From Blastococcus sp. DSM 46786 (GTDB lineage: Bacteria > Actinomycetota > Actinomycetes > Mycobacteriales > Geodermatophilaceae): a DNA stretch of 64,000 nucleotides. Position 1 is the stretch's first letter, and the number at the start of each line of letters is the position of its first letter. The notes below the pieces were generated by a model that saw nothing but the letters and a program-made list of their open reading frames with translations, had not been told where the DNA came from and ran no database searches. Of this stretch, positions 1 to 64,000 are shown in pieces. The position numbers and the translations under genes are program-made. The stretch is from positions 1 through 64,000 of the forward strand of contig NZ_FOAO01000010.1 in NCBI RefSeq assembly GCF_900109665.1, written 5' to 3'.

Positions 1-321
1 CCCGACACCGTGGCCGGGGACAAGGCCTACTCCTCACGCGCGATCCGCACCCAGCTGCGCGAGCGTGGCATCGGCGCCTGCATCCCCGAACGGGATGACC
101 AGAAGGGCCACCGCATACGTCGGGGCAGCCGCGGAGGACGACCACCGGCCTTCGACGCAGAGCGCTACCGCGGACGCAACGTCGTCGAACGCGCCTTCAA
201 CGAGGACAAGCAGTGGCGCTCCCTGGCCACCCGCTACGACAAGCTCGCCGTCGTCTACCGGGCCGCAGCAGTCCTGCGCGCGGTCACCCTCTGGCTCAAG
301 CGGTTAGGAGACATGCCCTAG
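1..321 (+). CDS. IS5-family transposase, C-terminal fragment
   Basis: The reading frame is already open at base 1, so only the C-terminal third of a DDE transposase is present; the N-terminal part lies outside the window. The text YSSRAIR, then a basic linker, then RNVVERAFNEDKQWRSLATRYDK, is the usual C-terminal signature of actinobacterial IS5-type transposases; the E of VVER is expected to be the last catalytic acidic residue. The frame ends in TAG at 319-321, inside the probable terminal inverted repeat. I cannot tell whether the element is complete upstream. It lies convergent to ngg. Confidence 0.82.
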   Translation, partial: PDTVAGDKAYSSRAIRTQLRERGIGACIPERDDQKGHRIRRGSRGGRPPAFDAERYRGRNVVERAFNEDKQWRSLATRYDKLAVVYRAAAVLRAVTLWLKRLGDMP

Positions 322-322
322 C
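302..322 (+). repeat. Probable right terminal inverted repeat of the IS
   Basis: The bases GGTTAGGAGACATGCCCTAG overlap the transposase stop codon. Elements of this group often place the stop codon within the terminal repeat. The left repeat is outside the window, so the boundary is inferred from position only. Confidence 0.4.
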
Positions 323-355
323 GGCGGCGGGAGGGGGGAGGGGGAGGCGGCGACC

Positions 356-2113
356 TCAGCGGCGACGGGTCTCGGGGAAGAGCAGGTCGACGAAGCGCTC
401 GGCGGTCGGCTGGGGTTCGTGGTTGGCCAGGCCCGGCCGCTCGTTGGCCTCGATGAAGACGTAGTCGGGCCCGGCGACGTCGGGCACGAGGAAGTCGATC
501 CCGGTCACCGGGATGTCCAGCGCCGTGGCGGCCCGCACCGCGGCGGCGGCGATCTCCGGGTGCAGCTGGTCGGTGACGTCCTCGATCGTGCCGCCGGTGT
601 GCAGGTTCGCCGTCCGGCGCACCTGGATGCGCTCCCCGTTGGGCGGGACGTCGTCCATCCCGTAGCCGACGTCGGCCACCACCTCGGCCGTGGTGCCGTC
701 GAGGGGGATCCGGGACTCGCCACCCGTGGCCCGCTCCCGGCGCCGGCTGGTGGACCTCACCAGGTCGGTGACCGAGTTCCGGCCGTCGCCGACCACCTCC
801 GCCGGTCGGCGCACCGCGGAGGCGACGACCGCCCGGTCGATGACCACCACCCGCAGGTCCTGGCCGGGGACGAGTTCCTCCACCAGCACGTCCGGGCAGA
901 ACTGGAGCGCGACGTCGACCGCGCGCGCCAGCCCCTCCTCGTCGTGCACCCCGACGGTGATGCCGCGCCCCTGCTCACCCCGGGCCGGCTTCACCACCAC
1001 CTGCCCGACCTCGCGCATCAGGGTCGCGGCCTCGTCGAGCTCACCCTCGCAGGCCAGCGCACCGCGGGCCACGCGGACACCGGCCCGTTCCATGATCCGG
1101 CGGGTGACCCGCTTGTCGTCGCACCGGCTCATCGCCACGGCGGTGGTGAACTCCGACAGCGACTCGCGCGTGACCACCGTCCGGCCGCCGAGGGACAGCC
1201 GCATCTCGCCCCAACTCGCGTCGGTGACCTCGACCCGCACCCCCCGGCGCAGCGCCTCCTCGGCGATGATCAGCGCGTACGGGTTGAGATCCTCCAGGCC
1301 CGGCGGGCGGGCGGCGAACAGCGGGGTGTTGATCGGGTTCTTGCGCTTCACGCAGACCGCCGAGACCCGGTTGAAGCCGAGCTTGCGGTACAGCCGGATC
1401 GCGCCCTCGTTGTCGTGCATCACCGAGAGGTCGAGGTAGGAGCGCCCGCGGCCGACGTAGCGCTCGGCGAGCACCCGCACCAGCGCCTCGCCGGCGCCGG
1501 GCGGGGCGTCCTGGTTGTGCACCGCCAGGCACCACAGGCTGGTACCGCCCTCGGGGTCGTCGAAGGCCAGCGCGTGGTCGACCCCGGTCACCGTGCCCAC
1601 GATCTTCCCGGTGCGGGTGTCCTCGGCGACCAGGTAGGTGAAGCAGCGGGTGCGGTGGTTGTCCCACATGACGTCGGCGTCCCCGACGACCATCCCGTTC
1701 AGGGCGTAGATGTCGTTGATCGCCTCCATCTCCGCCCGGGAGGTCACCGTGCGGACGAAGACGCCGCGGATGAGGTCGTGGCGCGGCCGGTAGCGGTGCA
1801 GGTCCAGCCGGTAGGTGTAGCTCGGGTCGATGAACAGCTCGTCGGGCGCGAGGCCGACCAGCACGTGCGGGTCGCGCGGGTAGATGCAGATGTCCCGCTC
1901 GCCGGTCTCCTCCGCCCGCAGCGCGTGGACGATGCCGCGCAGGTCGGCGAAGGTCTGGCCGAACACCAGCCGCCCCCACCCGAGGTCGAGCACGACGTCG
2001 GAGGCCATGCCGCGGAGCTGGTGCTCCGACGGCTTCTTCCACGACCGGCTGGTGATGGCCGGGGTGGAGGCCACCGCCGTGCGACGGCGGTGGCCGGCGA
2101 GCCGGGGTGCCAT
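356..2113 (-). CDS. ngg: N-acetylglutaminylglutamine synthetase (GNAT/ATP-grasp)
   Basis: 585 aa. The N-terminal half is a GNAT acetyltransferase region (GTSLWCLAVHNQD, then LYRKLGFNRVS), and the C-terminal half is an ATP-grasp ligase (VVVKPARGEQGRGITVGV, later GIDFLVPDVAGPDYVFIEANERPG). This fused architecture is characteristic of the enzyme that builds N-acetylglutaminylglutamine, the dipeptide precursor of the osmoprotectant NAGGN. ATG at 2113 is preferred over ATG at 2119 because a GGAG sits six bases before it. The gene starts 10 bp after the asnO stop, so the two should be co-transcribed. The peptidase often linked to this pathway is not seen here. Confidence 0.88.
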   Translation of the reverse strand: MAPRLAGHRRRTAVASTPAITSRSWKKPSEHQLRGMASDVVLDLGWGRLVFGQTFADLRGIVHALRAEETGERDICIYPRDPHVLVGLAPDELFIDPSYTYRLDLHRYRPRHDLIRGVFVRTVTSRAEMEAINDIYALNGMVVGDADVMWDNHRTRCFTYLVAEDTRTGKIVGTVTGVDHALAFDDPEGGTSLWCLAVHNQDAPPGAGEALVRVLAERYVGRGRSYLDLSVMHDNEGAIRLYRKLGFNRVSAVCVKRKNPINTPLFAARPPGLEDLNPYALIIAEEALRRGVRVEVTDASWGEMRLSLGGRTVVTRESLSEFTTAVAMSRCDDKRVTRRIMERAGVRVARGALACEGELDEAATLMREVGQVVVKPARGEQGRGITVGVHDEEGLARAVDVALQFCPDVLVEELVPGQDLRVVVIDRAVVASAVRRPAEVVGDGRNSVTDLVRSTSRRRERATGGESRIPLDGTTAEVVADVGYGMDDVPPNGERIQVRRTANLHTGGTIEDVTDQLHPEIAAAAVRAATALDIPVTGIDFLVPDVAGPDYVFIEANERPGLANHEPQPTAERFVDLLFPETRRR

Positions 2114-2123
2114 GGTCATCTCC

Positions 2124-3908
2124 TCAGACCGCGTGGGTCTGGAGCCACAGCTCGAGCAGGCCCAGCTGCCAGAGCTTGTTCCCGCGCAACGGCGTGAGCT
2201 CACCGTTGGGGTCGGCGAGCAGCTCGCGGACGTACTCCGGGCGGAACATCCCGCGGTCGGCGGCCGCCTCGCTGGAGAGCGCGTCCTTGACCAGGTCGAG
2301 CACCTTGCCCTGCAGGTGGGTGATCGCGGGCACCGGGAAGTAGCCCTTGGGCCGGTCGATGACCTCCGGCGGGATGATCCGGCGCCCGATCGCCTTGAGC
2401 ACGCCCTTGCCGCCGTCGGCGAGCTTGAGCTCCGGTGGGCACATCGCCGCCAGCTCCACCAGGTCGTGGTCCAGGAAGGGCACGCGGGCCTCCAGGCCCC
2501 AGGCCATGGACATGTTGTCCACCCGCTTGACCGGGTCGTCGACCAGCATGACCTCGCTGTCCAGGCGCAGCGCGGCGTCGACCGCCGTCTCGGCCCCGGC
2601 GGCGGACATGTGCCGGCGGACGAACTCCAGGCTCGGGTCCTCGGCCAGCGCGTACCGGTCGGAGACGACCGAGCGCATCTGGGCGTGGTCGCGGTCGAAG
2701 AAGGCCCGCGCGTAGGTGTGCACCGCCTCCTCGCGGCCGACGCCGGCCAGCGGCGGGTACCAGTGGTAGCCGGCGAAGACCTCGTCGGCGCCCTGCCCGG
2801 ACTGCACCACCTTGATCGTCTGGCTGACCCGCTCGGAGAGCAGGTCGAAGGCGACGACGTCGTGGCTGACCATCGGCTCGGCCATGGCGCCGATGGCGTG
2901 CCCGAGCGCACCGGCGAGCTCGTCGGAGCCGACGCGGATGCGGTGGTGGTCGGTGGCGAAGCGCTCGGCGATGACGTCGGAGTAGGCGAACTCGTCGCCT
3001 TCCCGGCCGCCGACGGACTCGAAACCGATGGAGTACGTGGCCAGGCCGGTCTGCCCCTCCTGGGCCAGGAGGCCGACGATCAAGCTGGAGTCCAGGCCGC
3101 CGGAGAGGAGCACGCCGACCGGCGTGTCCGCGACCAGCCGGCGGCGGACGGCGACGCGCAGCGCCTCCTCGATCGCGTCCTCCCAGTCGCGGGCGCTCCA
3201 GCCCGCGTGCTCGGGGCGCCGCTCGTAGGTGGCGTTCCAGTACCGCTGCTCGGTGCTCGTACCGTCGGGCTCGATCACGCGGACGGTGGCCGGGGGCAGC
3301 TTCCGGACCCCGTTGAGGATCGTCCGCGGGGCCGGGACGACGGCGTGCCAGGTGAGGTAGTGGTGCAGCGCGACCGGGTCGATCGAGGTGTCGACGTCGC
3401 CGCCCCGCAGCAGCGCCGGCAGCGTGGAGGCGAAGCGCAGCCGCTTGCCCGGCGTCTCGGAGAGGTAGAGGGGCTTGATGCCCAGCCGGTCCCGGGCCAT
3501 GACGACGCGACCGGTGTCCCGCTCGGCGATGACGAAGGCGAACATGCCGTGCAGGTGCGAGACGACGTCGGTGCCCCAGTGGTGGTAGCCCTTGAGGATC
3601 ACCTCGGTGTCGCTGTGCGAGAAGAAGCGGTACCCGTGGCCCTCGAGTTCGGCGCGCAGCTCCTGGTAGTCGTAGATGCAGCCGTTGAAGACCGCGGTCA
3701 GCCCGAGCTCGTTGTCGACCATGGGCTGGGACCCGCAGGTGGAGAGGTCGATCACCGAGAGCCGGCGGTGCCCGAAGGCCACCCGCCCGTTGCTCCAGGA
3801 TCCCTGCCCGTCCGGGCCGCGGGGGACCAGGGCCTCGACCATGCGGGCTACCGCGGTCGTGTCGGCCGTGGTCCCGTCGAATCTGATCTCGCCGCAGAGG
3901 CCGCACAT
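2124..3908 (-). CDS. asnO: N-acetylglutaminylglutamine amidotransferase (asparagine synthase-like)
   Basis: 594 aa. It begins MCGLCGE, giving the Cys2 nucleophile of an Ntn glutamine amidotransferase after Met removal; this fixes the start even though the frame is open further upstream. The synthetase half carries the PP-loop SGGLDSS at residues 269-275. Length and two-domain layout match AsnB-type enzymes. The directly downstream ngg identifies it as the amidotransferase that converts N-acetylglutaminylglutamine to its amide, a cytoplasmic osmolyte. The 211-bp region upstream holds a parS-like palindrome and a long hairpin. Confidence 0.88.
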   Translation of the reverse strand: MCGLCGEIRFDGTTADTTAVARMVEALVPRGPDGQGSWSNGRVAFGHRRLSVIDLSTCGSQPMVDNELGLTAVFNGCIYDYQELRAELEGHGYRFFSHSDTEVILKGYHHWGTDVVSHLHGMFAFVIAERDTGRVVMARDRLGIKPLYLSETPGKRLRFASTLPALLRGGDVDTSIDPVALHHYLTWHAVVPAPRTILNGVRKLPPATVRVIEPDGTSTEQRYWNATYERRPEHAGWSARDWEDAIEEALRVAVRRRLVADTPVGVLLSGGLDSSLIVGLLAQEGQTGLATYSIGFESVGGREGDEFAYSDVIAERFATDHHRIRVGSDELAGALGHAIGAMAEPMVSHDVVAFDLLSERVSQTIKVVQSGQGADEVFAGYHWYPPLAGVGREEAVHTYARAFFDRDHAQMRSVVSDRYALAEDPSLEFVRRHMSAAGAETAVDAALRLDSEVMLVDDPVKRVDNMSMAWGLEARVPFLDHDLVELAAMCPPELKLADGGKGVLKAIGRRIIPPEVIDRPKGYFPVPAITHLQGKVLDLVKDALSSEAAADRGMFRPEYVRELLADPNGELTPLRGNKLWQLGLLELWLQTHAV

Positions 3909-3990
3909 GCACAACGATCTAACTCCTGCCGCGGTCGGGCCGCAGGGCGGGGTCACCCGTGCGGGCCCGATCGTGGCCCACCTCACGCCT

Positions 3991-4004
3991 GTTCCACGTG
4001 GAAC
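3991..4004. promoter_or_regulatory. parS-like ParB-binding site 1
   Basis: Perfect 14-bp palindrome GTTCCACGTGGAAC in the gap between asnO and the subtilase gene. It matches the core of the bacterial parS consensus (TGTTNCACGTGAAACA) in its symmetric GC-rich form. The same 14-mer occurs again at 33208 and 58202, far more often than chance predicts. Confidence 0.72.
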
Positions 4005-4040
4005 GCCCGGCGGTTGCTCCCGCGTCCTGGCTCACCGCTC

Positions 4041-4078
4041 GGGGTCCTGGCTCACCGTCGACCGTGAGCCAGGACCCC
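4041..4078. terminator. 15-bp perfect hairpin downstream of the subtilase gene
   Basis: Arms 4041-4055 and 4064-4078 are exact reverse complements around the loop CGTCGACC. The first arm's TCCTGGCTCACCG is also repeated directly just upstream (from 4025). It lies 42 bp beyond the subtilase stop, so it probably terminates that transcript. No U-tract follows, as is usual in high-GC actinobacteria. Confidence 0.6.
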
Positions 4079-4082
4079 GGGT

Positions 4083-4099
4083 GATCAGGTCACCTGATC
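4083..4099. repeat. 17-bp palindrome flanking the subtilase gene, copy A
   Basis: GATCAGGTCACCTGATC is a perfect palindrome around a central C, just beyond the subtilase stop. A one-mismatch copy lies on the other side of the gene at 5748. Confidence 0.55.
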
Positions 4100-4119
4100 G
4101 ACACGGGCCGACGACGGGG

Positions 4120-5598
4120 TCAGCCGGCGGTGAGCGCCTCCGTCGCGGCGACGACGTCGACCAGGCCGGTGCCCTTGTCGAACGAGGTCACGTACCCGCC
4201 CACGGTCTCGTAAGCGGCCCCATCGGTGTAGCGGTACGCGGTGCTCTTCAGCGCCGCCTCGATCTCGGCCGGGGTGGCCGCCGGGTCGGCCTGGAACAGC
4301 TGGGCGACGGTGCCGGCCACGTGCGGGGCAGCCATCGACGTCCCGCTGATGGTGTTGAAGGTACCGACGTCCAGCAGCCCCGGGCCGTTGCGGAAGTCCA
4401 GCCCCGTGGCGCAGATGGGCAGGTAGGGCCGGCAGGCCGAGGTGATGTCCTCGCCGGGGGCGGAGAGGTCGGGCCAGGTGGAGGGGGCGGCCGCCGCGCC
4501 ACGGGATGAGTAGTCGCTGACCACGCCGTCCCGGGTGCCGGTGCCCTGGTCGAAGAAGGAGGCCACCGACAGGATGCCGCCGGTCGGGTCCTGCCCCGGC
4601 GGGTTGGTGAGCGAGGTGGCGCCGTCGCCGCCGTCGTTCCCGGCCGCCCAGACGGTGACCACGCCCTCGGCGGCCAGCGCGCGCTGCAGCTTGACCGTGG
4701 CCGAGTCCGGGTCGAACTCCCCGCCCCCGGAGGGGCCGTAGCTGTTGTTGGTCACCTTGATCGGCGGGCAGACGTCGGCGGGTACCCCGGCACCGCACGG
4801 CGCCTCGTGGTTCTCCAGGACCCAGTTCAGCGCGGAGTCCGCCCCGACGATGAGCAGCACGGCGCCCGTGGAGATGGACACCAGGCTCGCACCGGGCGCG
4901 GCGCCCTGGACCTGCCCGCCGTCGGCCAGCGTGGTCGGCCGGCCGGCGACGATGCCGCTCACGTGGGTGCCGTGACCGCCGACGGAGAGGGTGTCGGTGT
5001 CGACCACCGACGGCACCCGGACGACGCAGTCGGGCGTCGTGGTGGTCTCCAGCAGGCAGACGCTCTTCAGGTTGGCGACGACGGCGCTGCCGCCACCGGG
5101 CTCGCGGAAGTAGGGGTGGCTCGGGTCGACGCCGGAGTCGATGACCGCGACCGAGACCCCGCTGCCGTCGAGCGGCAGCCCGTTCGCGCCGGTCACCGTG
5201 GCCGCGGCCTCGGCGCCGCGGGTGGCGAGGTTCGACGTCTCCTGGGCGAACTCGATCGGGGTGTTGCCCTCGAGGTAGGTGACGCCGGGGTGGGTGCGGG
5301 CGGCCTCGATCTGCCCGGCGGTCCCGGAGGCGACGACCACCCCGATGCGCTCGTACTCGGTGACGGTGCGCATGCCGGTGGCGGCGACGGCCGCGCGGGC
5401 GGCGGCGGCGTCGGTGCCGTGCACCATGACCGTCGTCGGGACGGCCGCACCGAGACCGGCGAGCTGGTCGGCCAGGAAGTCCTGCACCGGCGCGAGCGGG
5501 GGATCGGCCGGGGCTGCCTGCACAGGCGCGGAGAGGAGGGCGCCGGCGACCACGGCGCCGGACACCACCCCGAGCAGACGGCGGGACGACGGGTTCAT
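4120..5598 (-). CDS. Secreted subtilisin-like serine protease (S8)
   Basis: 492 aa. The N-terminus (MNPSSRRLLGVVSGAVVAG...VQAAPA) is a clear signal peptide, followed by a propeptide-like stretch to about residue 140. The catalytic triad is D154 (VAVIDSGVD), H209 (GGHGTHVSG) and S421 (ISGTSMAAPHVAG), with the oxyanion Asn at 321 (WAAGNDGG). Cysteines at 181/191, 268/277 and 389/396 could form disulfides, consistent with export. ATG at 5598 has GAGGAG five bases upstream. No C-terminal anchor is seen, so it is probably released. The substrate is unknown. Near-identical 17-bp palindromes flank the gene. Confidence 0.93.
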   Translation of the reverse strand: MNPSSRRLLGVVSGAVVAGALLSAPVQAAPADPPLAPVQDFLADQLAGLGAAVPTTVMVHGTDAAAARAAVAATGMRTVTEYERIGVVVASGTAGQIEAARTHPGVTYLEGNTPIEFAQETSNLATRGAEAAATVTGANGLPLDGSGVSVAVIDSGVDPSHPYFREPGGGSAVVANLKSVCLLETTTTPDCVVRVPSVVDTDTLSVGGHGTHVSGIVAGRPTTLADGGQVQGAAPGASLVSISTGAVLLIVGADSALNWVLENHEAPCGAGVPADVCPPIKVTNNSYGPSGGGEFDPDSATVKLQRALAAEGVVTVWAAGNDGGDGATSLTNPPGQDPTGGILSVASFFDQGTGTRDGVVSDYSSRGAAAAPSTWPDLSAPGEDITSACRPYLPICATGLDFRNGPGLLDVGTFNTISGTSMAAPHVAGTVAQLFQADPAATPAEIEAALKSTAYRYTDGAAYETVGGYVTSFDKGTGLVDVVAATEALTAG

Positions 5599-5708
5599 GG
5601 CGCTCCTCGCGGGTTCACGGCGGGCGGACGTGACCGGACAAACGAGGCAGCGCCGTAGGAGTTACTCAGGGGTTACGCCAACATGCCGGGCGGGCCGGTC
5701 ACGGGCGC

Positions 5709-5740
5709 GTCCTCCCGCACCGCCCACCGCACGGGAGGAC
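5709..5740 (-). terminator. Hairpin downstream of the iron ABC operon
   Basis: GTCCTCCCG (5709-5717) pairs with CGGGAGGAC (5732-5740). It lies 50-81 bp beyond the ATPase stop on the minus strand, a suitable place for a terminator of the importer operon. Confidence 0.5.
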
Positions 5741-5747
5741 ACGCCAA

Positions 5748-5764
5748 GATCGGGTCACCTGATC
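5748..5764. repeat. 17-bp palindrome flanking the subtilase gene, copy B
   Basis: GATCGGGTCACCTGATC differs from copy A at 4083 by one base. It lies between the subtilase start and the end of the ABC operon. Confidence 0.5.
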
Positions 5765-5789
5765 CCGGCGTACCGAGCAGGAAGCCCGG

Positions 5790-6548
5790 TCAGCCGTAGT
5801 AGAGGGCGACCGGCCGGCCGTCGATCTCGCGGACGTCGACGGCGGTGTCGTAGACCGCGGCCAGCACCTCGGGGCGCATGACCTCCCGCGCCGGGGCGTC
5901 GGCCACCACCGCGCCGTCCCGCATCGCGACGATCCGGTCGGCGTAGGTCGCCGCGAAGTTGATGTCGTGCAGCACGGTGACCACCCGCTTGCCGAGCTCG
6001 TCGGCCAGCTGCCGGACCAGCCGCATGATCTCGGTCATGTGCCGCAGGTCCAGGTTGTTCAGCGGCTCGTCGAGCAGCACGTACTTCGTGTCCTGCGCGA
6101 GCACCATCGCGATGAAGGCGCGCTGGCGCTGCCCGCCGGACAGCTCGTCGAGGAACCGGTGCCGGTAGGCCTCCAGCTCCAGGTAGCTGATCGCACGCTC
6201 GATGTGCTCGCGGTCGTGCACGGTGAGCCGCCCCCGCGAGTGCGGGAAGCGGCCGAACTCCACGAGGTCGTGCACGGTCAGCCGCGCGGCGACGTGGTTG
6301 TCCTGCCGCAGCACCGCCAGCACCGTGGCCAGCCGGTGCGACGGCGTCGTCGCCACGTCCATGCCGTCCACCACGATCCGGCCGGCGTCGGGCGTGACCA
6401 GGCGGCCGACGAGCCCGAACAGCGTGGACTTCCCGGCTCCGTTCGGGCCGATGAGCGCCGTCACGCCCTCCCCGCCCAGTTCGAGGGAGACGTCGTCGAC
6501 CACCGTCTGGCGGCCGTAGCGCTTGGTCGCGTTCTCGAGCGCGATCAC
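5790..6548 (-). CDS. Iron-siderophore ABC transporter, ATPase subunit
   Basis: 252 aa. Walker A GPNGAGKST, the ABC signature LSGGQRQRA and Walker B YVLLDEPLNNLD are all present, and the length fits FepC/FhuC-type subunits. It powers the two FecCD-type permeases encoded just upstream on the same strand. The GTG start at 6548 overlaps the permease stop by four bases (GTGA), implying translational coupling. No separate promoter is visible. The substrate class (ferric siderophore) is inferred from the operon and its upstream iron-box-like site. Confidence 0.9.
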   Translation of the reverse strand: MIALENATKRYGRQTVVDDVSLELGGEGVTALIGPNGAGKSTLFGLVGRLVTPDAGRIVVDGMDVATTPSHRLATVLAVLRQDNHVAARLTVHDLVEFGRFPHSRGRLTVHDREHIERAISYLELEAYRHRFLDELSGGQRQRAFIAMVLAQDTKYVLLDEPLNNLDLRHMTEIMRLVRQLADELGKRVVTVLHDINFAATYADRIVAMRDGAVVADAPAREVMRPEVLAAVYDTAVDVREIDGRPVALYYG

Positions 6549-7603
6549 CGCGCCCCCTTCCGCAGCACGAGGTACAGGAAGAACAGGCCGCCGGCGAACT
6601 CGATGATCGTCGACAGCGTGCCGCCGAAGTCGAACACCCGGTCGAGCACCAGCTGGCCGCCGAGCAGGCAGACCATCCCGATGAGCACGGCGGTGGGCAG
6701 CGTCCAGACGTGCCGGAAGGAGCCCGCGTAGGAATAGGCGAGGTTGGCGACGATCAGGCCGAAGAACAGGATCGGCCCGACCAGCGCCGTGGAGGCCGCG
6801 ACCATCACCGAGACGACCCCGAACAGGACCATCACCACGCGCCGGTGGTCCACGCCCAGCCCCACGGCCGCCGGCTCGCCCAGGGTCAGCACGTCCAGCG
6901 TGCGCAGCAGCGGGACGACGCCGGCGCAGCCGAGGACGACGAGCCCGGCGGTGAGGGCCAGCAGCAGCTCGTCCGGCCGGGTGAGGGAGGCGAACATCGC
7001 GTCGGAGAGCACCTGGAAGTCCAGCGGGTCGAGCATCCGCTGCATCCACTCGGTGAAGGCCCGGAAGAAGGTGCCCAGCACGATGCCGACCAGCAGCATG
7101 AGGTGGATCGAGCGCCGCTTGCCGCCGAACAGCCAGGTGAACAGCGTGACGCTGAAGGCCACCATGACGACGACCTGGACGAGCCACAGGGTGAGCGCGT
7201 CCGCGGCGAGGAACGTGGCGGACCCCGCGACGAAGACGATCGCGGTCGATATCAGCAGGTAGAACGCGTCGAACCCCATGATCGCGGGGGTGAGGATGCG
7301 GTTCTGGGTGATCGTGTGGAACACCACCGTCGAGACCCCGACCGACGTCGCGACGACGAGCATCGCGGCCACCGAGAGGCTGCGGATCTCCAGCGCGAAC
7401 GCCAGCGAGCCGGGGACGTCGGTGAACAGGTAGGTGGCGACCAGCGCCAGGACGGCGCTCGCGAGGGCGGCCAGGCGCACCACGGGCCGCCCCCAGGGAG
7501 CCCGGCCCGCACCGAGGCGGCTCCGCAGCCCGCGGCCGGACGGCGGAGGCGCCGCGGTCGCCGCGCTCGCCCCGGAGGCCGCTGTGGCGGGATCAGTGAG
7601 CAC
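6545..7603 (-). CDS. Iron-siderophore ABC transporter permease 2 (FecCD family)
   Basis: 352 aa, many hydrophobic helices after a short Ala/Pro-rich cytoplasmic N-terminus. FecCD features such as TSVGVSTVVFHTITQNRILTPAIMG and the C-terminal helix before LVLRKGAR are present. GTG at 7603 is chosen because GGAGGAG lies just before it; the start overlaps the preceding permease gene by 11 bp. It should form a heterodimer with the permease encoded at 7593-8615, making the inner-membrane channel. Confidence 0.88.
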   Translation of the reverse strand: MLTDPATAASGASAATAAPPPSGRGLRSRLGAGRAPWGRPVVRLAALASAVLALVATYLFTDVPGSLAFALEIRSLSVAAMLVVATSVGVSTVVFHTITQNRILTPAIMGFDAFYLLISTAIVFVAGSATFLAADALTLWLVQVVVMVAFSVTLFTWLFGGKRRSIHLMLLVGIVLGTFFRAFTEWMQRMLDPLDFQVLSDAMFASLTRPDELLLALTAGLVVLGCAGVVPLLRTLDVLTLGEPAAVGLGVDHRRVVMVLFGVVSVMVAASTALVGPILFFGLIVANLAYSYAGSFRHVWTLPTAVLIGMVCLLGGQLVLDRVFDFGGTLSTIIEFAGGLFFLYLVLRKGAR

Positions 7604-8615
7604 GGCTCCTCCTCCGGAGCAGCAGCCACAGGAACAGCGCGGCGCCGATGACGCCGACGATGAGCGACAGCGGGATCTCGTAGGGGAAGCGCAGGACCCG
7701 CGCGAGGATGTCGCAGGCGACCACGAAGACGGCGCCCAGGCCCGCGACCCAGGGGATCGCGCGGCGCACGTTGTCCCCGACGAGCAGGCTGACGACATTG
7801 GGGACGACGAGGCCGAGGAACGGGATCATGCCCGCCGTGACGAGCACCGCCGCCGTGATGACGGCGACGACCACCATCCCGATCGTGACCACGCGCCGGT
7901 AGTCCAGCCCCAGGTTGGTGGCGAACTCCTCGCCGAGGCCGATGACGCTGAACCGGTCGGCGGCGATCCAGGCGACGACGACCATGAGCCCCGCGATCCA
8001 GACCAGCTCGTAGCGCCCCTGCATGACGCTTGCGAAGCTGCCCTGCGACCACTGCTGGAGCGACTGCAGCAGGTCCAGCCGGTAGGCGAAGAAGACCGTC
8101 ACCGAGGCGACGACTCCGCCGAGCATGAGCCCGACCAGCGGGACGAGCACCAGCTGGCGCACCGGGACGACGCGGACCACCCGGAGGAAGACCCAGGTGC
8201 CGACGAGGCCGAACACCGCGGCCACGCCCATCTTGCCCAGGACGGCCATGCCCGGGAAGACGATCATGGTCACGAGGGCACCGAGGGTCGCGAACTCGGT
8301 GACCCCGGTCGTGCTGGGCTCCACGAACTTGTTGCGCACCAGCATCTGCAGGATGAGCCCCGCGATGCCCAGGGAGGCGCCGACCAGCACGACGGCGACC
8401 GTCCGGGGGATGCGGCTCGCCACCAGCAGGAAGGCCGCGTCGCTCTCGGCCCCGCCGGCGAGCAGCGACGCCGGGGTGACGTCGGAGACCCCGACGAACA
8501 GGCTCGTCGCCGCGAGGATCACGAGCAGGACGCCGACGAGCACCCCCACCCACGTGCGGCGGCTGGGCCGCACCCGGGCGGGGGTGCTCGTCGGTGCCGG
8601 GGCGAGCGCTGTCAC
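7593..8615 (-). CDS. Iron-siderophore ABC transporter permease 1 (FecCD family)
   Basis: 340 aa integral membrane protein. ASRIPRTVAVVLVGASLGIAGLILQ...NKFVEPSTTGVTE is the conserved FecCD region, and PFLGLVVPN near the C-terminus is the segment that contacts the ATPase. GTG at 8615 is the probable start, 37 bp after the binding-protein gene; the Shine-Dalgarno is weak. Same operon as the binding protein, second permease and ATPase. Confidence 0.88.
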   Translation of the reverse strand: MTALAPAPTSTPARVRPSRRTWVGVLVGVLLVILAATSLFVGVSDVTPASLLAGGAESDAAFLLVASRIPRTVAVVLVGASLGIAGLILQMLVRNKFVEPSTTGVTEFATLGALVTMIVFPGMAVLGKMGVAAVFGLVGTWVFLRVVRVVPVRQLVLVPLVGLMLGGVVASVTVFFAYRLDLLQSLQQWSQGSFASVMQGRYELVWIAGLMVVVAWIAADRFSVIGLGEEFATNLGLDYRRVVTIGMVVVAVITAAVLVTAGMIPFLGLVVPNVVSLLVGDNVRRAIPWVAGLGAVFVVACDILARVLRFPYEIPLSLIVGVIGAALFLWLLLRRRSRAH

Positions 8616-8652
8616 GGGTGGCAGGCGCGCTGCGCGGCGTGGTCCCGGTCGG

Positions 8653-9666
8653 TCACTCGGCGATCTGCAGCACGTCGTCGATCATGATCTGCGTCGTGTC
8701 GAGGCCGCCGAACACGATGTACCAGGCCATCGGGTCGAGGTAGACGATCTGGCCCTCCTGGGCGGCGGTGGTCTGCGCGACGATCTCGTTGTCGAGCACC
8801 GCTGCGGCCGGCTGCGTGCCCGCCTCGCCGGTGGCGGCGTCGCGGTCGACGACCCAGAGGGTGTCGGGGTCGGTCTCCAGCAGGAACTCGAACGAGACCG
8901 GCTCGCCGTGGGTCGCGGCCTCGACGTCCTCGACCGCGGGCTCCACCCCGAACACGTCGTAGATGAGGCCGCCGCGGACGGCGGGGCCGACGGCGTCCGC
9001 GCCCGCGGGCGCCAGCGCGCTGAGCTCGCCACCCGAGACCATGAGCCCCAGGCCCGTGCCGGCGTCGGCGGTCGCGGCGCGCGCCTCCTCGATGCCGGCG
9101 TCGAGCTCCTCCAGCGCGGCGGCGGCCTCGTCCTCGGCGCCGAGCACCTCGCCGAGGAACGTGGCGGTGCGCTCCAGGTTCTCGGTGTAGGAACCGCGCA
9201 GGCTCAGGTCGACGGTCGGGGCGATCTCGCTGAGGTCCTCGTACAACGCCGCGGAGCGGTTGGCGACGACGATCAGGTCGGGCTGCTGCGCCTCGATCTC
9301 GACGAGGTCGGCCTCGAACAGGGTGCCGGCGTTGAACGCGTCGTCGGCCAGGTACTCCTGGAGGTAGTCCGGCACGGAATCCAGCGGGGCACCGGCGACC
9401 TCGCCGCCCAGCGCACCGATGGTGTCGAGGCTGGCGATGTCGAAGGTGACGATCTTCTCGGGGTTCTTCGGGACCTCGACCGTGGTCTCCTCGTACCGCG
9501 GGTCCTCGTCCTCGCCGGCGACGTTGCGGTCCCAGGTGAAGGTGACCGTCTCGGTCTCGCTGCTGGCGGCGGTCTCCGCGTCGGCGTCGCCGCCGCACCC
9601 GGAGAGCACGAGGACGGCGGTGAGCGGGAGGGCGAGGGCCGCGAGCGGCCGGGCGGTGGTGCGCAT
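8653..9666 (-). CDS. Iron-siderophore ABC substrate-binding lipoprotein
   Basis: 337 aa. A signal peptide ends in the lipobox LSGC (Cys24), so the mature protein is probably lipid-anchored on the outer face of the membrane. The fold region with KIVTFDIASLDTIGALGG, PDLIVVANRS and a Trp/Tyr-rich C-terminus fits FepB/FecB-type class III binding proteins. It is the first gene of the four-gene importer and is preceded by an iron-box-like sequence, so iron repression is expected. Confidence 0.9.
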   Translation of the reverse strand: MRTTARPLAALALPLTAVLVLSGCGGDADAETAASSETETVTFTWDRNVAGEDEDPRYEETTVEVPKNPEKIVTFDIASLDTIGALGGEVAGAPLDSVPDYLQEYLADDAFNAGTLFEADLVEIEAQQPDLIVVANRSAALYEDLSEIAPTVDLSLRGSYTENLERTATFLGEVLGAEDEAAAALEELDAGIEEARAATADAGTGLGLMVSGGELSALAPAGADAVGPAVRGGLIYDVFGVEPAVEDVEAATHGEPVSFEFLLETDPDTLWVVDRDAATGEAGTQPAAAVLDNEIVAQTTAAQEGQIVYLDPMAWYIVFGGLDTTQIMIDDVLQIAE

Positions 9667-9689
9667 CGTACTCCTGTCGGGAACTGAGG

Positions 9690-9720
9690 GTAGGTAGTCC
9701 TAACTAAGGCGTGCCTAACC
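9690..9720 (-). promoter_or_regulatory. Putative DtxR/IdeR iron box upstream of the importer
   Basis: Read on the minus strand this is a run of overlapping imperfect inverted repeats: TTAGTTAG-GA-CTACCTAC (9690-9707) and TTAGGC-AC-GCCTTA just upstream of it. They resemble the half-sites of the TTAGGTTAGGCTAACCTAA iron box. They lie 24-54 bp before the start of the binding-protein gene. Confidence 0.55.
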
Positions 9721-9853
9721 TGCCATACCGGTCCTGGCGGGTCTCTACCGGGGTCCCGGGGGACGCCGATCCACACCGACCCCCCGGCCGCCGGTGCACC
9801 CGGGAGCGGGATCATGGCGGCGTGCTCGTCCCCGTCCCGTCCGCGCGGCGCCC

Positions 9854-10216
9854 GTGAGCCTCGCCCTCGTCGTCGCGATCACCGCGGTCGCGGCCCTCGT
9901 GGTGCTCGCGGGGCTGGCCTCCACGGTCGCGCGCCGCCGTACCGGCCTGGTGCACCTCGCCGGCGCCGGCCTGCTGGAGGCGCTGCTGGTGGTCCAGGCG
10001 GTGCTGGCGTTCGCGCGGATGGGCGACGGCACGCCCGCCGACACCCCCACGTTCCTGGGCTACCTGTTCGGTGTGCTGCTGATCCCGGTCGCGGGCGTGC
10101 TGTGGGCGCAGGCGGAGCGGACCCGCTGGGCGGGCACCGTCCTGGCGGTCGCGGCGGCCGCCGTCGGCGTCATGGTCTGGCGGCTGCTGCAGCTGTGGGA
10201 GACGACCGGTGCGTGA
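9854..10216 (+). CDS. Small integral membrane protein
   Basis: 120 aa with about four hydrophobic segments (ALVVAITAVAALVVLAG; a helix around LLEALLVVQAVLAF; YLFGVLLIPVAGVLW; AGTVLAVAAAAVGVMVW). I recognise no functional motif. GTG at 9854 is preferred because it starts directly at the first membrane helix; an upstream ATG at 9794 would add an Arg/Pro-rich stretch. It overlaps the next membrane gene by 8 bp, so the two proteins are probably made together. Confidence 0.6.
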   Translation: MSLALVVAITAVAALVVLAGLASTVARRRTGLVHLAGAGLLEALLVVQAVLAFARMGDGTPADTPTFLGYLFGVLLIPVAGVLWAQAERTRWAGTVLAVAAAAVGVMVWRLLQLWETTGA

Positions 10217-10634
10217 CCGCGGGCTGGGCCGCCCCGCCGAGGCGGCGGCGCCGGGCTCCACCGGACCGGCGCGCGTGCTGGTGCTGCTCTACGGCATCTT
10301 CGCCCTCGCGGCGGGCGCCCGCGCCGGCGTCCAGCTGGCCACCCGGTTCCAGGAGGCCCCGCTGGCCTACCTGCTGTCGGCCTTCGCGGCGGCCGTGTAC
10401 GTGGTGGCGACGGTCGCGCTGGCCCGCGGTGGCCGCGGGGGACGGCGCACCGCGCTGGCCGCCATCCTGGTCGAGCTGGCCGGCGTGCTGGTCATCGGCA
10501 CGCTGTCGCTGGCCGACCCGGCAGCGTTCCCGGACGAGACCGTCTGGTCGGGCTACGGCCGGGGCTACGGGTACGTGCCGCTCGTGCTGCCCGTGCTCGG
10601 CCTCCTGCTGCTCACGCGCCGGCGCGGCGCCTAG
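10209..10634 (+). CDS. Small integral membrane protein
   Basis: 141 aa, four predicted membrane helices (VLVLLYGIFALAAGARAG; LAYLLSAFAAAVYVVATVAL; ALAAILVELAGVLVIGTLSL; YVPLVLPVLGLLLL) and a basic C-terminal tail. A conserved-looking loop FPDETVWSGYGRGYGYVPL precedes the last helix. Function is not recognisable. The start overlaps the previous membrane gene by 8 bp. The stop overlaps the stop of the convergent Gly-rich gene at 10631-10634. Confidence 0.65.
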   Translation: MRDRGLGRPAEAAAPGSTGPARVLVLLYGIFALAAGARAGVQLATRFQEAPLAYLLSAFAAAVYVVATVALARGGRGGRRTALAAILVELAGVLVIGTLSLADPAAFPDETVWSGYGRGYGYVPLVLPVLGLLLLTRRRGA

Positions 10635-11317
10635 AAGTCCCCGCCGAAACCGCCCCCGAAGTCCCCGCCGCCGAAGTCCCCGCCGCCGAAGCCGCCGGGA
10701 TCGCCGCCGCCGGGGTCGTCCCACCCGCCGCCGGCACCGTCCTCGTAGCCCGCCGCGGAGGCCTCCTCGTCGCCCCCGCCGAACATCCCGCCGTCGCCGG
10801 GGCCGCCGTCGAACAGCGCATCGGCGACCGCCGTGCCGACGACCAGGCCACCGATGGTGCCCAGCATGCTGCCGCCGATCACGCTCCCCATCCCCGGGCC
10901 CCGCGATCCGGACCCGTAGCCGCCGCGGGCCGGACCGCTGAACGTGCGTTCCATGAAGCCGGGCTGACGCAGCTCGGCGCGGGTGGCGGTGCGGGCGAGC
11001 GTCCTCGGGTCGTCCCCGGCCGGCCGCTCGCCGGCCGGGACCGCCGCGCTCAGCTGCTCCAGCACCTCCCGGCGCTGCTCGGGCGTGAGTTGGGCGAACG
11101 CTTCGGCGTGCGCCTGCTCCACCTGGTCCGGCGGGGCGGTGCGCAGCAGGTAGCGGTAGCGCTCGATCGCCTGCTCGTCGGCCGACCGGGGCGGGGTCTG
11201 CGGGCGGCCGCGGTCCTCGTAGCCGTACCACTCGCCCTCGCTCCGTCGATACGTCTGGCTGGAGCTGCGGTCGTCGTGGTGGCGCTTGCGGCCGAACAGC
11301 CGGTCGAGCAGTCCCAT
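10631..11317 (-). CDS. Hypothetical protein with Gly/Asp/Phe-rich tail
   Basis: 228 aa. The N-terminus MGLLDRLFGRKRHHDD is amphipathic and basic. A central helical region (EQAIERYRYLLRTAPPDQVEQAHAEAFAQLTPEQRREVLEQL) is followed by a glycine-zipper hydrophobic segment (GSVIGGSMLGTIGGLVVGTAVADALF) and a tail of GGGDFGGGDF-type repeats. I do not assign a function; the layout suggests membrane association through the zipper. ATG at 11317 has a GGGAGGGA-like ribosome site. Its stop codon shares bases with the convergent membrane gene. Confidence 0.65.
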   Translation of the reverse strand: MGLLDRLFGRKRHHDDRSSSQTYRRSEGEWYGYEDRGRPQTPPRSADEQAIERYRYLLRTAPPDQVEQAHAEAFAQLTPEQRREVLEQLSAAVPAGERPAGDDPRTLARTATRAELRQPGFMERTFSGPARGGYGSGSRGPGMGSVIGGSMLGTIGGLVVGTAVADALFDGGPGDGGMFGGGDEEASAAGYEDGAGGGWDDPGGGDPGGFGGGDFGGGDFGGGFGGDF

Positions 11318-11413
11318 GGGAGTCCCTCCTCGCGTCGGGGCGCACGGCCCGGTCTCAAGGGTGCCCGGATACGGCAGGAGGAACCCCGCCGGACGGGCCC
11401 ACGCTGGGATTGT

Positions 11414-11543
11414 GTGCGCTGCCGCCGAGTTCCAGCGACGAGAACCCGGCCTCAGCGCACACCGTCGGCGGCCCGGCGGCCCGGCGGCCCAGCGGCCCGG
11501 CGACCCACAGGCCCGGCGGCTCAGCGGCTCGGCGGCAGCGCAC
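11414..11543. repeat. 16-bp inverted repeat enclosing a GGCCCGGCG-rich core
   Basis: GTGCGCTGCCGCCGAG (11414-11429) has an exact reverse complement at 11528-11543. Between them are near-periodic GGCCCGGCG units. This fills the 261-bp gap between two minus-strand genes; no gene is seen in the gap. It could be a terminator or structured spacer. Confidence 0.5.
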
Positions 11544-11578
11544 GTCATCGCCGGGCGACAGGCCTGCGGGAACCGCGC

Positions 11579-12094
11579 TCAGTCCTCGCCGTCGCGCAGC
11601 AGGCCGTAGGCGCCCCGGTGGAAGAGGAGCGGCCGCCGGTCGGGGACGGCCCCCAGGTCGAGCACCCGGGCGACGACGATCGTGTGGTCGCCGCCGTCGT
11701 ACTCGGCCCACAGCTCGCCGTCGATCCAGGCGACGACGTCGTCGAGCACGGGGGAACCGTGCGGGCTGGGCCGCCAGGGGACCCCGGCGAACTTGTCGGT
11801 GCCGGACCGCGCGAAGTTCTGCGAGACGGCGTCCTGGCCCTCGGCGAGGACGTTCACGCAGAACCGGCCGATCTCGCGCAGCCGGGCCCACGTGCGCGAC
11901 GTCCGGGCGGGGGCCAGCGCGACCAGCGGGGGGTCCAGCGACAGCGAGCTGAAGGACTGGCAGGTGAACCCGATCGGGCCCTCGGGGGTGCCGGCGGTGA
12001 CCACGGTGACCCCGGAGGCGAAGTGCCCGAGGACGTCGCGCATCACCCGGGGGTCGACCAGCCGGGGCGGCTCGGAGACGGCGTCGGCCGCCAT
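11579..12094 (-). CDS. Flavin reductase-like FMN-binding monooxygenase component
   Basis: 171 aa. MRDVLGHFASGVTVVTAGTPEGPIGFTCQSFSSLSLDPPLV is the diagnostic N-terminus of the flavin reductase (RutF/HpaC-like) FMN-binding split-barrel family, and GELWAEYDGGDHTIVVARV near the C-terminus completes it. Such proteins supply reduced flavin to a partner monooxygenase; no monooxygenase gene is adjacent. ATG at 12094 shares one base with the upstream stop (TGATG), so translation is coupled to the lyase-like gene. Confidence 0.85.
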   Translation of the reverse strand: MAADAVSEPPRLVDPRVMRDVLGHFASGVTVVTAGTPEGPIGFTCQSFSSLSLDPPLVALAPARTSRTWARLREIGRFCVNVLAEGQDAVSQNFARSGTDKFAGVPWRPSPHGSPVLDDVVAWIDGELWAEYDGGDHTIVVARVLDLGAVPDRRPLLFHRGAYGLLRDGED

Positions 12095-13029
12095 CAGCCC
12101 GCGTCCGCCGAGCGGGGGACCGACCGGCCGCCGGCGCGGTACAGCGAGCTCGGCAGCTCGTGGCCGACCGCCTGCTCGGTCACCCGGGCCGCCGCCAGCA
12201 GCGCGTCCAGGTCCAGCCCGGTGCGCACCCCGGACTCCTCGAGCATGTAGACCAGCTCCTCGGTGGCGATGTTGCCGCTCGCGCCGGGGGCGAACGGGCA
12301 GCCGCCCAGCCCGCCGACCGACGCGTCGAGCTGGGTGACCCCGGCCTGCACGGCGGCGAGGGCGTTGGCCTGCCCGGTGCCGCGGGTGTCGTGGAAGTGC
12401 ACCCCCACCGCGATCCCGGGGCAGGCGCGGCGGACCGCGTCGACGAGGGTGACCACGCGCAGCGGCGTCGTCGTCCCGATGGTGTCGCCGAGGCAGAGCT
12501 GGTCGGCGCCGGCCGTGACCGCCGCCCGCGCCACGTCGACCGTGCGGCCCACCGGGGTGCGGCCGTCGAAGGGGCAGTCCCAGGCGGTGGCGATGATGAC
12601 CTCCAGCGAGCCGCCGGCACCGTGGGCCAGTGCGGCGATCTCCCCGACCGCGGCGACGGCCTCGGCGGTGCTGCGGCCAGCGTTGGCGCGGCTGTGCCCG
12701 TCGGAGGCGGAGACGACGTACTCCAGGTCGGCGATCCCGCAGTCCACGGCGCGGACGGCGCCCCGCGGGTTGGCGACCAGAGCGGACCAGTGCACCTCCG
12801 GCCACCGCTGCAGCTCGGCGGCGAGCTGGTCGGCGTCGGCGAGGGCGGGCACGGCCCTGGGCGAGACGAACGACGTCGCCTCGATCCGGCGCACGCCGGT
12901 GGCCACCAGCGCCTCGAGCATCTCCAGCTTGGCCTCCAGCGGTACCGGCGCCTCCAGCTGCAGGCCGTCGCGCATGCCCACCTCGCGGACGTCGACCGAG
13001 CTGGGCAGCACCAGGTCGAACTCGTTCAT
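12094..13029 (-). CDS. Hydroxymethylglutaryl-CoA lyase-like enzyme
   Basis: 311 aa TIM-barrel of the HMGL family. VREVGMRDGLQ at the N-terminus carries the metal-binding Asp and RDG motif, HFHDTRG the metal-binding histidines, and GGLGGCPFAPGASGN the loop with the catalytic Cys. Length equals that of bacterial MvaB. The likely reaction is HMG-CoA cleavage to acetyl-CoA and acetoacetate, as in leucine degradation, but no other leucine genes are nearby, so a related acyl-CoA substrate is possible. ATG at 13029 has GAGGAG six bases before it. It is divergent from the GGDEF gene. Confidence 0.85.
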   Translation of the reverse strand: MNEFDLVLPSSVDVREVGMRDGLQLEAPVPLEAKLEMLEALVATGVRRIEATSFVSPRAVPALADADQLAAELQRWPEVHWSALVANPRGAVRAVDCGIADLEYVVSASDGHSRANAGRSTAEAVAAVGEIAALAHGAGGSLEVIIATAWDCPFDGRTPVGRTVDVARAAVTAGADQLCLGDTIGTTTPLRVVTLVDAVRRACPGIAVGVHFHDTRGTGQANALAAVQAGVTQLDASVGGLGGCPFAPGASGNIATEELVYMLEESGVRTGLDLDALLAAARVTEQAVGHELPSSLYRAGGRSVPRSADAG

Positions 13030-13185
13030 CTGCGTCTCCTCGGCGCCGGCATCGGTTGCTCCCCGCATCCTCCCCCTCCCGCGCCGGGTTCCCCCGATCA
13101 GGCGTCACGGAACCGCGACAGGCCGCCCAGCCAGCGGTTCGTCGTCCGCGTCCGACAAGATGGGACCCGGCACAGGAGGTGGAGG

Positions 13186-14088
13186 GTGACCGAGGTGGCG
13201 GACGCGCTGCCCCCGGCGGATCGGCGGAGCGTCTTCGCCAACGCGCCGATGGGGATCGCGTTGACGACGCCCGCGGGCCTGCTCGTCGACGTCAACCCCG
13301 CGCTCGCGGCGATGGCCGGCCGCTCCGCCGAGGAGCTCCACGGGCGCTCGGTGATCGACCTGGTGCACCCCGAGGGGGTCCTCGCCGCGCAGGAGGCGCA
13401 CGCCACCCTGACCGCCCAGCCGGACCGCCCGATGCGGCACGAGACCCGCCTGCGGCGCGGGGACGGCGCCGACCTCCCCGTCCAGATCACCGCCTCGTGG
13501 GTGGCCGAGAGCGACGAGGGGCAGGCCGCCCACCTGGTCCTCATCATCGAGGACATCACCGAGCGCAAGGCGCTCGAGGCGCAGCTGGTGCACCGCTCGC
13601 TGCACGACCCGCTCACCGGGTTGCCCAACCGGCTGCTGTTCCACGACCGGCTCCGGCACGCGCTCGACCGGGGTCGGCGCGAGGACACGCCCACCTGCGT
13701 GCTGATCATCGACCTGGACGGGTTCAAGGCGATCAACGACGAGCTCGGGCACCCGATGGGCGACCTGGTCCTGGTGTCCTTCGCCGAGCGGCTGCGCTCC
13801 GTGCTCCGGGCCAGCGACACCGCGGCCCGCCTGGGCGGCGACGAGTTCAGCATCGTCTGCGAGAACACCGAGCGGGCCGACGCCCAGGCCCTCGCCGACC
13901 GGCTGCGCACGGCGGTCACCGAGCCGCTCGAGCTCGGCGGCACCCGGGTGCCGGTGGGGATCAGCATCGGCATCGGCACGGCACGGGGCGGCGAGCAGCC
14001 CGAGGAGGTCTACGAGCGGGTCGTGCGGGCGGCCGACGACGACATGTACGTCGACAAGGCGCGCCGCCGCACGGCACCGCGCCGCTGA
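13186..14088 (+). CDS. PAS-GGDEF diguanylate cyclase
   Basis: 300 aa. A PAS domain covers about residues 12-125 (FANAPMGIALTTPAGLLVDVNPAL...IIEDITERK), followed by a GGDEF domain with the intact active site GGDEF at 217-221. The RxxD product-inhibition I-site is present as RASD at 208-211, five residues upstream. It should make cyclic di-GMP in response to a signal sensed by the PAS domain. It has no membrane segment. GTG at 13186 follows AGGAGGT with five bases between. A long GGCAY microsatellite begins 17 bp past the stop. Confidence 0.92.
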   Translation: MTEVADALPPADRRSVFANAPMGIALTTPAGLLVDVNPALAAMAGRSAEELHGRSVIDLVHPEGVLAAQEAHATLTAQPDRPMRHETRLRRGDGADLPVQITASWVAESDEGQAAHLVLIIEDITERKALEAQLVHRSLHDPLTGLPNRLLFHDRLRHALDRGRREDTPTCVLIIDLDGFKAINDELGHPMGDLVLVSFAERLRSVLRASDTAARLGGDEFSIVCENTERADAQALADRLRTAVTEPLELGGTRVPVGISIGIGTARGGEQPEEVYERVVRAADDDMYVDKARRRTAPRR

Positions 14089-14105
14089 CCCGCCGGGCCC
14101 GGCCC

Positions 14106-14200
14106 GGCACGGCACGGCATGGCATGGCATGGCATGGCAAGGCACAGCACGGCACGGCACGGCACGGCACGGCACGGCACGGCATGGCATGGCATGGCAC
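14106..14200. repeat. Pentanucleotide microsatellite, 19 units of GGCAC/GGCAT
   Basis: Nineteen head-to-tail 5-bp units: two GGCAC, four GGCAT, GGCAA, GGCAC, AGCAC, six GGCAC, three GGCAT, GGCAC. It lies in the convergent gap between the GGDEF gene and a GH13 gene, ending 9 bp before the GH13 stop. The conceptual translations (MAWHG- or MPCHA-like) are repeat artefacts, not proteins. Confidence 0.95.
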
Positions 14201-14209
14201 GGGCGACGG

Positions 14210-15784
14210 TCACCCGGTGGCGCCGGCACCGCCCGGAACCAGGACCACGGCCTCCCCGGGCCCGAGGGAACCGGTCCAGGCGCCGCCCTCGCCGCGTGCG
14301 GACGACGAGATGCCGACGGTCGCGGGCTCGCCCAGCGGGAGACCGACCGGTGCGTCGGTGAAGTTGACCGCGACGATCCGCCGGTCGTCCCCCGTCTGCC
14401 GGGTGTAGGCGAGGACGCCGTCGGGAGCCGGCGCGGCGGCCCAGGTGCCGGTGGCCAGGGCGGGCGAGCCGCGCCGGGCGGCGAGGAGCCGGCGGTAGAG
14501 GTGCAGGACCGAGGTGGGGTCCTCGCGCTGGGCCGCGGCGCTGCGCGCGGCGGCGTCCGGGGGGAACGGCAGCCACGGCTCGGGCGGCCACCCGTGGCCC
14601 GCGTCCGCCGTCCACGGCAGCGGCGCCCGGCAGCCGTCGCGGCCGCCCGGGTCGACCTGCCGGTCCGGCGGGACGACGGCGTCCTCGAGCCCCAGCTCCT
14701 CGCCCGCGTACAGGAACGGCGTGCCGGGAAGGGTCAGCAGCAGCACCGCGGCCGCACGGGCCCGGGCCTCCGACCCGCCGTAGCGGGTGCGGTGGCGGGG
14801 GTTGTCGTGGTTGGAGAGCACCCAGGTCGGCCAGGCCTCGCCGGGCCCCAGCGCCGCCAGCGTCTCCTCGACCACCGAGCGCCAGAAGCCCGCGTCCCAC
14901 GGCCCGGACAGGGGCACGAAGTTGAAGGCGAGGTGCAGCTCGTCGCCCGCGCCGTAGTACGGGGCGATGAGGGCGGGGGAGCGCAGGTTGACCTCGCCGA
15001 CCATGGCGCGGTCGCCCGGGAACTCGTCGAGCACCGCGCGGATGCCGCGCAGCAGCTCGTGGGTCACCGGGAGGTCGTGGGTGTGCACGACGTTCGTACC
15101 GACCAGCTCCGGCGGGTGGTCGGGCAGGTCCGGGTCCTTGCCGATCAGATGGACGACGTCGGCGCGGAAGCCGTCCACCCCGCGACGCAGCCAGAACCGG
15201 AGGACCTCGTGCATCGCCTCCCGCACCGCGGGCTCGGCCCAGTTGAGGTCGGGCTGCTCGGGGAGGAAGAGGTGCAGGTACCACTGGGCGGTGCGCTCGT
15301 CCCAGGTCCAGGCCGGGCCGCCGGTGAACTGCGCCAGCCAGTTGTTCGGCGGGGTGCCCGGGTCGCCGTCGCGCCACAGGTACCAGTTCCGGCGGGGCGA
15401 GCTGCGGGAGGCGCGGGAGTCGCGGAACCACGGGTGCTGGTCGCTGGTGTGGTTGGGCACCCAGTCCAGCATCAGCCGCATGCCGCGGTCGTGGACGTCG
15501 GCCAGCAGCCGGTCGAACGCCGGCAGGTCGCCGAACAGGGGATCGATGTCGCAGTGGTCGGCGATGTCGTAGCCGGCGTCGGCCATGGGGGAGCGGTAGA
15601 TCGGCGAGAGCCACAGGACGTCGACACCGAGCCAGCTCAGGTGGTCCAGCCGGCTCCGGATGCCCTCCAGGTCGCCGACCCCGTCACCGGAGGAGTCGGC
15701 GAAGGAGCGGGGGTAGACCTGGTAGACCACACCGCTGCGCCACCACGGGGGCTCCGTCCCGGGCGGGACGCGTGGGCCCGTCAC
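14210..15784 (-). CDS. GH13 alpha-glucosidase
   Basis: 524 aa. WWRSGVVYQVYPRSFADSSGDGVGDLEGI is the GH13 oligo-1,6-glucosidase-type N-terminus; DWVPNHTS, GFRADVVHLI (nucleophile Asp), AMVGEVN (acid/base Glu) and LSNHDNPR (transition-state Asp) are conserved regions I-IV. It probably hydrolyses short alpha-glucosides in the cytoplasm, since there is no signal peptide. GTG at 15784 overlaps the upstream GH13 stop by four bases (GTGA). The exact linkage specificity cannot be read from the sequence. Confidence 0.88.
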   Translation of the reverse strand: MTGPRVPPGTEPPWWRSGVVYQVYPRSFADSSGDGVGDLEGIRSRLDHLSWLGVDVLWLSPIYRSPMADAGYDIADHCDIDPLFGDLPAFDRLLADVHDRGMRLMLDWVPNHTSDQHPWFRDSRASRSSPRRNWYLWRDGDPGTPPNNWLAQFTGGPAWTWDERTAQWYLHLFLPEQPDLNWAEPAVREAMHEVLRFWLRRGVDGFRADVVHLIGKDPDLPDHPPELVGTNVVHTHDLPVTHELLRGIRAVLDEFPGDRAMVGEVNLRSPALIAPYYGAGDELHLAFNFVPLSGPWDAGFWRSVVEETLAALGPGEAWPTWVLSNHDNPRHRTRYGGSEARARAAAVLLLTLPGTPFLYAGEELGLEDAVVPPDRQVDPGGRDGCRAPLPWTADAGHGWPPEPWLPFPPDAAARSAAAQREDPTSVLHLYRRLLAARRGSPALATGTWAAAPAPDGVLAYTRQTGDDRRIVAVNFTDAPVGLPLGEPATVGISSSARGEGGAWTGSLGPGEAVVLVPGGAGATG

Positions 15785-17442
15785 GGCGTCAGCCCGCTGC
15801 CCGACCGCCGGCCGCGGAGCCACCGGTAGCCGTAGGGCCCGAGGGAGACGCGGGGGTCGCCGGGGTCCAGCGGCTCGAACCGGTCGTTGCCGAAGATGTC
15901 GATGACCTCCTCGAACTCCCCCTCACGGGCCGGCTCGAGCCGCGTCTCGACGTGGTCACCGGACAGGTTGTGGACGGCGATGACCGTGCCCTCGAGCCAG
16001 TCGCACCGGTGGGCGAGGACCCGCGGATCTCCGGAATCCAGGACCGTCCAGGCTCCCCAGCCGAACTCCGGGGACTCCTTGCGCACCCGGATCGCCCGCT
16101 CCACCCGGTTGAGCAGGGAGTCCTCGCGCCGCCGCTGCTCGGCCACGTTGACCTCCTGGTAGCGGAACGGGCCGTCGTCGACGACGGGGGCGGCGAGGTC
16201 GCTGCCGCTGGAGAAGCCGCCGTTGGGCCCCTCGGTCCACTGCATGACCGTGCGGACGCTCTTGCGCCCCTCGATCGCCAGGTCGTCGCCCATCCCGATC
16301 TCCTCCCCGTAGAGCAGCACCGGGGTGCCGGGGAGGGTCAGCAGCAGGCTGAAGGCCAGCTCGATGCGCCGGCGGTCCCCACCGAGCATCGGCGGCAGCC
16401 GCCGCCGGATGCCGCGGCCGTAGATCCGCATGTCCTGCTCCGGCGCGAAGGCGGCCATGACGTCGTCCTTCTCGTCGTCCGGCAGCCGGGAGAGGTTCAG
16501 CTCGTCGTGGTTGCGCAGGAAGTTCAGCCACTGGGAGGTGCGGGGCGGGGACGGCGTCCGCCGCAGGTGCTCGGCCAGCGGGGTCGCCTCGCCGCGGGCG
16601 AGCGCGGTGAACACGGAGCCGGACAGGATGAAGTTGAACATCCCCGTCATCTCGTCGCCGTCGTCACCGAAGAAGGTCTCGCGGTCGCCGGGGTCGAGGT
16701 TGACCTCGCCGAACAACACGGCGTCCCCGCGCCGGCGGGAGAGGAAGCCGCGCATGTCCTGGAGGATCAGGTGCGGGTCCTGCGGCATCCGGTCCTCGAT
16801 GCCGGTGTCGCCGATCAGGTACGGCGCGGCGTCCACCCGGAAGCCGGAGACCCCGAGCTCCAGCCAGAACCCCATGATGCGGTGGATCTCGTCGCGGACG
16901 TCGGGGTTGGCGGTGTTGAGGTCGGGCTCCGACGAGTAGAAGCGGTGGAGGTAGTACTGACCGGCCTCCTCGTCCCAGGCCCAGTTGCTCTCCTCCTGGT
17001 CCGGGAAGATGACCGTGGCCTCGTCCTCGGGCCGCTCGTCCGCCCAGACGTACCAGTCCCGGTAGCGGGAGTCGCGGTCCCGGCGTGCCGACCGGAACCA
17101 GGGGTGCTGGTCGGAGGTGTGGTTCACGACCAGGTCGATCACCACCCGGATCCCCAGGTCCCGGGCCGTGCGCACGAACTCGACGAACTCACCGAGCGTG
17201 CCGAACCGCGGCTCCACGGTGTAGTAGTCGCTGACGTCGTAGCCGTCGTCGGTGTTCGGGCTGGGGTAGAAGGGCAGCAGCCACAGGCAGGTCACACCCA
17301 GTCCGGAGAGGTAGGGCAGGCGGCGGGTCAGGCCGCGGAAGTCGCCGATGCCGTCGCCGTCGGAATCCATGAACGTCTCGACGTCCACGGAGTAGACGAC
17401 GGCGTTCTTCCACCACTGGTCGCTGACTGCCGGATCGAACAT
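15781..17442 (-). CDS. Trehalose synthase-like GH13 enzyme
   Basis: 553 aa. WWKNAVVYSVDVETFMDSDGDGIGDFRGL, DLVVNHTSDQHPWF, GFRVDAAPYLI (nucleophile), VLFGEVN (acid/base) and FLRNHDELNLS are the GH13 motifs in the form seen in the TreS group (maltose alpha-glucosyltransferase, GH13_16-like). It may interconvert maltose and trehalose or act on another disaccharide. No maltokinase domain is fused. It starts 43 bp after glpD and overlaps the next GH13 gene, so glpD and both GH13 genes may form one transcript. Confidence 0.8.
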   Translation of the reverse strand: MFDPAVSDQWWKNAVVYSVDVETFMDSDGDGIGDFRGLTRRLPYLSGLGVTCLWLLPFYPSPNTDDGYDVSDYYTVEPRFGTLGEFVEFVRTARDLGIRVVIDLVVNHTSDQHPWFRSARRDRDSRYRDWYVWADERPEDEATVIFPDQEESNWAWDEEAGQYYLHRFYSSEPDLNTANPDVRDEIHRIMGFWLELGVSGFRVDAAPYLIGDTGIEDRMPQDPHLILQDMRGFLSRRRGDAVLFGEVNLDPGDRETFFGDDGDEMTGMFNFILSGSVFTALARGEATPLAEHLRRTPSPPRTSQWLNFLRNHDELNLSRLPDDEKDDVMAAFAPEQDMRIYGRGIRRRLPPMLGGDRRRIELAFSLLLTLPGTPVLLYGEEIGMGDDLAIEGRKSVRTVMQWTEGPNGGFSSGSDLAAPVVDDGPFRYQEVNVAEQRRREDSLLNRVERAIRVRKESPEFGWGAWTVLDSGDPRVLAHRCDWLEGTVIAVHNLSGDHVETRLEPAREGEFEEVIDIFGNDRFEPLDPGDPRVSLGPYGYRWLRGRRSGSGLTP

Positions 17443-17485
17443 GGGACCGCCCTACCCCGGTCCGCGCCCGCCGACCCGGCCGGGT

Positions 17486-19216
17486 TCAGCCCAGCGCGCG
17501 ACCGACCGCGACGGCTCGCGTGTCCGGCGCCGCCACCCGCGCGGCGTCGGCCTCCTGGTCCCCCGGCTCGGTCTGCGAGCGGCGCTCGGCCTCCACCCGC
17601 GCGCTGTAGCTGGCCACCTCGTTGGCGATCCGCTGCTCGTCCCAGCCGAGCACGCCGGCGACCGCGCGGGCGACCGGCTCGGCGCACTCCACGCCGCGGT
17701 GCGTGGTCTCGATGGAGATCCGGGTGCGGCGGGCCAGCAGGTCGTCGAGGTGCAGCGCCGCCTCGTGCCCGGCGGCCCAGACCATCTCGGCCATGAGGTA
17801 CTCCTCGGCCCCGGGCACCGGGTCCAGCAGCTCCGGCCGGTCCTCGGCCAGCGCCAGGAGGTCCGGGGTCAGCGAGCCGAACCGGTTCAGCAGGTGCTCG
17901 GCGCGGAAGCGGGGGATGCCCCAGCGCCGGGAGAGGCCGTCGAGGGAGTTCAGCATCGCCGCGTAGCCCTCGGCGCCCACGAGCGGGATGTTGTCCGTGA
18001 CGCTCGGGGGCACCCGGCGGCTGACGTCCTGCGCCACGGCGTCCACCGCGTCCGCCGCCATGGGGCGGTAGGTCGTGTACTTGCCGCCGGCCACGGCGAT
18101 GACCCCCGGCATCGGCCGGGCGACGGCGTGCTCCCGGGAGAGCTGGCTGGTCGACTCGCTCTCCCCGGACAGCAGCGGGCGCAGCCCGGCGTACACCCCG
18201 GTGATGTCGTCGTGGGTCAGCGGGACCGACAGCACCCGGTTGACGTGGTGGAGGATGTAGTCGATGTCGGCCTTGCTGGCCGCCGGGTGCGCCTTGTCCA
18301 GCTCCCAGTCGGTGTCCGTGGTGCCGACGATCCAGTGGCTGCCCCACGGGATGACGAACAGCACCGACTTCTCGGTGCGCAGGATCAGCCCGGCCTCGCC
18401 GTTGATCCGGTCGCGGGGGACGACGATGTGCACGCCCTTGCTGGCCCGCACGTGGAACCTGCCGCGGCCGCCGACCAGCGTCTGGACGTCGTCGGTCCAC
18501 ACCCCGGTGGCGTTGACGACGACCTCGCTGCGGACGTCGACCTCGTCGCCGGTCTCCACGTCGCGGACCCGCGCGCCGACCACCCGGCCGCCGGCGTGCT
18601 CGAAGGCGACGACCTCGGCGGAGTTGAGCACGGTCGCCCCGTAGGCCGCGGCGGTGCGGGCCACGGTCAGGGTGTGCCGGGCGTCGTCGGCCTGGGCGTC
18701 GTAGTAGCGGACGGCGCCGACGAGCGCATCGGGCTTGAGCGCCGGGAACATCCGGCGGGCACCGGTGCGGGTCAGGTGCTTCTGCGCGGGCATCGGCTCG
18801 GACAGCGCGCCGAGCCGGGCCAGCCCGTCGTACAGCGCGAGCCCGGCGGTCACGTACGGCCGCTCCCAGCCGCGGTGGGTGAGCGGATAGAGGAACGGCA
18901 CCGGCTTGACCAGGTGCGGGGCGAGCCGGTTGACCGACAGGTCGCGCTCGTGCAGCGCCTCCCGGACCAGGCCGAAGTCGAACTGCTCCAGGTAGCGCAG
19001 CCCCCCGTGGAAGAGCTTCGAGGAGCGGGACGAGGTCCCGCTGGCGAAGTCGCGCGCCTCGACCAGCGCGGTGCGCAGACCCCGGGTCGCGGCGTCCAGC
19101 GCCACCCCCGCCCCGGTCACGCCGCCGCCGACGACGAGCACCTCGAAGCCACCCTCGGCGAGTTCGGCCCAGGCCTGCGCTCGCTGCTCAGGTCCGAGCG
19201 GGCGTACTGCCGTCAT
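17486..19216 (-). CDS. glpD: Glycerol-3-phosphate dehydrogenase (FAD-dependent, aerobic)
   Basis: 576 aa. The N-terminal FAD-binding motif VLVVGGGVTGAGVALDAATRG, the SSRSSKLFHGGLRYLEQFDFGLVREAL segment and the GKYTTYRPMAADAVDA region are typical of GlpD, with the C-terminal helical cap domain present. It oxidises glycerol-3-phosphate to DHAP and passes electrons to the respiratory chain at the membrane. ATG at 19216 has GGGGAG six bases upstream. The divergent IclR-glpK-glpF-glpK cluster supplies the substrate. Confidence 0.93.
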   Translation of the reverse strand: MTAVRPLGPEQRAQAWAELAEGGFEVLVVGGGVTGAGVALDAATRGLRTALVEARDFASGTSSRSSKLFHGGLRYLEQFDFGLVREALHERDLSVNRLAPHLVKPVPFLYPLTHRGWERPYVTAGLALYDGLARLGALSEPMPAQKHLTRTGARRMFPALKPDALVGAVRYYDAQADDARHTLTVARTAAAYGATVLNSAEVVAFEHAGGRVVGARVRDVETGDEVDVRSEVVVNATGVWTDDVQTLVGGRGRFHVRASKGVHIVVPRDRINGEAGLILRTEKSVLFVIPWGSHWIVGTTDTDWELDKAHPAASKADIDYILHHVNRVLSVPLTHDDITGVYAGLRPLLSGESESTSQLSREHAVARPMPGVIAVAGGKYTTYRPMAADAVDAVAQDVSRRVPPSVTDNIPLVGAEGYAAMLNSLDGLSRRWGIPRFRAEHLLNRFGSLTPDLLALAEDRPELLDPVPGAEEYLMAEMVWAAGHEAALHLDDLLARRTRISIETTHRGVECAEPVARAVAGVLGWDEQRIANEVASYSARVEAERRSQTEPGDQEADAARVAAPDTRAVAVGRALG

Positions 19217-19441
19217 CTGCACTCCCCGGGGATGCCCGCCCACCGGGCGGGACGCGCTGGTGAGGCGCCGTGTCAGCGGTGCACCTCCGTGTCACTGCCC
19301 TCGGCCGCGGGGTGGGCGTGCTGCCCCGCCCCCGGCTGAGCCCACGGTAGGTCGGCCCCGGGCGCGGCGTCGACGCACGGCGTCCGACATCGTCGTACCG
19401 ACGGGGGACCGGGCGGTTCGCCGATGCCTTAGCGTCGCGCC

Positions 19442-20170
19442 ATGCCGGGCACCGTGCAATCCGTCGAACGAGCGGCGGCGATCCTCCACGTCGTCGCAGG
19501 AACGCGTGGTGCGCTCGGCGTCACCGACATCGCCGAGGCCGTCGGTCTGGCCAAGACGACCACCCACGGCCTGCTGCGCACGCTGCTGCACGTGGGGTTC
19601 GTGGAGCAGGACCGGGAGACCGGCCGGTACACCGTCGGCCCCGGCCTGCGGCGGCTGGGCAGCCCCCTCGACGTCAACGAGGTGCGCTCGCGCGCCTCGA
19701 ACTGGGCCGATGCGCTGGCCGCCCGCAGCGGGCACACGGTGCGGCTGGCCACCCTCGCCGGCGAGGAGGAGGTGGTCGTCGTCCACCACGTCTTCCGGCC
19801 CGACGACTCGGCGCAGGAGCTGGAGGTGGGGGTCGCGCTGCCCGCCCGGACGACGGGGCTCGGCAAGGTCCTCCTGGCGCACTCGCCCGAGCCCCGGGCC
19901 GCGCGGAACGCGCCCGACGGGCGGGCCACCGAGCTGGCCGAGGTGCGGGCCCGGGGCTGGGCCGCCGAGCGGGGCGAGCACGAGCCCGGGCGCGGGTGCA
20001 TCGCCGCGCCCGTCCGCGGGCCTGGCGGCCCGGTCGTGGCCGCGCTCGGGGTCAGCGGCCCGGTGACCTCGCTGTTCGACGGCCGCGGTGCACCGCGCGG
20101 CCTGCTGCTGGGCATGGTCACCGACGCGGCCGCCGCCGTCTCCCGCGAGCTGGGGTACGGCGGTGCCTGA
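19442..20170 (+). CDS. IclR-family regulator (GylR-like)
   Basis: 242 aa. The N-terminal winged helix (SVERAAAILHVVAG...LGVTDIAEAVGLAKTTTHGLLRTLL) and C-terminal IclR effector domain (PARTTGLGKVLLAH...GCIAAPVRGPGGPVVAALGVSGP) are complete. Its stop overlaps the first glycerol kinase by 8 bp and it is divergent from glpD, so by position it is the glycerol-regulon regulator, as GylR is in Streptomyces. The 225-bp gap to glpD is the expected operator region; I see no clear palindrome there. Confidence 0.88.
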   Translation: MPGTVQSVERAAAILHVVAGTRGALGVTDIAEAVGLAKTTTHGLLRTLLHVGFVEQDRETGRYTVGPGLRRLGSPLDVNEVRSRASNWADALAARSGHTVRLATLAGEEEVVVVHHVFRPDDSAQELEVGVALPARTTGLGKVLLAHSPEPRAARNAPDGRATELAEVRARGWAAERGEHEPGRGCIAAPVRGPGGPVVAALGVSGPVTSLFDGRGAPRGLLLGMVTDAAAAVSRELGYGGA

Positions 20171-21665
20171 CCGCTACGTGCTCGCCGTCGACCAGGGGAC
20201 GACGTCGACCCGGTCGCTGGTCTTCGACCGCGGTGGCCGCATGGTCGCCGTCCGGCAGCGCGAGCACCGCCAGCACTTCCCCCGGCCCGGCTGGGTGGAG
20301 CACGATCCCATGGAGATCTGGGCGAACACCCGGTGGACGGCCGACCAGGTGCTGGCAGACGTCGGCGCGGCGGGCGGTGTGGTCGCCCTGGGCATCGCCA
20401 ACCAGCGGGAGACCACCGTCGTCTGGGACCGGGCGACGGGCCGGCCCGTGCTCCGCGCCCTGGTCTGGCAGGACACGCGTACCGCGGAGCTGGTGTCCGA
20501 GCTCTGCGCGCGCCCGGACGCCGGCCTCGTCCCCGAGCGCAGCGGCATGGCCATCGCCGGCTACTTCTCTGGGCCACGGCTGCGCTGGATCCTCGAGCAC
20601 GTGCCCCGCGCCCGGGAGCGGGCCGAACGCGGGGAGCTGCTGTTCGGGACGATGGAGACCTGGCTGATCTGGAACCTCACCGGCGGCCCGGAGGGCGGCC
20701 GGCACGTCACCGACGTGACGAACGCCAGCCGCACCCTGCTGATGGACGTCCGCAGCTGCCGCTGGGATCCCGACCTGCTGGCCTTCTTCGGCATCCCGGC
20801 GGCGATGCTGCCCGAGATCCGTCCCTCGGTCGGCATGCTGGGCACCGCCACCGCGCTCGCCCAGCCGCTGCCCATCACCGGGGCGCTCGGGGACCAGCAG
20901 GCCGCGCTGTTCGGGCAGGCCTGCTTCGCGCCGGGGGAGGCCAAGTGCACCTACGGCACCGGCAGCTTCCTGCTGCAGAACACCGGCACCGAGCTGGTGC
21001 GCACGCGCTCGGGCTCGATCAGCACGGTCGCCTACCAGCTGGCGGGGGAGCCGGTGCGGTACGCCCTCGAGGGCTCGGTCGCGGTCGCCGGCGCCCTGGT
21101 GCAGTGGCTCCGCGACGGGCTGGGGCTGATCGGCACCGCCCCCGAGGTGGAGACGCTGGCCCGCACGGTGGCGGACAACGGCGGCTGCTACGTCGTCCCC
21201 GCGTTCTCCGGCCTGCTGGCCCCGCACTGGCGGGGCGAGGCCCGGGGGCTGGTGGCCGGGCTGACCTCCTACGTCACCAAGGGGCACCTGGCCCGGGCGG
21301 TGCTCGAGGCCACCGGCTGGCAGACCCGCGACGTCGTCCGGGCGATGGCGGCCGACTCCGGGTTGTCGCTGCCCGCGCTCCGGGTGGACGGCGGGATGAC
21401 CACCAACAACCTGCTGATGCAGTTCATCGCCGACGCGCTGGACACGCCGGTGGTCCGCCCGATGGTGGGGGAGACCGTGTCGCTGGGGGCCGCGTACGCC
21501 GCCGGGCTGGCGGTCGGCGTCTGGTCCGACGTCGAGGCGCTGCGCCGCAACTGGCACCGCGCGGCGCAGTGGACGCCTTCGCCGGAGACGACCCGGGCGC
21601 TGACCGCCGAGTACCCGCGCTGGGAGCGGGCGGTGCAGCTCAGCATCGCGTGGGGGGCGCCGTGA
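20163..21665 (+). CDS. glpK: Glycerol kinase, copy 1
   Basis: 500 aa FGGY kinase. [18 protein letters not shown] (phosphate-binding loop), GWVEHDPMEIW, GALGDQQAALFGQACF and KCTYGTGSFLLQNTG are glycerol kinase signatures. It phosphorylates glycerol to glycerol-3-phosphate. GTG at 20163 overlaps the IclR stop, suggesting coupled translation with the regulator. A second, clearly homologous glycerol kinase lies beyond glpF; the two differ throughout (for example RYVLAV versus QYVAAI), so this is an old duplication or separate acquisition. Confidence 0.9.
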   Translation: MPDRYVLAVDQGTTSTRSLVFDRGGRMVAVRQREHRQHFPRPGWVEHDPMEIWANTRWTADQVLADVGAAGGVVALGIANQRETTVVWDRATGRPVLRALVWQDTRTAELVSELCARPDAGLVPERSGMAIAGYFSGPRLRWILEHVPRARERAERGELLFGTMETWLIWNLTGGPEGGRHVTDVTNASRTLLMDVRSCRWDPDLLAFFGIPAAMLPEIRPSVGMLGTATALAQPLPITGALGDQQAALFGQACFAPGEAKCTYGTGSFLLQNTGTELVRTRSGSISTVAYQLAGEPVRYALEGSVAVAGALVQWLRDGLGLIGTAPEVETLARTVADNGGCYVVPAFSGLLAPHWRGEARGLVAGLTSYVTKGHLARAVLEATGWQTRDVVRAMAADSGLSLPALRVDGGMTTNNLLMQFIADALDTPVVRPMVGETVSLGAAYAAGLAVGVWSDVEALRRNWHRAAQWTPSPETTRALTAEYPRWERAVQLSIAWGAP

Positions 21666-21819
21666 AGGGAGCTGTCCGATGATGTCGAACCGGCACTGTT
21701 GTCCGCGTCACAGTGGCGCTCCTACGGTCCGCGGGACGGCTCCGGCGGTGTGATCTCCCGGGGTCCGACGACATCCGCGACCCGCGACGCTGCGGGCCCA
21801 CCTCGAGGAGCGCCTGAAC

Positions 21820-22557
21820 GTGGACACCACGAGCCTCTGGACAGTCTTCGGCAGCGAAGTGCTCGGCACCGGGATCCTGCTGCTGCTCGGCGTCGGGGTG
21901 GTCGCCAACGTCGCGCTGCCCAAGACGTTCGGCAACGGCGGCGGCTGGATCGTCGTCATCTTCGGCTGGGGGCTCGCGGTCTTCGCCGGCGTCTTCGCCG
22001 GCGCGAGCTCCGGCGCGCACATCAACCCGGCCGTCACCGTCGGCCTGCTGGTGAGCGGGACCGACGAGTACACCGCCGGGGTTCCCGTCAGCGTCGCCAG
22101 CACGTTCGTGTACTTCGCCGGCCAGCTGACCGGCGCCTTCCTCGGCGCGGTCCTCGCCTACCTCGCCTACTACGGGCACTACAACGACCCGGAGGCCGCC
22201 GGGACCCAGCTGGGCACCTTCGCCACCGGGCCGGCGACCGGCACGGTCAAGGACAACGTGGTGAGCGAGGTCATCGGCACGTTCGTGCTCGTGTACATCA
22301 TCCTCCGGTTCGGCGACACCCCCACGCAGCTCGGCCCGCTGGCCGTCGCCCTGCTCGTCGTCGGCATCGGCGCCTCGCTCGGCGGCCCCACCGGCTACGC
22401 CATCAACCCCGCCCGCGACCTCGGTCCGCGCCTCGCCCACGCCGTCCTGCCCATCCGGGGCAAGGGCGGCAGCAACTGGGGGTACGCCTGGGTCCCGATC
22501 GTGGGCCCGCTCGTCGGTGCCGTCCTCGCGGGCGGCCTGTCGCACGTCCCGTTCTGA
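21820..22557 (+). CDS. glpF: Glycerol uptake facilitator (MIP family)
   Basis: 245 aa, six membrane helices. The two pore motifs are [12 protein letters not shown] and [13 protein letters not shown]; the Asp after NPAR and the Gly-rich surroundings favour an aquaglyceroporin over a strict water channel. It lets glycerol cross the membrane for trapping by the kinases on either side. GTG at 21820 follows GAGGAG by nine bases. The 154 bp before it hold no gene and may contain a promoter for glpF-glpK2. Confidence 0.9.
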
Positions 22558-22580
22558 CCGCCCAACCGAGAGGAACTCCC

Positions 22581-24098
22581 ATGCCGCAGTACGTCGCAGC
22601 CATCGACCAGGGCACCACGAGCACCCGCTGCATGATCTTCGACCACGACGGCGCGGTCGTGTCGGTCGGGCAGAAGGAGCACGAGCAGATCTTCCCGAGG
22701 GCCGGGTGGGTCGAGCACGACGCGATGGAGATCTGGCGCAACACCCGCGAGGTGGTCGGCCAGGCCATCGCCCGCAGCGACGCCGGCCCCGCCGACATCG
22801 TCGCCGTGGGCATCACCAACCAGCGCGAGACCGCCGTCGTCTGGGACCGGGCGACCGGTGAGCCGGTCTACAACGCCATCGTCTGGCAGGACACCCGCAC
22901 CACGAAGATCATCGAGGACCTCGGCGCGCTGGGCGGCGGGGCCGACCGGTACAAGGACCGGGTCGGGCTGCCGCTGGCCACCTACTTCGCCGGGCCCAAG
23001 ATCCGCTGGATCCTGGACAACGTCGAGGGCGCCCGCGCGCGGGCCGAACGCGGCGAACTGCTCATGGGGACCATCGACTCCTGGCTGATGTGGAACATGA
23101 CCGGCGGTGCCGACGGCGGCCAGCACCTCACCGACGTCTCCAACGCCTCGCGCACGATGCTCATGGACTACCGGACGCTGGCCTGGGACGAGTCCATCGC
23201 CGAGGAGATGGGCATCCCGGTGTCGATGCTGCCGGAGATCCGCTCCAACTCGGAGGAGTACGGCAAGGGGCGCAAGGCCGGATTCCTCGCCGGGGTGCCG
23301 ATCTCAGGATCGCTGGGTGACCAGCAGGCGGCGACGTTCGGGCAGGTCTGCTTCGAGCGGGGGATGGCCAAGAACACCTACGGCACCGGCAACTTCATGC
23401 TGCTGAACACCGGCGAGGAGGCCGTGCCGTCGCAGAACGGCCTGCTCACGACGCTGTGCTACCAGCTCGGCGACGCGAAGCCCGTGTACGCGCTGGAGGG
23501 GTCGATCGCGGTCACCGGGTCGCTGGTGCAGTGGGTGCGCGACAACCTCGGCATGATCAGGAGCGCCCCGGAGATCGAGGACCTGGCCCGCTCGGTCGAC
23601 GACAACGGCGGCTCCTACTTCGTCCCGGCGTTCTCCGGGCTGTTCGCCCCGCACTGGCGATCCGACGCCCGCGGGGCCGTCGTCGGGCTGACCCGGTACG
23701 TGAACAAGGGCCACCTCGCCCGGGCGGTGCTGGAGGCGACCGCCTACCAGACCCGCGAGGTGCTCGACGCCATGAACGCCGACTCCGGCGTCGACCTGAC
23801 CGAGCTGCGGGTGGACGGCGGGATGGTCGGCAACGAACTGCTCATGCAGTTCCAGGCCGACCTGCTCGACGTGCCGGTGATCCGCCCGGAGATCGCCGAG
23901 ACCACCGCGCTGGGCGCCGCCTACGCGGCCGGGCTCGCGGTGGGCTTCTGGTCCGACCTCGACGAGCTGACCGCCAAGTGGGCCGAGGACAAGCGCTGGG
24001 AACCGCAGATGGCGGCCGAGGAGCGGGAGCGGAACTACCGCAACTGGCAGAAGGCGGTGACGAAGTCCCTGGACTGGGTCGACGAGGACACTCTGTGA
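22581..24098 (+). CDS. glpK: Glycerol kinase, copy 2
   Basis: 505 aa FGGY kinase with the same signature order as copy 1: [62 protein letters not shown]. This version looks closer to canonical GlpK, with longer family-typical stretches. ATG at 22581 has GAGAGGAA upstream, and the gene follows glpF by 23 bp, so glpF-glpK2 is one unit. Downstream is a duplicated 79-bp hairpin block. Confidence 0.93.
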
Positions 24099-24126
24099 TC
24101 TGTCGTCCTCCCGGACGACACCGCGA

Positions 24127-24289
24127 CCAGGTGCCGTCCCCGACCGGCGCCGAGCCACTGCCCGTGTCCCGGTCGGGAACCCTCCGGGCCCCGCGACCGG
24201 TCCACCGCGGCCAGGTGCCGTCCCCGACCGGCGCCGAGCCACTGCCCGTGTCCCGGTCGGGAACCCTCCGGGCCCCGCGACCGGTCCAC
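24127..24289. repeat. Tandem duplication of a 79-bp hairpin block
   Basis: Copies at 24127-24205 and 24211-24289 are identical over 79 bp and spaced 84 bp apart. Each contains CCCGACCGG and its exact complement CCGGTCGGG (24139-24147/24169-24177 and +84). They sit between glpK2 and the convergent pgm gene, so they may act as doubled terminators. Confidence 0.85.
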
Positions 24290-24306
24290 GCCGGCTGAAT
24301 GCCGTA

Positions 24307-24336
24307 CCCCGGCGGTCCTCGACCGGCCCGCCGGGG
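24307..24336. terminator. Hairpin between glpK2 and pgm
   Basis: CCCCGGCGG (24307-24315) pairs with CCGCCGGGG (24328-24336). It lies 8 bp beyond the pgm stop on the minus strand and after the duplicated block on the plus strand, so it may terminate both convergent transcripts. Confidence 0.55.
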
Positions 24337-24343
24337 TCCGGCA

Positions 24344-25978
<1,635 letters not shown>

Positions 25979-26016
25979 GCCGTTGATCTTGACGCCCGCG
26001 CCGGTCCGGCGCGAGC

Positions 26017-26454
26017 TCAGGCGCCCCGGCGGGGCTCGCCCCGGTAGGTGCCGAACTGCCACAGGTTGCCCTCGGGGTCCCGGGCGGCGAAGTCCCGGCT
26101 GCCGTGGTCGGTGTCGTAGGGCGGCCGGACGATCTCGGCGCCGGCGGCGACCGCGCGGGCGTGCACGGCGTCCGGGTCGGCCGTGACCACGTAGCAGCCG
26201 GTGGACTCCACCGGCCACTGCCCGCCGTCGTCGCGCACCGAGCCGAGCATGACGCCGCCGCCCTCGGGCCAGTCGAGCTGGGCGTGGTCCACCCGCCCGC
26301 CCTCGCCGTAGGTGACGGTCTCCTCGAAGCCGAACGCGTCGACGAGGAAGCGGATGAGCGCCCGGGCGTCGCGGGCGCGGAAGGCGGGCCACACCTGCGG
26401 CGGCGGGGCCTGGCCCGCGCCGGGTGCCTCTGCGGTGGTCATCGGGTTCGTCAT
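26017..26454 (-). CDS. VOC-family (glyoxalase/bleomycin-resistance) protein
   Basis: 145 aa. Two beta-alpha-beta-beta-beta modules: [33 protein letters not shown]...HAQLDW and a second with [49 protein letters not shown]. The H...E pattern fits a metal-binding VOC fold. Substrate is unknown. Its ATG overlaps the AraC regulator's stop by four bases (ATGA), so it is translated with that regulator. Confidence 0.82.
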
Positions 26455-27287
26455 GCCCCCGAGAGTGCCGAGTCCAGCGCGGAGGTGTCTTGCACGTATC
26501 CGAACTCCGCGGCCAGCCAGCGGGTCGGCGCCAGCCCCGAGAACGCCGTCCACTCCCGGGTCAGGTGCGCCTGGTCGCTGAACCCGGCGGCGACGGCGAG
26601 GCCGGCGAGGTCCGGCGGCAGACCACGGGAGACGCGGGCGGCGAGCGCGCGGCGGGCCGCATCGAACCGCACCACGCGGGCCGCCTCCTTCGGGCCCAGC
26701 CCCGTCTCGGCGCGGAACCGCCGCTCGAGGTACCGGGTGGACCAGCCGACCCGGGCGGCCACCTGGGCGACGCGCAGCCGGCCGCCGCCCGCCGTCGTCA
26801 ACCGCCAGGCCTCGCCCACCTCCGCCGGGACGCCGTCGTCGTCCCGCAGCCTGCGCAGCAGCCCCTGGTCGAGCGCGGCGAACCGGGCCGGCCAGCCGTC
26901 GGCGGCGCGGACCCGGGCGAGCAGCTCCCCGCCCGCCGGGCCCAGCAGGTCCTCCAGCGCGACGTCCGCCGAGGCCAGTTCGCCGGCGGGTACGCCGAGC
27001 AGCGCCCGCGCGCCCAGCGGCGTGAGGGAGAGCTGGATGCCGGCCTGCCGGCCGGGGTGGACGATGCGCGCCGGGCGGGTGTGCAGCCCGCCCACCAGGG
27101 CGTCGAACCGGCCGGGGGACTGCGCCGGGTCGGGATGCGCCGCCATCTCCAGCGGGTCGTCCAGGGTGAGGACGACGGTCAGCCAGGGGGAGGGGAGGCC
27201 CAGGTGCTCGCCGGGCGGGAAGCCCTCGTGCCGGTAGCCGAGCGCGGCGGCGACGTCGGGGCGCAGCACCGGGTGCGGGCGGTGCAC
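26451..27287 (-). CDS. AraC-family transcriptional regulator
   Basis: 278 aa. The C-terminal AraC helix-turn-helix pair is clear ([42 protein letters not shown]...[31 protein letters not shown]). The N-terminal domain ([39 protein letters not shown]) is a ligand-sensing region of the short cupin-like type. GTG at 27287 is preferred because AGGAG lies six bases before it; GTG at 27290 and 27305 are alternatives. It probably controls the overlapping VOC gene. Confidence 0.85.
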
Positions 27288-27405
27288 CACCGACTCCTGC
27301 CGCACCCGGCCAGGATGGCAGCGGGGGGCCCGGTGCTCCAGGGGGTCCGCGACGCCGGCGGACCAAGCCGTCCGCGCGGACGGTGGTCCGTGGGCCCGTG
27401 AGAAC

Positions 27406-27858
27406 TCAGTAGCCGGCGGTGGACGCGACCCCGAAGAGGACGAAGAGGGTGAAGAGCCCCACCCCGATCCAGCCGAGCACGATCCCCGCCGTCGCCATGC
27501 CACCGCCGGCCTCGCCGCGCTCCTGGATCTGCCGCTTGGCGACGTAGCCGAAGACCAGCGCCAGGATGCTGCCGATCCAGTACAGCCAGAGGATGCCCAA
27601 GACCATCGAGGCGATGGCCATGCCGTTGGTGCGCTGCGGCGGCGCGTACGGGTAGCCGCCGTACGGCGGCTGGCCGTAGGGGCCGGGGTACGGCTGCCCG
27701 TAGGGACCGGGGTGACCGCCCGGCGGCGGAGGCGGCGGGCCCTGGTAGCCGCCGGGCTGCGCAGGACCGCCGTAGGGCGCCGGCTGCTGACCCCAGGCCG
27801 CCGGGGCCGGCCGGTACGGATCGTCGGCGCCGGGGTGGTTCGGACCGGAGTACGTCAT
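27406..27858 (-). CDS. DUF4190 membrane protein with Pro/Gly/Tyr-rich N-terminus
   Basis: 150 aa. The first 75 residues are rich in Pro, Gly and Tyr (GGYQGPPPPPPGGHPGPYGQ and further PYG repeats); the C-terminal half has two membrane helices (AIASMVLGILWLYWIGSILALVFGYVAKRQI and GGGMATAGIVLGWIGVGLFTLFVLFG) matching the DUF4190 pattern. Function unknown. AGGAG lies upstream of the ATG at 27858. It is monocistronic as far as can be seen. Confidence 0.8.
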   Translation of the reverse strand: MTYSGPNHPGADDPYRPAPAAWGQQPAPYGGPAQPGGYQGPPPPPPGGHPGPYGQPYPGPYGQPPYGGYPYAPPQRTNGMAIASMVLGILWLYWIGSILALVFGYVAKRQIQERGEAGGGMATAGIVLGWIGVGLFTLFVLFGVASTAGY

Positions 27859-28209
27859 CTGCTCGCTCCTGTGGCGGGTGGCGCCGGGAGCACGTCCCCG
27901 GCGGTCGCACCATCGTGACGGTCGACGGGGGCCGCACGGACGCGGCGCGCGGCATCGACCACCCCGACGAGGGAGCGTTCGGAAGACGCGGACCCCGGCA
28001 CCGCGTCGGCGTCGCTGGCCGTGGGTCGTGCCCGTCCGCCTCGATCAGGTGGACGTCGGGCTCACCGGGTGCGCCGGTGCCCTCCCACGGATTCGTCGAC
28101 CACGCCGAGTCGGCGGGCGTCCCGCCCACCGCGCTGAGCTGCGGTTTCTGTCGTACCCGGGGCCTAGATTCGGGGTGTCGGTCGAGGCCTGGCGGGAGGG
28201 AGCGAGCAC
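27859..28209. other. 351-bp intergenic region without a gene
   Basis: This divergent gap separates the DUF4190 and DUF222 genes. Frames here are short and lack conserved motifs. The only feature I note is TTTCTG (28145) with TAGATT (28165), a weak promoter-like pair before the DUF222 gene. Confidence 0.5.
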
Positions 28210-29424
28210 GTGTCCGAGCTGCGCTCCGCCCTCGACGAGCTGGCCGCGATCGACCTGACCGATCTGTCGGACGACACGTTGCTCGACCTCGTCGGCGAGC
28301 TGAGCACCACCGCGAGCCGGGTCGCCGCGGCACTCACCACCGCGGTACGGGCGGCCGACCGCCGGGAGGCCTACCGCCGTGACGGCGCCGTCTCCATGCA
28401 GGCCTGGTTGCGCGGCAGCTGCCGCATGGCGCCCGAGCAGGCGACGGCCACGGTGTCGACCGGCCGGAGGCTCGAACAGCTTCCGGAGACCGCGGCGGCT
28501 TTCGCCGCCGGAGCGATCAGCGCCGCGCACGCCCGGGTCATCACGAAGGCCATGACGCCCGGCCGGATCGCCAAGGCTGCCGAGATGGGGATCGACCTCG
28601 GCGAGACCGACGGCATCCTGGCCGACCTTGCCCGGGCCACGGCCCCGCACGAGACCGCTCGGGGCGTGAAGGAGTGGGTCGCCGGGGTGGACCCGGACGG
28701 GACGCTGGACGACGCTGCCGATGTCCGCCGACGTTTCAGCATGGCGTCCGGCCTTGACGGGCGCGTCCACCTCCGCGGCGAGCTGGATGCCGCCGGCGGT
28801 GAGTACCTGCACAGCGCGCTGGGTGCTCTCATGAACGGCGACCGCCCTGCTGGTGACACCCGCTCCCACGCCGAGCGACAGGCCGATGCGCTGGTCGCGC
28901 TGGCTCGTGGGGCTCTCGACGGGGGCTCCCTCCCCGACGTCCGCGGTGAACGGCCGCACGTGCGGGTGACGATCGACTGGTTCGCCCTGTGCGCCGCGCG
29001 AGGAGCTCCCGGCGTGGCCGGCGGATCCCTGGGCTGGGCCGGTCCCATCAACCCCGAGACGGCACGCCGGCTGGCCTGCGATGCCAGCGTCGTCCGCGTC
29101 ATCACCGGCCCGGACGGGCTGCCACTGGACGTCGGCCGCGCTCAGCGGACCTCGTCAACGGCGATCCGCCGGGCCATCGAGGTCCGTGACGCGCACTGCG
29201 TCTTCGCGGGCTGCGACGCCCCGCCGGAGTGGTGCGACGTCCACCACGTCGTGCACTGGGCGCACGGCGGGCCGACGAGCTGCGACAACGGCGCACTCCT
29301 CTGCGAGCGGCACCACACGAGCTGCCACGAAGGCGGGTTCGCCATCCGGCGAGATCCCGGCACCGGCCGCTGGCACACCTACCGGCCGGACGGCACCGAG
29401 ATCCTCAGCCGCGCCGGCACCTGA
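28210..29424 (+). CDS. DUF222 / HNH endonuclease-signature protein (13E12-like)
   Basis: 404 aa. The N-terminal DUF222 helical domain covers about residues 1-290, followed by an HNH motif: RDAHCVFAGCDAPPEWCDVHHVVHWAHGGPTSCDNGALLCERHHTSCHEGGF, with C-x4-C and the H-H/N/H residues intact. Such proteins are often multicopy in actinobacteria; whether they cut DNA in vivo is not settled. GTG at 28210 follows a GGGAGGGAG ribosome site. Confidence 0.88.
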   Translation: MSELRSALDELAAIDLTDLSDDTLLDLVGELSTTASRVAAALTTAVRAADRREAYRRDGAVSMQAWLRGSCRMAPEQATATVSTGRRLEQLPETAAAFAAGAISAAHARVITKAMTPGRIAKAAEMGIDLGETDGILADLARATAPHETARGVKEWVAGVDPDGTLDDAADVRRRFSMASGLDGRVHLRGELDAAGGEYLHSALGALMNGDRPAGDTRSHAERQADALVALARGALDGGSLPDVRGERPHVRVTIDWFALCAARGAPGVAGGSLGWAGPINPETARRLACDASVVRVITGPDGLPLDVGRAQRTSSTAIRRAIEVRDAHCVFAGCDAPPEWCDVHHVVHWAHGGPTSCDNGALLCERHHTSCHEGGFAIRRDPGTGRWHTYRPDGTEILSRAGT

Positions 29425-29449
29425 CCCGCCGGCGGCCCGCCGCCGCCCG

Positions 29450-29785
29450 CTACGCGCCGCGCGGGGCGTACATGATCACCGCGACGCCGACGAGGCAGAT
29501 CAGCGCGCCGGCGACGTCGTACCGGTCCGGCCGGAACCCGTCGACGGCCATGCCCCAGGCCAGGGACCCCGCGACGAAGACACCGCCGTAGGCGGCGAGG
29601 ATCCGGCCGAAGTTCGCGTCGGGCTGCAGCGTGGCCACGAAGCCGTACAGCCCGAGCGCGATCACCCCGGCACCGATCCAGGCCCAGCCGCGGTGCTCGC
29701 GCACTCCCTGCCACACGAGCCAGGCACCCCCGATCTCGGCCAGCGCCGCCAGCGCGAAGAGCACCAGGGAGCGGAGGACGGTCAC
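29450..29785 (-). CDS. YnfA/UPF0060-family small membrane protein
   Basis: 111 aa, four short membrane helices: [59 protein letters not shown] and [20 protein letters not shown]. The pattern [11 protein letters not shown]...[16 protein letters not shown] and [30 protein letters not shown] fits YnfA, an SMR-like family of four-helix proteins. GTG at 29785 overlaps the upstream hydrolase stop by four bases. Confidence 0.88.
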
Positions 29786-30801
29786 CGCTCCACCGCGCCC
29801 GGGCCCTGCGACTCCTCCTCGACTCCGTCGAGGCCCTGCGCCTCCTCCTCGACTCCGTCGAGACCCTGCGCCTCCTCCTCGACTCCGTCGAGGCCCTGCG
29901 ACTCCTCCTCGACTCCGTCGAGACCCTGCGACTCCTCCTCGACTCCGTCGAGACCCTGCGCCTCCTCCTCGACTCCGTCGAGAAAGCGCCGCAGCGTCGC
30001 CAGGAAGACCTCCGGCTGCTCGGAGTGCACCCAGTGCCCGGCGTTCTTCACCTTGACCAGCCGCGTGGAGGGGAAGAGCGCGTCCATCTGCGGCCGGTCC
30101 TCGGGCAGCACGTAGTGGGAGTTCGCCCCCGCGATCCACAGCACCGGGCCGTCGAACACCGCGCCCGGCGGCGGGTCGGGGAAGCCGCGCAGCTCGCCGA
30201 GGTCCCGCGCGAGGAGCTCGAGGTTCAGCCGCCAGTGCCAGCCGTCGCCCTCCTCCTCCCGGCTCAGGCTCTGCAGCAGGAAGCTGCGGACCATCCGGCT
30301 GGGGACGGCGGTGCGCAGGGCGGCGTCGGCGTCGGACCGGGACTCCAGCGCCCCCAGGTCGATCGCCCGCATCGCGGCGATGAAGGCGGCGAACGGGGAG
30401 GCCTCCTCGTCGGGGTCCTCGGTCCGGCCGCCCTTCAGCGGGTACTCGACCGGGGCGATGTCGACGGCGACGAGCGCGCGCAGGAGCTCGGGCCGGCGCA
30501 GCGCCAGCTGCATCGCGACCTTGCCGCCCATGGAGTGGCCGACGAGCGTGGCCGGTTCCCCGAAGGACTCCAGCTCCGCGGCGACAAGTTCGGCCATGTC
30601 CACGTAGTCGACCCGCTCGGTCCACGGGGAGTGTCCGTGGTTGGGCAGGTCCAGCAGCGTCACCCGGTGGTCGCCGGCCAGACCCTTGGCGATCGTCGTC
30701 CAGTTCTTCCCCTGGCCGAACAGGCCGTGCACGAAGACGACGCGCGGGCCGGCCTCACCCAGCGTCCGGGCGTGCAGGGCTTCCTCGGCGTTCTCCGTCA
30801 C
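29782..30801 (-). CDS. Alpha/beta hydrolase with a six-fold C-terminal 10-residue repeat
   Basis: 339 aa. An alpha/beta hydrolase of the YbfF type covers about residues 1-275: [14 protein letters not shown], the nucleophile elbow VGHSMGGK, the acid in the following core and the final His in [15 protein letters not shown]. After it comes a highly acidic tail of six units of [20 protein letters not shown] ending in PGAVER. Homologues usually stop after the His segment, so the tail is an addition. GTG at 30801 is the likely start. Its stop overlaps the YnfA-like gene. Substrate unknown. Confidence 0.85.
29803..29982 (-). repeat. Six tandem 30-bp repeats in the hydrolase gene
   Basis: Six units of exactly 30 bp, differing only at two positions (G/A at position 1 and A/C at position 9 on the plus strand). 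They encode LDGVEEE(A/S)QG and preserve the reading frame, so copy-number change would alter tail length only. Confidence 0.95.
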
Positions 30802-30844
30802 CGGGCGATTCCACCAGAGCGCGCGGATCCGCGCGGCCCCGCGG

Positions 30845-32092
30845 TCAGTCCAGCACGACCTCCGTCTCGCCGGTGGCGGCGTCCAGCGTGATGTGCCCCC
30901 GCTGGAAGTCGACGCGGCTGCCGCCCTCGACGGCCTGGACGCCGCTCGTCGGGTAGCCCAGCGGCCCCAGCTCCCAGCCGGTCTGGCCCCAGCGCGACCA
31001 GATGGGCCCGTACACCTCGTGCGCGCCCGTGCTCGGCGAGAAGTAGATCGAGGCGCCACCGGGCCGGGAGAAGTTCTGGTACCGCCCGACGCCGTCCGGC
31101 GAGCTGCGCTCGCCGGTGATCGGGTAGCCCAGCGGCCCGAGCTCGTAGGCCAGCGACCCGTAGTGCCCGCGGATGGCCCCGTAGATCTCGTGCGCCCCGG
31201 TCGCCGGCGTGAAGTAGATCGTCCCCGGACGGGAGAAGTTCTGGTAGCGCCCCACCCCGTCCGGCGAACCGCGCTCCCCCGTCGTCGGGTAGCCCAGCAG
31301 GCCCAGCTCGTAGCCCAGCGACCCGTAGTGCCCGCGGATGGCCCCGTAGATCTCGTGCGCCCCCGTCGCCGGGCTCCAGTAGATCGTCGCCGGTCGGGCG
31401 AAGTTCTGGTAGGCGCCGGCACCGTCCGGCGAGCGCATCTCCCAGCCCACCGGCACTCCGAGCATGCCGCCCTCCTGGCCCAGCGCGCGGTACCGGGCCT
31501 CGATCGCCGACCAGGTGACCGGGACGCCCATGCGCGAGCCCGCCTGCTCCCGCTCGGCGATGACCGGCCACACGTTGGCCCGGCAGCCCTGCAGCGAGAT
31601 CGACTGCTGCTGCATCACCCAGGCGGTGCGGCCCGCGGTCGGGCAGTCGGTGTGCGGGATCCCGATCCAGTGCCCGACCTCGTGCAGGATCACGTACCGC
31701 TGGTACAGCGCCAGGTCGTGCGGCCACGCGGCCGTGCCGAACCGCCAGCGCTCGTCGTTGATGTAGACCGAGCGCCCGACCCGGCAGCTCCACTGGGCGC
31801 TGCACCCCGGCGAGGCCGCCGCGATCACCGACGGCGAGGCCAGGATCAGGTCGAAGTCGCTCCCCGAGCCGACCTGCTGGAACGCCAGGGTCCCACCCAG
31901 GCTCCAGCCGCGCGGATCGGTGAGCGCGTCGCGCGCGACGTCGGCGAAGTGCCCGAGGTCGCCGGCGACCGCCCCGCGGGTGGAGACCGTGTAGGTCACC
32001 GTCCGCTCCGCGGCGGAGGCACCGGTGGGCTGCAGGAGCACCGCCGCCACGGCGACGAGGGTGGCGAGGATGAGGCGCAGGGTTCTGGTCAT
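30845..32092 (-). CDS. Secreted DUF3152 metalloprotease-like protein with LGFP repeats
   Basis: 415 aa. A signal peptide (MTRTLRLILATLVAVAAVLLQPTGASA) precedes a DUF3152-type domain with the zinc motif HEVGHWIGIPH (HExxHxxGxxH) and paired cysteines. The second half is four LGFP-type repeats of about 53 residues (LGxPxxxE...GAYQNFxRxxIYxxPxTGAHEIYGxIxxxY). Repeats 2 and 3 are almost identical. LGFP modules are thought to bind the actinobacterial cell envelope, so this is probably a wall-associated peptidase. ATG at 32092 has GGAGG six bases upstream. Confidence 0.88.
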   Translation of the reverse strand: MTRTLRLILATLVAVAAVLLQPTGASAAERTVTYTVSTRGAVAGDLGHFADVARDALTDPRGWSLGGTLAFQQVGSGSDFDLILASPSVIAAASPGCSAQWSCRVGRSVYINDERWRFGTAAWPHDLALYQRYVILHEVGHWIGIPHTDCPTAGRTAWVMQQQSISLQGCRANVWPVIAEREQAGSRMGVPVTWSAIEARYRALGQEGGMLGVPVGWEMRSPDGAGAYQNFARPATIYWSPATGAHEIYGAIRGHYGSLGYELGLLGYPTTGERGSPDGVGRYQNFSRPGTIYFTPATGAHEIYGAIRGHYGSLAYELGPLGYPITGERSSPDGVGRYQNFSRPGGASIYFSPSTGAHEVYGPIWSRWGQTGWELGPLGYPTSGVQAVEGGSRVDFQRGHITLDAATGETEVVLD

Positions 32093-32314
32093 GAGGTCCT
32101 CCGGCGCGGGCAGCGGTGCCCGTGCGTCGCATCCGGGCCGGCGGACGGCGGGGACCGATCGAGCGCCGGCTGCTGTCGCCGACCGGTCTACCGCATCGGT
32201 GCCCCCGGTTGGCATGTCGGTCGCGTGACGATCGCCCCGACGGCGCGCTCGCTGCCTGCCCGGAGCCGTCGTCCCCGGCCTCTACCGTGCCGGAGGACCG
32301 ACGAGGGGATGCAG

Positions 32315-34063
32315 ATGCCAGGACGACGCCGGAGCGCGGGCAGCGGCCGCAGCACGGGCAGCAGCACGCGTACCCGCCGGACGACGGCGGCGACGACGCG
32401 GAAGACGACCCCGCGGAAGGCGGCACCGCGGAAGGCCGCCCCCGACCTGCCCGCCGCCGGCCCGGGGGAGCGGGTCTGGGTGCTGGCCGTGCCCTTCCGC
32501 GCTCCCGCGCCGGGCGCCGTCTGGCACCCCGGGCTGCAGGCCCACGTCTGGGTCGGCGCGGCGCTGCCCCCGGAGCTCGCGCCCTACGACCCGCCGGCGT
32601 ACAGCCTGGAGCGCTTCCTCGAGGACGAGCTCAACGAGACGCCGCGCCCGCTGCCGGTGACCCCCGCGCTGGTGCCGCGCCCCCAGCAGGAGGAGGGCGC
32701 CGCGGTGGTCGCCGCGCACGCCGCCGCAGGAGGCCGGGTCTTCCTGCTCGGCGACGACCCTGGGGTGGGCAAGACCGGGACGGCGATCCTGGCGGTGCAC
32801 GAGATCGCCGCGCAGCGGCCGGTGCGCACCGTCCTGGTCATCGCCGACCGGCCGGCCGCGATCACCATCCCGCACTGGGCGCGCTCGATCGCCGGCTTCG
32901 GCGACGGCGGCCTGCGGTGGTGCGTCACCACGTGGGACCGGCTGGGCAAGGTGGCGAAGCTGCGCTTCGACGTCGTCGTGGCCGACGAGGCCCACATGGT
33001 GCGGCACACGACGACGCAACGGTGGAAGCACTGGAAGGCCGTCTCCGGCGCCGCGCGGGTCAAGGACACCCCGTACGTGCTGGCCGCGACCGCGACGCCG
33101 GCGCACACGCCCCTGGAGCTGCCCTACCTGGCGCCCGAGCTCGCCGCCCGGCACGGCGAGTCCATCAAGGAGTGGGCCGACCTTCCCAAGGCGCTCGTGC
33201 GGCACACGTTCCACGTGGAACGTGGCCGCTACGGCTGGCAGTGGACCGAGGACGCCGACGAGCGCCGGGCGGACCTCGCCCGCCTGCAGTCCTGGCTCGC
33301 CGACGCCGACCCGCCCGCCACGCTGCACCGCCCGGCGCCCTGGGGGCCGGTGTCGGTCACGGGCACGCCGGTGCTGCTCACCCCGGCCGAGCGGGCGCAG
33401 TACGAGGCCGGGTGGTCGGAGTTCCGCGCGGAGATGCAGCTGGCCCGGCGCGGCCGGCAGACCGCGCGCGGCCGGGCGGCGCTGCTGCGGTTCCGCCAGA
33501 AGGCCGGGCTGATCCGCGTGCAGGCCACCGTCGACTGGATCAAGGCGCAGGTGGAGGCCGAGCGGCAGGTCGCGGTGTCGGTGGAGTTCGTGGAGACGGC
33601 GGCCGACCCGATCCGCGAGGCGCTGCTCGACGCCGGCATCCCGGTGGCGTCGATCTACGGCCGCGACCGCTTCGACGTCGAGGCCGAGCGGCTGCGCTTC
33701 CAGCGCGGTGACGCCGCGGTCTGCGTCTTCACCGTCACCGCGTCGATCAGCCTGCACGCCGGTGAGCTGCTGCCCGGCGGGTCCACGGCATCGGAGATCC
33801 CGCGGGTGGGGCTGTTCCACCAGCCGCGCTTCTCCGGCATCCAGGCGCGGCAGGTCACCGGGCGCACCCACCGCGACGGGCGCTCCTCGCCGTGGCGGGT
33901 CGCCTTCGCCGCCGACACGGTGGAGGAGCAGGTGGCGCGGGTGATGGTCGAGCGGCTGGCCGTCAGCGGCTCCACCGCCGGGGCGGACACCTCCTCCCTG
34001 CAGGAGATCGCCGAGCTCCTCGACGCCGACTGGCTGCCCGCGGCCGCGCTCACCGAGGGCTGA
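32315..34063 (+). CDS. SNF2-like DEAD/DEAH helicase
   Basis: 582 aa. A basic, Ser/Thr/Ala-rich N-terminus (TTRKTTPRKAAPRKAAPD) precedes the helicase core: Walker A GDDPGVGKT at 147-155, DEAH at 224-227, motif III-like AATATPAHT and the C-terminal motif VI-like QVTGRTHRDGR. This resembles compact SNF2-type helicases without accessory domains. The second ATG (32315) is chosen because AGGGG lies six bases before it. No nuclease or methylase neighbour indicates restriction or defence. A parS-like site lies inside the gene, encoding RHTFHVERG. The 3' end overlaps a convergent gene by 14 bp. Confidence 0.82.
   Translation: MPGRRRSAGSGRSTGSSTRTRRTTAATTRKTTPRKAAPRKAAPDLPAAGPGERVWVLAVPFRAPAPGAVWHPGLQAHVWVGAALPPELAPYDPPAYSLERFLEDELNETPRPLPVTPALVPRPQQEEGAAVVAAHAAAGGRVFLLGDDPGVGKTGTAILAVHEIAAQRPVRTVLVIADRPAAITIPHWARSIAGFGDGGLRWCVTTWDRLGKVAKLRFDVVVADEAHMVRHTTTQRWKHWKAVSGAARVKDTPYVLAATATPAHTPLELPYLAPELAARHGESIKEWADLPKALVRHTFHVERGRYGWQWTEDADERRADLARLQSWLADADPPATLHRPAPWGPVSVTGTPVLLTPAERAQYEAGWSEFRAEMQLARRGRQTARGRAALLRFRQKAGLIRVQATVDWIKAQVEAERQVAVSVEFVETAADPIREALLDAGIPVASIYGRDRFDVEAERLRFQRGDAAVCVFTVTASISLHAGELLPGGSTASEIPRVGLFHQPRFSGIQARQVTGRTHRDGRSSPWRVAFAADTVEEQVARVMVERLAVSGSTAGADTSSLQEIAELLDADWLPAAALTEG
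33208..33221. promoter_or_regulatory. parS-like ParB-binding site 2 (intragenic)
   Basis: GTTCCACGTGGAAC, identical to sites 1 and 3, lies within the helicase coding sequence. Because the surrounding protein must also tolerate it, its perfect symmetry favours selection for the DNA site. parS sites within genes are normal in bacteria. Confidence 0.72.
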
Positions 34064-34688
34064 GCCGGGGATAGCGACGGCGGAGGGCACGGCCGTCCGG
34101 CAGCGTGCGGCCGGCCAGCAGCGCCACGAGCCGGCCGCTGTCGGCGCGGACCACCTCGCCCTCCCCGCGGGACCAGCCGGCGTCGGTGGCGTCGAGGCGG
34201 GCACCGGTCAGGTCGACGCCGAAGACCGCGCCGTCCGCAGCCGCGACGTGGTCGAGGACGGCGAGCACCGCGTCGTCGGGAGCGACCGGCGGCCGGTCGA
34301 GCGCGACGGTCACGTCGAGCGAGTGGACGACGGCGTGCGTCAGGGCACCGGCAGCGCCGCCGCCCGGCGGCTGCCACCGGTGCAGCACCGGCGAACGCAG
34401 CGCCGCCAGGAGCTCGGCCGCCGGCAGGGTGGCGTCGCGGCCCGCCACCGTGTCGGAGACCAGGGTGAAGTCCCCACCCGCGGCAGCCAGCTCGGCGCCG
34501 AACTGCTCGGGGGTCAGCCGCGCCGGCATGGTCACGTGCGCCACCACGTGCCGGGCCCGCCAGCCCGCGCACAGCGATGGTCCGTCCCACGCCCCCGGCT
34601 CGGCGTCCAACAGGTCGGCGAGGCCGCCGTACGTCCTCGCCACCCAGGCCCGGACCTCGTCCGGGTCCGCGTCGCCCGCTCCGGTCAT
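34050..34688 (-). CDS. Mycothiol-dependent maleylpyruvate isomerase-like (DinB-fold) protein
   Basis: 212 aa. The pattern LLDAEPGAWDGPSLCAGWRARHVVAHVTMPARLTPEQF followed by ALTHAVVHSLDVTVALDRPP fits the TIGR03083/maleylpyruvate isomerase N-terminal family, with three conserved histidines for a metal (RHVVAH, VVHSLD). Members use mycothiol or are uncharacterised. ATG at 34688 is chosen over 34694 by spacing from GAGGGG. The 3' end overlaps the convergent helicase gene. Confidence 0.78.
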   Translation of the reverse strand: MTGAGDADPDEVRAWVARTYGGLADLLDAEPGAWDGPSLCAGWRARHVVAHVTMPARLTPEQFGAELAAAGGDFTLVSDTVAGRDATLPAAELLAALRSPVLHRWQPPGGGAAGALTHAVVHSLDVTVALDRPPVAPDDAVLAVLDHVAAADGAVFGVDLTGARLDATDAGWSRGEGEVVRADSGRLVALLAGRTLPDGRALRRRYPRLSPR

Positions 34689-34789
34689 CCCCATCCCCTC
34701 TCGTCGGCCGGTGGGCCACGGAGCCGACCGGTCCTCCCTGCACACGACCTCCGGGAGCGCCGGAACTCATCGCTCCCCGCGAGCAGCGC

Positions 34790-35173
34790 TCAGCCGAGCA
34801 GGGCCGGCAGGTCCAGCACCGTGGCGGGGACGAGCCACAGCGCCACCGACGTCCACCACCAGGGACGTGCCGGCAGCCGGGCCCAGCGCCGGGCGAGCAT
34901 CGTCAGCGGCCCGGCCAGCAGCGCGAACACCGACCACAGCTCGCCGATGAACCAGAAGTAGATCGCGATCCCGTCGTCGACCATGGTCGGGTCGACCGGC
35001 GTCCAGCCGGCCTCCATGGCCACCACCCACCCGGTCAGCCAGGTGTTGATGAGCGGGAAGCGGCACAGCCAGCCCAGCGCCAGCCCGAGGACCACGCACA
35101 GCGCCCAGCCGAGCGGGGTCGGCAGGCGGCGACGCACGCCCCCGGCGGGATCCGTTCCGGTTGCAGCGGTCAT
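34790..35173 (-). CDS. Hypothetical membrane protein
   Basis: 127 aa, three likely membrane helices (LGWALCVVLGLALGWLCRF; IYFWFIGELWSVFALLAGPLTML; WTSVALWLVPATVLDLPALLG) and one amphipathic segment. I do not recognise a family. ATG at 35173 overlaps the peptidase stop by four bases (ATGA), so it belongs to the three-gene minus-strand unit that starts at 36323. Confidence 0.65.
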   Translation of the reverse strand: MTAATGTDPAGGVRRRLPTPLGWALCVVLGLALGWLCRFPLINTWLTGWVVAMEAGWTPVDPTMVDDGIAIYFWFIGELWSVFALLAGPLTMLARRWARLPARPWWWTSVALWLVPATVLDLPALLG

Positions 35174-35823
35174 CGCGGGGTGGCCGGCTCGAGCCGGACG
35201 TGCGCCCCCGCACCGACGATCGTCATGCCGTCACCGTCCACGGCCACCGCGGTGCCGTCGGCCAGCCCGAACACCGTGTGCGCCAGGTCCCGGGCGGCTA
35301 CCCGCAGCGCCTCCTCGGAGGCGTTCGGGAAGTACGGCGAGCCCAGGTGCGGCAGCACCAGGAAGTCCACCAGGCCCAGGCCGACGGAGTCCTCCGGCTG
35401 CGGCTTCGCCGAGGCGCTCAGGCGGAGGTCCGGGCCCAGCACCATGCTCCCCGCGCTGATCCCGACGAGCAGCCGCGAGGCGAGCAGCCCGGGCAGCCGG
35501 TCGGCCAGCCCGGAGCGTCGCAGCCACCGCAGCAGGTGCGTGGTGTCCCCACCGGTGAGCACCAGGACGTCGGACGCCTCCAGCCGGGGCCCCCAGACAT
35601 CGGCCTCCAGCGCGGAGACGTCCACGATGTCGACCTCGGCGAACCCGGCGCGCTGCAGGTTCACGTAGTCGGCGATCAGCCAGCCCTTGTCGCCCGCGAT
35701 GACGTTGGCCGCCGTGGGCACGACAGCGGCCCGGAGCCCGGACAGCGGGCGGCCGACCAGCTCCTCGGCGGCCGCCACGAGGGAGGGATCGCAGAGGCCG
35801 GCAGAGGTCAGCAGCAGCTTCAC
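35170..35823 (-). CDS. Peptidase E-like serine hydrolase (family S51)
   Basis: 217 aa. The catalytic serine motif is GISAGSMVLG; the strand LVLTGGDTTHLLRWLRRSG and the VDFLVLPHLGSPYF segment are typical of S51 peptidase E and cyanophycinase relatives. The expected activity is cleavage after N-terminal Asp of dipeptides in the cytoplasm. GTG at 35823 overlaps the preceding stop by four bases. Short family length and absence of cyanophycin genes favour the peptidase E subgroup. Confidence 0.83.
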   Translation of the reverse strand: MKLLLTSAGLCDPSLVAAAEELVGRPLSGLRAAVVPTAANVIAGDKGWLIADYVNLQRAGFAEVDIVDVSALEADVWGPRLEASDVLVLTGGDTTHLLRWLRRSGLADRLPGLLASRLLVGISAGSMVLGPDLRLSASAKPQPEDSVGLGLVDFLVLPHLGSPYFPNASEEALRVAARDLAHTVFGLADGTAVAVDGDGMTIVGAGAHVRLEPATPR

Positions 35824-36323
35824 GCGGGGCAGAGCCAGTCGTCCGACGACGGCGCCTGGACGTCCTCCAGCGGCGGGAAATGGGTGCGGAAGGTGAACGC
35901 CTCGGGGGTGGGGCCGTGCGCCCGCAGGTGGCGGATGCGGGCCTCGGCGTCGTCGGTCGTGGGCAGGGTGCCGGCCGGGACCCACCAGAGCGCCGTGGTG
36001 GCCTCCGCGGCGCGGTGGAACCACTCCCGGCGCCGCCGCATGATCTGCACGTGCCGGCCGCCGAACACGTAGCCGGCCAGGGACTCGACGTCGCGCCAGA
36101 CGGTGAGGTTCACGATCACGCCGTGGCTGCCGGCGGCGTCCCACCCGAAGGCCTGCACCGAGGTGGCGTTCCCGTCCTCGGTCTGCAGCCGCCAGACGAA
36201 GCCCGGTGCACGGTCGGCCTCGGCGTTGACCTCGTCGAGGGCGGCCATGAAGTTGGTCAGCACCGGGCTGCCCAGCGGCGCGAGCAGCCGGGAGACGTTG
36301 ACCTGCGCGAGGTGGTGGGCCAC
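35820..36323 (-). CDS. DUF3291 protein
   Basis: 167 aa. AQVNVSRLLAPLGSPVLTNFMAALDEVNAEADRAPGFVWRLQTEDGNAT and the SLAGYVFGGRHVQIMRRRREWF...ALWWVPAGTLPTTDDAEARIRHLRAHGPTPEAFTF segment match the DUF3291 pattern, an alpha-beta barrel family of unknown function. GTG at 36323 is inferred from where homology-like sequence starts; upstream frame lacks family residues and runs into the thi leader. First gene of a three-gene unit. Confidence 0.8.
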   Translation of the reverse strand: MAHHLAQVNVSRLLAPLGSPVLTNFMAALDEVNAEADRAPGFVWRLQTEDGNATSVQAFGWDAAGSHGVIVNLTVWRDVESLAGYVFGGRHVQIMRRRREWFHRAAEATTALWWVPAGTLPTTDDAEARIRHLRAHGPTPEAFTFRTHFPPLEDVQAPSSDDWLCPA

Positions 36324-36400
36324 GCGCCGGAACCTAGGCGATCCGCACCCGTGCAGGCCAGCGTCCCCCCACCCGGCGGGACACCGGCCGCCTGCTGCGC

Positions 36401-36406
36401 TAGGTT
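36401..36406 (+). promoter_or_regulatory. Possible -10 element of the thi operon
   Basis: TAGGTT lies about 12 bp before the first paired base of the TPP aptamer, with GGACAC 16 bp upstream as a weak -35. The position suits a riboswitch-controlled transcript, but the match is only moderate. Confidence 0.35.
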
Positions 36407-36417
36407 CTGCCCCGTAC

Positions 36418-36496
36418 GTGGCACGGGGTGTCCCGCCCGGGACTGAGATCACACCCGCCGAACCTGCTCCAGTTCGCACTGGCGAAGGGATGTCAC
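36418..36496 (+). ncRNA. TPP (THI-element) riboswitch
   Basis: The conserved blocks occur in order: CGGGGTG, then GACTGAGA, then ACCCGCCGAACCTG, then TTCGCACTGGCGAAGGGA. GTGGCA (36418) can pair with TGTCAC (36491) as P1. The thiM ATG is at 36501, and the purine-rich GAAGGGA that would serve as its ribosome site lies within the aptamer's 3' part, which suggests translational control. TPP binding should reduce expression of thiM-thiE-thiD-tenA. Confidence 0.95.
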
Positions 36497-36500
36497 CGGC

Positions 36501-37307
36501 ATGTCCGATGCTGTGGAAGTCGTCGACCTGCGCGCTGCCCGCACGGCGCTGCGCGAGCACGCACCGCTCGTCCACTGCCTGACCAACACGGTCGTGCAGA
36601 CGCTCACCGCCAACGCGCTGCTCGCGGTGGGCGCCGCCCCGGCGATGGTCGACGCACCGCAGGAGGCCGGCGACTTCGCCGCCATCGCCTCCGCCGTCCT
36701 GGTCAACGTCGGCACGGTCAACGCGCGCACCGCCGAGGCGATGCGGCTGGCAGCCCGGTCGGCCGGGGCCGCCGGCACCCCGTGGGTGCTCGACCCGGTG
36801 GCCGTCGGCGCCCTGGCCTACCGGACGGCGCTCGCCGGCGAGCTGGTGGCGCTCGCGCCCGCCGTGGTCCGGGGCAACCCCTCCGAGATCATGGCGCTGA
36901 CCGGGGCCGGCTCCGGTGGGCGCGGGGTGGACAGCACCGCGGGCGCCGACGACGCCGCCTCCGCCGCCGCGGGGCTCGCCGGGCGCACCGGGGGTGTGGT
37001 CGCCGTCAGCGGTGAGGTGGACCTGATCACCGACGGCGCGCGGACCGTCCGCGTCGGCGGCGGCTCACCGCTGCTCACGCGCACCACCGGCGCCGGGTGC
37101 GCGCTCGGGGCGCTGGTCGCCGCCTACGTCGCCGCGACCCGCGACCCGCTGACCGGTGCGGTGGCCGCGCACGCGCACGTCGCCCTCGCCGCGGAGCGGG
37201 CCGCGGCGACCGCCGCCGGACCCGGCACCTTCGCGGCGGCGTGGCTCGACGCCCTCGACGCCGTCGGCCCCGACGACCTCGCGGGCGCAGACGTGCGGAG
37301 CGCCTGA
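36501..37307 (+). CDS. thiM: Hydroxyethylthiazole kinase
   Basis: 268 aa. [34 protein letters not shown] is the thiazole-binding N-terminus; [12 protein letters not shown] and [17 protein letters not shown] (with the phosphoryl-transfer Cys) are conserved ThiM regions. It salvages 4-methyl-5-hydroxyethylthiazole by phosphorylation. It is the first gene behind the TPP riboswitch. Its stop shares a base with the thiE ATG. Confidence 0.94.
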
Positions 37308-37969
37308 TGCGCCCGTCGTTCGACCCGACGCTCTACCTGGTCACCGACACGCAGCTGTGCCGGCCGCGACCGGTCGCCGACGTCGTGCGCGCCGCGGTCG
37401 CCGGTGGCGTCACCGCCGTCCAGGTGCGCGACAAGGAGGCCTCGCGCCGGGAGCTGCTGGCGCTGACCCGCTCGGTCCAGGCCGCACTCGCCGACCGGCC
37501 GGACGTGGCGGTGGTGGTGAACGACGCGCTGGACGTCGCCCTGCTGGCCGGCGCCTCGGGCCTGCACGTCGGGCAGGAGGACCTGCCGGTCGCCGAGGTG
37601 CGGGCGGCGCTCGGGCCGGACCGGCTGGTGGGCCTCTCCGTGGAGAGCACCGACGACCTCACCGCCGCGCTCCGCCTCCCGGACGGCACCGTCGACCTCC
37701 TGGGGCTGAGCCCGGTGTGGGCGACGCCGACCAAGCCCGAGGCGGGTCCGGGGCTCGGCCTGGCCGCCGTCCGGGAGCTGGCCGCCACCGCGCGGGCTGC
37801 GGGGCTGCTCGCCGTGGCGATCGGCGGCATCGACGCCACCCGGGCAGCCGCCGTGGCGGCCACAGGCGTGGACGGCGTGTGCGTGGTGTCGGCGATCTGC
37901 ACGGCAGCCGACCCGCGGGCCGCGGCGGCGGCGCTGCGCGCGGAGCTGACCCCGGTGGGTGCGCGGTGA
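37307..37969 (+). CDS. thiE: Thiamine phosphate synthase
   Basis: 220 aa TIM barrel. LYLVTDTQLC, AGGVTAVQVRDKEASRREL, VVVNDALDVALLAGASGLHVGQEDLP and LGLSPVWATPTKPEAGPGLG are diagnostic of ThiE. It joins HMP-pyrophosphate and thiazole phosphate into thiamine phosphate. ATG at 37307 overlaps the thiM stop (TGATG) and its own stop overlaps thiD (GTGA), giving strict stoichiometric coupling. Confidence 0.94.
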   Translation: MRPSFDPTLYLVTDTQLCRPRPVADVVRAAVAGGVTAVQVRDKEASRRELLALTRSVQAALADRPDVAVVVNDALDVALLAGASGLHVGQEDLPVAEVRAALGPDRLVGLSVESTDDLTAALRLPDGTVDLLGLSPVWATPTKPEAGPGLGLAAVRELAATARAAGLLAVAIGGIDATRAAAVAATGVDGVCVVSAICTAADPRAAAAALRAELTPVGAR

Positions 37970-38778
37970 CGCCGACCGCGCTCACCGTGGCCGGCAGCGA
38001 CCCCAGCGGCGGCGCGGGCGTCCAGGCGGACCTGAAGACCTTCAGCGCCCTCGGCACCTACGGGACGGCGGTGCTCACCGCGCTCACCGCGCAGAGCACC
38101 CGCGGCGTCACCGGCGTGCACCCCGTGCCCGCGCCGTTCGTCACCGAGCAGCTGCACACCCTGCTCGACGACGTCGCGGTGCACGCCACCAAGCTCGGCA
38201 TGCTGGGCAGCGCGGACGTAGTGCGGGCGGTGGCCGCCGTGCTGGCCGAGCGGCGCCCCGGCCCGGTCGTCTGCGACCCGGTGATGGTGGCCACCAGCGG
38301 CCACCGGCTGATCGACGACGACGCGGTGGCCGCGGTCCGCACCGAGCTGCTGCCGGTGGCCGACCTCATCACGCCCAACGTGCCGGAGGCCGCCGCGCTG
38401 CTGGACGCCGCACCGGCGGCCGACGTCGCCGCGCTGCACGAGCAGGCGCGGGCGCTGCTGGCCCTCGGACCCCGCGCGGTGCTGCTCAAGGGCGGCCACC
38501 TGGGCGGGCCCGAGAGCGTCGACGTCCTCGCCACCGCCTCCGGCACCACCGAGAGCCGGCGGCCCCGCGTCGACACGACGGCGACGCACGGCACCGGGTG
38601 CACGCTCTCCTCGGCGCTGGCCGCGCTCGCCGCCCGCGCCGGTGGGACCCCCGACTGGGCCGCCCTGGTGGAGCCCGCCCGCGACTACCTGCAGCGGGCG
38701 CTCGCCGCGGGCGCCGCGCTGGGGATCGGCTCCGGCTCCGGCCCGGTGCACCACTTCGCCGGGATCTGGCCGGCGTGA
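37966..38778 (+). CDS. thiD: Hydroxymethylpyrimidine (phosphate) kinase
   Basis: 270 aa ribokinase-fold enzyme. TVAGSDPSGGAGVQADLKTFSALGTYG is the ThiD N-terminus, and TTATHGTGCTLSSALAALAA holds the anion-hole GTGC with the catalytic Asp region nearby (VDTTATHGTGC). It phosphorylates HMP and HMP-phosphate. GTG at 37966 overlaps thiE, and the stop overlaps tenA. Confidence 0.94.
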   Translation: MTPTALTVAGSDPSGGAGVQADLKTFSALGTYGTAVLTALTAQSTRGVTGVHPVPAPFVTEQLHTLLDDVAVHATKLGMLGSADVVRAVAAVLAERRPGPVVCDPVMVATSGHRLIDDDAVAAVRTELLPVADLITPNVPEAAALLDAAPAADVAALHEQARALLALGPRAVLLKGGHLGGPESVDVLATASGTTESRRPRVDTTATHGTGCTLSSALAALAARAGGTPDWAALVEPARDYLQRALAAGAALGIGSGSGPVHHFAGIWPA

Positions 38779-39443
38779 CCGGCTTCTGCGACCGGGCCTG
38801 GGCGGCGACGGCCGATCTCCGCCGGGTGATCGACGAGCTGCCCTTCCTCGCCGAGCTGGCGGACGGCACCCTCGCCCCGGAGGCGTTCCGCCACTACCTG
38901 GAGCAGGACGCGCTCTACCTCGGCGGCTACGCCCGGGCGCTCGCGCTGCTGGCAGCCCGGGCACCCGATGCGCCGGCGGCCGCGTTCTGGGCCGGCTCGG
39001 CGCAGAACTGCGCGGTGGAGACCCAGCTGCACGCCGACCTGCTCGGCACCGACCTGCTGGGGACACCGGACGGCGCGCCGGTCGCGTCGCCGACCTGCCT
39101 GGCGTACACGTCCTACCTGGTGGCGACGGCAGCGACGGCGCCCTACCCGGCCGCCGCCGCGGCCGTCCTGCCCTGCTACTGGGTGTACGCCCACGTCGGA
39201 AGCCGCCTGGCCCCGGTGGCGCGGTCGGCCGCCGACCACCCCTACCGCCGGTGGGTCGCCACCTACGACGCCGCCCCGTTCCAGGAGGCCACGGCCACCG
39301 CCCGCCGGCTGACCGACGCCGCGGCGCGGTCGGCCCCCGACCAGGAGGCCGCGATGCTCACCGCGTTCGCCGTCGCCACCCGGTACGAGCTCGAGTTCTG
39401 GCGTGCCGCCCACGCCCGCGAGAGCTGGGCCGTCCCGGTCTGA
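38775..39443 (+). CDS. tenA: TenA-family thiaminase II / aminopyrimidine hydrolase
   Basis: 222 aa all-helical protein. DALYLGGYARALALLAA, the active-site Cys134 in VLPCYWVYAHVG and the C-terminal Glu in RYELEFWRAA match TenA. In this context it recovers HMP from degraded thiamine (aminopyrimidine salvage), feeding ThiD. GTG at 38775 overlaps the thiD stop by four bases. It is the last gene of the riboswitch-controlled operon. Confidence 0.9.
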   Translation: MTGFCDRAWAATADLRRVIDELPFLAELADGTLAPEAFRHYLEQDALYLGGYARALALLAARAPDAPAAAFWAGSAQNCAVETQLHADLLGTDLLGTPDGAPVASPTCLAYTSYLVATAATAPYPAAAAAVLPCYWVYAHVGSRLAPVARSAADHPYRRWVATYDAAPFQEATATARRLTDAAARSAPDQEAAMLTAFAVATRYELEFWRAAHARESWAVPV

Positions 39444-39491
39444 CCGCGGGCCGCACGCCCCGGCCGGGCGGGGACGGGCGATCATCGGGGC

Positions 39492-40829
39492 ATGAGGCGG
39501 GAGGCGAGCATCCTGCACCTGGACCTCGACGCCTTCTTCGCCGCCGTGGAACAGCGCGACAAGCCCTCGCTGCGCGGCCGGCCGGTGGTCGTCGGCGGCG
39601 TGGGTGGCCGGGGCGTCGTCGCCACCGCGTCCTACGAGGCGCGGGCCTACGGGGCGCGGTCGGCGATGTCCACCGCGGAGGCGCGCCGGCGATGCCCGGC
39701 GGGCACGGCGTTCCTCGGTGGCCGGTTCGCCGCCTACCGCCGCACCTCCGACGTCGTCATGGACCTGCTGCGCGAGCTCTCCCCGCTCGTGGAGCCCGTC
39801 TCGATCGACGAGGCCTACGTCGACCTCGCCGCCGGCCCCGGCCATGACCTCTCGATTTCCGGTGTGACAGAACTGGCCGAGGGGCTCAAGGAGCGGATCG
39901 CGAGCGCCACCGGAGGGGTCACCGGGTCGGTCGGCGTCGGCAGCTCGAAGCTGATGGCCAAGATCGCCTCCGACCTGCAGAAGCCCGACGGCCTCGTCGT
40001 CGTCCCGCCGGGCGGTGAGCTCGACCTGCTGCACCCGTTGCCGGTCACCCGGCTCGGCGGCGTCGGGCCGGCGACGGCGGAGCGGCTGCACCAGGTCGGG
40101 GTGCGGACCGTCGGGGACCTGGCCGCCAAGTCGCTGCCCGACCTCGTGGCGCTGGCCGGCCGCGCGCACGGCGCCGGGCTGCACGCCGTGGCCCGCGCCG
40201 AGGACGACCGCGCCGTCGTCCCCGACCGGGAGGTGAAGTCGGTGTCGCACGAGGAGACGTTCGAGCGGGACCTCACCGACCTCGTCGTGCTGAACCGGGA
40301 GATCGACTCGATGGCGGCCCGGGTCGGGGCGAGGCTGCGCACCTCCGCGATCTCGGGCCGCACCGTCACGCTCAAGCTGCGCCGCTACGACTTCACGACG
40401 ATCACCCGCTCCCAGACGCTGCCGCAGCCCACCGACGACCCCCGGCTGATCGCCGCCACGGCCCGCCGGCTGCTCACCGAGGCGGGCACCGGCGGGGGGT
40501 TGCGCCTGCTGGGGGTCGGGGTCTCCGGGCTCTCGCTCTACGCGCAGGGTGACCTCTTCACGGCCGACGACGAGGAGCCGGACGAGACCGCGGCACCCGA
40601 GCCGGAGACGACCGCGGAGCCGCCGCAGCCGGTGGAGAAGCGCTGGTGGCCGGGGCAGGACGTGCGGCACGAGGAGCACGGGCCGGGCTGGGTGTGGGGC
40701 CGCGGGCTCGGCCGGGTGACCGTGCGTTTCGAGGGCCCGTTGACGCCGCCCGGCCCGGTGCGCACGCTGGCCGCCGACGACCCGGCGCTGCAGCCCGGCG
40801 ACCCACCCGACTGGAGGACCCCTTCATGA
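39492..40829 (+). CDS. dinB: DNA polymerase IV (Y family)
   Basis: 445 aa. ILHLDLDAFFAAVEQRDKPSLRGRPVVVGG, YEARAYGARSAMS and the catalytic SIDEAYVDL are Y-family motifs, with thumb and little-finger domains following. A C-terminal extension of about 75 residues (from TADDEEPDETAAPEPE, then WWPGQDVRHEEHGPGWVWGRGLGRVTVRFEG) is seen in some actinobacterial homologues. No SOS-type operator is visible in the 48 bp upstream. Its stop overlaps the next gene's ATG (ATGA). Confidence 0.93.
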   Translation: MRREASILHLDLDAFFAAVEQRDKPSLRGRPVVVGGVGGRGVVATASYEARAYGARSAMSTAEARRRCPAGTAFLGGRFAAYRRTSDVVMDLLRELSPLVEPVSIDEAYVDLAAGPGHDLSISGVTELAEGLKERIASATGGVTGSVGVGSSKLMAKIASDLQKPDGLVVVPPGGELDLLHPLPVTRLGGVGPATAERLHQVGVRTVGDLAAKSLPDLVALAGRAHGAGLHAVARAEDDRAVVPDREVKSVSHEETFERDLTDLVVLNREIDSMAARVGARLRTSAISGRTVTLKLRRYDFTTITRSQTLPQPTDDPRLIAATARRLLTEAGTGGGLRLLGVGVSGLSLYAQGDLFTADDEEPDETAAPEPETTAEPPQPVEKRWWPGQDVRHEEHGPGWVWGRGLGRVTVRFEGPLTPPGPVRTLAADDPALQPGDPPDWRTPS

Positions 40830-42400
40830 CCACCACGGCGACGCGCTCCTGGTGGGGCTGGGGGACGACCGACCAGGCACTCCCCGACGACGAGTGCGCT
40901 GCGCTCGCCGCGCTCCTCCCGGGGCTGCCCGCGCGCCCGCGGCCGGTGCCGGACGTGCGGGATCTCGTGCTCCCGCCGACCCGGATCGCCCCGCCGTCGA
41001 CCCTGCCGGTGACCACCGATCCGGCGGCGCGCGCCGCCCGCGCCTTCGGCAAGGCCTACCGCGACGTCGTCCGGGCGCTGTCGGGGAACCTCGCCGGCGC
41101 ACCGGACGCCGTCGCCCGGCCCGCTACCGAGGCCGAGGTCGTCGACCTGCTCGACTGGGCCGCCGCCTCGGACGTCGTCGTGGTGCCCGTGGGTGGCGGC
41201 AGCTCGGTGGTGGGCGGGGTGGAGTACCGCGGCGACCGACCCTGGCTCGCGCTGGAGCTGACCGCGCTGGACCGCGTGCTGGAGGTCGACCCGGTGAGCC
41301 GGGCCGCGCGGATCCAGGGCGGCGCGCTCGGGCCGGTGCTCGAGGCGCAGCTGCGGCCGCACGGCCTGACGCTGCGGCACTTCCCGCAGAGCTTCGAGTT
41401 CTCCACGCTCGGCGGCTGGCTGGCCACCCGGGCCGGCGGCCACTACGCGACCCTGCACACCCACGTCGACGACCTGGTGGAGTCGCTGCGGGTGGTCACG
41501 CCGGTGGGCATCAGCGATTCGTGGCGGCTGCCCGGCTCGGGCGCCGGCCCCTCGCCCGACCGGCTCTTCCTCGGCTCGGAGGGCACGCTCGGCGTCCTCA
41601 CCGAGGCCTGGATGCGGCTGCAGGACCGGCCCCGCTGGAAGGCCTCGGCGTCGGCGACGTTCACCGGGGCCACGGCCGCGTTCGAGGCCGTCCGCGCGAT
41701 CGCGCAGGCCGGGCTGCACCCGGCGAACTGCCGGCTGCTGGACCCCGGCGAGGCGGCGCTGGCCGGCGCCGCGTCGGGAGAGTGGGTGCTGGTCCTCGGC
41801 GTGGAGTCCGCGGCGCACCCGGTGGCGGGCCGGCTGGCCGAGCTGACGGACCTGGCGCGCGCGCACGGGGGCCGGGTCGCCGACGCCGCGGGGGCGGGCG
41901 ATGCGGCCGCGGACGCCTGGCGCAGCAGCTTCCTGCGCATGCCGTACGTCCGCGACGGGCTGGCCCGGATGAGCGCGCTCGTGGAGACCTTCGAGACGGC
42001 GTGCACCTGGGACCGCCTCGAGGAGCTGTACGCGACCGTGCGCACCGAGGTGGGGGACGCCGTGGCGCGGGTGACCGGTGCACCCGGGCTCGTCAACTGC
42101 CGGCTCACCCACGTCTACCCCGACGGCGCCGCGCCGTACTTCACCGTGCTCGCCGCCGGGCGTCCCGGCGCAGAGGTGGCGATGTGGGACGAGGTGAAGG
42201 CGGCGGCCTCCGAGGTGCTGGGGCGCCTCGGGGCGACGATCACCCACCACCACGCGGTCGGCCGGGACCACCGCCCCGGGTACGACCGGCAGCGCCCGGA
42301 GCCCTTCGCCGTCGCGCTGCGCGCGACCAAGTCCGCGCTCGACCCGGCCGGGGTGCTCAACCCGGGGGTGCTGCTCGACGAACTGCCTGCCGGCCGCTGA
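40826..42400 (+). CDS. Alkyl-DHAP synthase-like FAD-binding oxidoreductase
   Basis: 524 aa. The N-terminal PCMH FAD domain includes VVPVGGGSSVVGGV and GGALGPVLEAQLRPHGLTLRHFPQSFEFSTLGGWLATRAGGHYAT; the C-terminal cap contains the triple-His segment ITHHHAVGRDHRPGY, a hallmark of alkyldihydroxyacetonephosphate synthases. It may therefore make an ether lipid bond or oxidise a related hydroxy acid. ATG at 40826, after GGAGG, overlaps the dinB stop, so the two unrelated functions share a transcript. Confidence 0.83.
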   Translation: MTTTATRSWWGWGTTDQALPDDECAALAALLPGLPARPRPVPDVRDLVLPPTRIAPPSTLPVTTDPAARAARAFGKAYRDVVRALSGNLAGAPDAVARPATEAEVVDLLDWAAASDVVVVPVGGGSSVVGGVEYRGDRPWLALELTALDRVLEVDPVSRAARIQGGALGPVLEAQLRPHGLTLRHFPQSFEFSTLGGWLATRAGGHYATLHTHVDDLVESLRVVTPVGISDSWRLPGSGAGPSPDRLFLGSEGTLGVLTEAWMRLQDRPRWKASASATFTGATAAFEAVRAIAQAGLHPANCRLLDPGEAALAGAASGEWVLVLGVESAAHPVAGRLAELTDLARAHGGRVADAAGAGDAAADAWRSSFLRMPYVRDGLARMSALVETFETACTWDRLEELYATVRTEVGDAVARVTGAPGLVNCRLTHVYPDGAAPYFTVLAAGRPGAEVAMWDEVKAAASEVLGRLGATITHHHAVGRDHRPGYDRQRPEPFAVALRATKSALDPAGVLNPGVLLDELPAGR

Positions 42401-42434
42401 GCGCACCGGGCCGTCCGCCCTGTAGAACGGCTGC

Positions 42435-43049
42435 ATGGCCGAACGCCCCGAACCCAGCGCCTGGACCCGCATGACGCAGGAGGACCCCGAGCACTCGGCC
42501 GCCTACGTGCAGCGGTTCCGCACGCTCGCGGAGCAGGGGATGGACCTGGTGGGGGAGGCGCGGCTGGTCGACGCGATGCTGCCGCGCGGATCGCGGGTGC
42601 TGGACGCCGGCTGCGGGCCCGGCCGGGTCGGCGCCCACCTGCACGAGGTCGGTCACCGGGTGGTGGGCGTCGACGTCGACCCGGTGCTGATCGCGGCGGC
42701 CGAGGAGGACCACCCCGGCCCGCGGTGGCTCGTCGGCGACCTCGCCGAGCTGGACCTCCCGGCGCGGGGCATCGACGAGCCCTTCGACGCGATCGTCAGC
42801 GCCGGCAACGTGATGGCGTTCCTCGCACCCTCCACCCGGGGCGCCGTGCTGCGCCGGCTGCGCGCCCACATCGCGTCGGACGGCCGGGCGGTCATCGGTT
42901 TCGGCGCCGACCGCGGCTACGACTTCGACGAGTTCCTGGACGACGCGCGCGCGGCGGGCTGGGCCCCGGACCTGCTGCTTGCCACCTGGGACCTGCGGCC
43001 GTTCACCCCCGGCGCGGACTTCCTGGTGGCGGTGCTGCGCCCCGCCTGA
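42435..43049 (+). CDS. SAM-dependent methyltransferase
   Basis: 204 aa. Motif I is VLDAGCGPGRVGAHL, followed by VVGVDVDPVLIAAA and a motif near FDAIVSAGNVMAFL, a class I Rossmann methyltransferase. The substrate cannot be inferred. It starts 34 bp after the flavoprotein gene and may be co-transcribed with it. A hairpin after its stop separates it from the convergent toroid-protein gene. Confidence 0.85.
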   Translation: MAERPEPSAWTRMTQEDPEHSAAYVQRFRTLAEQGMDLVGEARLVDAMLPRGSRVLDAGCGPGRVGAHLHEVGHRVVGVDVDPVLIAAAEEDHPGPRWLVGDLAELDLPARGIDEPFDAIVSAGNVMAFLAPSTRGAVLRRLRAHIASDGRAVIGFGADRGYDFDEFLDDARAAGWAPDLLLATWDLRPFTPGADFLVAVLRPA

Positions 43050-43062
43050 GCAGCCCAGAGCA

Positions 43063-43099
43063 CCGTGCGGCCCGCCAGGGTCATCGGCGGACCGCACGG
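43063..43099. terminator. Bidirectional terminator-like hairpin
   Basis: CCGTGCGG (43063-43070) pairs with CCGCACGG (43092-43099), extended inward by CCGCC/GGCGG after one mismatch. It lies between the convergent methyltransferase and toroid-protein genes. Confidence 0.6.
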
Positions 43100-43141
43100 C
43101 ACGCCCGGCGTTCGGATCCCGAGTGCTCCGCGGATGGGCGC

Positions 43142-44029
43142 TCAGAGGCGGCCGTTGGCACGCAGCAGGAGCAGCGCCTGCACCGTCCGGTGGCCGCGCC
43201 ACTCGAGCACGGCCGCCGGGGACCAGCTGTCGAAGTCGACCGTCCAGCCGCCGTCGGCCTGCTGACCCGCGGCGAGCCGGTCGAGCTCGGCGACCACGAC
43301 CGCCGGGGCGAACAGGGACCTGGCCGGCCCACCGGGCAGCGGAGCGAAGTCGAGCGGGCGCATGTGCTCGTCCGGCGCACCCCCGGCCACGTGCAGCAGC
43401 CCGTCCTCCGGCACGTGCGGCCGCAGGCGCTCCACCAGGTCCGCGGCGTCCGGCCGGACCACGGCGGCGGCGTCGAGGAACCGCACCGCGAACGCCAGCT
43501 CCATGGCGTGCGCGCTGCCGTCGAGCGCACTGATGGCGTCCAGGCAGTAGCCGGTCGCCCGGGCCAGCCACGGGTGCCCGGCCACGGCAGGGTCGGCGGC
43601 GGCGACCAGGTGTGCCGTCGCGGCGACGACGGCGGTGATCTGCAGCGAGGACCGGGTGGGGTCGGCCCCGGCCCAGAACGGGGCGCACGCGGCCGGATCG
43701 GGCACCGGCAGCGCGAAGGGCAGGCCGCCGTCGGGCAGGGTCGCCGCCGCCAGCCAGTCGCAGAGCTCGAGGGCGCGGCCCGTCGTGGCGGGGGCGACGT
43801 CGGCGAACACCTCCAGCGCGTGCAGCGCCCCACCCGGCTGGCTGGTGGCCGAGCGCAGGTCGGGCTCCAGCCCCCACCCGTAGCCACCGTCGGCGTTCCG
43901 GTAGCCGTCGACGGCGGCGAGCACCGGTTCCGGCGTCCCCCCGCTGAACAGCAGCTCGAAGCGGCGGCGGTCGAGGACGCGCCCGGCCGTGGCGAGGAAG
44001 TCGGCGGCAGCGGTGAGGTCGACGGTCAC
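43142..44029 (-). CDS. Prenyltransferase/terpene cyclase-like alpha-toroid protein
   Basis: 295 aa. Repeated Gly-Gly-Tyr/Trp motifs (RNADGGYGWGLEPDLR, LPDGGLPFAL, QQADGGWTVDFDSWSPAAVLEWRGHRTVQALLLL) suggest an alpha/alpha toroid of the squalene cyclase-prenyltransferase type. No DxDD or DDxxD active-site motif is seen, so catalysis is doubtful. GTG at 44029 is preferred; GTG at 44047 would add six residues. Downstream of, and possibly co-transcribed with, the CoA-transferase gene. Confidence 0.7.
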   Translation of the reverse strand: MTVDLTAAADFLATAGRVLDRRRFELLFSGGTPEPVLAAVDGYRNADGGYGWGLEPDLRSATSQPGGALHALEVFADVAPATTGRALELCDWLAAATLPDGGLPFALPVPDPAACAPFWAGADPTRSSLQITAVVAATAHLVAAADPAVAGHPWLARATGYCLDAISALDGSAHAMELAFAVRFLDAAAVVRPDAADLVERLRPHVPEDGLLHVAGGAPDEHMRPLDFAPLPGGPARSLFAPAVVVAELDRLAAGQQADGGWTVDFDSWSPAAVLEWRGHRTVQALLLLRANGRL

Positions 44030-44060
44030 CGTGCCAGCCTTCCCCACCTGGCCGACGGTG

Positions 44061-45380
44061 TCAGCGGGGCAGCCACCGGGGTCGCGTGCCCGGCGGCAGC
44101 AGCGCCCCGGTCGTGAACGGGGGTGCCCCCGGCGGGCCGACCACGGTCACCGGCCCGGCCGGGGACGGCAGCTCGACCAGCCACGGGCCGGGATCGGGCG
44201 GGTTGCCCGGCGGCTCGTGCCCGGGTCCGGTTCCCAGCAGCCAGTGCGCGGTGGCGGCGAGCGAGAGCTCCGCGCACCAGCCGCCGCCCTCGTCCTGCTG
44301 GCGACCGATCAGCCCCAGGACGGCGGCCGCCGCCAGGTGACCGGTCGCGTGGTCGAGCGCCTGCACCGGCAGCGCACCGGGGGCCTCGTCGCCCCCGTAC
44401 AACGCGGCGATGCCGGTCGCCGCCTGCACCAGCGAGTCGAACCCCCGGCGGCTCCCCCACGGGCCGCGGGTGCCCCACGCCGACAGCCGGGCCACCACCA
44501 GGTGCGGGTACCGCTCGGCCAGCGAGCCGGGGTCCAGGCCGTGGGCGTCCAGCGCGCCCGGCCGGTAGCCCTGGACGACGACGTCGGCCGCGGCCACCAG
44601 CTCCTCCACCCGCGCGCGGTCGTGCCGGTCGGCCAGGTCGAGCAGCACGTGCCGCTTCCCCGCGCCGGTGTCGTCCAGCAGGGCGGGGTCGTCGGGCGCC
44701 TGCGGGGCGTCGATCCGCAGGACGTCGGCCCCCTGCGCCGCCAGCGCCCGGGTGGCCACCGGGCCGGCGATGACCCGGGTCAGATCGAGCACCCGGAGCC
44801 CGCGCAGCCCGACCCTGCGCCCCGGGTGCGCGGCGGTGCGGGCCACGGCCACGAGGGGGCGCTCGCGCACCGCCGCGGCCTGGGGGAGCGCCGCCCAGGC
44901 CGCGGCGCCACGGACGGCCGCCGCCGCCCCGCCGGCCGCGACGACCGCCGTCTCCAGCTCCTCGGCGCGCCACCCGAGCGCCGCCGACGCGACGTCCTCC
45001 CCCAGCACCGCCGTCGCGGCGGCGCGGTGTCGCGGGTAGTTGCCGTGCAGCCGGACCCAGCCATCGGCGGTGCGCCAGAACCGCGACAGCGGGGCGAACC
45101 CGCCGCCGGCTGGTTTCCCGTGAAACCTCACGTGCCGCTCACCGGCGAAGGACGCGGCCACGTGCCCGGCATCGAGGGAGAGCGGCCCGGGCGAAGCGTC
45201 CTCGAGCGCCCGGGCGGCGAGCAGCTGCGCAGCGACCGCGCCGACCGCCAGGCCCGGGACGTCGAGGGCGCCGCCCAGCCCCGTCCGCGCGCGCAGCACC
45301 GGCGCACCGACGTCCCAGGTGGCGCCGACCGCCGTCCGCACCTCGTCGACCAGCCCGGCCGCACCCGGGGGGAGCGTCAC
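44061..45380 (-). CDS. Class III CoA-transferase (CaiB/BaiF family)
   Basis: 439 aa. GLRVLDLTRVIAGPVATRALAAQGADVLRID, GKRHVLLDLADRHDRARVEELVAAADVVVQGYRPGAL and WGTRGPWGSRRGFDSLVQAATGIA are family III CoA-transferase motifs, here in the second half of the protein with an extra N-terminal domain of about 200 residues. It moves CoA between organic acids; the acid is unknown. GTG at 45380 overlaps the PucR gene stop, so both are translated together. Confidence 0.83.
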   Translation of the reverse strand: MTLPPGAAGLVDEVRTAVGATWDVGAPVLRARTGLGGALDVPGLAVGAVAAQLLAARALEDASPGPLSLDAGHVAASFAGERHVRFHGKPAGGGFAPLSRFWRTADGWVRLHGNYPRHRAAATAVLGEDVASAALGWRAEELETAVVAAGGAAAAVRGAAAWAALPQAAAVRERPLVAVARTAAHPGRRVGLRGLRVLDLTRVIAGPVATRALAAQGADVLRIDAPQAPDDPALLDDTGAGKRHVLLDLADRHDRARVEELVAAADVVVQGYRPGALDAHGLDPGSLAERYPHLVVARLSAWGTRGPWGSRRGFDSLVQAATGIAALYGGDEAPGALPVQALDHATGHLAAAAVLGLIGRQQDEGGGWCAELSLAATAHWLLGTGPGHEPPGNPPDPGPWLVELPSPAGPVTVVGPPGAPPFTTGALLPPGTRPRWLPR

Positions 45381-46585
45381 GCCGGCCCGGCAGGCTGCGG
45401 GCGGGGCGCGACACCGAGCGCGATGGTCAGCTCCAGCACTGCCTGCGGTTCCTCCAGCCCGGGGCCGTAGAGCTCGCGCAGCTGGGTCATCCGGTAGCGC
45501 ACCGTCTGGGGGTGCACGTACAGGGCGGCGGCCACCTGGTCGCGCCGGCCGTGGTGGAGCAGCCAGCAGCGCAGCGTCTCGGTGAGCTTCTCGCGCGCGG
45601 TCTCCCCCACCTCCTGCAGCGGGGCCAGCACCCGGGCCCTCAGGTCGGCCAGCGCCTCCTCGTCGGCGCGCAGGACCAGCTCCGCCAGCCGCGCATCGGT
45701 GTCCAGCGGCGCGTCGTCCTCCTCGGCCACGCCCAGCCGCAGCGCCCGGAGCGCCCGGCCGTACGAGGCCTGCGCGCCCCACCAGGGCCGGGCGGGCCCC
45801 ACCACGGCACGGCGGCCCGCCAGCCCGCGCAGCAGCGCGCCGCGGGCGGCCCCGTCGGCGTCCGGCACCAGCAGCACCGCCAGCTCCCCCGGCGCGTCCA
45901 GCCCCGGCAGGTCCTCCGTCGCGACCAGGGTGCGCGGGTCCAGCGAGACCAGCGCGCCGCGCACCCTGCCCTCGGGCAGCAGCACGGCGGTCAGCGTGCG
46001 CGGCGGGGCCCACTCCGCCCGCTGCGCCATCTCGGCGAGCTCGGTGTGCGGGCTCCCGGTGAGCAGGCCGCGCGCCAACCGCTCGAGCAGCCGCTGGCGC
46101 GCCCGGCCGCTGGAGGCCAGCTCGTCGGCGTGCCCGGCGACGCTCGCCGCGGAGAGCCGGTCGATGTAGGCGAACACCAGCTCGGCGAACCGGGCCAGCG
46201 ACATGGGGTCCAGGCCCGCGCGGACGGCGGTGGCGCTCATGTCCCGCCACGACACCCGCGCGCCGACCCGGTAGGCGGCCAGCAGGGCGTCCATCGACCG
46301 GCCGCTGCGCGCCTCGCCGCGACCCAGGGCGTAGGCGGCCTCGACGACGGGGCCGCCCGGGGTGCCGGCGTCCACGTTGCCCCCGTCGGCGGCCACCTGC
46401 AGGAACCCCCGGAGCGCCAGCTCGACCGCGGTGGAGATCTTCCGCCCCATCGGGCCGAGGAACGCATCGGCGTAGCTCGGGACGCCCACGATGATCTCCT
46501 CGACGGCCCGCTCGGCCACCGCCGGCAGGTCGGCGCGCATCGCCTCCGCCACCGCCTCCGGGAACGGTGCAGGGTCCACCGGCAT
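45377..46585 (-). CDS. PucR-type transcriptional regulator
   Basis: 402 aa. The C-terminal PucR helix-turn-helix is LTETLRCWLLHHGRRDQVAAALYVHPQTVRYRMTQLRELYG; the preceding region has a GGDEF-like degenerate domain and an N-terminal sensor helical domain. It is divergent from the reductase-desaturase genes, with an inverted repeat TGTTC-N5-GAACA in the 92-bp gap, so it is likely their regulator. ATG at 46585 has AGGAGG five bases upstream. Confidence 0.85.
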   Translation of the reverse strand: MPVDPAPFPEAVAEAMRADLPAVAERAVEEIIVGVPSYADAFLGPMGRKISTAVELALRGFLQVAADGGNVDAGTPGGPVVEAAYALGRGEARSGRSMDALLAAYRVGARVSWRDMSATAVRAGLDPMSLARFAELVFAYIDRLSAASVAGHADELASSGRARQRLLERLARGLLTGSPHTELAEMAQRAEWAPPRTLTAVLLPEGRVRGALVSLDPRTLVATEDLPGLDAPGELAVLLVPDADGAARGALLRGLAGRRAVVGPARPWWGAQASYGRALRALRLGVAEEDDAPLDTDARLAELVLRADEEALADLRARVLAPLQEVGETAREKLTETLRCWLLHHGRRDQVAAALYVHPQTVRYRMTQLRELYGPGLEEPQAVLELTIALGVAPRPQPAGPA

Positions 46586-46595
46586 CGCGCCTCCT

Positions 46596-46610
46596 TGTTC
46601 TCCGGGAACA
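46596..46610. promoter_or_regulatory. Putative operator between pucR-type gene and reductase
   Basis: TGTTC-TCCGG-GAACA is a perfect 5-bp inverted repeat, 11 bp upstream of the regulator's start codon and 68 bp upstream of the reductase start. Suited to a dimeric regulator such as the adjacent PucR protein. Confidence 0.4.
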
Positions 46611-46677
46611 GAACCTACCGCCCGATTCACGTCCCGGGCACAGGTATTTGGTCGCCGGCCTGGGAAAGCTCTAGAGC

Positions 46678-47787
46678 ATGACCGCAACAGCTCCGCGCCC
46701 CGCCGCGGCCCGCCCGCCGGCACGGAAGGCGCTGCGCGACCGCGTGTTCAAGTTCGCCGAGCTGGTGACCACCCCGCTGCTCCCGGTCGACTACCTCGAC
46801 CTCTTCGACCCGCTCCGCTCCGGGGCGGCGTTGCGCGGCCGGATCGAGGCCGTCCACCGGGAGACCCGGGACGCCGCCTCGATCGTGATCCGCCCCGGCC
46901 GCGACTGGCTGCCGTACGTCCCCGGCCAGTACGTGCGCATCGGCATCGACATCGACGGGGTGCGCCAGTGGCGCGCCTACTCGATCACCTCGGTGCTCGA
47001 CCGCGCCGACGGCTGCTTCACGATCACCGTGAAGGCCATCCCGAGCGGCAAGGTCAGCAACCACCTGGTGCACCGGGCGAAGCCCGGCACGATCATCCAG
47101 CTCGACCAGGCCACCGGTGAGTTCTGCCTGCCCGAGCAGGTGCCGGCCAAGGCGCTGTTCGTCACCGCCGGCTCCGGCATCACGCCGGTCATGGGCATCC
47201 TGCGCAACTCCGTCGACCAGCTGGCCGACACCGTCCTGGTGCACTCCGCGCCCACTGCCGAGGACGTCGTCTTCGGCGAGGAGCTCCGGCGCATGGCGGC
47301 CGAGGGCCGGATCCGGCTGATCGAGCAGCACACCGACAGCGCCGGGATGCTCGACGCCCGCTCCATCGCCGAGCTGGTGCCCGACCTGCACGAGCGCGCC
47401 ACCTGGGCCTGCGGCCCGGTCGGCATGCTCGAGGCGCTCGAGGAGCACTGGGCGTCGGTGGGGATCGCCGACCGGCTGTACACCGAGCGCTTCCGGCCGC
47501 GGGTCCTGGTCACCGGCGAGGGCGGCACGGTCGCCTTCACGAAGAACGGCACGACCGTCGAGGCCGACGGCGCCACGCCGATCCTCGACGCCGCCGAGGA
47601 GGCCGGGGTCCTCATGCCCAGCGGCTGCCGGATGGGCATCTGCTACGGCTGCGTGCTGCCCCTGCGCGAGGGCGCCGTCCGCGACCTGCGCAACGGCGAG
47701 ATCACCACCGCCGAGGACGTCGGCGACGGCGTCCTCATCCAGACCTGCGTCAGCGCCGCCGCCGGCGCCTGCGCCATCGACCACTGA
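46678..47787 (+). CDS. Ferredoxin reductase-like electron donor to the desaturase
   Basis: 369 aa. FAD-binding RAYSITSV, NAD(P)-binding FVTAGSGITPVMGIL and a C-terminal plant-type [2Fe-2S] domain with GCRMGICYGCVLPL and QTCVSAA. This single-chain layout matches Mycobacterium Rv3230c, the NADPH oxidoreductase for DesA3. It starts 30 bp upstream of the desaturase gene. It would pass electrons from NAD(P)H to the desaturase di-iron centre. Confidence 0.9.
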   Translation: MTATAPRPAAARPPARKALRDRVFKFAELVTTPLLPVDYLDLFDPLRSGAALRGRIEAVHRETRDAASIVIRPGRDWLPYVPGQYVRIGIDIDGVRQWRAYSITSVLDRADGCFTITVKAIPSGKVSNHLVHRAKPGTIIQLDQATGEFCLPEQVPAKALFVTAGSGITPVMGILRNSVDQLADTVLVHSAPTAEDVVFGEELRRMAAEGRIRLIEQHTDSAGMLDARSIAELVPDLHERATWACGPVGMLEALEEHWASVGIADRLYTERFRPRVLVTGEGGTVAFTKNGTTVEADGATPILDAAEEAGVLMPSGCRMGICYGCVLPLREGAVRDLRNGEITTAEDVGDGVLIQTCVSAAAGACAIDH

Positions 47788-47816
47788 TCCAGCCCCCAGA
47801 CAGAGGAGCGCCGACG

Positions 47817-49013
47817 ATGACCGTTCTGCAGAAGAAGCCCGACAACCCGATCGAGCACCTGTCCCCCGAGGACATCGAGCTCATCGGCAAGGAGCTCGAC
47901 ACCATCCGCCAGGAGGTGCGCGACAGCCTCGGCGAGGACGACGCGAAGTACATCCGCACGGTCATCGACGTGCAGCGCAAGCTGGAGCTCGGCAGCCGCG
48001 CCGTCCTGCTGTTCTCGAAGTTCCCGCCCGCGTGGCTGATCGGGACGGCCGGCCTGTCGGTCGCCAAGATCCTCGAGAACATGGAGATCGGGCACAACAT
48101 CCTGCACGGCCAGTGGGACTGGATGCGCGACCCGAAGATCCACTCCACGACGTGGGAGTGGGACATGGCCAGCCCCGCCGAGCAGTGGAAGCACTCGCAC
48201 AACGAGCTGCACCACACGTACACGAACGTGATCGGCAAGGACAACGACCTCGGCTACGGCATCATGCGCGTCGACGAGGACCAGAAGTGGCACCCGATGT
48301 ACCTGGCGCAGCCGGTCTGGAACTTCATCAACGCCTGCTTCTTCGAGTACGGGATCGCCGCCTACGACCTGGAGCTCGGCAAGAACCTGGCCACCAAGAA
48401 GCGTCGCAACGACCCCAAGTTCCGCGCCGCCGCCAAGCAGGTGCTGAAGAAGATCCGCAACCAGGCCGCCAAGGACTACGTCGTCCACCCGCTGCTGTCG
48501 GGTCCGTCGTTCCTGCCCACCCTGGCCGCGAACTTCACCGCCAACGTGGTGCGCAACCTCTGGTCGCACTCGGTGATCATGTGCGGCCACTTCCCCGAGG
48601 GCGTCGAGACGTTCGAGAAGACGTCCATCGACGGCGAGACCCGCGGCGAGTGGTACGTCCGGCAGATGCTGGGCTCGGCCAACATCTCCGGTAGCAAGGC
48701 GATGCACCTGATGACCGGGAACCTGTCGCACCAGGTGGAGCACCACCTGTTCCCCGACATCCCGAGCAACCGGTACGCCGAGATCGCCCCGCGGGTGAAG
48801 GACATCTTCGACCGGTACGGCCTGACCTACCACTCCGCGCCGCTGTACAAGCAGGTCGGCAGTGCGTGGCACAAGGTGATCCGGCTGTCGCTGCCCAACG
48901 GCTGGCTGGCCGAGACCACGCCGAAGAACGCGCCGGCGCAGGTCGTCAAGCTGGTCCGCATGACCACCGGTGGCAAGAAGGTCCGCCGCGAGCTCATGCG
49001 CGCCGCCGCCTGA
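47817..49013 (+). CDS. Acyl-CoA/acyl-lipid desaturase (DesA3-like)
   Basis: 398 aa membrane di-iron desaturase. Three histidine boxes are intact: GHNILHGQW, HSHNELHHTYTN and HQVEHHLFPD. Hydrophobic segments (PAWLIGTAGLSVAKIL, FLPTLAANFTANVVRNLW) anchor it to the membrane. It probably introduces a double bond into stearoyl-type chains to adjust membrane fluidity, using the upstream reductase. A 22-bp perfect hairpin starts 15 bp after the stop. Confidence 0.92.
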   Translation: MTVLQKKPDNPIEHLSPEDIELIGKELDTIRQEVRDSLGEDDAKYIRTVIDVQRKLELGSRAVLLFSKFPPAWLIGTAGLSVAKILENMEIGHNILHGQWDWMRDPKIHSTTWEWDMASPAEQWKHSHNELHHTYTNVIGKDNDLGYGIMRVDEDQKWHPMYLAQPVWNFINACFFEYGIAAYDLELGKNLATKKRRNDPKFRAAAKQVLKKIRNQAAKDYVVHPLLSGPSFLPTLAANFTANVVRNLWSHSVIMCGHFPEGVETFEKTSIDGETRGEWYVRQMLGSANISGSKAMHLMTGNLSHQVEHHLFPDIPSNRYAEIAPRVKDIFDRYGLTYHSAPLYKQVGSAWHKVIRLSLPNGWLAETTPKNAPAQVVKLVRMTTGGKKVRRELMRAAA

Positions 49014-49027
49014 CCGCCGCACCGCGT

Positions 49028-49076
49028 TGAACCTGAGAGGCCCAGAACCATGTTGGTTCTGGGCCTCTCAGGTTCA
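49028..49076 (+). terminator. 22-bp perfect inverted repeat after the desaturase
   Basis: Arms 49028-49049 and 49055-49076 are exact complements around the loop ATGTT. It lies 15 bp past the desaturase stop and 28 bp past the stop of the convergent GIY-YIG-like gene, so it may end both transcripts. Confidence 0.8.
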
Positions 49077-49103
49077 CAGCTTGGCACTTCCCAGCTGCTT
49101 GCG

Positions 49104-49619
49104 CTATTTCAGGTACCTCATGCCTTCGCCATCGCGCGTCAAGCGATTGAGACATCGGCCGCTCGGCCACATCTCGACCGACACGGCGAGCGCGAGTCCC
49201 TCGATGGTCAGTCGTGTGTAGACATTGTCAGGAAGCAGTGCGCGCGTGACCGGGACGAACTCCAGGAGCTCGTAGTCTGCAGTGGGCTGGAGTTGGTCCG
49301 CGGTGGCGGTCATCGAGACGACTTCCACCTGACCTAGATCACGCTCGTCGCCCCCGGCGGCCCGGGCTCGGTCCAACGCGAGACGGACAGGCGACGTCCG
49401 CGACCCCTTCCGGCGGAGGTGGCCTCGGATCCTCGCCGCAAGGTCCTTTCCCTCCCCGACGTAAAACACGTTGGGCCAGAGGACGATGCGGTAGACGCCC
49501 GGCCCCGCGACGAGCTCAGGGCTCAGCTCGTACCGACGGAAGCGCGGATTCCACGAGATTCGGTGGCGCACCTCGAACGTCAACCGCGCGTCGATGCCGA
49601 CCACTTCGACGCATCGCAC
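49104..49619 (-). CDS. GIY-YIG-like domain protein
   Basis: 171 aa. GPGVYRIVLWPNVFYVGEGKDLAARIRGHLRRKG has the spacing of a GIY-YIG core (GVY ... YVG, then an Arg in the helix). The rest, including LLEFVPVTRALLPDNVYTRLTIEGLALAVS, is unfamiliar. The gene appears less GC-rich than its neighbours and lies just downstream of dnaB, which contains an intein; possible recent acquisition. GTG at 49619 has GGAG five bases before it. Whether it is a nuclease is uncertain. Confidence 0.6.
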   Translation of the reverse strand: MRCVEVVGIDARLTFEVRHRISWNPRFRRYELSPELVAGPGVYRIVLWPNVFYVGEGKDLAARIRGHLRRKGSRTSPVRLALDRARAAGGDERDLGQVEVVSMTATADQLQPTADYELLEFVPVTRALLPDNVYTRLTIEGLALAVSVEMWPSGRCLNRLTRDGEGMRYLK

Positions 49620-49668
49620 CGATTCTCCGGGCGCACTGCCGCCCGAGTCGTCCTCGCGAGCCTCCAAG

Positions 49669-52284
49669 TCAGTTCGCCATGTCGACGAAGCGGCTGTAGT
49701 GGCCCTGGAAGGCGACGGTGACGTTGGCGGTCGGGCCGTTGCGGTGCTTGACCAGCATGATGTCGGCCTCACCGGCCCGCGGGGATTCCTTTTCGTACAT
49801 ATCTTCTCTGTGAATCATCATGACCATATCCGCATCTTGTTCGATCGAGCCGGATTCGCGAAGGTCGGACAACATCGGCTTCTTGTCCTGCCGTTGTTCC
49901 GAACCGCGATTCAGCTGACTCATAGCAATGACCGGAACTTCCAGTTCTTTCGCCAGCAGCTTCAGCGCACGGGAGAACTCCGAGACCTCCTGCTGGCGGC
50001 TCTCGACGCGCTTGCCCGAGGTCATCAGCTGGAGGTAGTCGATGACCACGAGCTTGAGGTCGTTGCGCTGCTTGAGGCGCCGCGCCTTGGCTCGGATCTC
50101 CATCATCGTCATGTTCGGCGAGTCGTCGATGTACAGCGGGGCGTCGGCCACCTCGCCCATGCGGCGGGCGAGCTTCGCCCAGTCCTCGTCCGAGAGCGTG
50201 CCGGCGCGCATGTGGTGCAGCGGCACCTTGGCCTCGGCCGAGAGCAGACGCATGGTGATCTCGTGCTTGCTCATCTCGAGCGAGAAGATCACCGCGGGCA
50301 TCTGGTGCTTCACGGTGGCCGAGCGCGCGATGTCCAGGCCCAGGGTCGAGTTGTGCGTCGGGATGAAGCTGCGGCCCGCGAGGAACAGGGAGTCCGCAGC
50401 ATCGACCTGGATGCACCGCACGGGCACGCTGGCCACCGGCCGGACGTCGGTGATGAAACGGACACCACGGGCGGTGAACGTGCGTGCGCCCCGCTCCTTG
50501 TGCAGGAGCTTCTTCCGTTCGAGCGCGAACACCTCGTCGTCGGTGCTGAAGGTGAGCGTGTAGCAGGTCGACGACGCCTCGGACCGACCACGCACCCGCT
50601 TGGTGCTGAACTTCACCCGGTGGCCGAGGCCCGCGACGAGTTCACGGGCGTCCTCGGCCAACCGCCGGTTGGTGACGGCGAACTGGACGGCCCCGCTCGG
50701 TGTGACGGTGCCGTCGGTGTCGAGCAGGCCGGCCAGCAGCGCCCGTCGCTGGGGGACGGACGCCCGGAGGTACGACGTCGGGATGTGCTTGTCGCCGAGC
50801 ACGCCCAGGGTGCGCAGGAGGCCCTTCACGGTGCCGTGCTCGTCGCGGCAGCCCTGGCACTGCGCCAGGCCGCTCGAGGGGCGACCGCAGTCGGGACACG
50901 TGGCCTGGATGCCCACGCCGCCGCTGGCGCGCAGTCGACCGCCGCACGTCTTGCCGCAGGTCTGCACCTGCGACGTGCGCGGCAGGAAGAGCTCGCCGCA
51001 CATCGGGCAGCTCCGCATCTCTGCGGAGACCCGCGCCGGCAGCCGCAACGAGTACCGACGGTCAGCCCCGGTCGGCTGGGCCACGAGCCCCTCGGCCTCG
51101 ATGTAGACGGCGATCTCCGGGTCCGCGCTGGTGAACTGCGCTGCCGCGGAGGTGCCGTCTCCCAGCCACACGCCGAGGGCGTACGGCGGGATGGGGAGAT
51201 CGGCCGGCGACAGGTCCAGGGGCCGGCAGTTGCGCACCGAGTGGTTGAGACGGGCGTCCTTCGTCGCGCATCGGACGGTGCGCGCGATCTCCTCGGTCGT
51301 CCGCACCTCCGCGAACGTGCGCTGGTTGCGGTAGCCGTTGTAGCCGGTTGCCGCCGCCTGGGCCGACTTCCGGCTGGCCCGGGTGTCGGTGAGCCACTGG
51401 TGCTCGGCGTCGGCCACGATCACCGAGCCGTCGGAGAAGTGGACCTCGTAGCAGGGGCGCCCGTCCATGACCTCGGTCGCCGCGACGACCGTCGTCGGGC
51501 GCCCGTCGGACCCCATGACCTGGTCGCCGACGCGGACCTCGCCCATGGTGGTCCACCCCGATGGCGTGGCGATGAGGGTGTCGAGCGCCAGAGCCTTGCC
51601 CACACCGGGCCGCGCCGCGATGACGACCATCTGACCGGCCTGCAGGCCGTTGGTCAGCTCGTCGAGATCGCGGATCCCGGTGGGGACGCCGCGGGCGGTG
51701 CCACCGCGGGAGGCAATCGCGTCCAGCTCGTCCATCGTCGGCTGGAGCACGTCCTCGAGGCGCGAGTAGTCCTCGCTCATGCGCTTCTCGGTGACGTCGT
51801 AGATCTCCTGCTGGGCGCGGTCGACGATGTCGTCGACGTCGCCCTTGCCGCCGGCCGCACCGTAGCCGAGCTGCACCACCCGGGTGCCGGCCTCCACCAG
51901 GCGCCGCAGCACCGCCTGCTCGGCGACGATCGCGGCGTAGTAGCCCGCGTTGGCCGCCGTGGGCGTGGACTGGATGAGCGTGTGCAGGTAGACCGCGCCG
52001 CCCATCTTGGACAGCTGGTCGGTCCGGTTGAGCTCCGCGGCGACGGTGATCGCGTCCGCCGGCTCACCCCGCCCGTAGAGGTCCAGGATGCAGTCGAAAA
52101 TCACCTGGTGCGCCGGCCGGTAGAAGTCGTTGCCGTGCAAGACCTCCACGACGTCGGCGATCGCGTCCTTGCTCAGCAGCATGCCGCCGAGCACCGACTG
52201 CTCCGCCGCGACGTCCTGAGGCGGCTGCCGGTCGTACTCCGGCGCCGTCACGGACGGTCGGCTGAACTCGTCGGCCACCGCCAC
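49669..52284 (-). CDS. dnaB: Replicative DNA helicase with an intein in the P-loop
   Basis: 871 aa: N-extein 230, intein 415 and C-extein 226, giving a 456-aa mature helicase of normal size. The N-extein shows PPQDVAAEQSVLGGMLLSKDAI, and after splicing the P-loop reads ARPGVGKSTLGLDIARS. The C-extein has LKLVVIDYLQLMTSG and RGSEQRQDKKPMLSDLRESGSIEQDAD, typical of DnaB. It unwinds DNA at the replication fork. GTG at 52284 follows GGAGGT by seven bases. Without splicing the ATP-binding loop is interrupted, so splicing should be needed for activity. Confidence 0.95.
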   Translation of the reverse strand: MAVADEFSRPSVTAPEYDRQPPQDVAAEQSVLGGMLLSKDAIADVVEVLHGNDFYRPAHQVIFDCILDLYGRGEPADAITVAAELNRTDQLSKMGGAVYLHTLIQSTPTAANAGYYAAIVAEQAVLRRLVEAGTRVVQLGYGAAGGKGDVDDIVDRAQQEIYDVTEKRMSEDYSRLEDVLQPTMDELDAIASRGGTARGVPTGIRDLDELTNGLQAGQMVVIAARPGVGKALALDTLIATPSGWTTMGEVRVGDQVMGSDGRPTTVVAATEVMDGRPCYEVHFSDGSVIVADAEHQWLTDTRASRKSAQAAATGYNGYRNQRTFAEVRTTEEIARTVRCATKDARLNHSVRNCRPLDLSPADLPIPPYALGVWLGDGTSAAAQFTSADPEIAVYIEAEGLVAQPTGADRRYSLRLPARVSAEMRSCPMCGELFLPRTSQVQTCGKTCGGRLRASGGVGIQATCPDCGRPSSGLAQCQGCRDEHGTVKGLLRTLGVLGDKHIPTSYLRASVPQRRALLAGLLDTDGTVTPSGAVQFAVTNRRLAEDARELVAGLGHRVKFSTKRVRGRSEASSTCYTLTFSTDDEVFALERKKLLHKERGARTFTARGVRFITDVRPVASVPVRCIQVDAADSLFLAGRSFIPTHNSTLGLDIARSATVKHQMPAVIFSLEMSKHEITMRLLSAEAKVPLHHMRAGTLSDEDWAKLARRMGEVADAPLYIDDSPNMTMMEIRAKARRLKQRNDLKLVVIDYLQLMTSGKRVESRQQEVSEFSRALKLLAKELEVPVIAMSQLNRGSEQRQDKKPMLSDLRESGSIEQDADMVMMIHREDMYEKESPRAGEADIMLVKHRNGPTANVTVAFQGHYSRFVDMAN
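50350..51594 (-). mobile_element. Class 3 intein with LAGLIDADG endonuclease in DnaB
   Basis: 415 residues inserted between GVGK and STLGL. Residue 1 is Ala rather than Cys/Ser/Thr. The class 3 WCT set is present: W67 after the block B His (EHQW), C394 at the block F position (VRCIQVD), T413 before the terminal H414-N415, and Ser as the +1 extein residue. Block A reads ALALDTLIATPSGWTTMGEVRVGDQ. Two LAGLIDADG motifs are seen: YALGVWLGDGT (138-148) and LLAGLLDTDGT (286-296). Between them are eight cysteines in CxxC-type pairs (196/199, 213/217, 233/236, 246/249). Confidence 0.95.
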
Positions 52285-52498
52285 GGGGGTACCTCCATCT
52301 CCTTGCGGGCGCGCCCGCATCACCACCGCGCGCAGGGGAAGTACGCGAGCTCGGCGGACGGCGCCTTGCCGAACACCTGTTCGGCTCCTGCCTACCGGAG
52401 GGGACCGACATTCGCGTCGTCTGCTCGGTGGCGGAGAGGACGTTAGGAAGCTCAGCGGGCCGCGTCCACCACCGGTGTGCACACCGATCTGCACAACT

Positions 52499-52507
52499 TG
52501 TGGACAA
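52499..52507 (-). promoter_or_regulatory. DnaA box, actinobacterial consensus
   Basis: The minus strand reads TTGTCCACA exactly, the preferred DnaA box of high-GC actinobacteria. Weaker relatives follow at 52533-52541 (TCGTCCACA) and 52610-52618 (CCGTCCACA), all on the same strand, 215-334 bp before the dnaB start. Confidence 0.5.
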
Positions 52508-52967
52508 GTCGGTGGACGGAGGCGTGTCGACATGTGGACGAGTCGGGGGACAGCCACCGCACGTCGTGCGGACCACCGCGGCTGACCTGCACGGACTCCT
52601 CCCACGGGGTGTGGACGGAGAAAACTTCGGAAGAAACTTCCGGGCGACGCACCACGAGTCACAGCGGTCCGCCGTCGGTCGCCGACGGTGGTGGTTCGGC
52701 GGAGTGGAGGCCGCGATCGGGCAGCCCGGCGGGTCGGCGTCACGCGGTCGCGCATGGAGACCGCGGGGCGCGGCGCGGCCCCTCAGCGGGCCTGGGCGAC
52801 GCGGAGAGTGCTCCACCCGTCTGCGGGGGGCCCGGCACCGCCCGCACGGCGGCAGGAGGAACCACGAGGCGCAGCGGCCGGCCTGGGGCAGGGGGAGCGA
52901 CAGGGCCCAGCGACCGGCCCGGGGATCGGAGGGCCGGGACAGCGGCCGGCGGCCGGCCCGGAGACGC

Positions 52968-53005
52968 CACGAGGGGCGCCGGACTCGCGTCCGACGCCCC
53001 TCGTG
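52968..53005 (-). terminator. Terminator-like hairpin after rplI
   Basis: CACGAGGGGCG (52968-52978) pairs with CGCCCCTCGTG (52995-53005), then CGGAC pairs with GTCCG after one mismatch, around a TCGC loop. It lies 65 bp past the rplI stop and should end the rpsF-ssb-rpsR-rplI transcript. Confidence 0.75.
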
Positions 53006-53069
53006 AGCACGGCCCCGTCCCGAGGCTCACCCCGAGCGTGCGAGGGGTGAGGAGGACGGGGGCCTTCGA

Positions 53070-53525
53070 TCAGCCTGCGACGACCTCGATGGTCAGCTGG
53101 GCGGTGACCTCCGGGTGCACCCGCACCGTGACGGTGTGCTGGCCCGTGGTCTTGATGCTGCTGGGCAGCTCGATCCGGCGACGGTCGAGCTCCGGGCCGC
53201 CGGCAGCCGTGACGGCCGCGGCGACGTCGGCGGTGGTGACCCGGCCGAACAGACGACCGCCGTCACCGGCGCGGGCCGGCACCTGGACGGTCAGCCCGGA
53301 CACGCGGCCGGCGAGGGTCTGCGCCTCCTCGTGCGAGGCCACCTCGCGGGCGGCACGCGCCCGGCGCAGCGACTCGACCTGCTTCTGCGCGCCCCGGGTG
53401 GCGACGATCGCCAGCCCGCGCGGCAGGAGGTAGTTGCGGCCGTAGCCGCCCTTGACCTCCACGGTGTCGCCGGAGGACCCGAGACCGGTGACCTCCTGCG
53501 TCAGGATCAGCTTCATCGTGCTCAT
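53070..53525 (-). CDS. rplI: 50S ribosomal protein L9
   Basis: 151 aa. MKLILTQEVTGLGSSGDTVEVKGGYGRNYLLPRGLAI is the L9 N-terminal signature and the C-terminal domain (GRLFGRVTTADVAAAV...IELPSSIKTTGQHTVTVRVHPEV) is complete. L9 binds 23S rRNA domain V. The start may be ATG at 53525 (giving MSTMKLIL) or ATG at 53516; neither has a good ribosome site, as expected for a gene translated by coupling two bases after rpsR. Confidence 0.95.
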   Translation of the reverse strand: MSTMKLILTQEVTGLGSSGDTVEVKGGYGRNYLLPRGLAIVATRGAQKQVESLRRARAAREVASHEEAQTLAGRVSGLTVQVPARAGDGGRLFGRVTTADVAAAVTAAGGPELDRRRIELPSSIKTTGQHTVTVRVHPEVTAQLTIEVVAG

Positions 53526-53527
53526 GA

Positions 53528-53764
53528 TCAGCGCGCCGTCGAGGTGTAGGGCAGCAGGGCCATCTCACGGCTGTTCTTCACGGCCGTGGCGACGTCCCGC
53601 TGGTGCTGGCTGCAGTTGCCGCTGACGCGGCGGGCACGGATCTTGCCGCGGTCGGAGATGAACTTCCGCAGCAGGGTCGTGTCCTTGTAGTCGACGTAGG
53701 TCGCCTTGTCCTTGCAGAACTGGCAGACCTTCTTCTTGGGCTTGCGAACAGGGGGCTTGGGCAC
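53528..53764 (-). CDS. rpsR: 30S ribosomal protein S18 (Cys-containing form)
   Basis: 78 aa. [51 protein letters not shown] is the S18 core. It has CQFC and CSQH, the zinc-ribbon (C+) form, whereas many actinobacteria also encode a Cys-free paralogue used in zinc starvation. S18 pairs with S6 in the small subunit. A complex hairpin lies between ssb and this gene. Confidence 0.96.
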
Positions 53765-53806
53765 TGATATCTCCAGTGAGGGAAGTGCGTGGGTGACCTG
53801 GGGTGG

Positions 53807-53858
53807 CCCTCCTGCAGAGGCCCACGCCGAGCGAAGCGAGGCGTGGGGGGCAGGAGGG
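53807..53858 (-). promoter_or_regulatory. Two-tier hairpin in the ssb-rpsR intercistronic region
   Basis: CCCTCCTGC (53807-53815) pairs with GCAGGAGGG (53850-53858), and inside it CCCACGCC (53821-53828) pairs with GGCGTGGG (53840-53847). It starts just past the ssb stop. It could attenuate, protect an mRNA end, or bind a ribosomal protein. Confidence 0.55.
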
Positions 53859-53863
53859 TCCTC

Positions 53864-54334
53864 TTAGAAGGGCGGCTCGTCCGACGGGCCGGCGGGAGTC
53901 GACCACGGGTCGCTCGCGCCACCGCCGCCGCCGCCGCCACCGCCACCGAAGCCGCCGCCACCCTCACCGCGCGAGGCGCGGGTGACCTTGGCCGTGGCGT
54001 AGCGCAGCGAGGGGCCGATCTCGTCGACCTCGAGCTCGACGACGGTGCGCTTCTCGCCCTCCTTCGTCTCGAAGGAGCGCTGCTTCAGGCGACCGCTGAC
54101 GATTACCCGCGAGCCACGCGTCAGCGACTCGGCCACGTTCTCCGCGGCCTGCCGCCAGACGTTGCAGCGGAGGAACAGCGCCTCGCCGTCCTTCCACTCC
54201 TGCGACTGGCGGTCGAAGGTCCGCGGCGTGGAGGCCACGGTGAAGTTCGCGACGGCAGCGCCCGACGGCGTGAAGCGCAGCTCCGGATCGGCGGTCAGGT
54301 TACCGATGACGGTGATGACGGTCTCGCCGGCCAT
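53864..54334 (-). CDS. ssb: Single-stranded DNA-binding protein
   Basis: 156 aa. The OB fold ([33 protein letters not shown]...[36 protein letters not shown]) is followed by a flexible glycine tract ([17 protein letters not shown]) and the acidic partner-binding tip DEPPF. It coats single-stranded DNA at forks. It starts 2 bp after the rpsF stop. Confidence 0.96.
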
Positions 54335-54336
54335 GG

Positions 54337-54624
54337 TCAGTGGACCTCGGGCCGCATCAGCTTCGTGCGCAGCACCGACTCGTTGAGGTTCAGCTGCCGG
54401 TCGAGCTCGGCCACCGCGGCGGGCTCGGCCTGGATGTCGACGACGGCGTAGATGCCCTCGACGTGCTTCTTGATCTCGTAGGCCATGCGGCGACGGCCCC
54501 AGATCTCGGTCTTGACGGTGCCACCGGAGTTGGTGACGACGGTCAGGAACCGCTCGAGCGAGGGCGCGATCGTGCGCTCCTCCAGGTCGGGGTCGAGAAT
54601 GACCATCAGTTCGTAGTGACGCAC
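54337..54624 (-). CDS. rpsF: 30S ribosomal protein S6
   Basis: 95 aa, the usual S6 length. [26 protein letters not shown] and [27 protein letters not shown] are family signatures. GTG at 54624 is the start; the GAGGAGGTGGGG stretch upstream is the ribosome site. First gene of the rpsF-ssb-rpsR-rplI cluster, which with dnaB is typically close to the origin in actinobacteria. Confidence 0.95.
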
Positions 54625-54827
54625 GGAGAACCCCACCTCCTCTGGTCTTCGCGGCTGCAGGGAATCTGCAGCAGGAGGGTCGTACACGCGTCGCGCGCCC
54701 CGGCAGGAGCCGGAACGCGCGAACCCAGGCTACCAGCGGCCGGGACCGGCGGGCCAGGCGCTGCCCGGACGGGGGAAGGACCCCACCCCTCGCAGGCCCG
54801 CGACGGGACCCTGGGCGGGCGCCGCGC

Positions 54828-55847
54828 TCAGCGGGACCCGCGGGCCGCCTGCGCGGTGCGGACCAGGGCTGCGGTGACCGCGGCCAGCGCGACGACGGCG
54901 GCCAGCGCCGCGACGGGCAGGGTGACCGGCCGCGCCCCGGTGGCGGAGACGACCTGGCCGGCGTCCTCGCCGCCCGGAGCCGGCGTGCTCAGGCCGGCGA
55001 GCTGGCCGAACTCGGGGACGGCGGCGCCGTCGTAGGTCCCCGTCACGCCGCCCGAGCCGCCGCCGTCGGCGCTGCTGCCCGTCAGGCCGGGGAGCACGAA
55101 GCGGGACGGGTCGAACGCCGCCGCCGCGGCCCGCGCCCCGGGGAGGAGCTGCGCGGCCCCACCGGACCCGGTCTCGTAGGTGTACTGGTCGCCCGGCACG
55201 TCCTGCGGCGCGGGGCCGGCCTGGGCCGGGGGCTGCGCGGTCGTCGGCGGCTGCGGGGCCTCCGGCGCCGGTGCGGGCGGCGGGGTGGCCGAGGGCGGGG
55301 TGGCCGGCAGCGTCACCGGTGGCAGCTGGGGCAGGTTGACCCCGGGCACGTTCGGCAGCGGCAGGAGCGTGTTCACCACGAGGGGCTGCGGCCGGGGGAG
55401 GGGTGGCAGGAGCGCGGTGGTGGCGTCGATCAGCGGCTGGGTGAGCGCCGCACCGGACGTCATCGAGTAGGTGAAGGTCAGCCAGCAGCCGGTGACGCAG
55501 CTGCGGTCGAACCGCTCGGTGACGCTCGCGCCGGGGGCCAGCGTCCGCTGCCCCGACGGGACGGTGAGGGTGACCTCGGTGCTGGCCGTGACGCTGACCA
55601 GCGAGGGCAGCAGCCCACCACCCCCGACCTGGAGCGTCCTGTCCTGGAGCTCGTTGACGAAGGTGACCGCGCCGCCCTCGTCGATCGACACGATCAGCTG
55701 GGTGAGGTCGCGGATCGGCACGGTCGCCGTCGGGGCGGCGCTCGCGGCAGGGGTCGCCGTCACCGACGCCGCGGTGATGCCGAGCCAGCCCAGGAGGGCG
55801 ACGGCGACGCCCCGGCGGGCCGAGCGTCGGATGCGACCCGTTGCCAT
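54828..55847 (-). CDS. Secreted surface protein with Pro-rich stalk and C-terminal anchor
   Basis: 339 aa. A signal peptide ([25 protein letters not shown]), a globular domain to about residue 135 with two cysteines ([12 protein letters not shown]), a long Pro/Ala-rich stalk ([24 protein letters not shown]) and a C-terminal membrane helix ([20 protein letters not shown]) with a basic tail. The layout is that of a surface-displayed protein; there is no LPxTG motif. The globular domain resembles a cupredoxin-like sandwich in outline only. ATG at 55847. Divergent from the endonuclease IV gene. Confidence 0.75.
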
Positions 55848-55971
55848 GTTCTGCTACCTCCACGTCGACGTCACAGCTGTACCGGCGAGTAACCCCCGTC
55901 ACAGCCTCAACGATGATGTGACCTCGGCGATACGGGCACACCTGGAAATCGTCGACGAACCGGAGATCAGC

Positions 55972-56784
55972 ATGGGCAGTCACCCGATCGGCGTACACGT
56001 GGGTGCCGGCCTCACCGACGACGGCGAGCCCGACCGCGGCGGCCCGCTGGCGCGGGCGGCCGAGGTGGACGCCGACGCCGTGCAGGTCTTCCTCGCCGAC
56101 CCCCAGGGTTGGAAGGCCCCGCGACCCCGGCCCGACGCCGCGGAGCTGCGCGGCTCCGGCGTCGCCGTCTACGTCCACGCCCCCTACGTCCTGAACGTGG
56201 CGACGACGAACAACCGCATCCGCATCCCCAGCCGCAAGCTGCTGGGCGCGCACGCCGGGGCCGCGGCGGACGTGGGGGCCCGGGGCCTGGTGGTGCACGG
56301 CGGGCACGTCCTGGCCGGCGACGACCCGGCGGTCGGCGTGGACAACTGGCGCAAGACCTTCGCCCGCCAGGCCGAGCAGGGCGGCTTCCCCGTGCCCGTC
56401 CTCGTCGAGAACACGGCGGGCGGCGGCAACGCGATGGCCCGCGACCTCGACGCGCTCGGCCGGCTGTGGGACGCGATCGGCGAGTTCGGCGCCGGCTTCG
56501 TGCTGGACACCTGCCACGGCTGGGCCGCCGGCTGGGACCTGGGCGCCGTCGTCGACGCCGTCCGGGCCATCACCGGCCGGATCGACCTGGTGCACCTCAA
56601 CAACAGCCGCGACCCCGCGGGCTCGGGGCGCGACCGGCACGCACCCCTGGCCGGTGGCGAGATGCCCGCCGGGCTGCTGGTGGAGGTGGCGCGGGCCGCC
56701 GGCTGCCCCGTCGTCCTGGAGACGCCGGGGGACGCCGCGAGCCACGCGGCGGAGATCGCGCTGCTACGCGAGGCGATCGGCTGA
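55972..56784 (+). CDS. nfo: Endonuclease IV-like (AP endonuclease)
   Basis: 270 aa TIM barrel. PIGVHVGAG, QVFLADPQGW, VYVHAPYVLNVAT, LVVHGGHVL, VPVLVENTAGGG, FVLDTCHGWAAGWDL and LVHLNNSRDPAGSGRDRHAPLAGGEMP carry the His, Glu and Asp residues that bind the three zinc ions. It should cut abasic sites in base excision repair. ATG at 55972 has GGAGA six bases upstream. The 3' end overlaps the convergent mannosyltransferase-like gene by 21 bp. Confidence 0.9.
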   Translation: MGSHPIGVHVGAGLTDDGEPDRGGPLARAAEVDADAVQVFLADPQGWKAPRPRPDAAELRGSGVAVYVHAPYVLNVATTNNRIRIPSRKLLGAHAGAAADVGARGLVVHGGHVLAGDDPAVGVDNWRKTFARQAEQGGFPVPVLVENTAGGGNAMARDLDALGRLWDAIGEFGAGFVLDTCHGWAAGWDLGAVVDAVRAITGRIDLVHLNNSRDPAGSGRDRHAPLAGGEMPAGLLVEVARAAGCPVVLETPGDAASHAAEIALLREAIG

Positions 56785-58266
56785 CCGGCGGAGCGCCCAC
56801 CGGTCGGGGGCGTGTTCCAGGGGCCCGCCGGCCGGGTCGTCCACGCCCCGCCAGCTGGTGCGCACGACGTCGCGGTCGGGGTCCAGCACGTCCCGCACCA
56901 CCAGGGCCATCAGGACGACGACAGCGGCGTCGCGGAGCGTCACGGCCAGGAAGAACCACTCGACGTCGACGCCGCGGTTCTCGGTGCCCAGGTACCAGAG
57001 CAGGCGCGGCACCCACAGCAGCGCCTCGGTGGCCTGCCAGGCCAGCAGCGAGCGCCACCGCGGCCGGGCGAGCACCGCCAGCGGGAGCAGCCACAGCGAG
57101 TACTGCGGGCTCCACACCTTGTTGGTGAGCAGGAAGACGGCGACCAGCAGGAAGGCGATCTGGGCGAGGCGCGGCCGGACGGGTGCGGCCAGCGTCAGCC
57201 AGGCCACCGCGGCGAGCCCCGTCAGCAGCACGACGGCGACGGCGGCGTTGAGCACCGTGGGCGTCTGCCCCTCGGCCAGCGGCCCGTCCAGCCACCCGTT
57301 CCCGGCCACGTGCTGCGCGAGGTTCCAGAGCGAGTCGGGGTCGGCCGGCCGCGTGCGGTTGAGCGTGAAGAAGCGGGACCAGTTCTCCGGCGCCAGCACC
57401 GCGACGGGCACGTCGACCGCGGCCCAGGCGAGCGCCGCCGCCGCCGCGGTCCGGGCCCAGAGGCGGAGCCGCCCGGCCCGCAGGCACAGCAGCAGGAGCG
57501 CGGCGAGCAGGAACGCCGGGTAGAGCTTGGCGGCGACGCCGAGACCCAGCAGCACGCCCGCGAGCACCGGGCGGTGGCGCGCCCACGCCCACATGCCCAG
57601 GGTGGCCAGGGCGACGGCGAGGAGGTCCCAGTTCGTGAAGGCGTGCACCACCAGCAGCGGGGACAGCCCGATCATCGCCGCGTCCCAGGGGCGGCGTCCG
57701 GCCAGGGCCAGGGTGGCCCGGACCACGAGCAGCGCGCAGACCGTCAGCAGCAGGCACGTCACGACGTAGTAGCTGAGCACCGGGGCGACCTCGGGGAGCG
57801 GGCCCGAGGCCGTCGCCACCCGGTCGTAGCCGGCGGAGACCGTGGCGGCCAGGGCCATGAAGGCCCCGGTGAGCACCGGGTACTCGACGGCGGAGTCCAG
57901 GTAGGGGACGGCGCCGTCGTCCAGGCCGTGCAGGCCGAACAGCGGCACCGTGTCCGAGTAGCAGAAGTGCGTGTACTGGACGGAACCCGCCCAGTCGCCG
58001 TCGGCGCACGGCGCCTGCTTCACCCACGCCACCGCCAGCGCCAGCGTGGCGAAGAGCAGGCACACCCGCAGCGGCGTCCAGAACAAGGCGCGGCCGGTGA
58101 CGGCGAATCGGCCCCACGGTCCGCCGATGGCCTCGCTCGCCTGGCGGACCACCGGATCGGTCCAGGAGGGCACCACGCGGTCCGGGGCGGACGGCGGCTG
58201 CGTTCCACGTGGAACGCGCACGGGCCCGTCCGCGGTGGCGGACGGGCCCGTGGGCGAGCTGCTCAT
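56764..58266 (-). CDS. GT87/DUF2029-type polytopic glycosyltransferase
   Basis: 500 aa with about ten membrane helices (from LRVCLLFATLALAVAWV onward). AVEYPVLTGAF, HAFTNWDLLAVALATLGMWAW and GVLLGLGVAAKLYPAFLLA resemble actinobacterial GT-C mannosyltransferases that use polyprenol-phosphate-mannose. The first 30 residues, coded over a parS-like site and a hairpin, are poorly family-like, so the real start may be GTG at 58176 or 58173. Then both elements would be intergenic. The acceptor is unknown. Confidence 0.78.
   Translation of the reverse strand: MSSSPTGPSATADGPVRVPRGTQPPSAPDRVVPSWTDPVVRQASEAIGGPWGRFAVTGRALFWTPLRVCLLFATLALAVAWVKQAPCADGDWAGSVQYTHFCYSDTVPLFGLHGLDDGAVPYLDSAVEYPVLTGAFMALAATVSAGYDRVATASGPLPEVAPVLSYYVVTCLLLTVCALLVVRATLALAGRRPWDAAMIGLSPLLVVHAFTNWDLLAVALATLGMWAWARHRPVLAGVLLGLGVAAKLYPAFLLAALLLLCLRAGRLRLWARTAAAAALAWAAVDVPVAVLAPENWSRFFTLNRTRPADPDSLWNLAQHVAGNGWLDGPLAEGQTPTVLNAAVAVVLLTGLAAVAWLTLAAPVRPRLAQIAFLLVAVFLLTNKVWSPQYSLWLLPLAVLARPRWRSLLAWQATEALLWVPRLLWYLGTENRGVDVEWFFLAVTLRDAAVVVLMALVVRDVLDPDRDVVRTSWRGVDDPAGGPLEHAPDRWALRRSADRLA
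58202..58215. promoter_or_regulatory. parS-like ParB-binding site 3
   Basis: Third copy of GTTCCACGTGGAAC, three bases from a 15-bp perfect hairpin, at the 5' edge of the glycosyltransferase gene. Confidence 0.72.
58219..58252 (-). terminator. 15-bp perfect hairpin after the PBP gene
   Basis: CACGGGCCCGTCCGC (58219-58233) and GCGGACGGGCCCGTG (58238-58252) are exact complements around GGTG. It lies 36 bp past the PBP stop on the minus strand, a natural terminator position, and supports a later start for the glycosyltransferase gene. Confidence 0.65.
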
Positions 58267-58287
58267 GCGAGCAGTGTGCGGGACGTG

Positions 58288-60756
58288 TCAGTCGAGCGGT
58301 GGCGGGACGACGGGGCCGGGCGTGCCCGGCTCCGTGTCTGGCGGCTCTTGGGTGCGGTCGTCGATGCCGTCGTTGTTCTCGTCCGGGAACGGCGGCCGCT
58401 GGGTGCGGTCGTCGATGCCGTCGTTGTTCTCGTCCGGGAACGGCGGCTGCTCGGTGCGGTCGTCCACGCCGTTGCCGTTCCGGTCCGGGAAGCTCGGCCG
58501 GGACGGACTCGGGGGCGACGACGGCGCGGCCGGGGTCTCCACCGGCGGCGGCGCCTCGGTCGTCGGCGCCGCGACGCCCTCCCCGGTGTCGCCCTTGATC
58601 AGCGGCTTGTCGGGCAGGTCCTCCTCCGGGGTGCCGGCGAGCACCGTGTCCATGAAGCGCTGCCAGATGGCACCGGGCAGCCCCGAGCCGTAGATGATCC
58701 GCCCGCGGGAGTCGACGATCGGGTCGCTGGGGGAGTCGTTGCCCATCCACACCGCGGTGGCGATGGAGGGCGTGTACCCGACCATCCACGCGTCGGAGTT
58801 GTTCTCCCCCTGCCCCTGGGTGCCGGTCTTGCTCGCGACCTCGCGGCCGCCGTCGAGCGCGCGGCGGGAGTAGGAGGCGACGTCCTTGAGCGCGACGGTG
58901 ACGTCGTTGACGACGTCGGCGGGGAGGACCTGCTCACCCCCTGCGGCGGCGGTCTGGTCCACCAGCACCGCGCCCTCGCCGTCGGTCACCTTCCCGATGA
59001 AGTGGGCGTCGCGGAAGACCCCGTCGGCAGCGAGCGTGGCGAAGCCCTGCGCCTGGTCGAACGGGCGCAGCTCGTACTCGCCGATGCCGATCGACGAGCC
59101 GGTGAGGCCGTCGGAGTTGGCCAGCACCGTCTTCCCCGCGAAGAAGTCGCTGCCGCCCCACGTGTCCGGCAGGCCCGTGGCCGCGAGGATCGTGTCGCGC
59201 ACGTTCTCGGGGCCGACCTCGTAGGCCAGGCCGTAGAACGTGGTGTTGAGCGAGCGCGTGATGGCCTCGGTCAGCGTGCAGGCCGGGCAGCTCGCGCCCC
59301 CGGAGTTGGTCACCGGCAGGCCGGGCCGGTCGGGGAACTCCTGGTCGTCGCTGCCGTCGCGGCGGGCCTGGATGCCGATGCCCTGCTCCAGGGCCGTGGC
59401 CAGGACGTAGGGCTTGACCGACGACCCGGGCTGGCGCTTGGCCTGCGCGTAGTCGGTGCCGACCCCGTTCTCGCCGCCGTAGTAGGCGACGACCGCGCCG
59501 GTGCGCGGGTCGACGGCGACCAGGGCCTCCCGCAGCTCCTGCGGCTCGGGCGGTCCCGTGACCTCCTGGACGGCGGCGACGGCGGCGTCCTGCGCCGGCT
59601 TGCTGATGGTGGTCGTGACCTGCAGGCCACCGGCGTTGACCTGCTGCTCGTCGTACCGGTACCGCTCCTGCAGCTCCTGGGTGACCTGCCGGACGATGTG
59701 GCCCTCGGGGCCCTGGGGCATGCCGAGCGTGGAGTCGGTCTTGGGCAGCACCGGCGGGTACACCGAGGCGGCCCGCTCCTCCGTCGTCAGCCAGCCCTCC
59801 TCGACCATCGCGTCGAGCACCAGGCCCCAGCGGTCCTGCGCGCCCTCGGGGTTGGTCTCCGGGTCGTAGTTGGAGGGGCTCCGGATGAGGACGGCCAGGA
59901 CGGCGGCCTGCTGCGCGGTGAGCTCCGCGGCCGGGATGCCGAAGTAGGTGTTCGCTGCGGCCTCGATGCCGTAGGCACCGCGGCCGTAGTAGATGGTGTT
60001 CAGGTAGTTCTCGAGGATCTGCTCCTTCGAGAAGTTGTTGTCCAGCTTGATCGCCAGGAACAGCTCCTGGAACTTGCGGCTGAACGTCTGGTCGTGCGTC
60101 AGGAAGGCGTTCTTCACGTACTGCTGCGTGATGGTCGAGCCACCCTGCGTGGAACCACCGGTGAGGTTGTTCCACGCAGCGCGCACGATGCCGGTGAAGG
60201 AGATGCCCGGGTCGGAGTAGAAGCTGCGGTTCTCCGCGGCGAGCACGGCTCGCTGCGCCGGCTCGCTGATCTCCGCCAGCGGCACGTTGGTGCGGTTCTC
60301 GTCACCGAGCCGCGCCATCTCCGTCACGCCGTCGGAGTAGTAGATGACCGTGGTCTGCTTGGTCGAGACCGAGTCGGGGCTCGGCACCTCGGTGCTGGCG
60401 TAGACGACGCCGACGAAGACGCACATCAGGGCGAGCAGCCCGCCCATGATCGCGGCGGTGATCTTCAGCCGCCGTGCGCGGCGCTGCTTCCCGCTGCGCC
60501 CGGCCTTGCCCTTCGCGGATGCCGGTCGGCCCGACGGACGGCCGGAGCCGCCGCGAGAGGCCGTGGTCCCGCCGCGCGAGGCCGTGGTGCCGCCGCGGGC
60601 GGGCGGCCGCGCGCCGCCCGACGGGCGCCCGCCCGCCGGGGGACGCCCGGTGCCGCCTCCGCCCCCGGTGCTGCGGGTACGGGCGGCCGGCGGGCGGCGC
60701 ACCGAGCCGGCACGCGGAGCGACGGGCGAGGTCTCGTCGTGGCTGGGCACGAGCAC
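58288..60756 (-). CDS. Class A penicillin-binding protein (bifunctional peptidoglycan synthase)
   Basis: 822 aa. A disordered basic N-terminus (GGTTASRGGTTASRGG), one membrane helix (about 99-120), a GT51 glycosyltransferase (AAENRSFYSDPGISF with E175; GGSTITQQYVKN) and a transpeptidase with SSVK, SLN and SKTGTQ motifs. It polymerises and crosslinks peptidoglycan outside the membrane. The tail has a Pro-rich linker and three 17-residue units with D-x-N-x-D-G-x-D-D, a calcium-loop pattern. Start at GTG 60756 or 60750. Confidence 0.92.
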   Translation of the reverse strand: MLVPSHDETSPVAPRAGSVRRPPAARTRSTGGGGGTGRPPAGGRPSGGARPPARGGTTASRGGTTASRGGSGRPSGRPASAKGKAGRSGKQRRARRLKITAAIMGGLLALMCVFVGVVYASTEVPSPDSVSTKQTTVIYYSDGVTEMARLGDENRTNVPLAEISEPAQRAVLAAENRSFYSDPGISFTGIVRAAWNNLTGGSTQGGSTITQQYVKNAFLTHDQTFSRKFQELFLAIKLDNNFSKEQILENYLNTIYYGRGAYGIEAAANTYFGIPAAELTAQQAAVLAVLIRSPSNYDPETNPEGAQDRWGLVLDAMVEEGWLTTEERAASVYPPVLPKTDSTLGMPQGPEGHIVRQVTQELQERYRYDEQQVNAGGLQVTTTISKPAQDAAVAAVQEVTGPPEPQELREALVAVDPRTGAVVAYYGGENGVGTDYAQAKRQPGSSVKPYVLATALEQGIGIQARRDGSDDQEFPDRPGLPVTNSGGASCPACTLTEAITRSLNTTFYGLAYEVGPENVRDTILAATGLPDTWGGSDFFAGKTVLANSDGLTGSSIGIGEYELRPFDQAQGFATLAADGVFRDAHFIGKVTDGEGAVLVDQTAAAGGEQVLPADVVNDVTVALKDVASYSRRALDGGREVASKTGTQGQGENNSDAWMVGYTPSIATAVWMGNDSPSDPIVDSRGRIIYGSGLPGAIWQRFMDTVLAGTPEEDLPDKPLIKGDTGEGVAAPTTEAPPPVETPAAPSSPPSPSRPSFPDRNGNGVDDRTEQPPFPDENNDGIDDRTQRPPFPDENNDGIDDRTQEPPDTEPGTPGPVVPPPLD
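58341..58493 (-). repeat. Three 51-bp repeats encoding Ca-loop-like units in the PBP tail
   Basis: Period 51 bp, encoding FPDENNDGIDDRTQRPP twice and a diverged FPDRNGNGVDDRTEQPP once. The first two differ by very few bases. Confidence 0.88.
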
Positions 60757-60892
60757 ACCCCTTCCTGGACTGTCATGGTCGACGCCGGGCACCTGCCCGG
60801 ACGCAGCGGTTCGTCTTCAGCTGTGGCAGCGGAGAGGGCCCGCTCCGTCGCGGGCCCGGTGGCACGGTGGGGGCCGGTGACCGGCCGGTCCG

Positions 60893-61309
60893 TCACCGCT
60901 CGGGAGCGGCCCGGTGCCGGCTGCGGCGGGGCTTGCGCCCCGGCTCGGGCTCGACACCGAGGACGTACGAGCAGTCCAGGTGGTTCCAGCCGCAGCCGCG
61001 GCACACCTCGACCCGGTACACCGAGAACTCGTCCTGGGCGGCGTCCATGCGGGCGAGCTCGGCCTCGGTCTTGGCCTGGCCGGCCACCGGCCCGAGGTGC
61101 TCGCCGTACACGTAGTTCACCAGGGTGAGGTGCTCACGTCGGCAGACCGGGCAGGCGGCGTCGGTCGGCTCTCCGTGGTACTTCGCCGCCCGCGAGAGGT
61201 ACGGGCTGGCGTCGCACACCTCGAACAACCCGGTGCGGCCCGCATGTACTCCCGCGAGGACGGCTCGCCGCTGCAGCGAGTAGTCCACGACGGAACGACG
61301 TCCGGGCAC
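60893..61309 (-). CDS. DUF5318 protein with zinc-ribbon-like cysteines
   Basis: 138 aa. VVDYSLQRRAVLAGVHAGRTGLFEVCDASPYLSRAAKYHGEPTDAACPVCRREHLTLVNYVYGEHLG...VEVCRGCGWNHLDCSYVLG is the DUF5318 pattern, with CPVC and CRGC pairs able to bind zinc. Function is unknown; it is common in actinobacteria next to ino1/padR/PBP genes. GTG at 61309 is preferred because family members start just before VVDY; GTG at 61288 is an alternative. Confidence 0.82.
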   Translation of the reverse strand: MPGRRSVVDYSLQRRAVLAGVHAGRTGLFEVCDASPYLSRAAKYHGEPTDAACPVCRREHLTLVNYVYGEHLGPVAGQAKTEAELARMDAAQDEFSVYRVEVCRGCGWNHLDCSYVLGVEPEPGRKPRRSRHRAAPER

Positions 61310-61415
61310 GGCGGCCAATGTACGCACCAGGCCCTGGTCCGTGGGGTGACCGAGCACGGTACCCGCCCCGGGAGACCCACCCGCCCCACGCCTCCGGGTG
61401 GAGCCTGCAGAACGG

Positions 61416-61440
61416 TCGATGTATCGTGCCGATACATCGA
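61416..61440. promoter_or_regulatory. PadR operator: perfect 25-bp palindrome
   Basis: TCGATGTATCG-TGC-CGATACATCGA: 11-bp arms, exact. It contains the ATGT...ACAT half-sites typical of PadR operators and lies 26 bp before the PadR start codon, so autoregulation is likely. Confidence 0.8.
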
Positions 61441-61466
61441 CTGCAGGTGCGACCGAGGAGGGCGAC

Positions 61467-62087
61467 GTGCTCGAGTTCGCCATCCTCGGCCTGCTGCACC
61501 AGGCGCCGATGCACGGGTACGAGCTGCGCAAGCAGCTCGCCGCGGTGCTCGGCGGGCTGCGCAGCATCTCCTACGGATCGCTGTACCCCGCGCTGCGACG
61601 GATGCAGGCGGCCGGGCTCATCTCCACCGACGAGCCCGCACCGCGTGCCCTGCTGCCGGCCGATGCACCGCCGCTGACCGGCCGGCGCGGGAAGGTGGTC
61701 TACACGATCACCGCAGAGGGCAAGGAGCGCTTCCACGAGCTGGTCAGCCAGACCGGCCCGGAGGCCTACGACGACGGCGGGCTCTTCGGGGTCCGCCTGG
61801 CCTTCTTCCGGCACACGGCGCGCGACGTGCGGCTGCGGATCCTCGAGGGCCGCCGGCGCACCGTGGAACGGCAGCGCGAAGGGTTGCGGTCCTCACTGGC
61901 GCGGACCCGCGAACGGCTCGATCGCTACACGCTCGAACTGCAGCGCCACGGCCTGGAGTCGGTGGACCGGGAGGTCCGCTGGCTCTCCGAGCTCATCGAC
62001 AGCGAACGGGCGGAGTCCGGCGACCGGCCGGCACCCCGCGCGGGCGAGGACGACGGGCCGGCCGCCGCGCAGCGCGTACCGACCTAG
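61467..62087 (+). CDS. PadR-family transcriptional regulator
   Basis: 206 aa. The winged helix (LEFAILGLLHQAPMHGYELRKQLAAVLGGLRSISYGSLYPALRRMQAAGLI...GKVVYTITAEGKERFHELV) is followed by a C-terminal helical dimerisation domain (about residues 110-185). GTG at 61467 has GAGGAGG six bases upstream. Together with the upstream palindrome and the downstream ino1 it matches the Rv0047c-ino1 arrangement in mycobacteria, so it probably controls inositol synthesis. Confidence 0.9.
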   Translation: MLEFAILGLLHQAPMHGYELRKQLAAVLGGLRSISYGSLYPALRRMQAAGLISTDEPAPRALLPADAPPLTGRRGKVVYTITAEGKERFHELVSQTGPEAYDDGGLFGVRLAFFRHTARDVRLRILEGRRRTVERQREGLRSSLARTRERLDRYTLELQRHGLESVDREVRWLSELIDSERAESGDRPAPRAGEDDGPAAAQRVPT

Positions 62088-62111
62088 CAACGGTCACGCA
62101 CCACCAGCACG

Positions 62112-62182
62112 ACCGGCGGGCCAGCCCGCCCGAGACAGCAACGGACCACCACCGGTCCGGGCCCAGCGGACCACCACGGTCC
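62112..62182 (+). promoter_or_regulatory. Three small hairpins in the ino1 leader
   Basis: GGCGGG-CCAG-CCCGCC near 62115, GGACC-ACCACC-GGTCC at 62143-62158 and GGACC-ACCAC-GGTCC at 62168-62182 occur in the 111 bp between padR and ino1. The last two are near-identical repeats ending 16 bp before the ino1 start. Confidence 0.5.
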
Positions 62183-62198
62183 AGGAGTAAGGAGAGTC

Positions 62199-63278
62199 AT
62201 GGGGTCAGTCAAGGTCGCCATCGTCGGCGTCGGTAACTGCGCCGCCTCGCTCGTGCAGGGCGTGCACTACTACCGCGACGCCGACGAGACCACGTCCGTC
62301 CCGGGCCTGATGCATGTCCGCTTCGGCGAGTACCACGTGTCCGACATCGAGTTCGTCGCCGCGTTCGACGTGGACGCCAAGAAGGTCGGCCGCGACCTCT
62401 CCGAGGCCATCGTCGCCAGCGAGAACAACACGATCTCCATCTGCGACGTCCCGCCGCTGGGCGTGACCGTGCAGCGCGGGACCACCCTCGACGGCCTGGG
62501 CAAGTACTACCGCGAGATGGTCGAGGAGTCCGACGAGCAGCCGGTCGACGTCGTCGCCGCTCTGCGCCAGTCGGGTGCCGACGTCCTCGTCTGCTACCTG
62601 CCCGTGGGCTCGCAGCAGGCCGCCGAGTTCTACGCGCAGGCCGCGATCGACGCCGGTGTCGGCTTCGTCAACGCCCTCCCGGTCTTCATCGCCGGCACCA
62701 AGGAGTGGGCGGACAGGTTCACCGCCGCCGGCGTGCCGATCGTGGGTGACGACATCAAGAGCCAGGTCGGCGCCACGATCACCCACCGGGTGCTCGCCAA
62801 GCTGTTCGAGGACCGCGGCGTGCAGCTGGACCGCACGATGCAGCTGAACGTCGGCGGCAACATGGACTTCAAGAACATGCTCGAGCGCGAGCGCCTGGAG
62901 TCCAAGAAGATCTCCAAGACCCAGGCCGTCACCAGCCAGGTGGACCGGGACATGGGCGCGGGCAACGTGCACATCGGCCCCTCGGACCACGTGCCGTGGC
63001 TGAGCGACCGCAAGTGGGCCTACGTCCGGCTGGAAGGTCGCGCGTTCGGCGACGTCCCGCTGAACCTGGAGTACAAGCTCGAGGTCTGGGACTCGCCGAA
63101 CTCGGCCGGCATCATCATCGACGCCGTCCGCGCCGCGAAGATCGCCAAGGACCGCGGCATCGGCGGCCCGATCCTGTCGGCGTCCTCGTACTTCATGAAG
63201 AGCCCGCCGGTGCAGTACAGCGACAGCGAGGCCCGCGACGCCGTCGAGGCCTTCATCCGCGGCGACCTCGAGCGCTGA
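62199..63278 (+). CDS. ino1: Inositol-3-phosphate synthase
   Basis: 359 aa, the short bacterial/archaeal form. [20 protein letters not shown] is the NAD-binding loop; [69 protein letters not shown] and [10 protein letters not shown] are MIPS signatures with the catalytic lysines. It converts glucose-6-phosphate to inositol-3-phosphate, needed for phosphatidylinositol and mycothiol. ATG at 62199 has AAGGAGAG upstream. A 26-bp perfect hairpin follows the stop. Confidence 0.96.
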
Positions 63279-63287
63279 GGCCTCACC

Positions 63288-63349
63288 GGGCATAGGAGGC
63301 TTTACCTACGTCCCTGGGGGCCAGGACGTAGGTAAAGCCTCCTATGCCC
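63288..63349. terminator. 26-bp perfect inverted repeat after ino1
   Basis: Arms 63288-63313 and 63324-63349 are exact reverse complements around a 10-base loop. It starts 10 bp after the ino1 stop and is the longest perfect stem in the window, probably the ino1 terminator. Confidence 0.85.
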
Positions 63350-63398
63350 GCGCCGCGTCATCGCCGGTCCGGGGCGACCGGCTGCATACGCTGCACGC

Positions 63399-64000
63399 AT
63401 GCGTGCCCGCCGCCAGCTCGTGCTCCGGGTGGGCGCGGCCGGGCTGAGCCTGCTGCTGCTGGCCGGCTGCACCGACGACCAGCGGCAGCCCGGTGAACCG
63501 GTCACGGAGGACGACGCCGCCGTCCTCGCCGAGCTGCTGCACCTCAACCACGAAGAGGGCGGCGCGGACTTCGTCGTCACCGTCCCCTTCGCCGACGAGG
63601 CGGTGCTCACGCTCACCGGTCAGATCGACTTCCGCCGCCAGGTCGGCCAGGCCCAGGCGGTCACCGTGGTCGGCAGCGAGGACCGGGACACCCGCACCCT
63701 CTTCTTCGACCGCGACGACCTCTGGGCCGGTGACGTGCCGGGGCTGGCCGAGGCGCTCGCCGCCGACGGGGCGCCGGAGGCGGCGTACCTGCGCCGGACG
63801 CTGTCGTCCGGGGAAGGGGAGCCGCCGCTGCTCGACGTCCTGGTACAGGTGCTGCAGAACCTCGCCGCGGAGCGACCCGACCGGCCAGCGGCGTTCCTGG
63901 ACGGCCCGTACCGCTGGCAGGGGGAGCAGGCCGTCGACGGCCGCCCGGCCACGGTCTACCGGCTCCGCGACGAGCGCACGGTCGCGATCGACGACTCCGA
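63399..64000 (+). CDS. Lipoprotein, 3' end outside the window
   Basis: At least 200 residues. RRQLVLRVGAAGLSLLLLAGC is a signal peptide with lipobox LAGC. The mature part (TFxG-like DFVVTVPFADEAVLTLTGQIDFRRQVGQA...TRTLFFDRDDLWAG) has the beta-rich, ligand-pocket look of LppX/LprG-type proteins, but I would not assign it. The frame is open to base 64000 and the stop is not reached. Confidence 0.7.
   Translation, partial: MRARRQLVLRVGAAGLSLLLLAGCTDDQRQPGEPVTEDDAAVLAELLHLNHEEGGADFVVTVPFADEAVLTLTGQIDFRRQVGQAQAVTVVGSEDRDTRTLFFDRDDLWAGDVPGLAEALAADGAPEAAYLRRTLSSGEGEPPLLDVLVQVLQNLAAERPDRPAAFLDGPYRWQGEQAVDGRPATVYRLRDERTVAIDDS

Follow-up and report, generated by a model that had tools for sequence, protein, structure and literature searches.

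The hydrolase gene and its repeat array

The window, i.e., the whole stretch of 64,000 nucleotides of the Blastococcus sp. DSM 46786 genome that was analysed, contains a hydrolase gene that ends in a tandem repeat and overlaps with a ynfA gene. The features of this locus are as follows:

29782..30801, minus strand: hydrolase gene, 339 codons (translation)
Residues 1-273 of its product: alpha/beta hydrolase part (Pfam Abhydrolase_1, E 2.2e-31)
29803..29982, minus strand: six 30-bp in-frame units, each encoding LDGVEEE(A/S)QG (Tandem Repeats Finder and unit list)
29785..29802, minus strand: last six hydrolase codons, PGAVER (translation; 99 orthologue ends compared)
29450..29785, minus strand: ynfA/UPF0060 gene (Pfam UPF0060, E 4.8e-46; NCBIfam PRK02237 above its cut-off)

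The hydrolase is translated from a GTG at 30801 to a TGA at 29782-29784 on the minus strand, and this stop overlaps with the GTG start of ynfA as GTGA, an arrangement with a YnfA-like frame that was found in 15 of the 23 genomes of the genus. The protein has the GHSMGG nucleophile motif and the late GHW histidine of the YbfF-like alpha/beta hydrolases (Pfam), and the residues H89-S90-M91-G92-G93, D114 and G255-H256-W257, which we take to be the catalytic ones, were invariant across 36 aligned hydrolase sequences. The solved chains that resembled it most, 7c4d (putative esterase) and YbfF 3bf7/3bf8, matched over residues 9-275. It therefore shares the hydrolase domain with these YbfF-like esterases (PDB 3bf7, 7c4d), but the top matches stop at residues 273-275, where the tail of the Blastococcus protein starts. 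Its score against NCBIfam PRK10673 (esterase equivalog) was 157.9 bits with a cut-off of 399; judged by its sequence, the protein is a relative of the PRK10673 esterase and not that equivalog. The terminal PGAVER occupies the place of the native LxxVEx codons at the ends of the relatives. No Rfam family reached the gathering score in 24000-33000, and no sites resembling an intrinsic terminator or sigma-70 were found within 29400-30900. A DUF222 protein with a weak C-terminal match to an HNH endonuclease is encoded beside ynfA on the opposite strand (28210-29424, plus strand), while the gene at 30845-32215 (minus strand) encodes a DUF3152 domain and four LGFP repeats, the origin of a 165-bp tandem repeat at 31001-31485.

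Tandem Repeats Finder and the translation confirmed that, as an earlier note on this DNA had described, six in-frame 30-bp units encoding LDGVEEE(A/S)QG lie at the C-terminus of the hydrolase. The program reported 6.0 copies with a period of 30, 96% matches, no indels and a score of 325 at 29804-29983, which corresponds to 29803-29982 in codon phase; from residue 274, the protein reads LDGVEEE(A/S)QG six times, then PGAVER and the TGA. The near identity of the units also held, as only two sites vary among them, GCG/TCG (Ala/Ser) and GGT/GGC, and the lowest pairwise identity was 0.93. These two sites occur in all four combinations and in mixed order along the array, which hints that units were exchanged within it and did not arise through stepwise doubling only. 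A 21-base unit probe, run against the 4.59-Mb genome with up to two mismatches allowed, matched the six copies and one other place (two mismatches). Arrays with a period of at least 15, at least four copies and at least 85% matches numbered four in 422,962 genome bases, i.e., the window and 358,962 bases in 20 sampled stretches that were not a random sample; the six-unit array had the top score among them, and repeats of another class, with longer periods and fewer copies, scored similarly or higher in the same bases. The six-unit array exceeds chance. Its copy number was read from a draft assembly of 47 contigs, and short reads handle near-identical short repeats poorly. That the number six is an assembly artefact is nevertheless highly improbable, since the two variable sites are in mixed order among the units and genomes assembled independently, G082 and G107 with their single contigs among them, have units at this position too.

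Two other repeats in the window are worth mentioning. An 84-bp unit at 24119-24311 is present as a tandem duplicate at 98%, and a similar sequence, GTGCCGTCCCC...GGGACCCTCCGGG, was found at two further places in the genome (G000:C33:103549 and G000:C42:76037), possibly an interspersed family. A second in-frame tail repeat, (F)PDENNDGIDDRTQ(R/E)PP in about three copies, presumably with a calcium-binding look, ends the protein encoded at 58288-60792 (minus strand), which by eye looks like a penicillin-binding protein.

Copy number across the family

An orthologue at the threshold was found in 99 of the 112 family genomes that were searched (one per species, many of them draft assemblies) and not in the other 13, and all 99 of the 3' ends were read. 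The distance from the last conserved Phe to the stop was 5-7 codons in 76 orthologues and exactly 15 in seven; none had 11-14. A unit was present after the Phe in 17 of the 99, intact in nine and decayed in eight, the decayed ones having been judged by eye and after the fact:

Intact 30-bp units: G000, Blastococcus sp. DSM 46786 (6); G020, B. capsensis (2); G014 (1); G009 (1)
Intact 27-bp units: G023, strain TF02A-26 (5); G092, Geodermatophilus sp. TF02-6 (8); G117, Modestobacter lapidis (1); G120 (1); G107, in the genus containing Klenkia soli (1)
Decayed units without a stop: G135, G123, G089
Decayed units with an internal stop: G081, G066, G064, G082, G076

Copy number among the near relatives is 6 (G000), 2 (B. 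capsensis), 1 or 0, and it reaches 5 and 8 in other genera. An invariant copy number, which the earlier note had named as evidence against its reading, was thus not observed, as close relatives have two, one or no unit; copy number differs between genomes here at the level of species. The tail that the note had proposed to seek in homologues was found, intact or decayed, in those 17, and most orthologues are tail-less. The two units of B. capsensis differ in sequence from those of G000, and the G092 array consists of two sub-types with units 7 and 8 diverged.

The note had missed that in some relatives a stop lies inside the unit and the later units are untranslated. The period is 30 (G000, G020) or 27 (G023, G092) in the translated arrays, and 26 (G064) or 29 (G082) in the arrays with a stop inside the first unit, whose later units lie past the stop. 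These periods, although the cases are few, fit repeats that arise at the DNA level and are then filtered by the reading frame. The decayed units of G135, G123 and G089 measure 15 codons, as do intact ones, and the clades of the gene tree, which was built from the hydrolase gene alone, pair decayed with intact carriers (G135/G023, G123/G117 and G089/G092). In G024 and G025, a rare CAA or CGA codon stands at the same place; these codons may be further traces of the unit and are outside the 17 counted.

The palindrome in the unit

The common feature of the units, also missed by the earlier note, is a DNA palindrome with rare codons. Its positions in the array are:

29968..29982, minus strand: palindrome of unit 1, CTCGAC-GGA-GTCGAG, 15 bp (pattern search)
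29938-29952, 29908-29922, 29878-29892, 29848-29862 and 29818-29832, minus strand: palindromes of units 2-6 (pattern search)

Nearly all of the intact units open with CTCGAC-NNN-GTCGAG, which can pair into a six-base-pair stem around a three-base loop; the exceptions are unit 7 of G092 and, with ATCGAC, unit 1 of G020. The first unit has a perfect palindrome in 20 of the 99 orthologue ends, with a GNA loop (N = G, C or T) in ten. Folded as DNA, the hairpin (stem 6, loop 3) has -4.1 kcal/mol, a value that the energy model gave alike for GNA and for another loop, so that GNA was not singled out; excerpts of PMC6479982, citing Yoshizawa et al. 1997, describe GNA loops as very stable DNA mini-hairpins. 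Two palindromes 9-18 bases apart were found in seven of the 112 family genomes, with every match at the hydrolase gene end, and the reversed control of this pattern had no match in the 112, the search being one that presupposes the palindrome. Among 394 genomes sampled from the class, 10 others each had a single isolated pair that matched the pattern. Eight arrays emerged when the 99 orthologue ends were scanned for repeats in an unbiased manner, six of them palindrome-based and two weak 21-bp ones (G083, G089). A perfect first-unit palindrome was present in 5/8 of the ends with arrays vs 15/91 of the others (Fisher p 0.008, with rows that are related rather than independent and G020 scored as lacking a perfect palindrome), and the association between palindrome and array is modest. 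As a separate observation, the last palindrome of the TF02A-26 array (L044, G023:C40:79013-79027) reads TCC in its loop, which is GGA on the opposite strand, as though the loop of the hairpin had been flipped.

In another explanation, fold-back synthesis at the palindrome would have copied the immediately preceding codons in inverted form and so produced the first unit. In the 30-bp type, the symmetric position ranked first of 1562 in G020 and third of 1562 in G000 (18 bases in both), and in G076, a window one base off ranked first (27 bases). However, in G014 and G009 the rank was 16th to 64th of about 1,550-1,590, and the 27-bp carriers and most of the others had no such preference, even with gaps allowed. 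We rejected such a copy as a general origin, the support being fair only in G076 and in some carriers of the 30-bp type, and consider this explanation decidedly improbable.

A 27-bp unit common to several genera

The 27-bp units of G107, G117, G120, G023 and G092 (the last represented by the sub-type found in its units 4-6) share 85-96% identity overall and 89-100% at third positions, while the third positions in the gene cores of the same five carriers are 66-74% identical. A third-position A common to all five was found in 0/257 of the core codon columns vs two of the nine unit codons, and at both of these A-ending codons the second position varies. Such codons are rare in the 99 gene cores: GTA makes up 0.1% of Val, GCA 1.4% of Ala, GGA 2.3% of Gly, CAA 1.5% of Gln and CGA 1.1% of Arg. 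The five carriers belong to four genera and are scattered tips on the gene tree. The exact 27-mer has 11 copies in the 112 genomes, all at the hydrolase gene end; with 2-3 mismatches it matched 15 other places vs nine for the reversed control. Among 397 genomes of the order, a 21-base core was found in the same five carriers, with one match in G680. Transfer of a longer 3' segment was rejected, as the last 10 or 20 codons upstream of the unit resemble one another no more closely in the five carriers than in genomes of these genera that lack it; further up, at 40-80 codons from the end, the pairs G120-G092 and G023-G092 were somewhat above the null.

These findings bear on the main rival explanation, in which an inserting palindromic element, an idea taken from the Rickettsia palindromic elements, entered the site repeatedly in different genera and in frame and then multiplied in some of them. 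The high identity of the units, above all at third positions, the two common rare codons, the scattered carriers and the likeness that stops short of the 10-20 codons upstream are all in its favour. Against it, every one of the 11 exact copies is at a single locus, and decayed units share clades with intact ones. Two probes, by which a phage source was rejected, had no match in the viral contigs, and RAYT mobilisation was rejected because the Y1 (RAYT-type) transposase (PF01797) was not found in any of the 112 genomes, with 5/14 control genomes positive. We regard repeated insertion as unlikely. The 27-bp unit is common to the carriers through descent or insertion, and its letters seem to be either maintained or young. 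We lean towards descent, given that intact units have decayed counterparts of the same length within their clades.

The tail as a protein

The hydrolase model has a confident core and a last helix that extends to residue 293, with a pLDDT of 31-33 from residue 291 on, and the TF02-6 protein model has a helix to residue 312 with falling confidence. The tail is therefore predicted to be disordered, in line with the earlier note. Its acidity, which the note had also pointed out, was confirmed for this protein but does not characterise the family: the part that follows the Phe has a net charge of -24 in G000 (66 residues), -13 in G023 (51 residues) and -5 in G092 (78 residues). Strong acidity is a property of the Blastococcus sp. 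DSM 46786 unit and charge is not conserved. The interpretation in the earlier note is, as a whole, partly supported.

An acidic disordered extension could have been selected for a protein function such as solubility, binding or localisation, and the tail is indeed in frame, open, strongly acidic in G000 and predicted to be disordered. We find this improbable, however, as 76 of the 99 orthologues end 5-7 codons past the Phe, the net charge per residue is near zero in G092, the rare codons and third positions are common to the carriers while the amino acids are not, and stops interrupt the unit in G064, G082, G081, G076 and G066. A necessary function is unlikely, since most orthologues lack the tail, which is probably near-neutral and tolerated rather than needed.

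Comparison with known repeat systems

In bacterial coding minisatellites, or VNTR loci, near-identical units are arranged head-to-tail and their number differs between genomes. The repeat at the hydrolase end works like a coding minisatellite: its six units are tandem and at least 0.93 identical, and their number varies between genomes. It differs in that the unit contains a perfect palindrome at its base and that several genera have it starting at the same orthologous gene end, in both translated and untranslated form.

Excerpts of PMC2996958 describe the PARCEL repeats (palindromic amphipathic repeat coding elements) as tandem protein-coding repeats with dyad-symmetric DNA that are patchy across taxa, dispersed in genomes and composed of 25-residue units in genes of unknown function with DUF285/TIGR02167. 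The tandem coding repeat with DNA dyad symmetry and the patchy distribution are shared with that description, but the unit at the hydrolase end has 9-10 residues and is present in one gene, and DUF285 and TIGR02167 were absent among the matches at E 0.001 in the Blastococcus sequence. The Rickettsia palindromic elements, which according to excerpts of PMC10969869 and PMC3733652 are about 150 bp long and occur many times per genome in unrelated genes, are likewise palindromic DNA in frame within protein genes. The hydrolase-end unit, in contrast, is 27-30 bp long and confined to one locus, all six matches of CTCGACGNAGTCGAG in the Blastococcus sp. DSM 46786 genome being within the array (pattern search). 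An interspersed element was rejected, as CTCGACGNAGTCGAG in 60 genomes had scattered single matches off the locus and the reversed control was scattered likewise. The REP elements, as characterised in the excerpted text of PMC3733652, are high-copy short palindromes that carry GTAG or CGTC tags and frequently lie 3' of coding sequences. A short palindrome is common to the REP/RAYT systems and the hydrolase end, but the palindrome at the hydrolase end is single-locus and no Y1 transposase was found in the 112 genomes. A report of a palindromic repeat at the hydrolase gene end was not found in open-licence PubMed Central, where one paper, PMC8602919, contains both Geodermatophilaceae and 'tandem repeat'.

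Origin of the array and its significance

On balance, we consider it somewhat probable that the array is an old palindromic coding minisatellite, bound to the 3' terminus of the YbfF-like hydrolase gene, that expands, shrinks and decays, with a tail that is probably near-neutral. An ancestor within the family would have carried one unit of 27-30 bp, a CTCGAC-GNA-GTCGAG palindrome together with 12-15 bp of spacer, after the codon of the last conserved Phe and before the native LxxVE end. The palindrome, together with the resemblance between the unit and the native end, would have led to hairpin-assisted misalignment in replication and hence to gain and loss of units; most lineages presumably lost the unit, in some it decayed, and a few amplified it. 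In G000, the array may have expanded and been homogenised after the split from its near relatives, because these have two different units, one or none. Translated arrays would stay at a period divisible by three, as the few cases suggest, because the stop codon and, in Blastococcus, the ynfA start that overlaps with it have to be preserved.

The minisatellite reading is supported by the copy numbers of 6, 2, 1 and 0 in close relatives, by tandem palindromes that are confined to one gene end in the 112 family genomes, by the periods of the translated and untranslated arrays, by decayed units that match intact ones in length and clade, and by a tail that is predicted to be disordered, variable in charge and lacking in most orthologues. 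What counts against it is that, on the gene tree, descent from one ancestral unit would take 29 losses when the nine intact carriers are considered and 35 when all 17 are, whereas with free gains eight or 16 changes, respectively, are enough. Moreover, the retention of identical rare A-ending codons by five scattered carriers is not easily reconciled with neutral decay, and 15 of the 20 ends with a perfect first-unit palindrome have no array. It is possible, though doubtful, that high-GC Actinobacteria harbour a new class of site-restricted, in-frame palindromic coding elements. The C-GNA-G hairpin would then maintain the 27-bp unit as a nucleotide sequence, and the unit would either remain at or return time and again to one gene end in different genera, where it would seed the elongation of the protein. 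The rare third positions of the 27-bp unit, which are fixed while second positions vary, would be a sign of such maintenance.

Taken as a palindromic minisatellite, the evidence points to a repeat in this soil bacterium that is driven by its DNA and is not a purposeful protein tail. A single orthologous gene end displays all of the steps, i.e., no unit, one unit, a decayed unit, an untranslated array and a translated array of two to eight units, and the lengthening of a protein by a palindrome without selection on the peptide is therefore testable on a natural series. It is also a caution that an acidic repeat tail need not be a designed feature of the protein.
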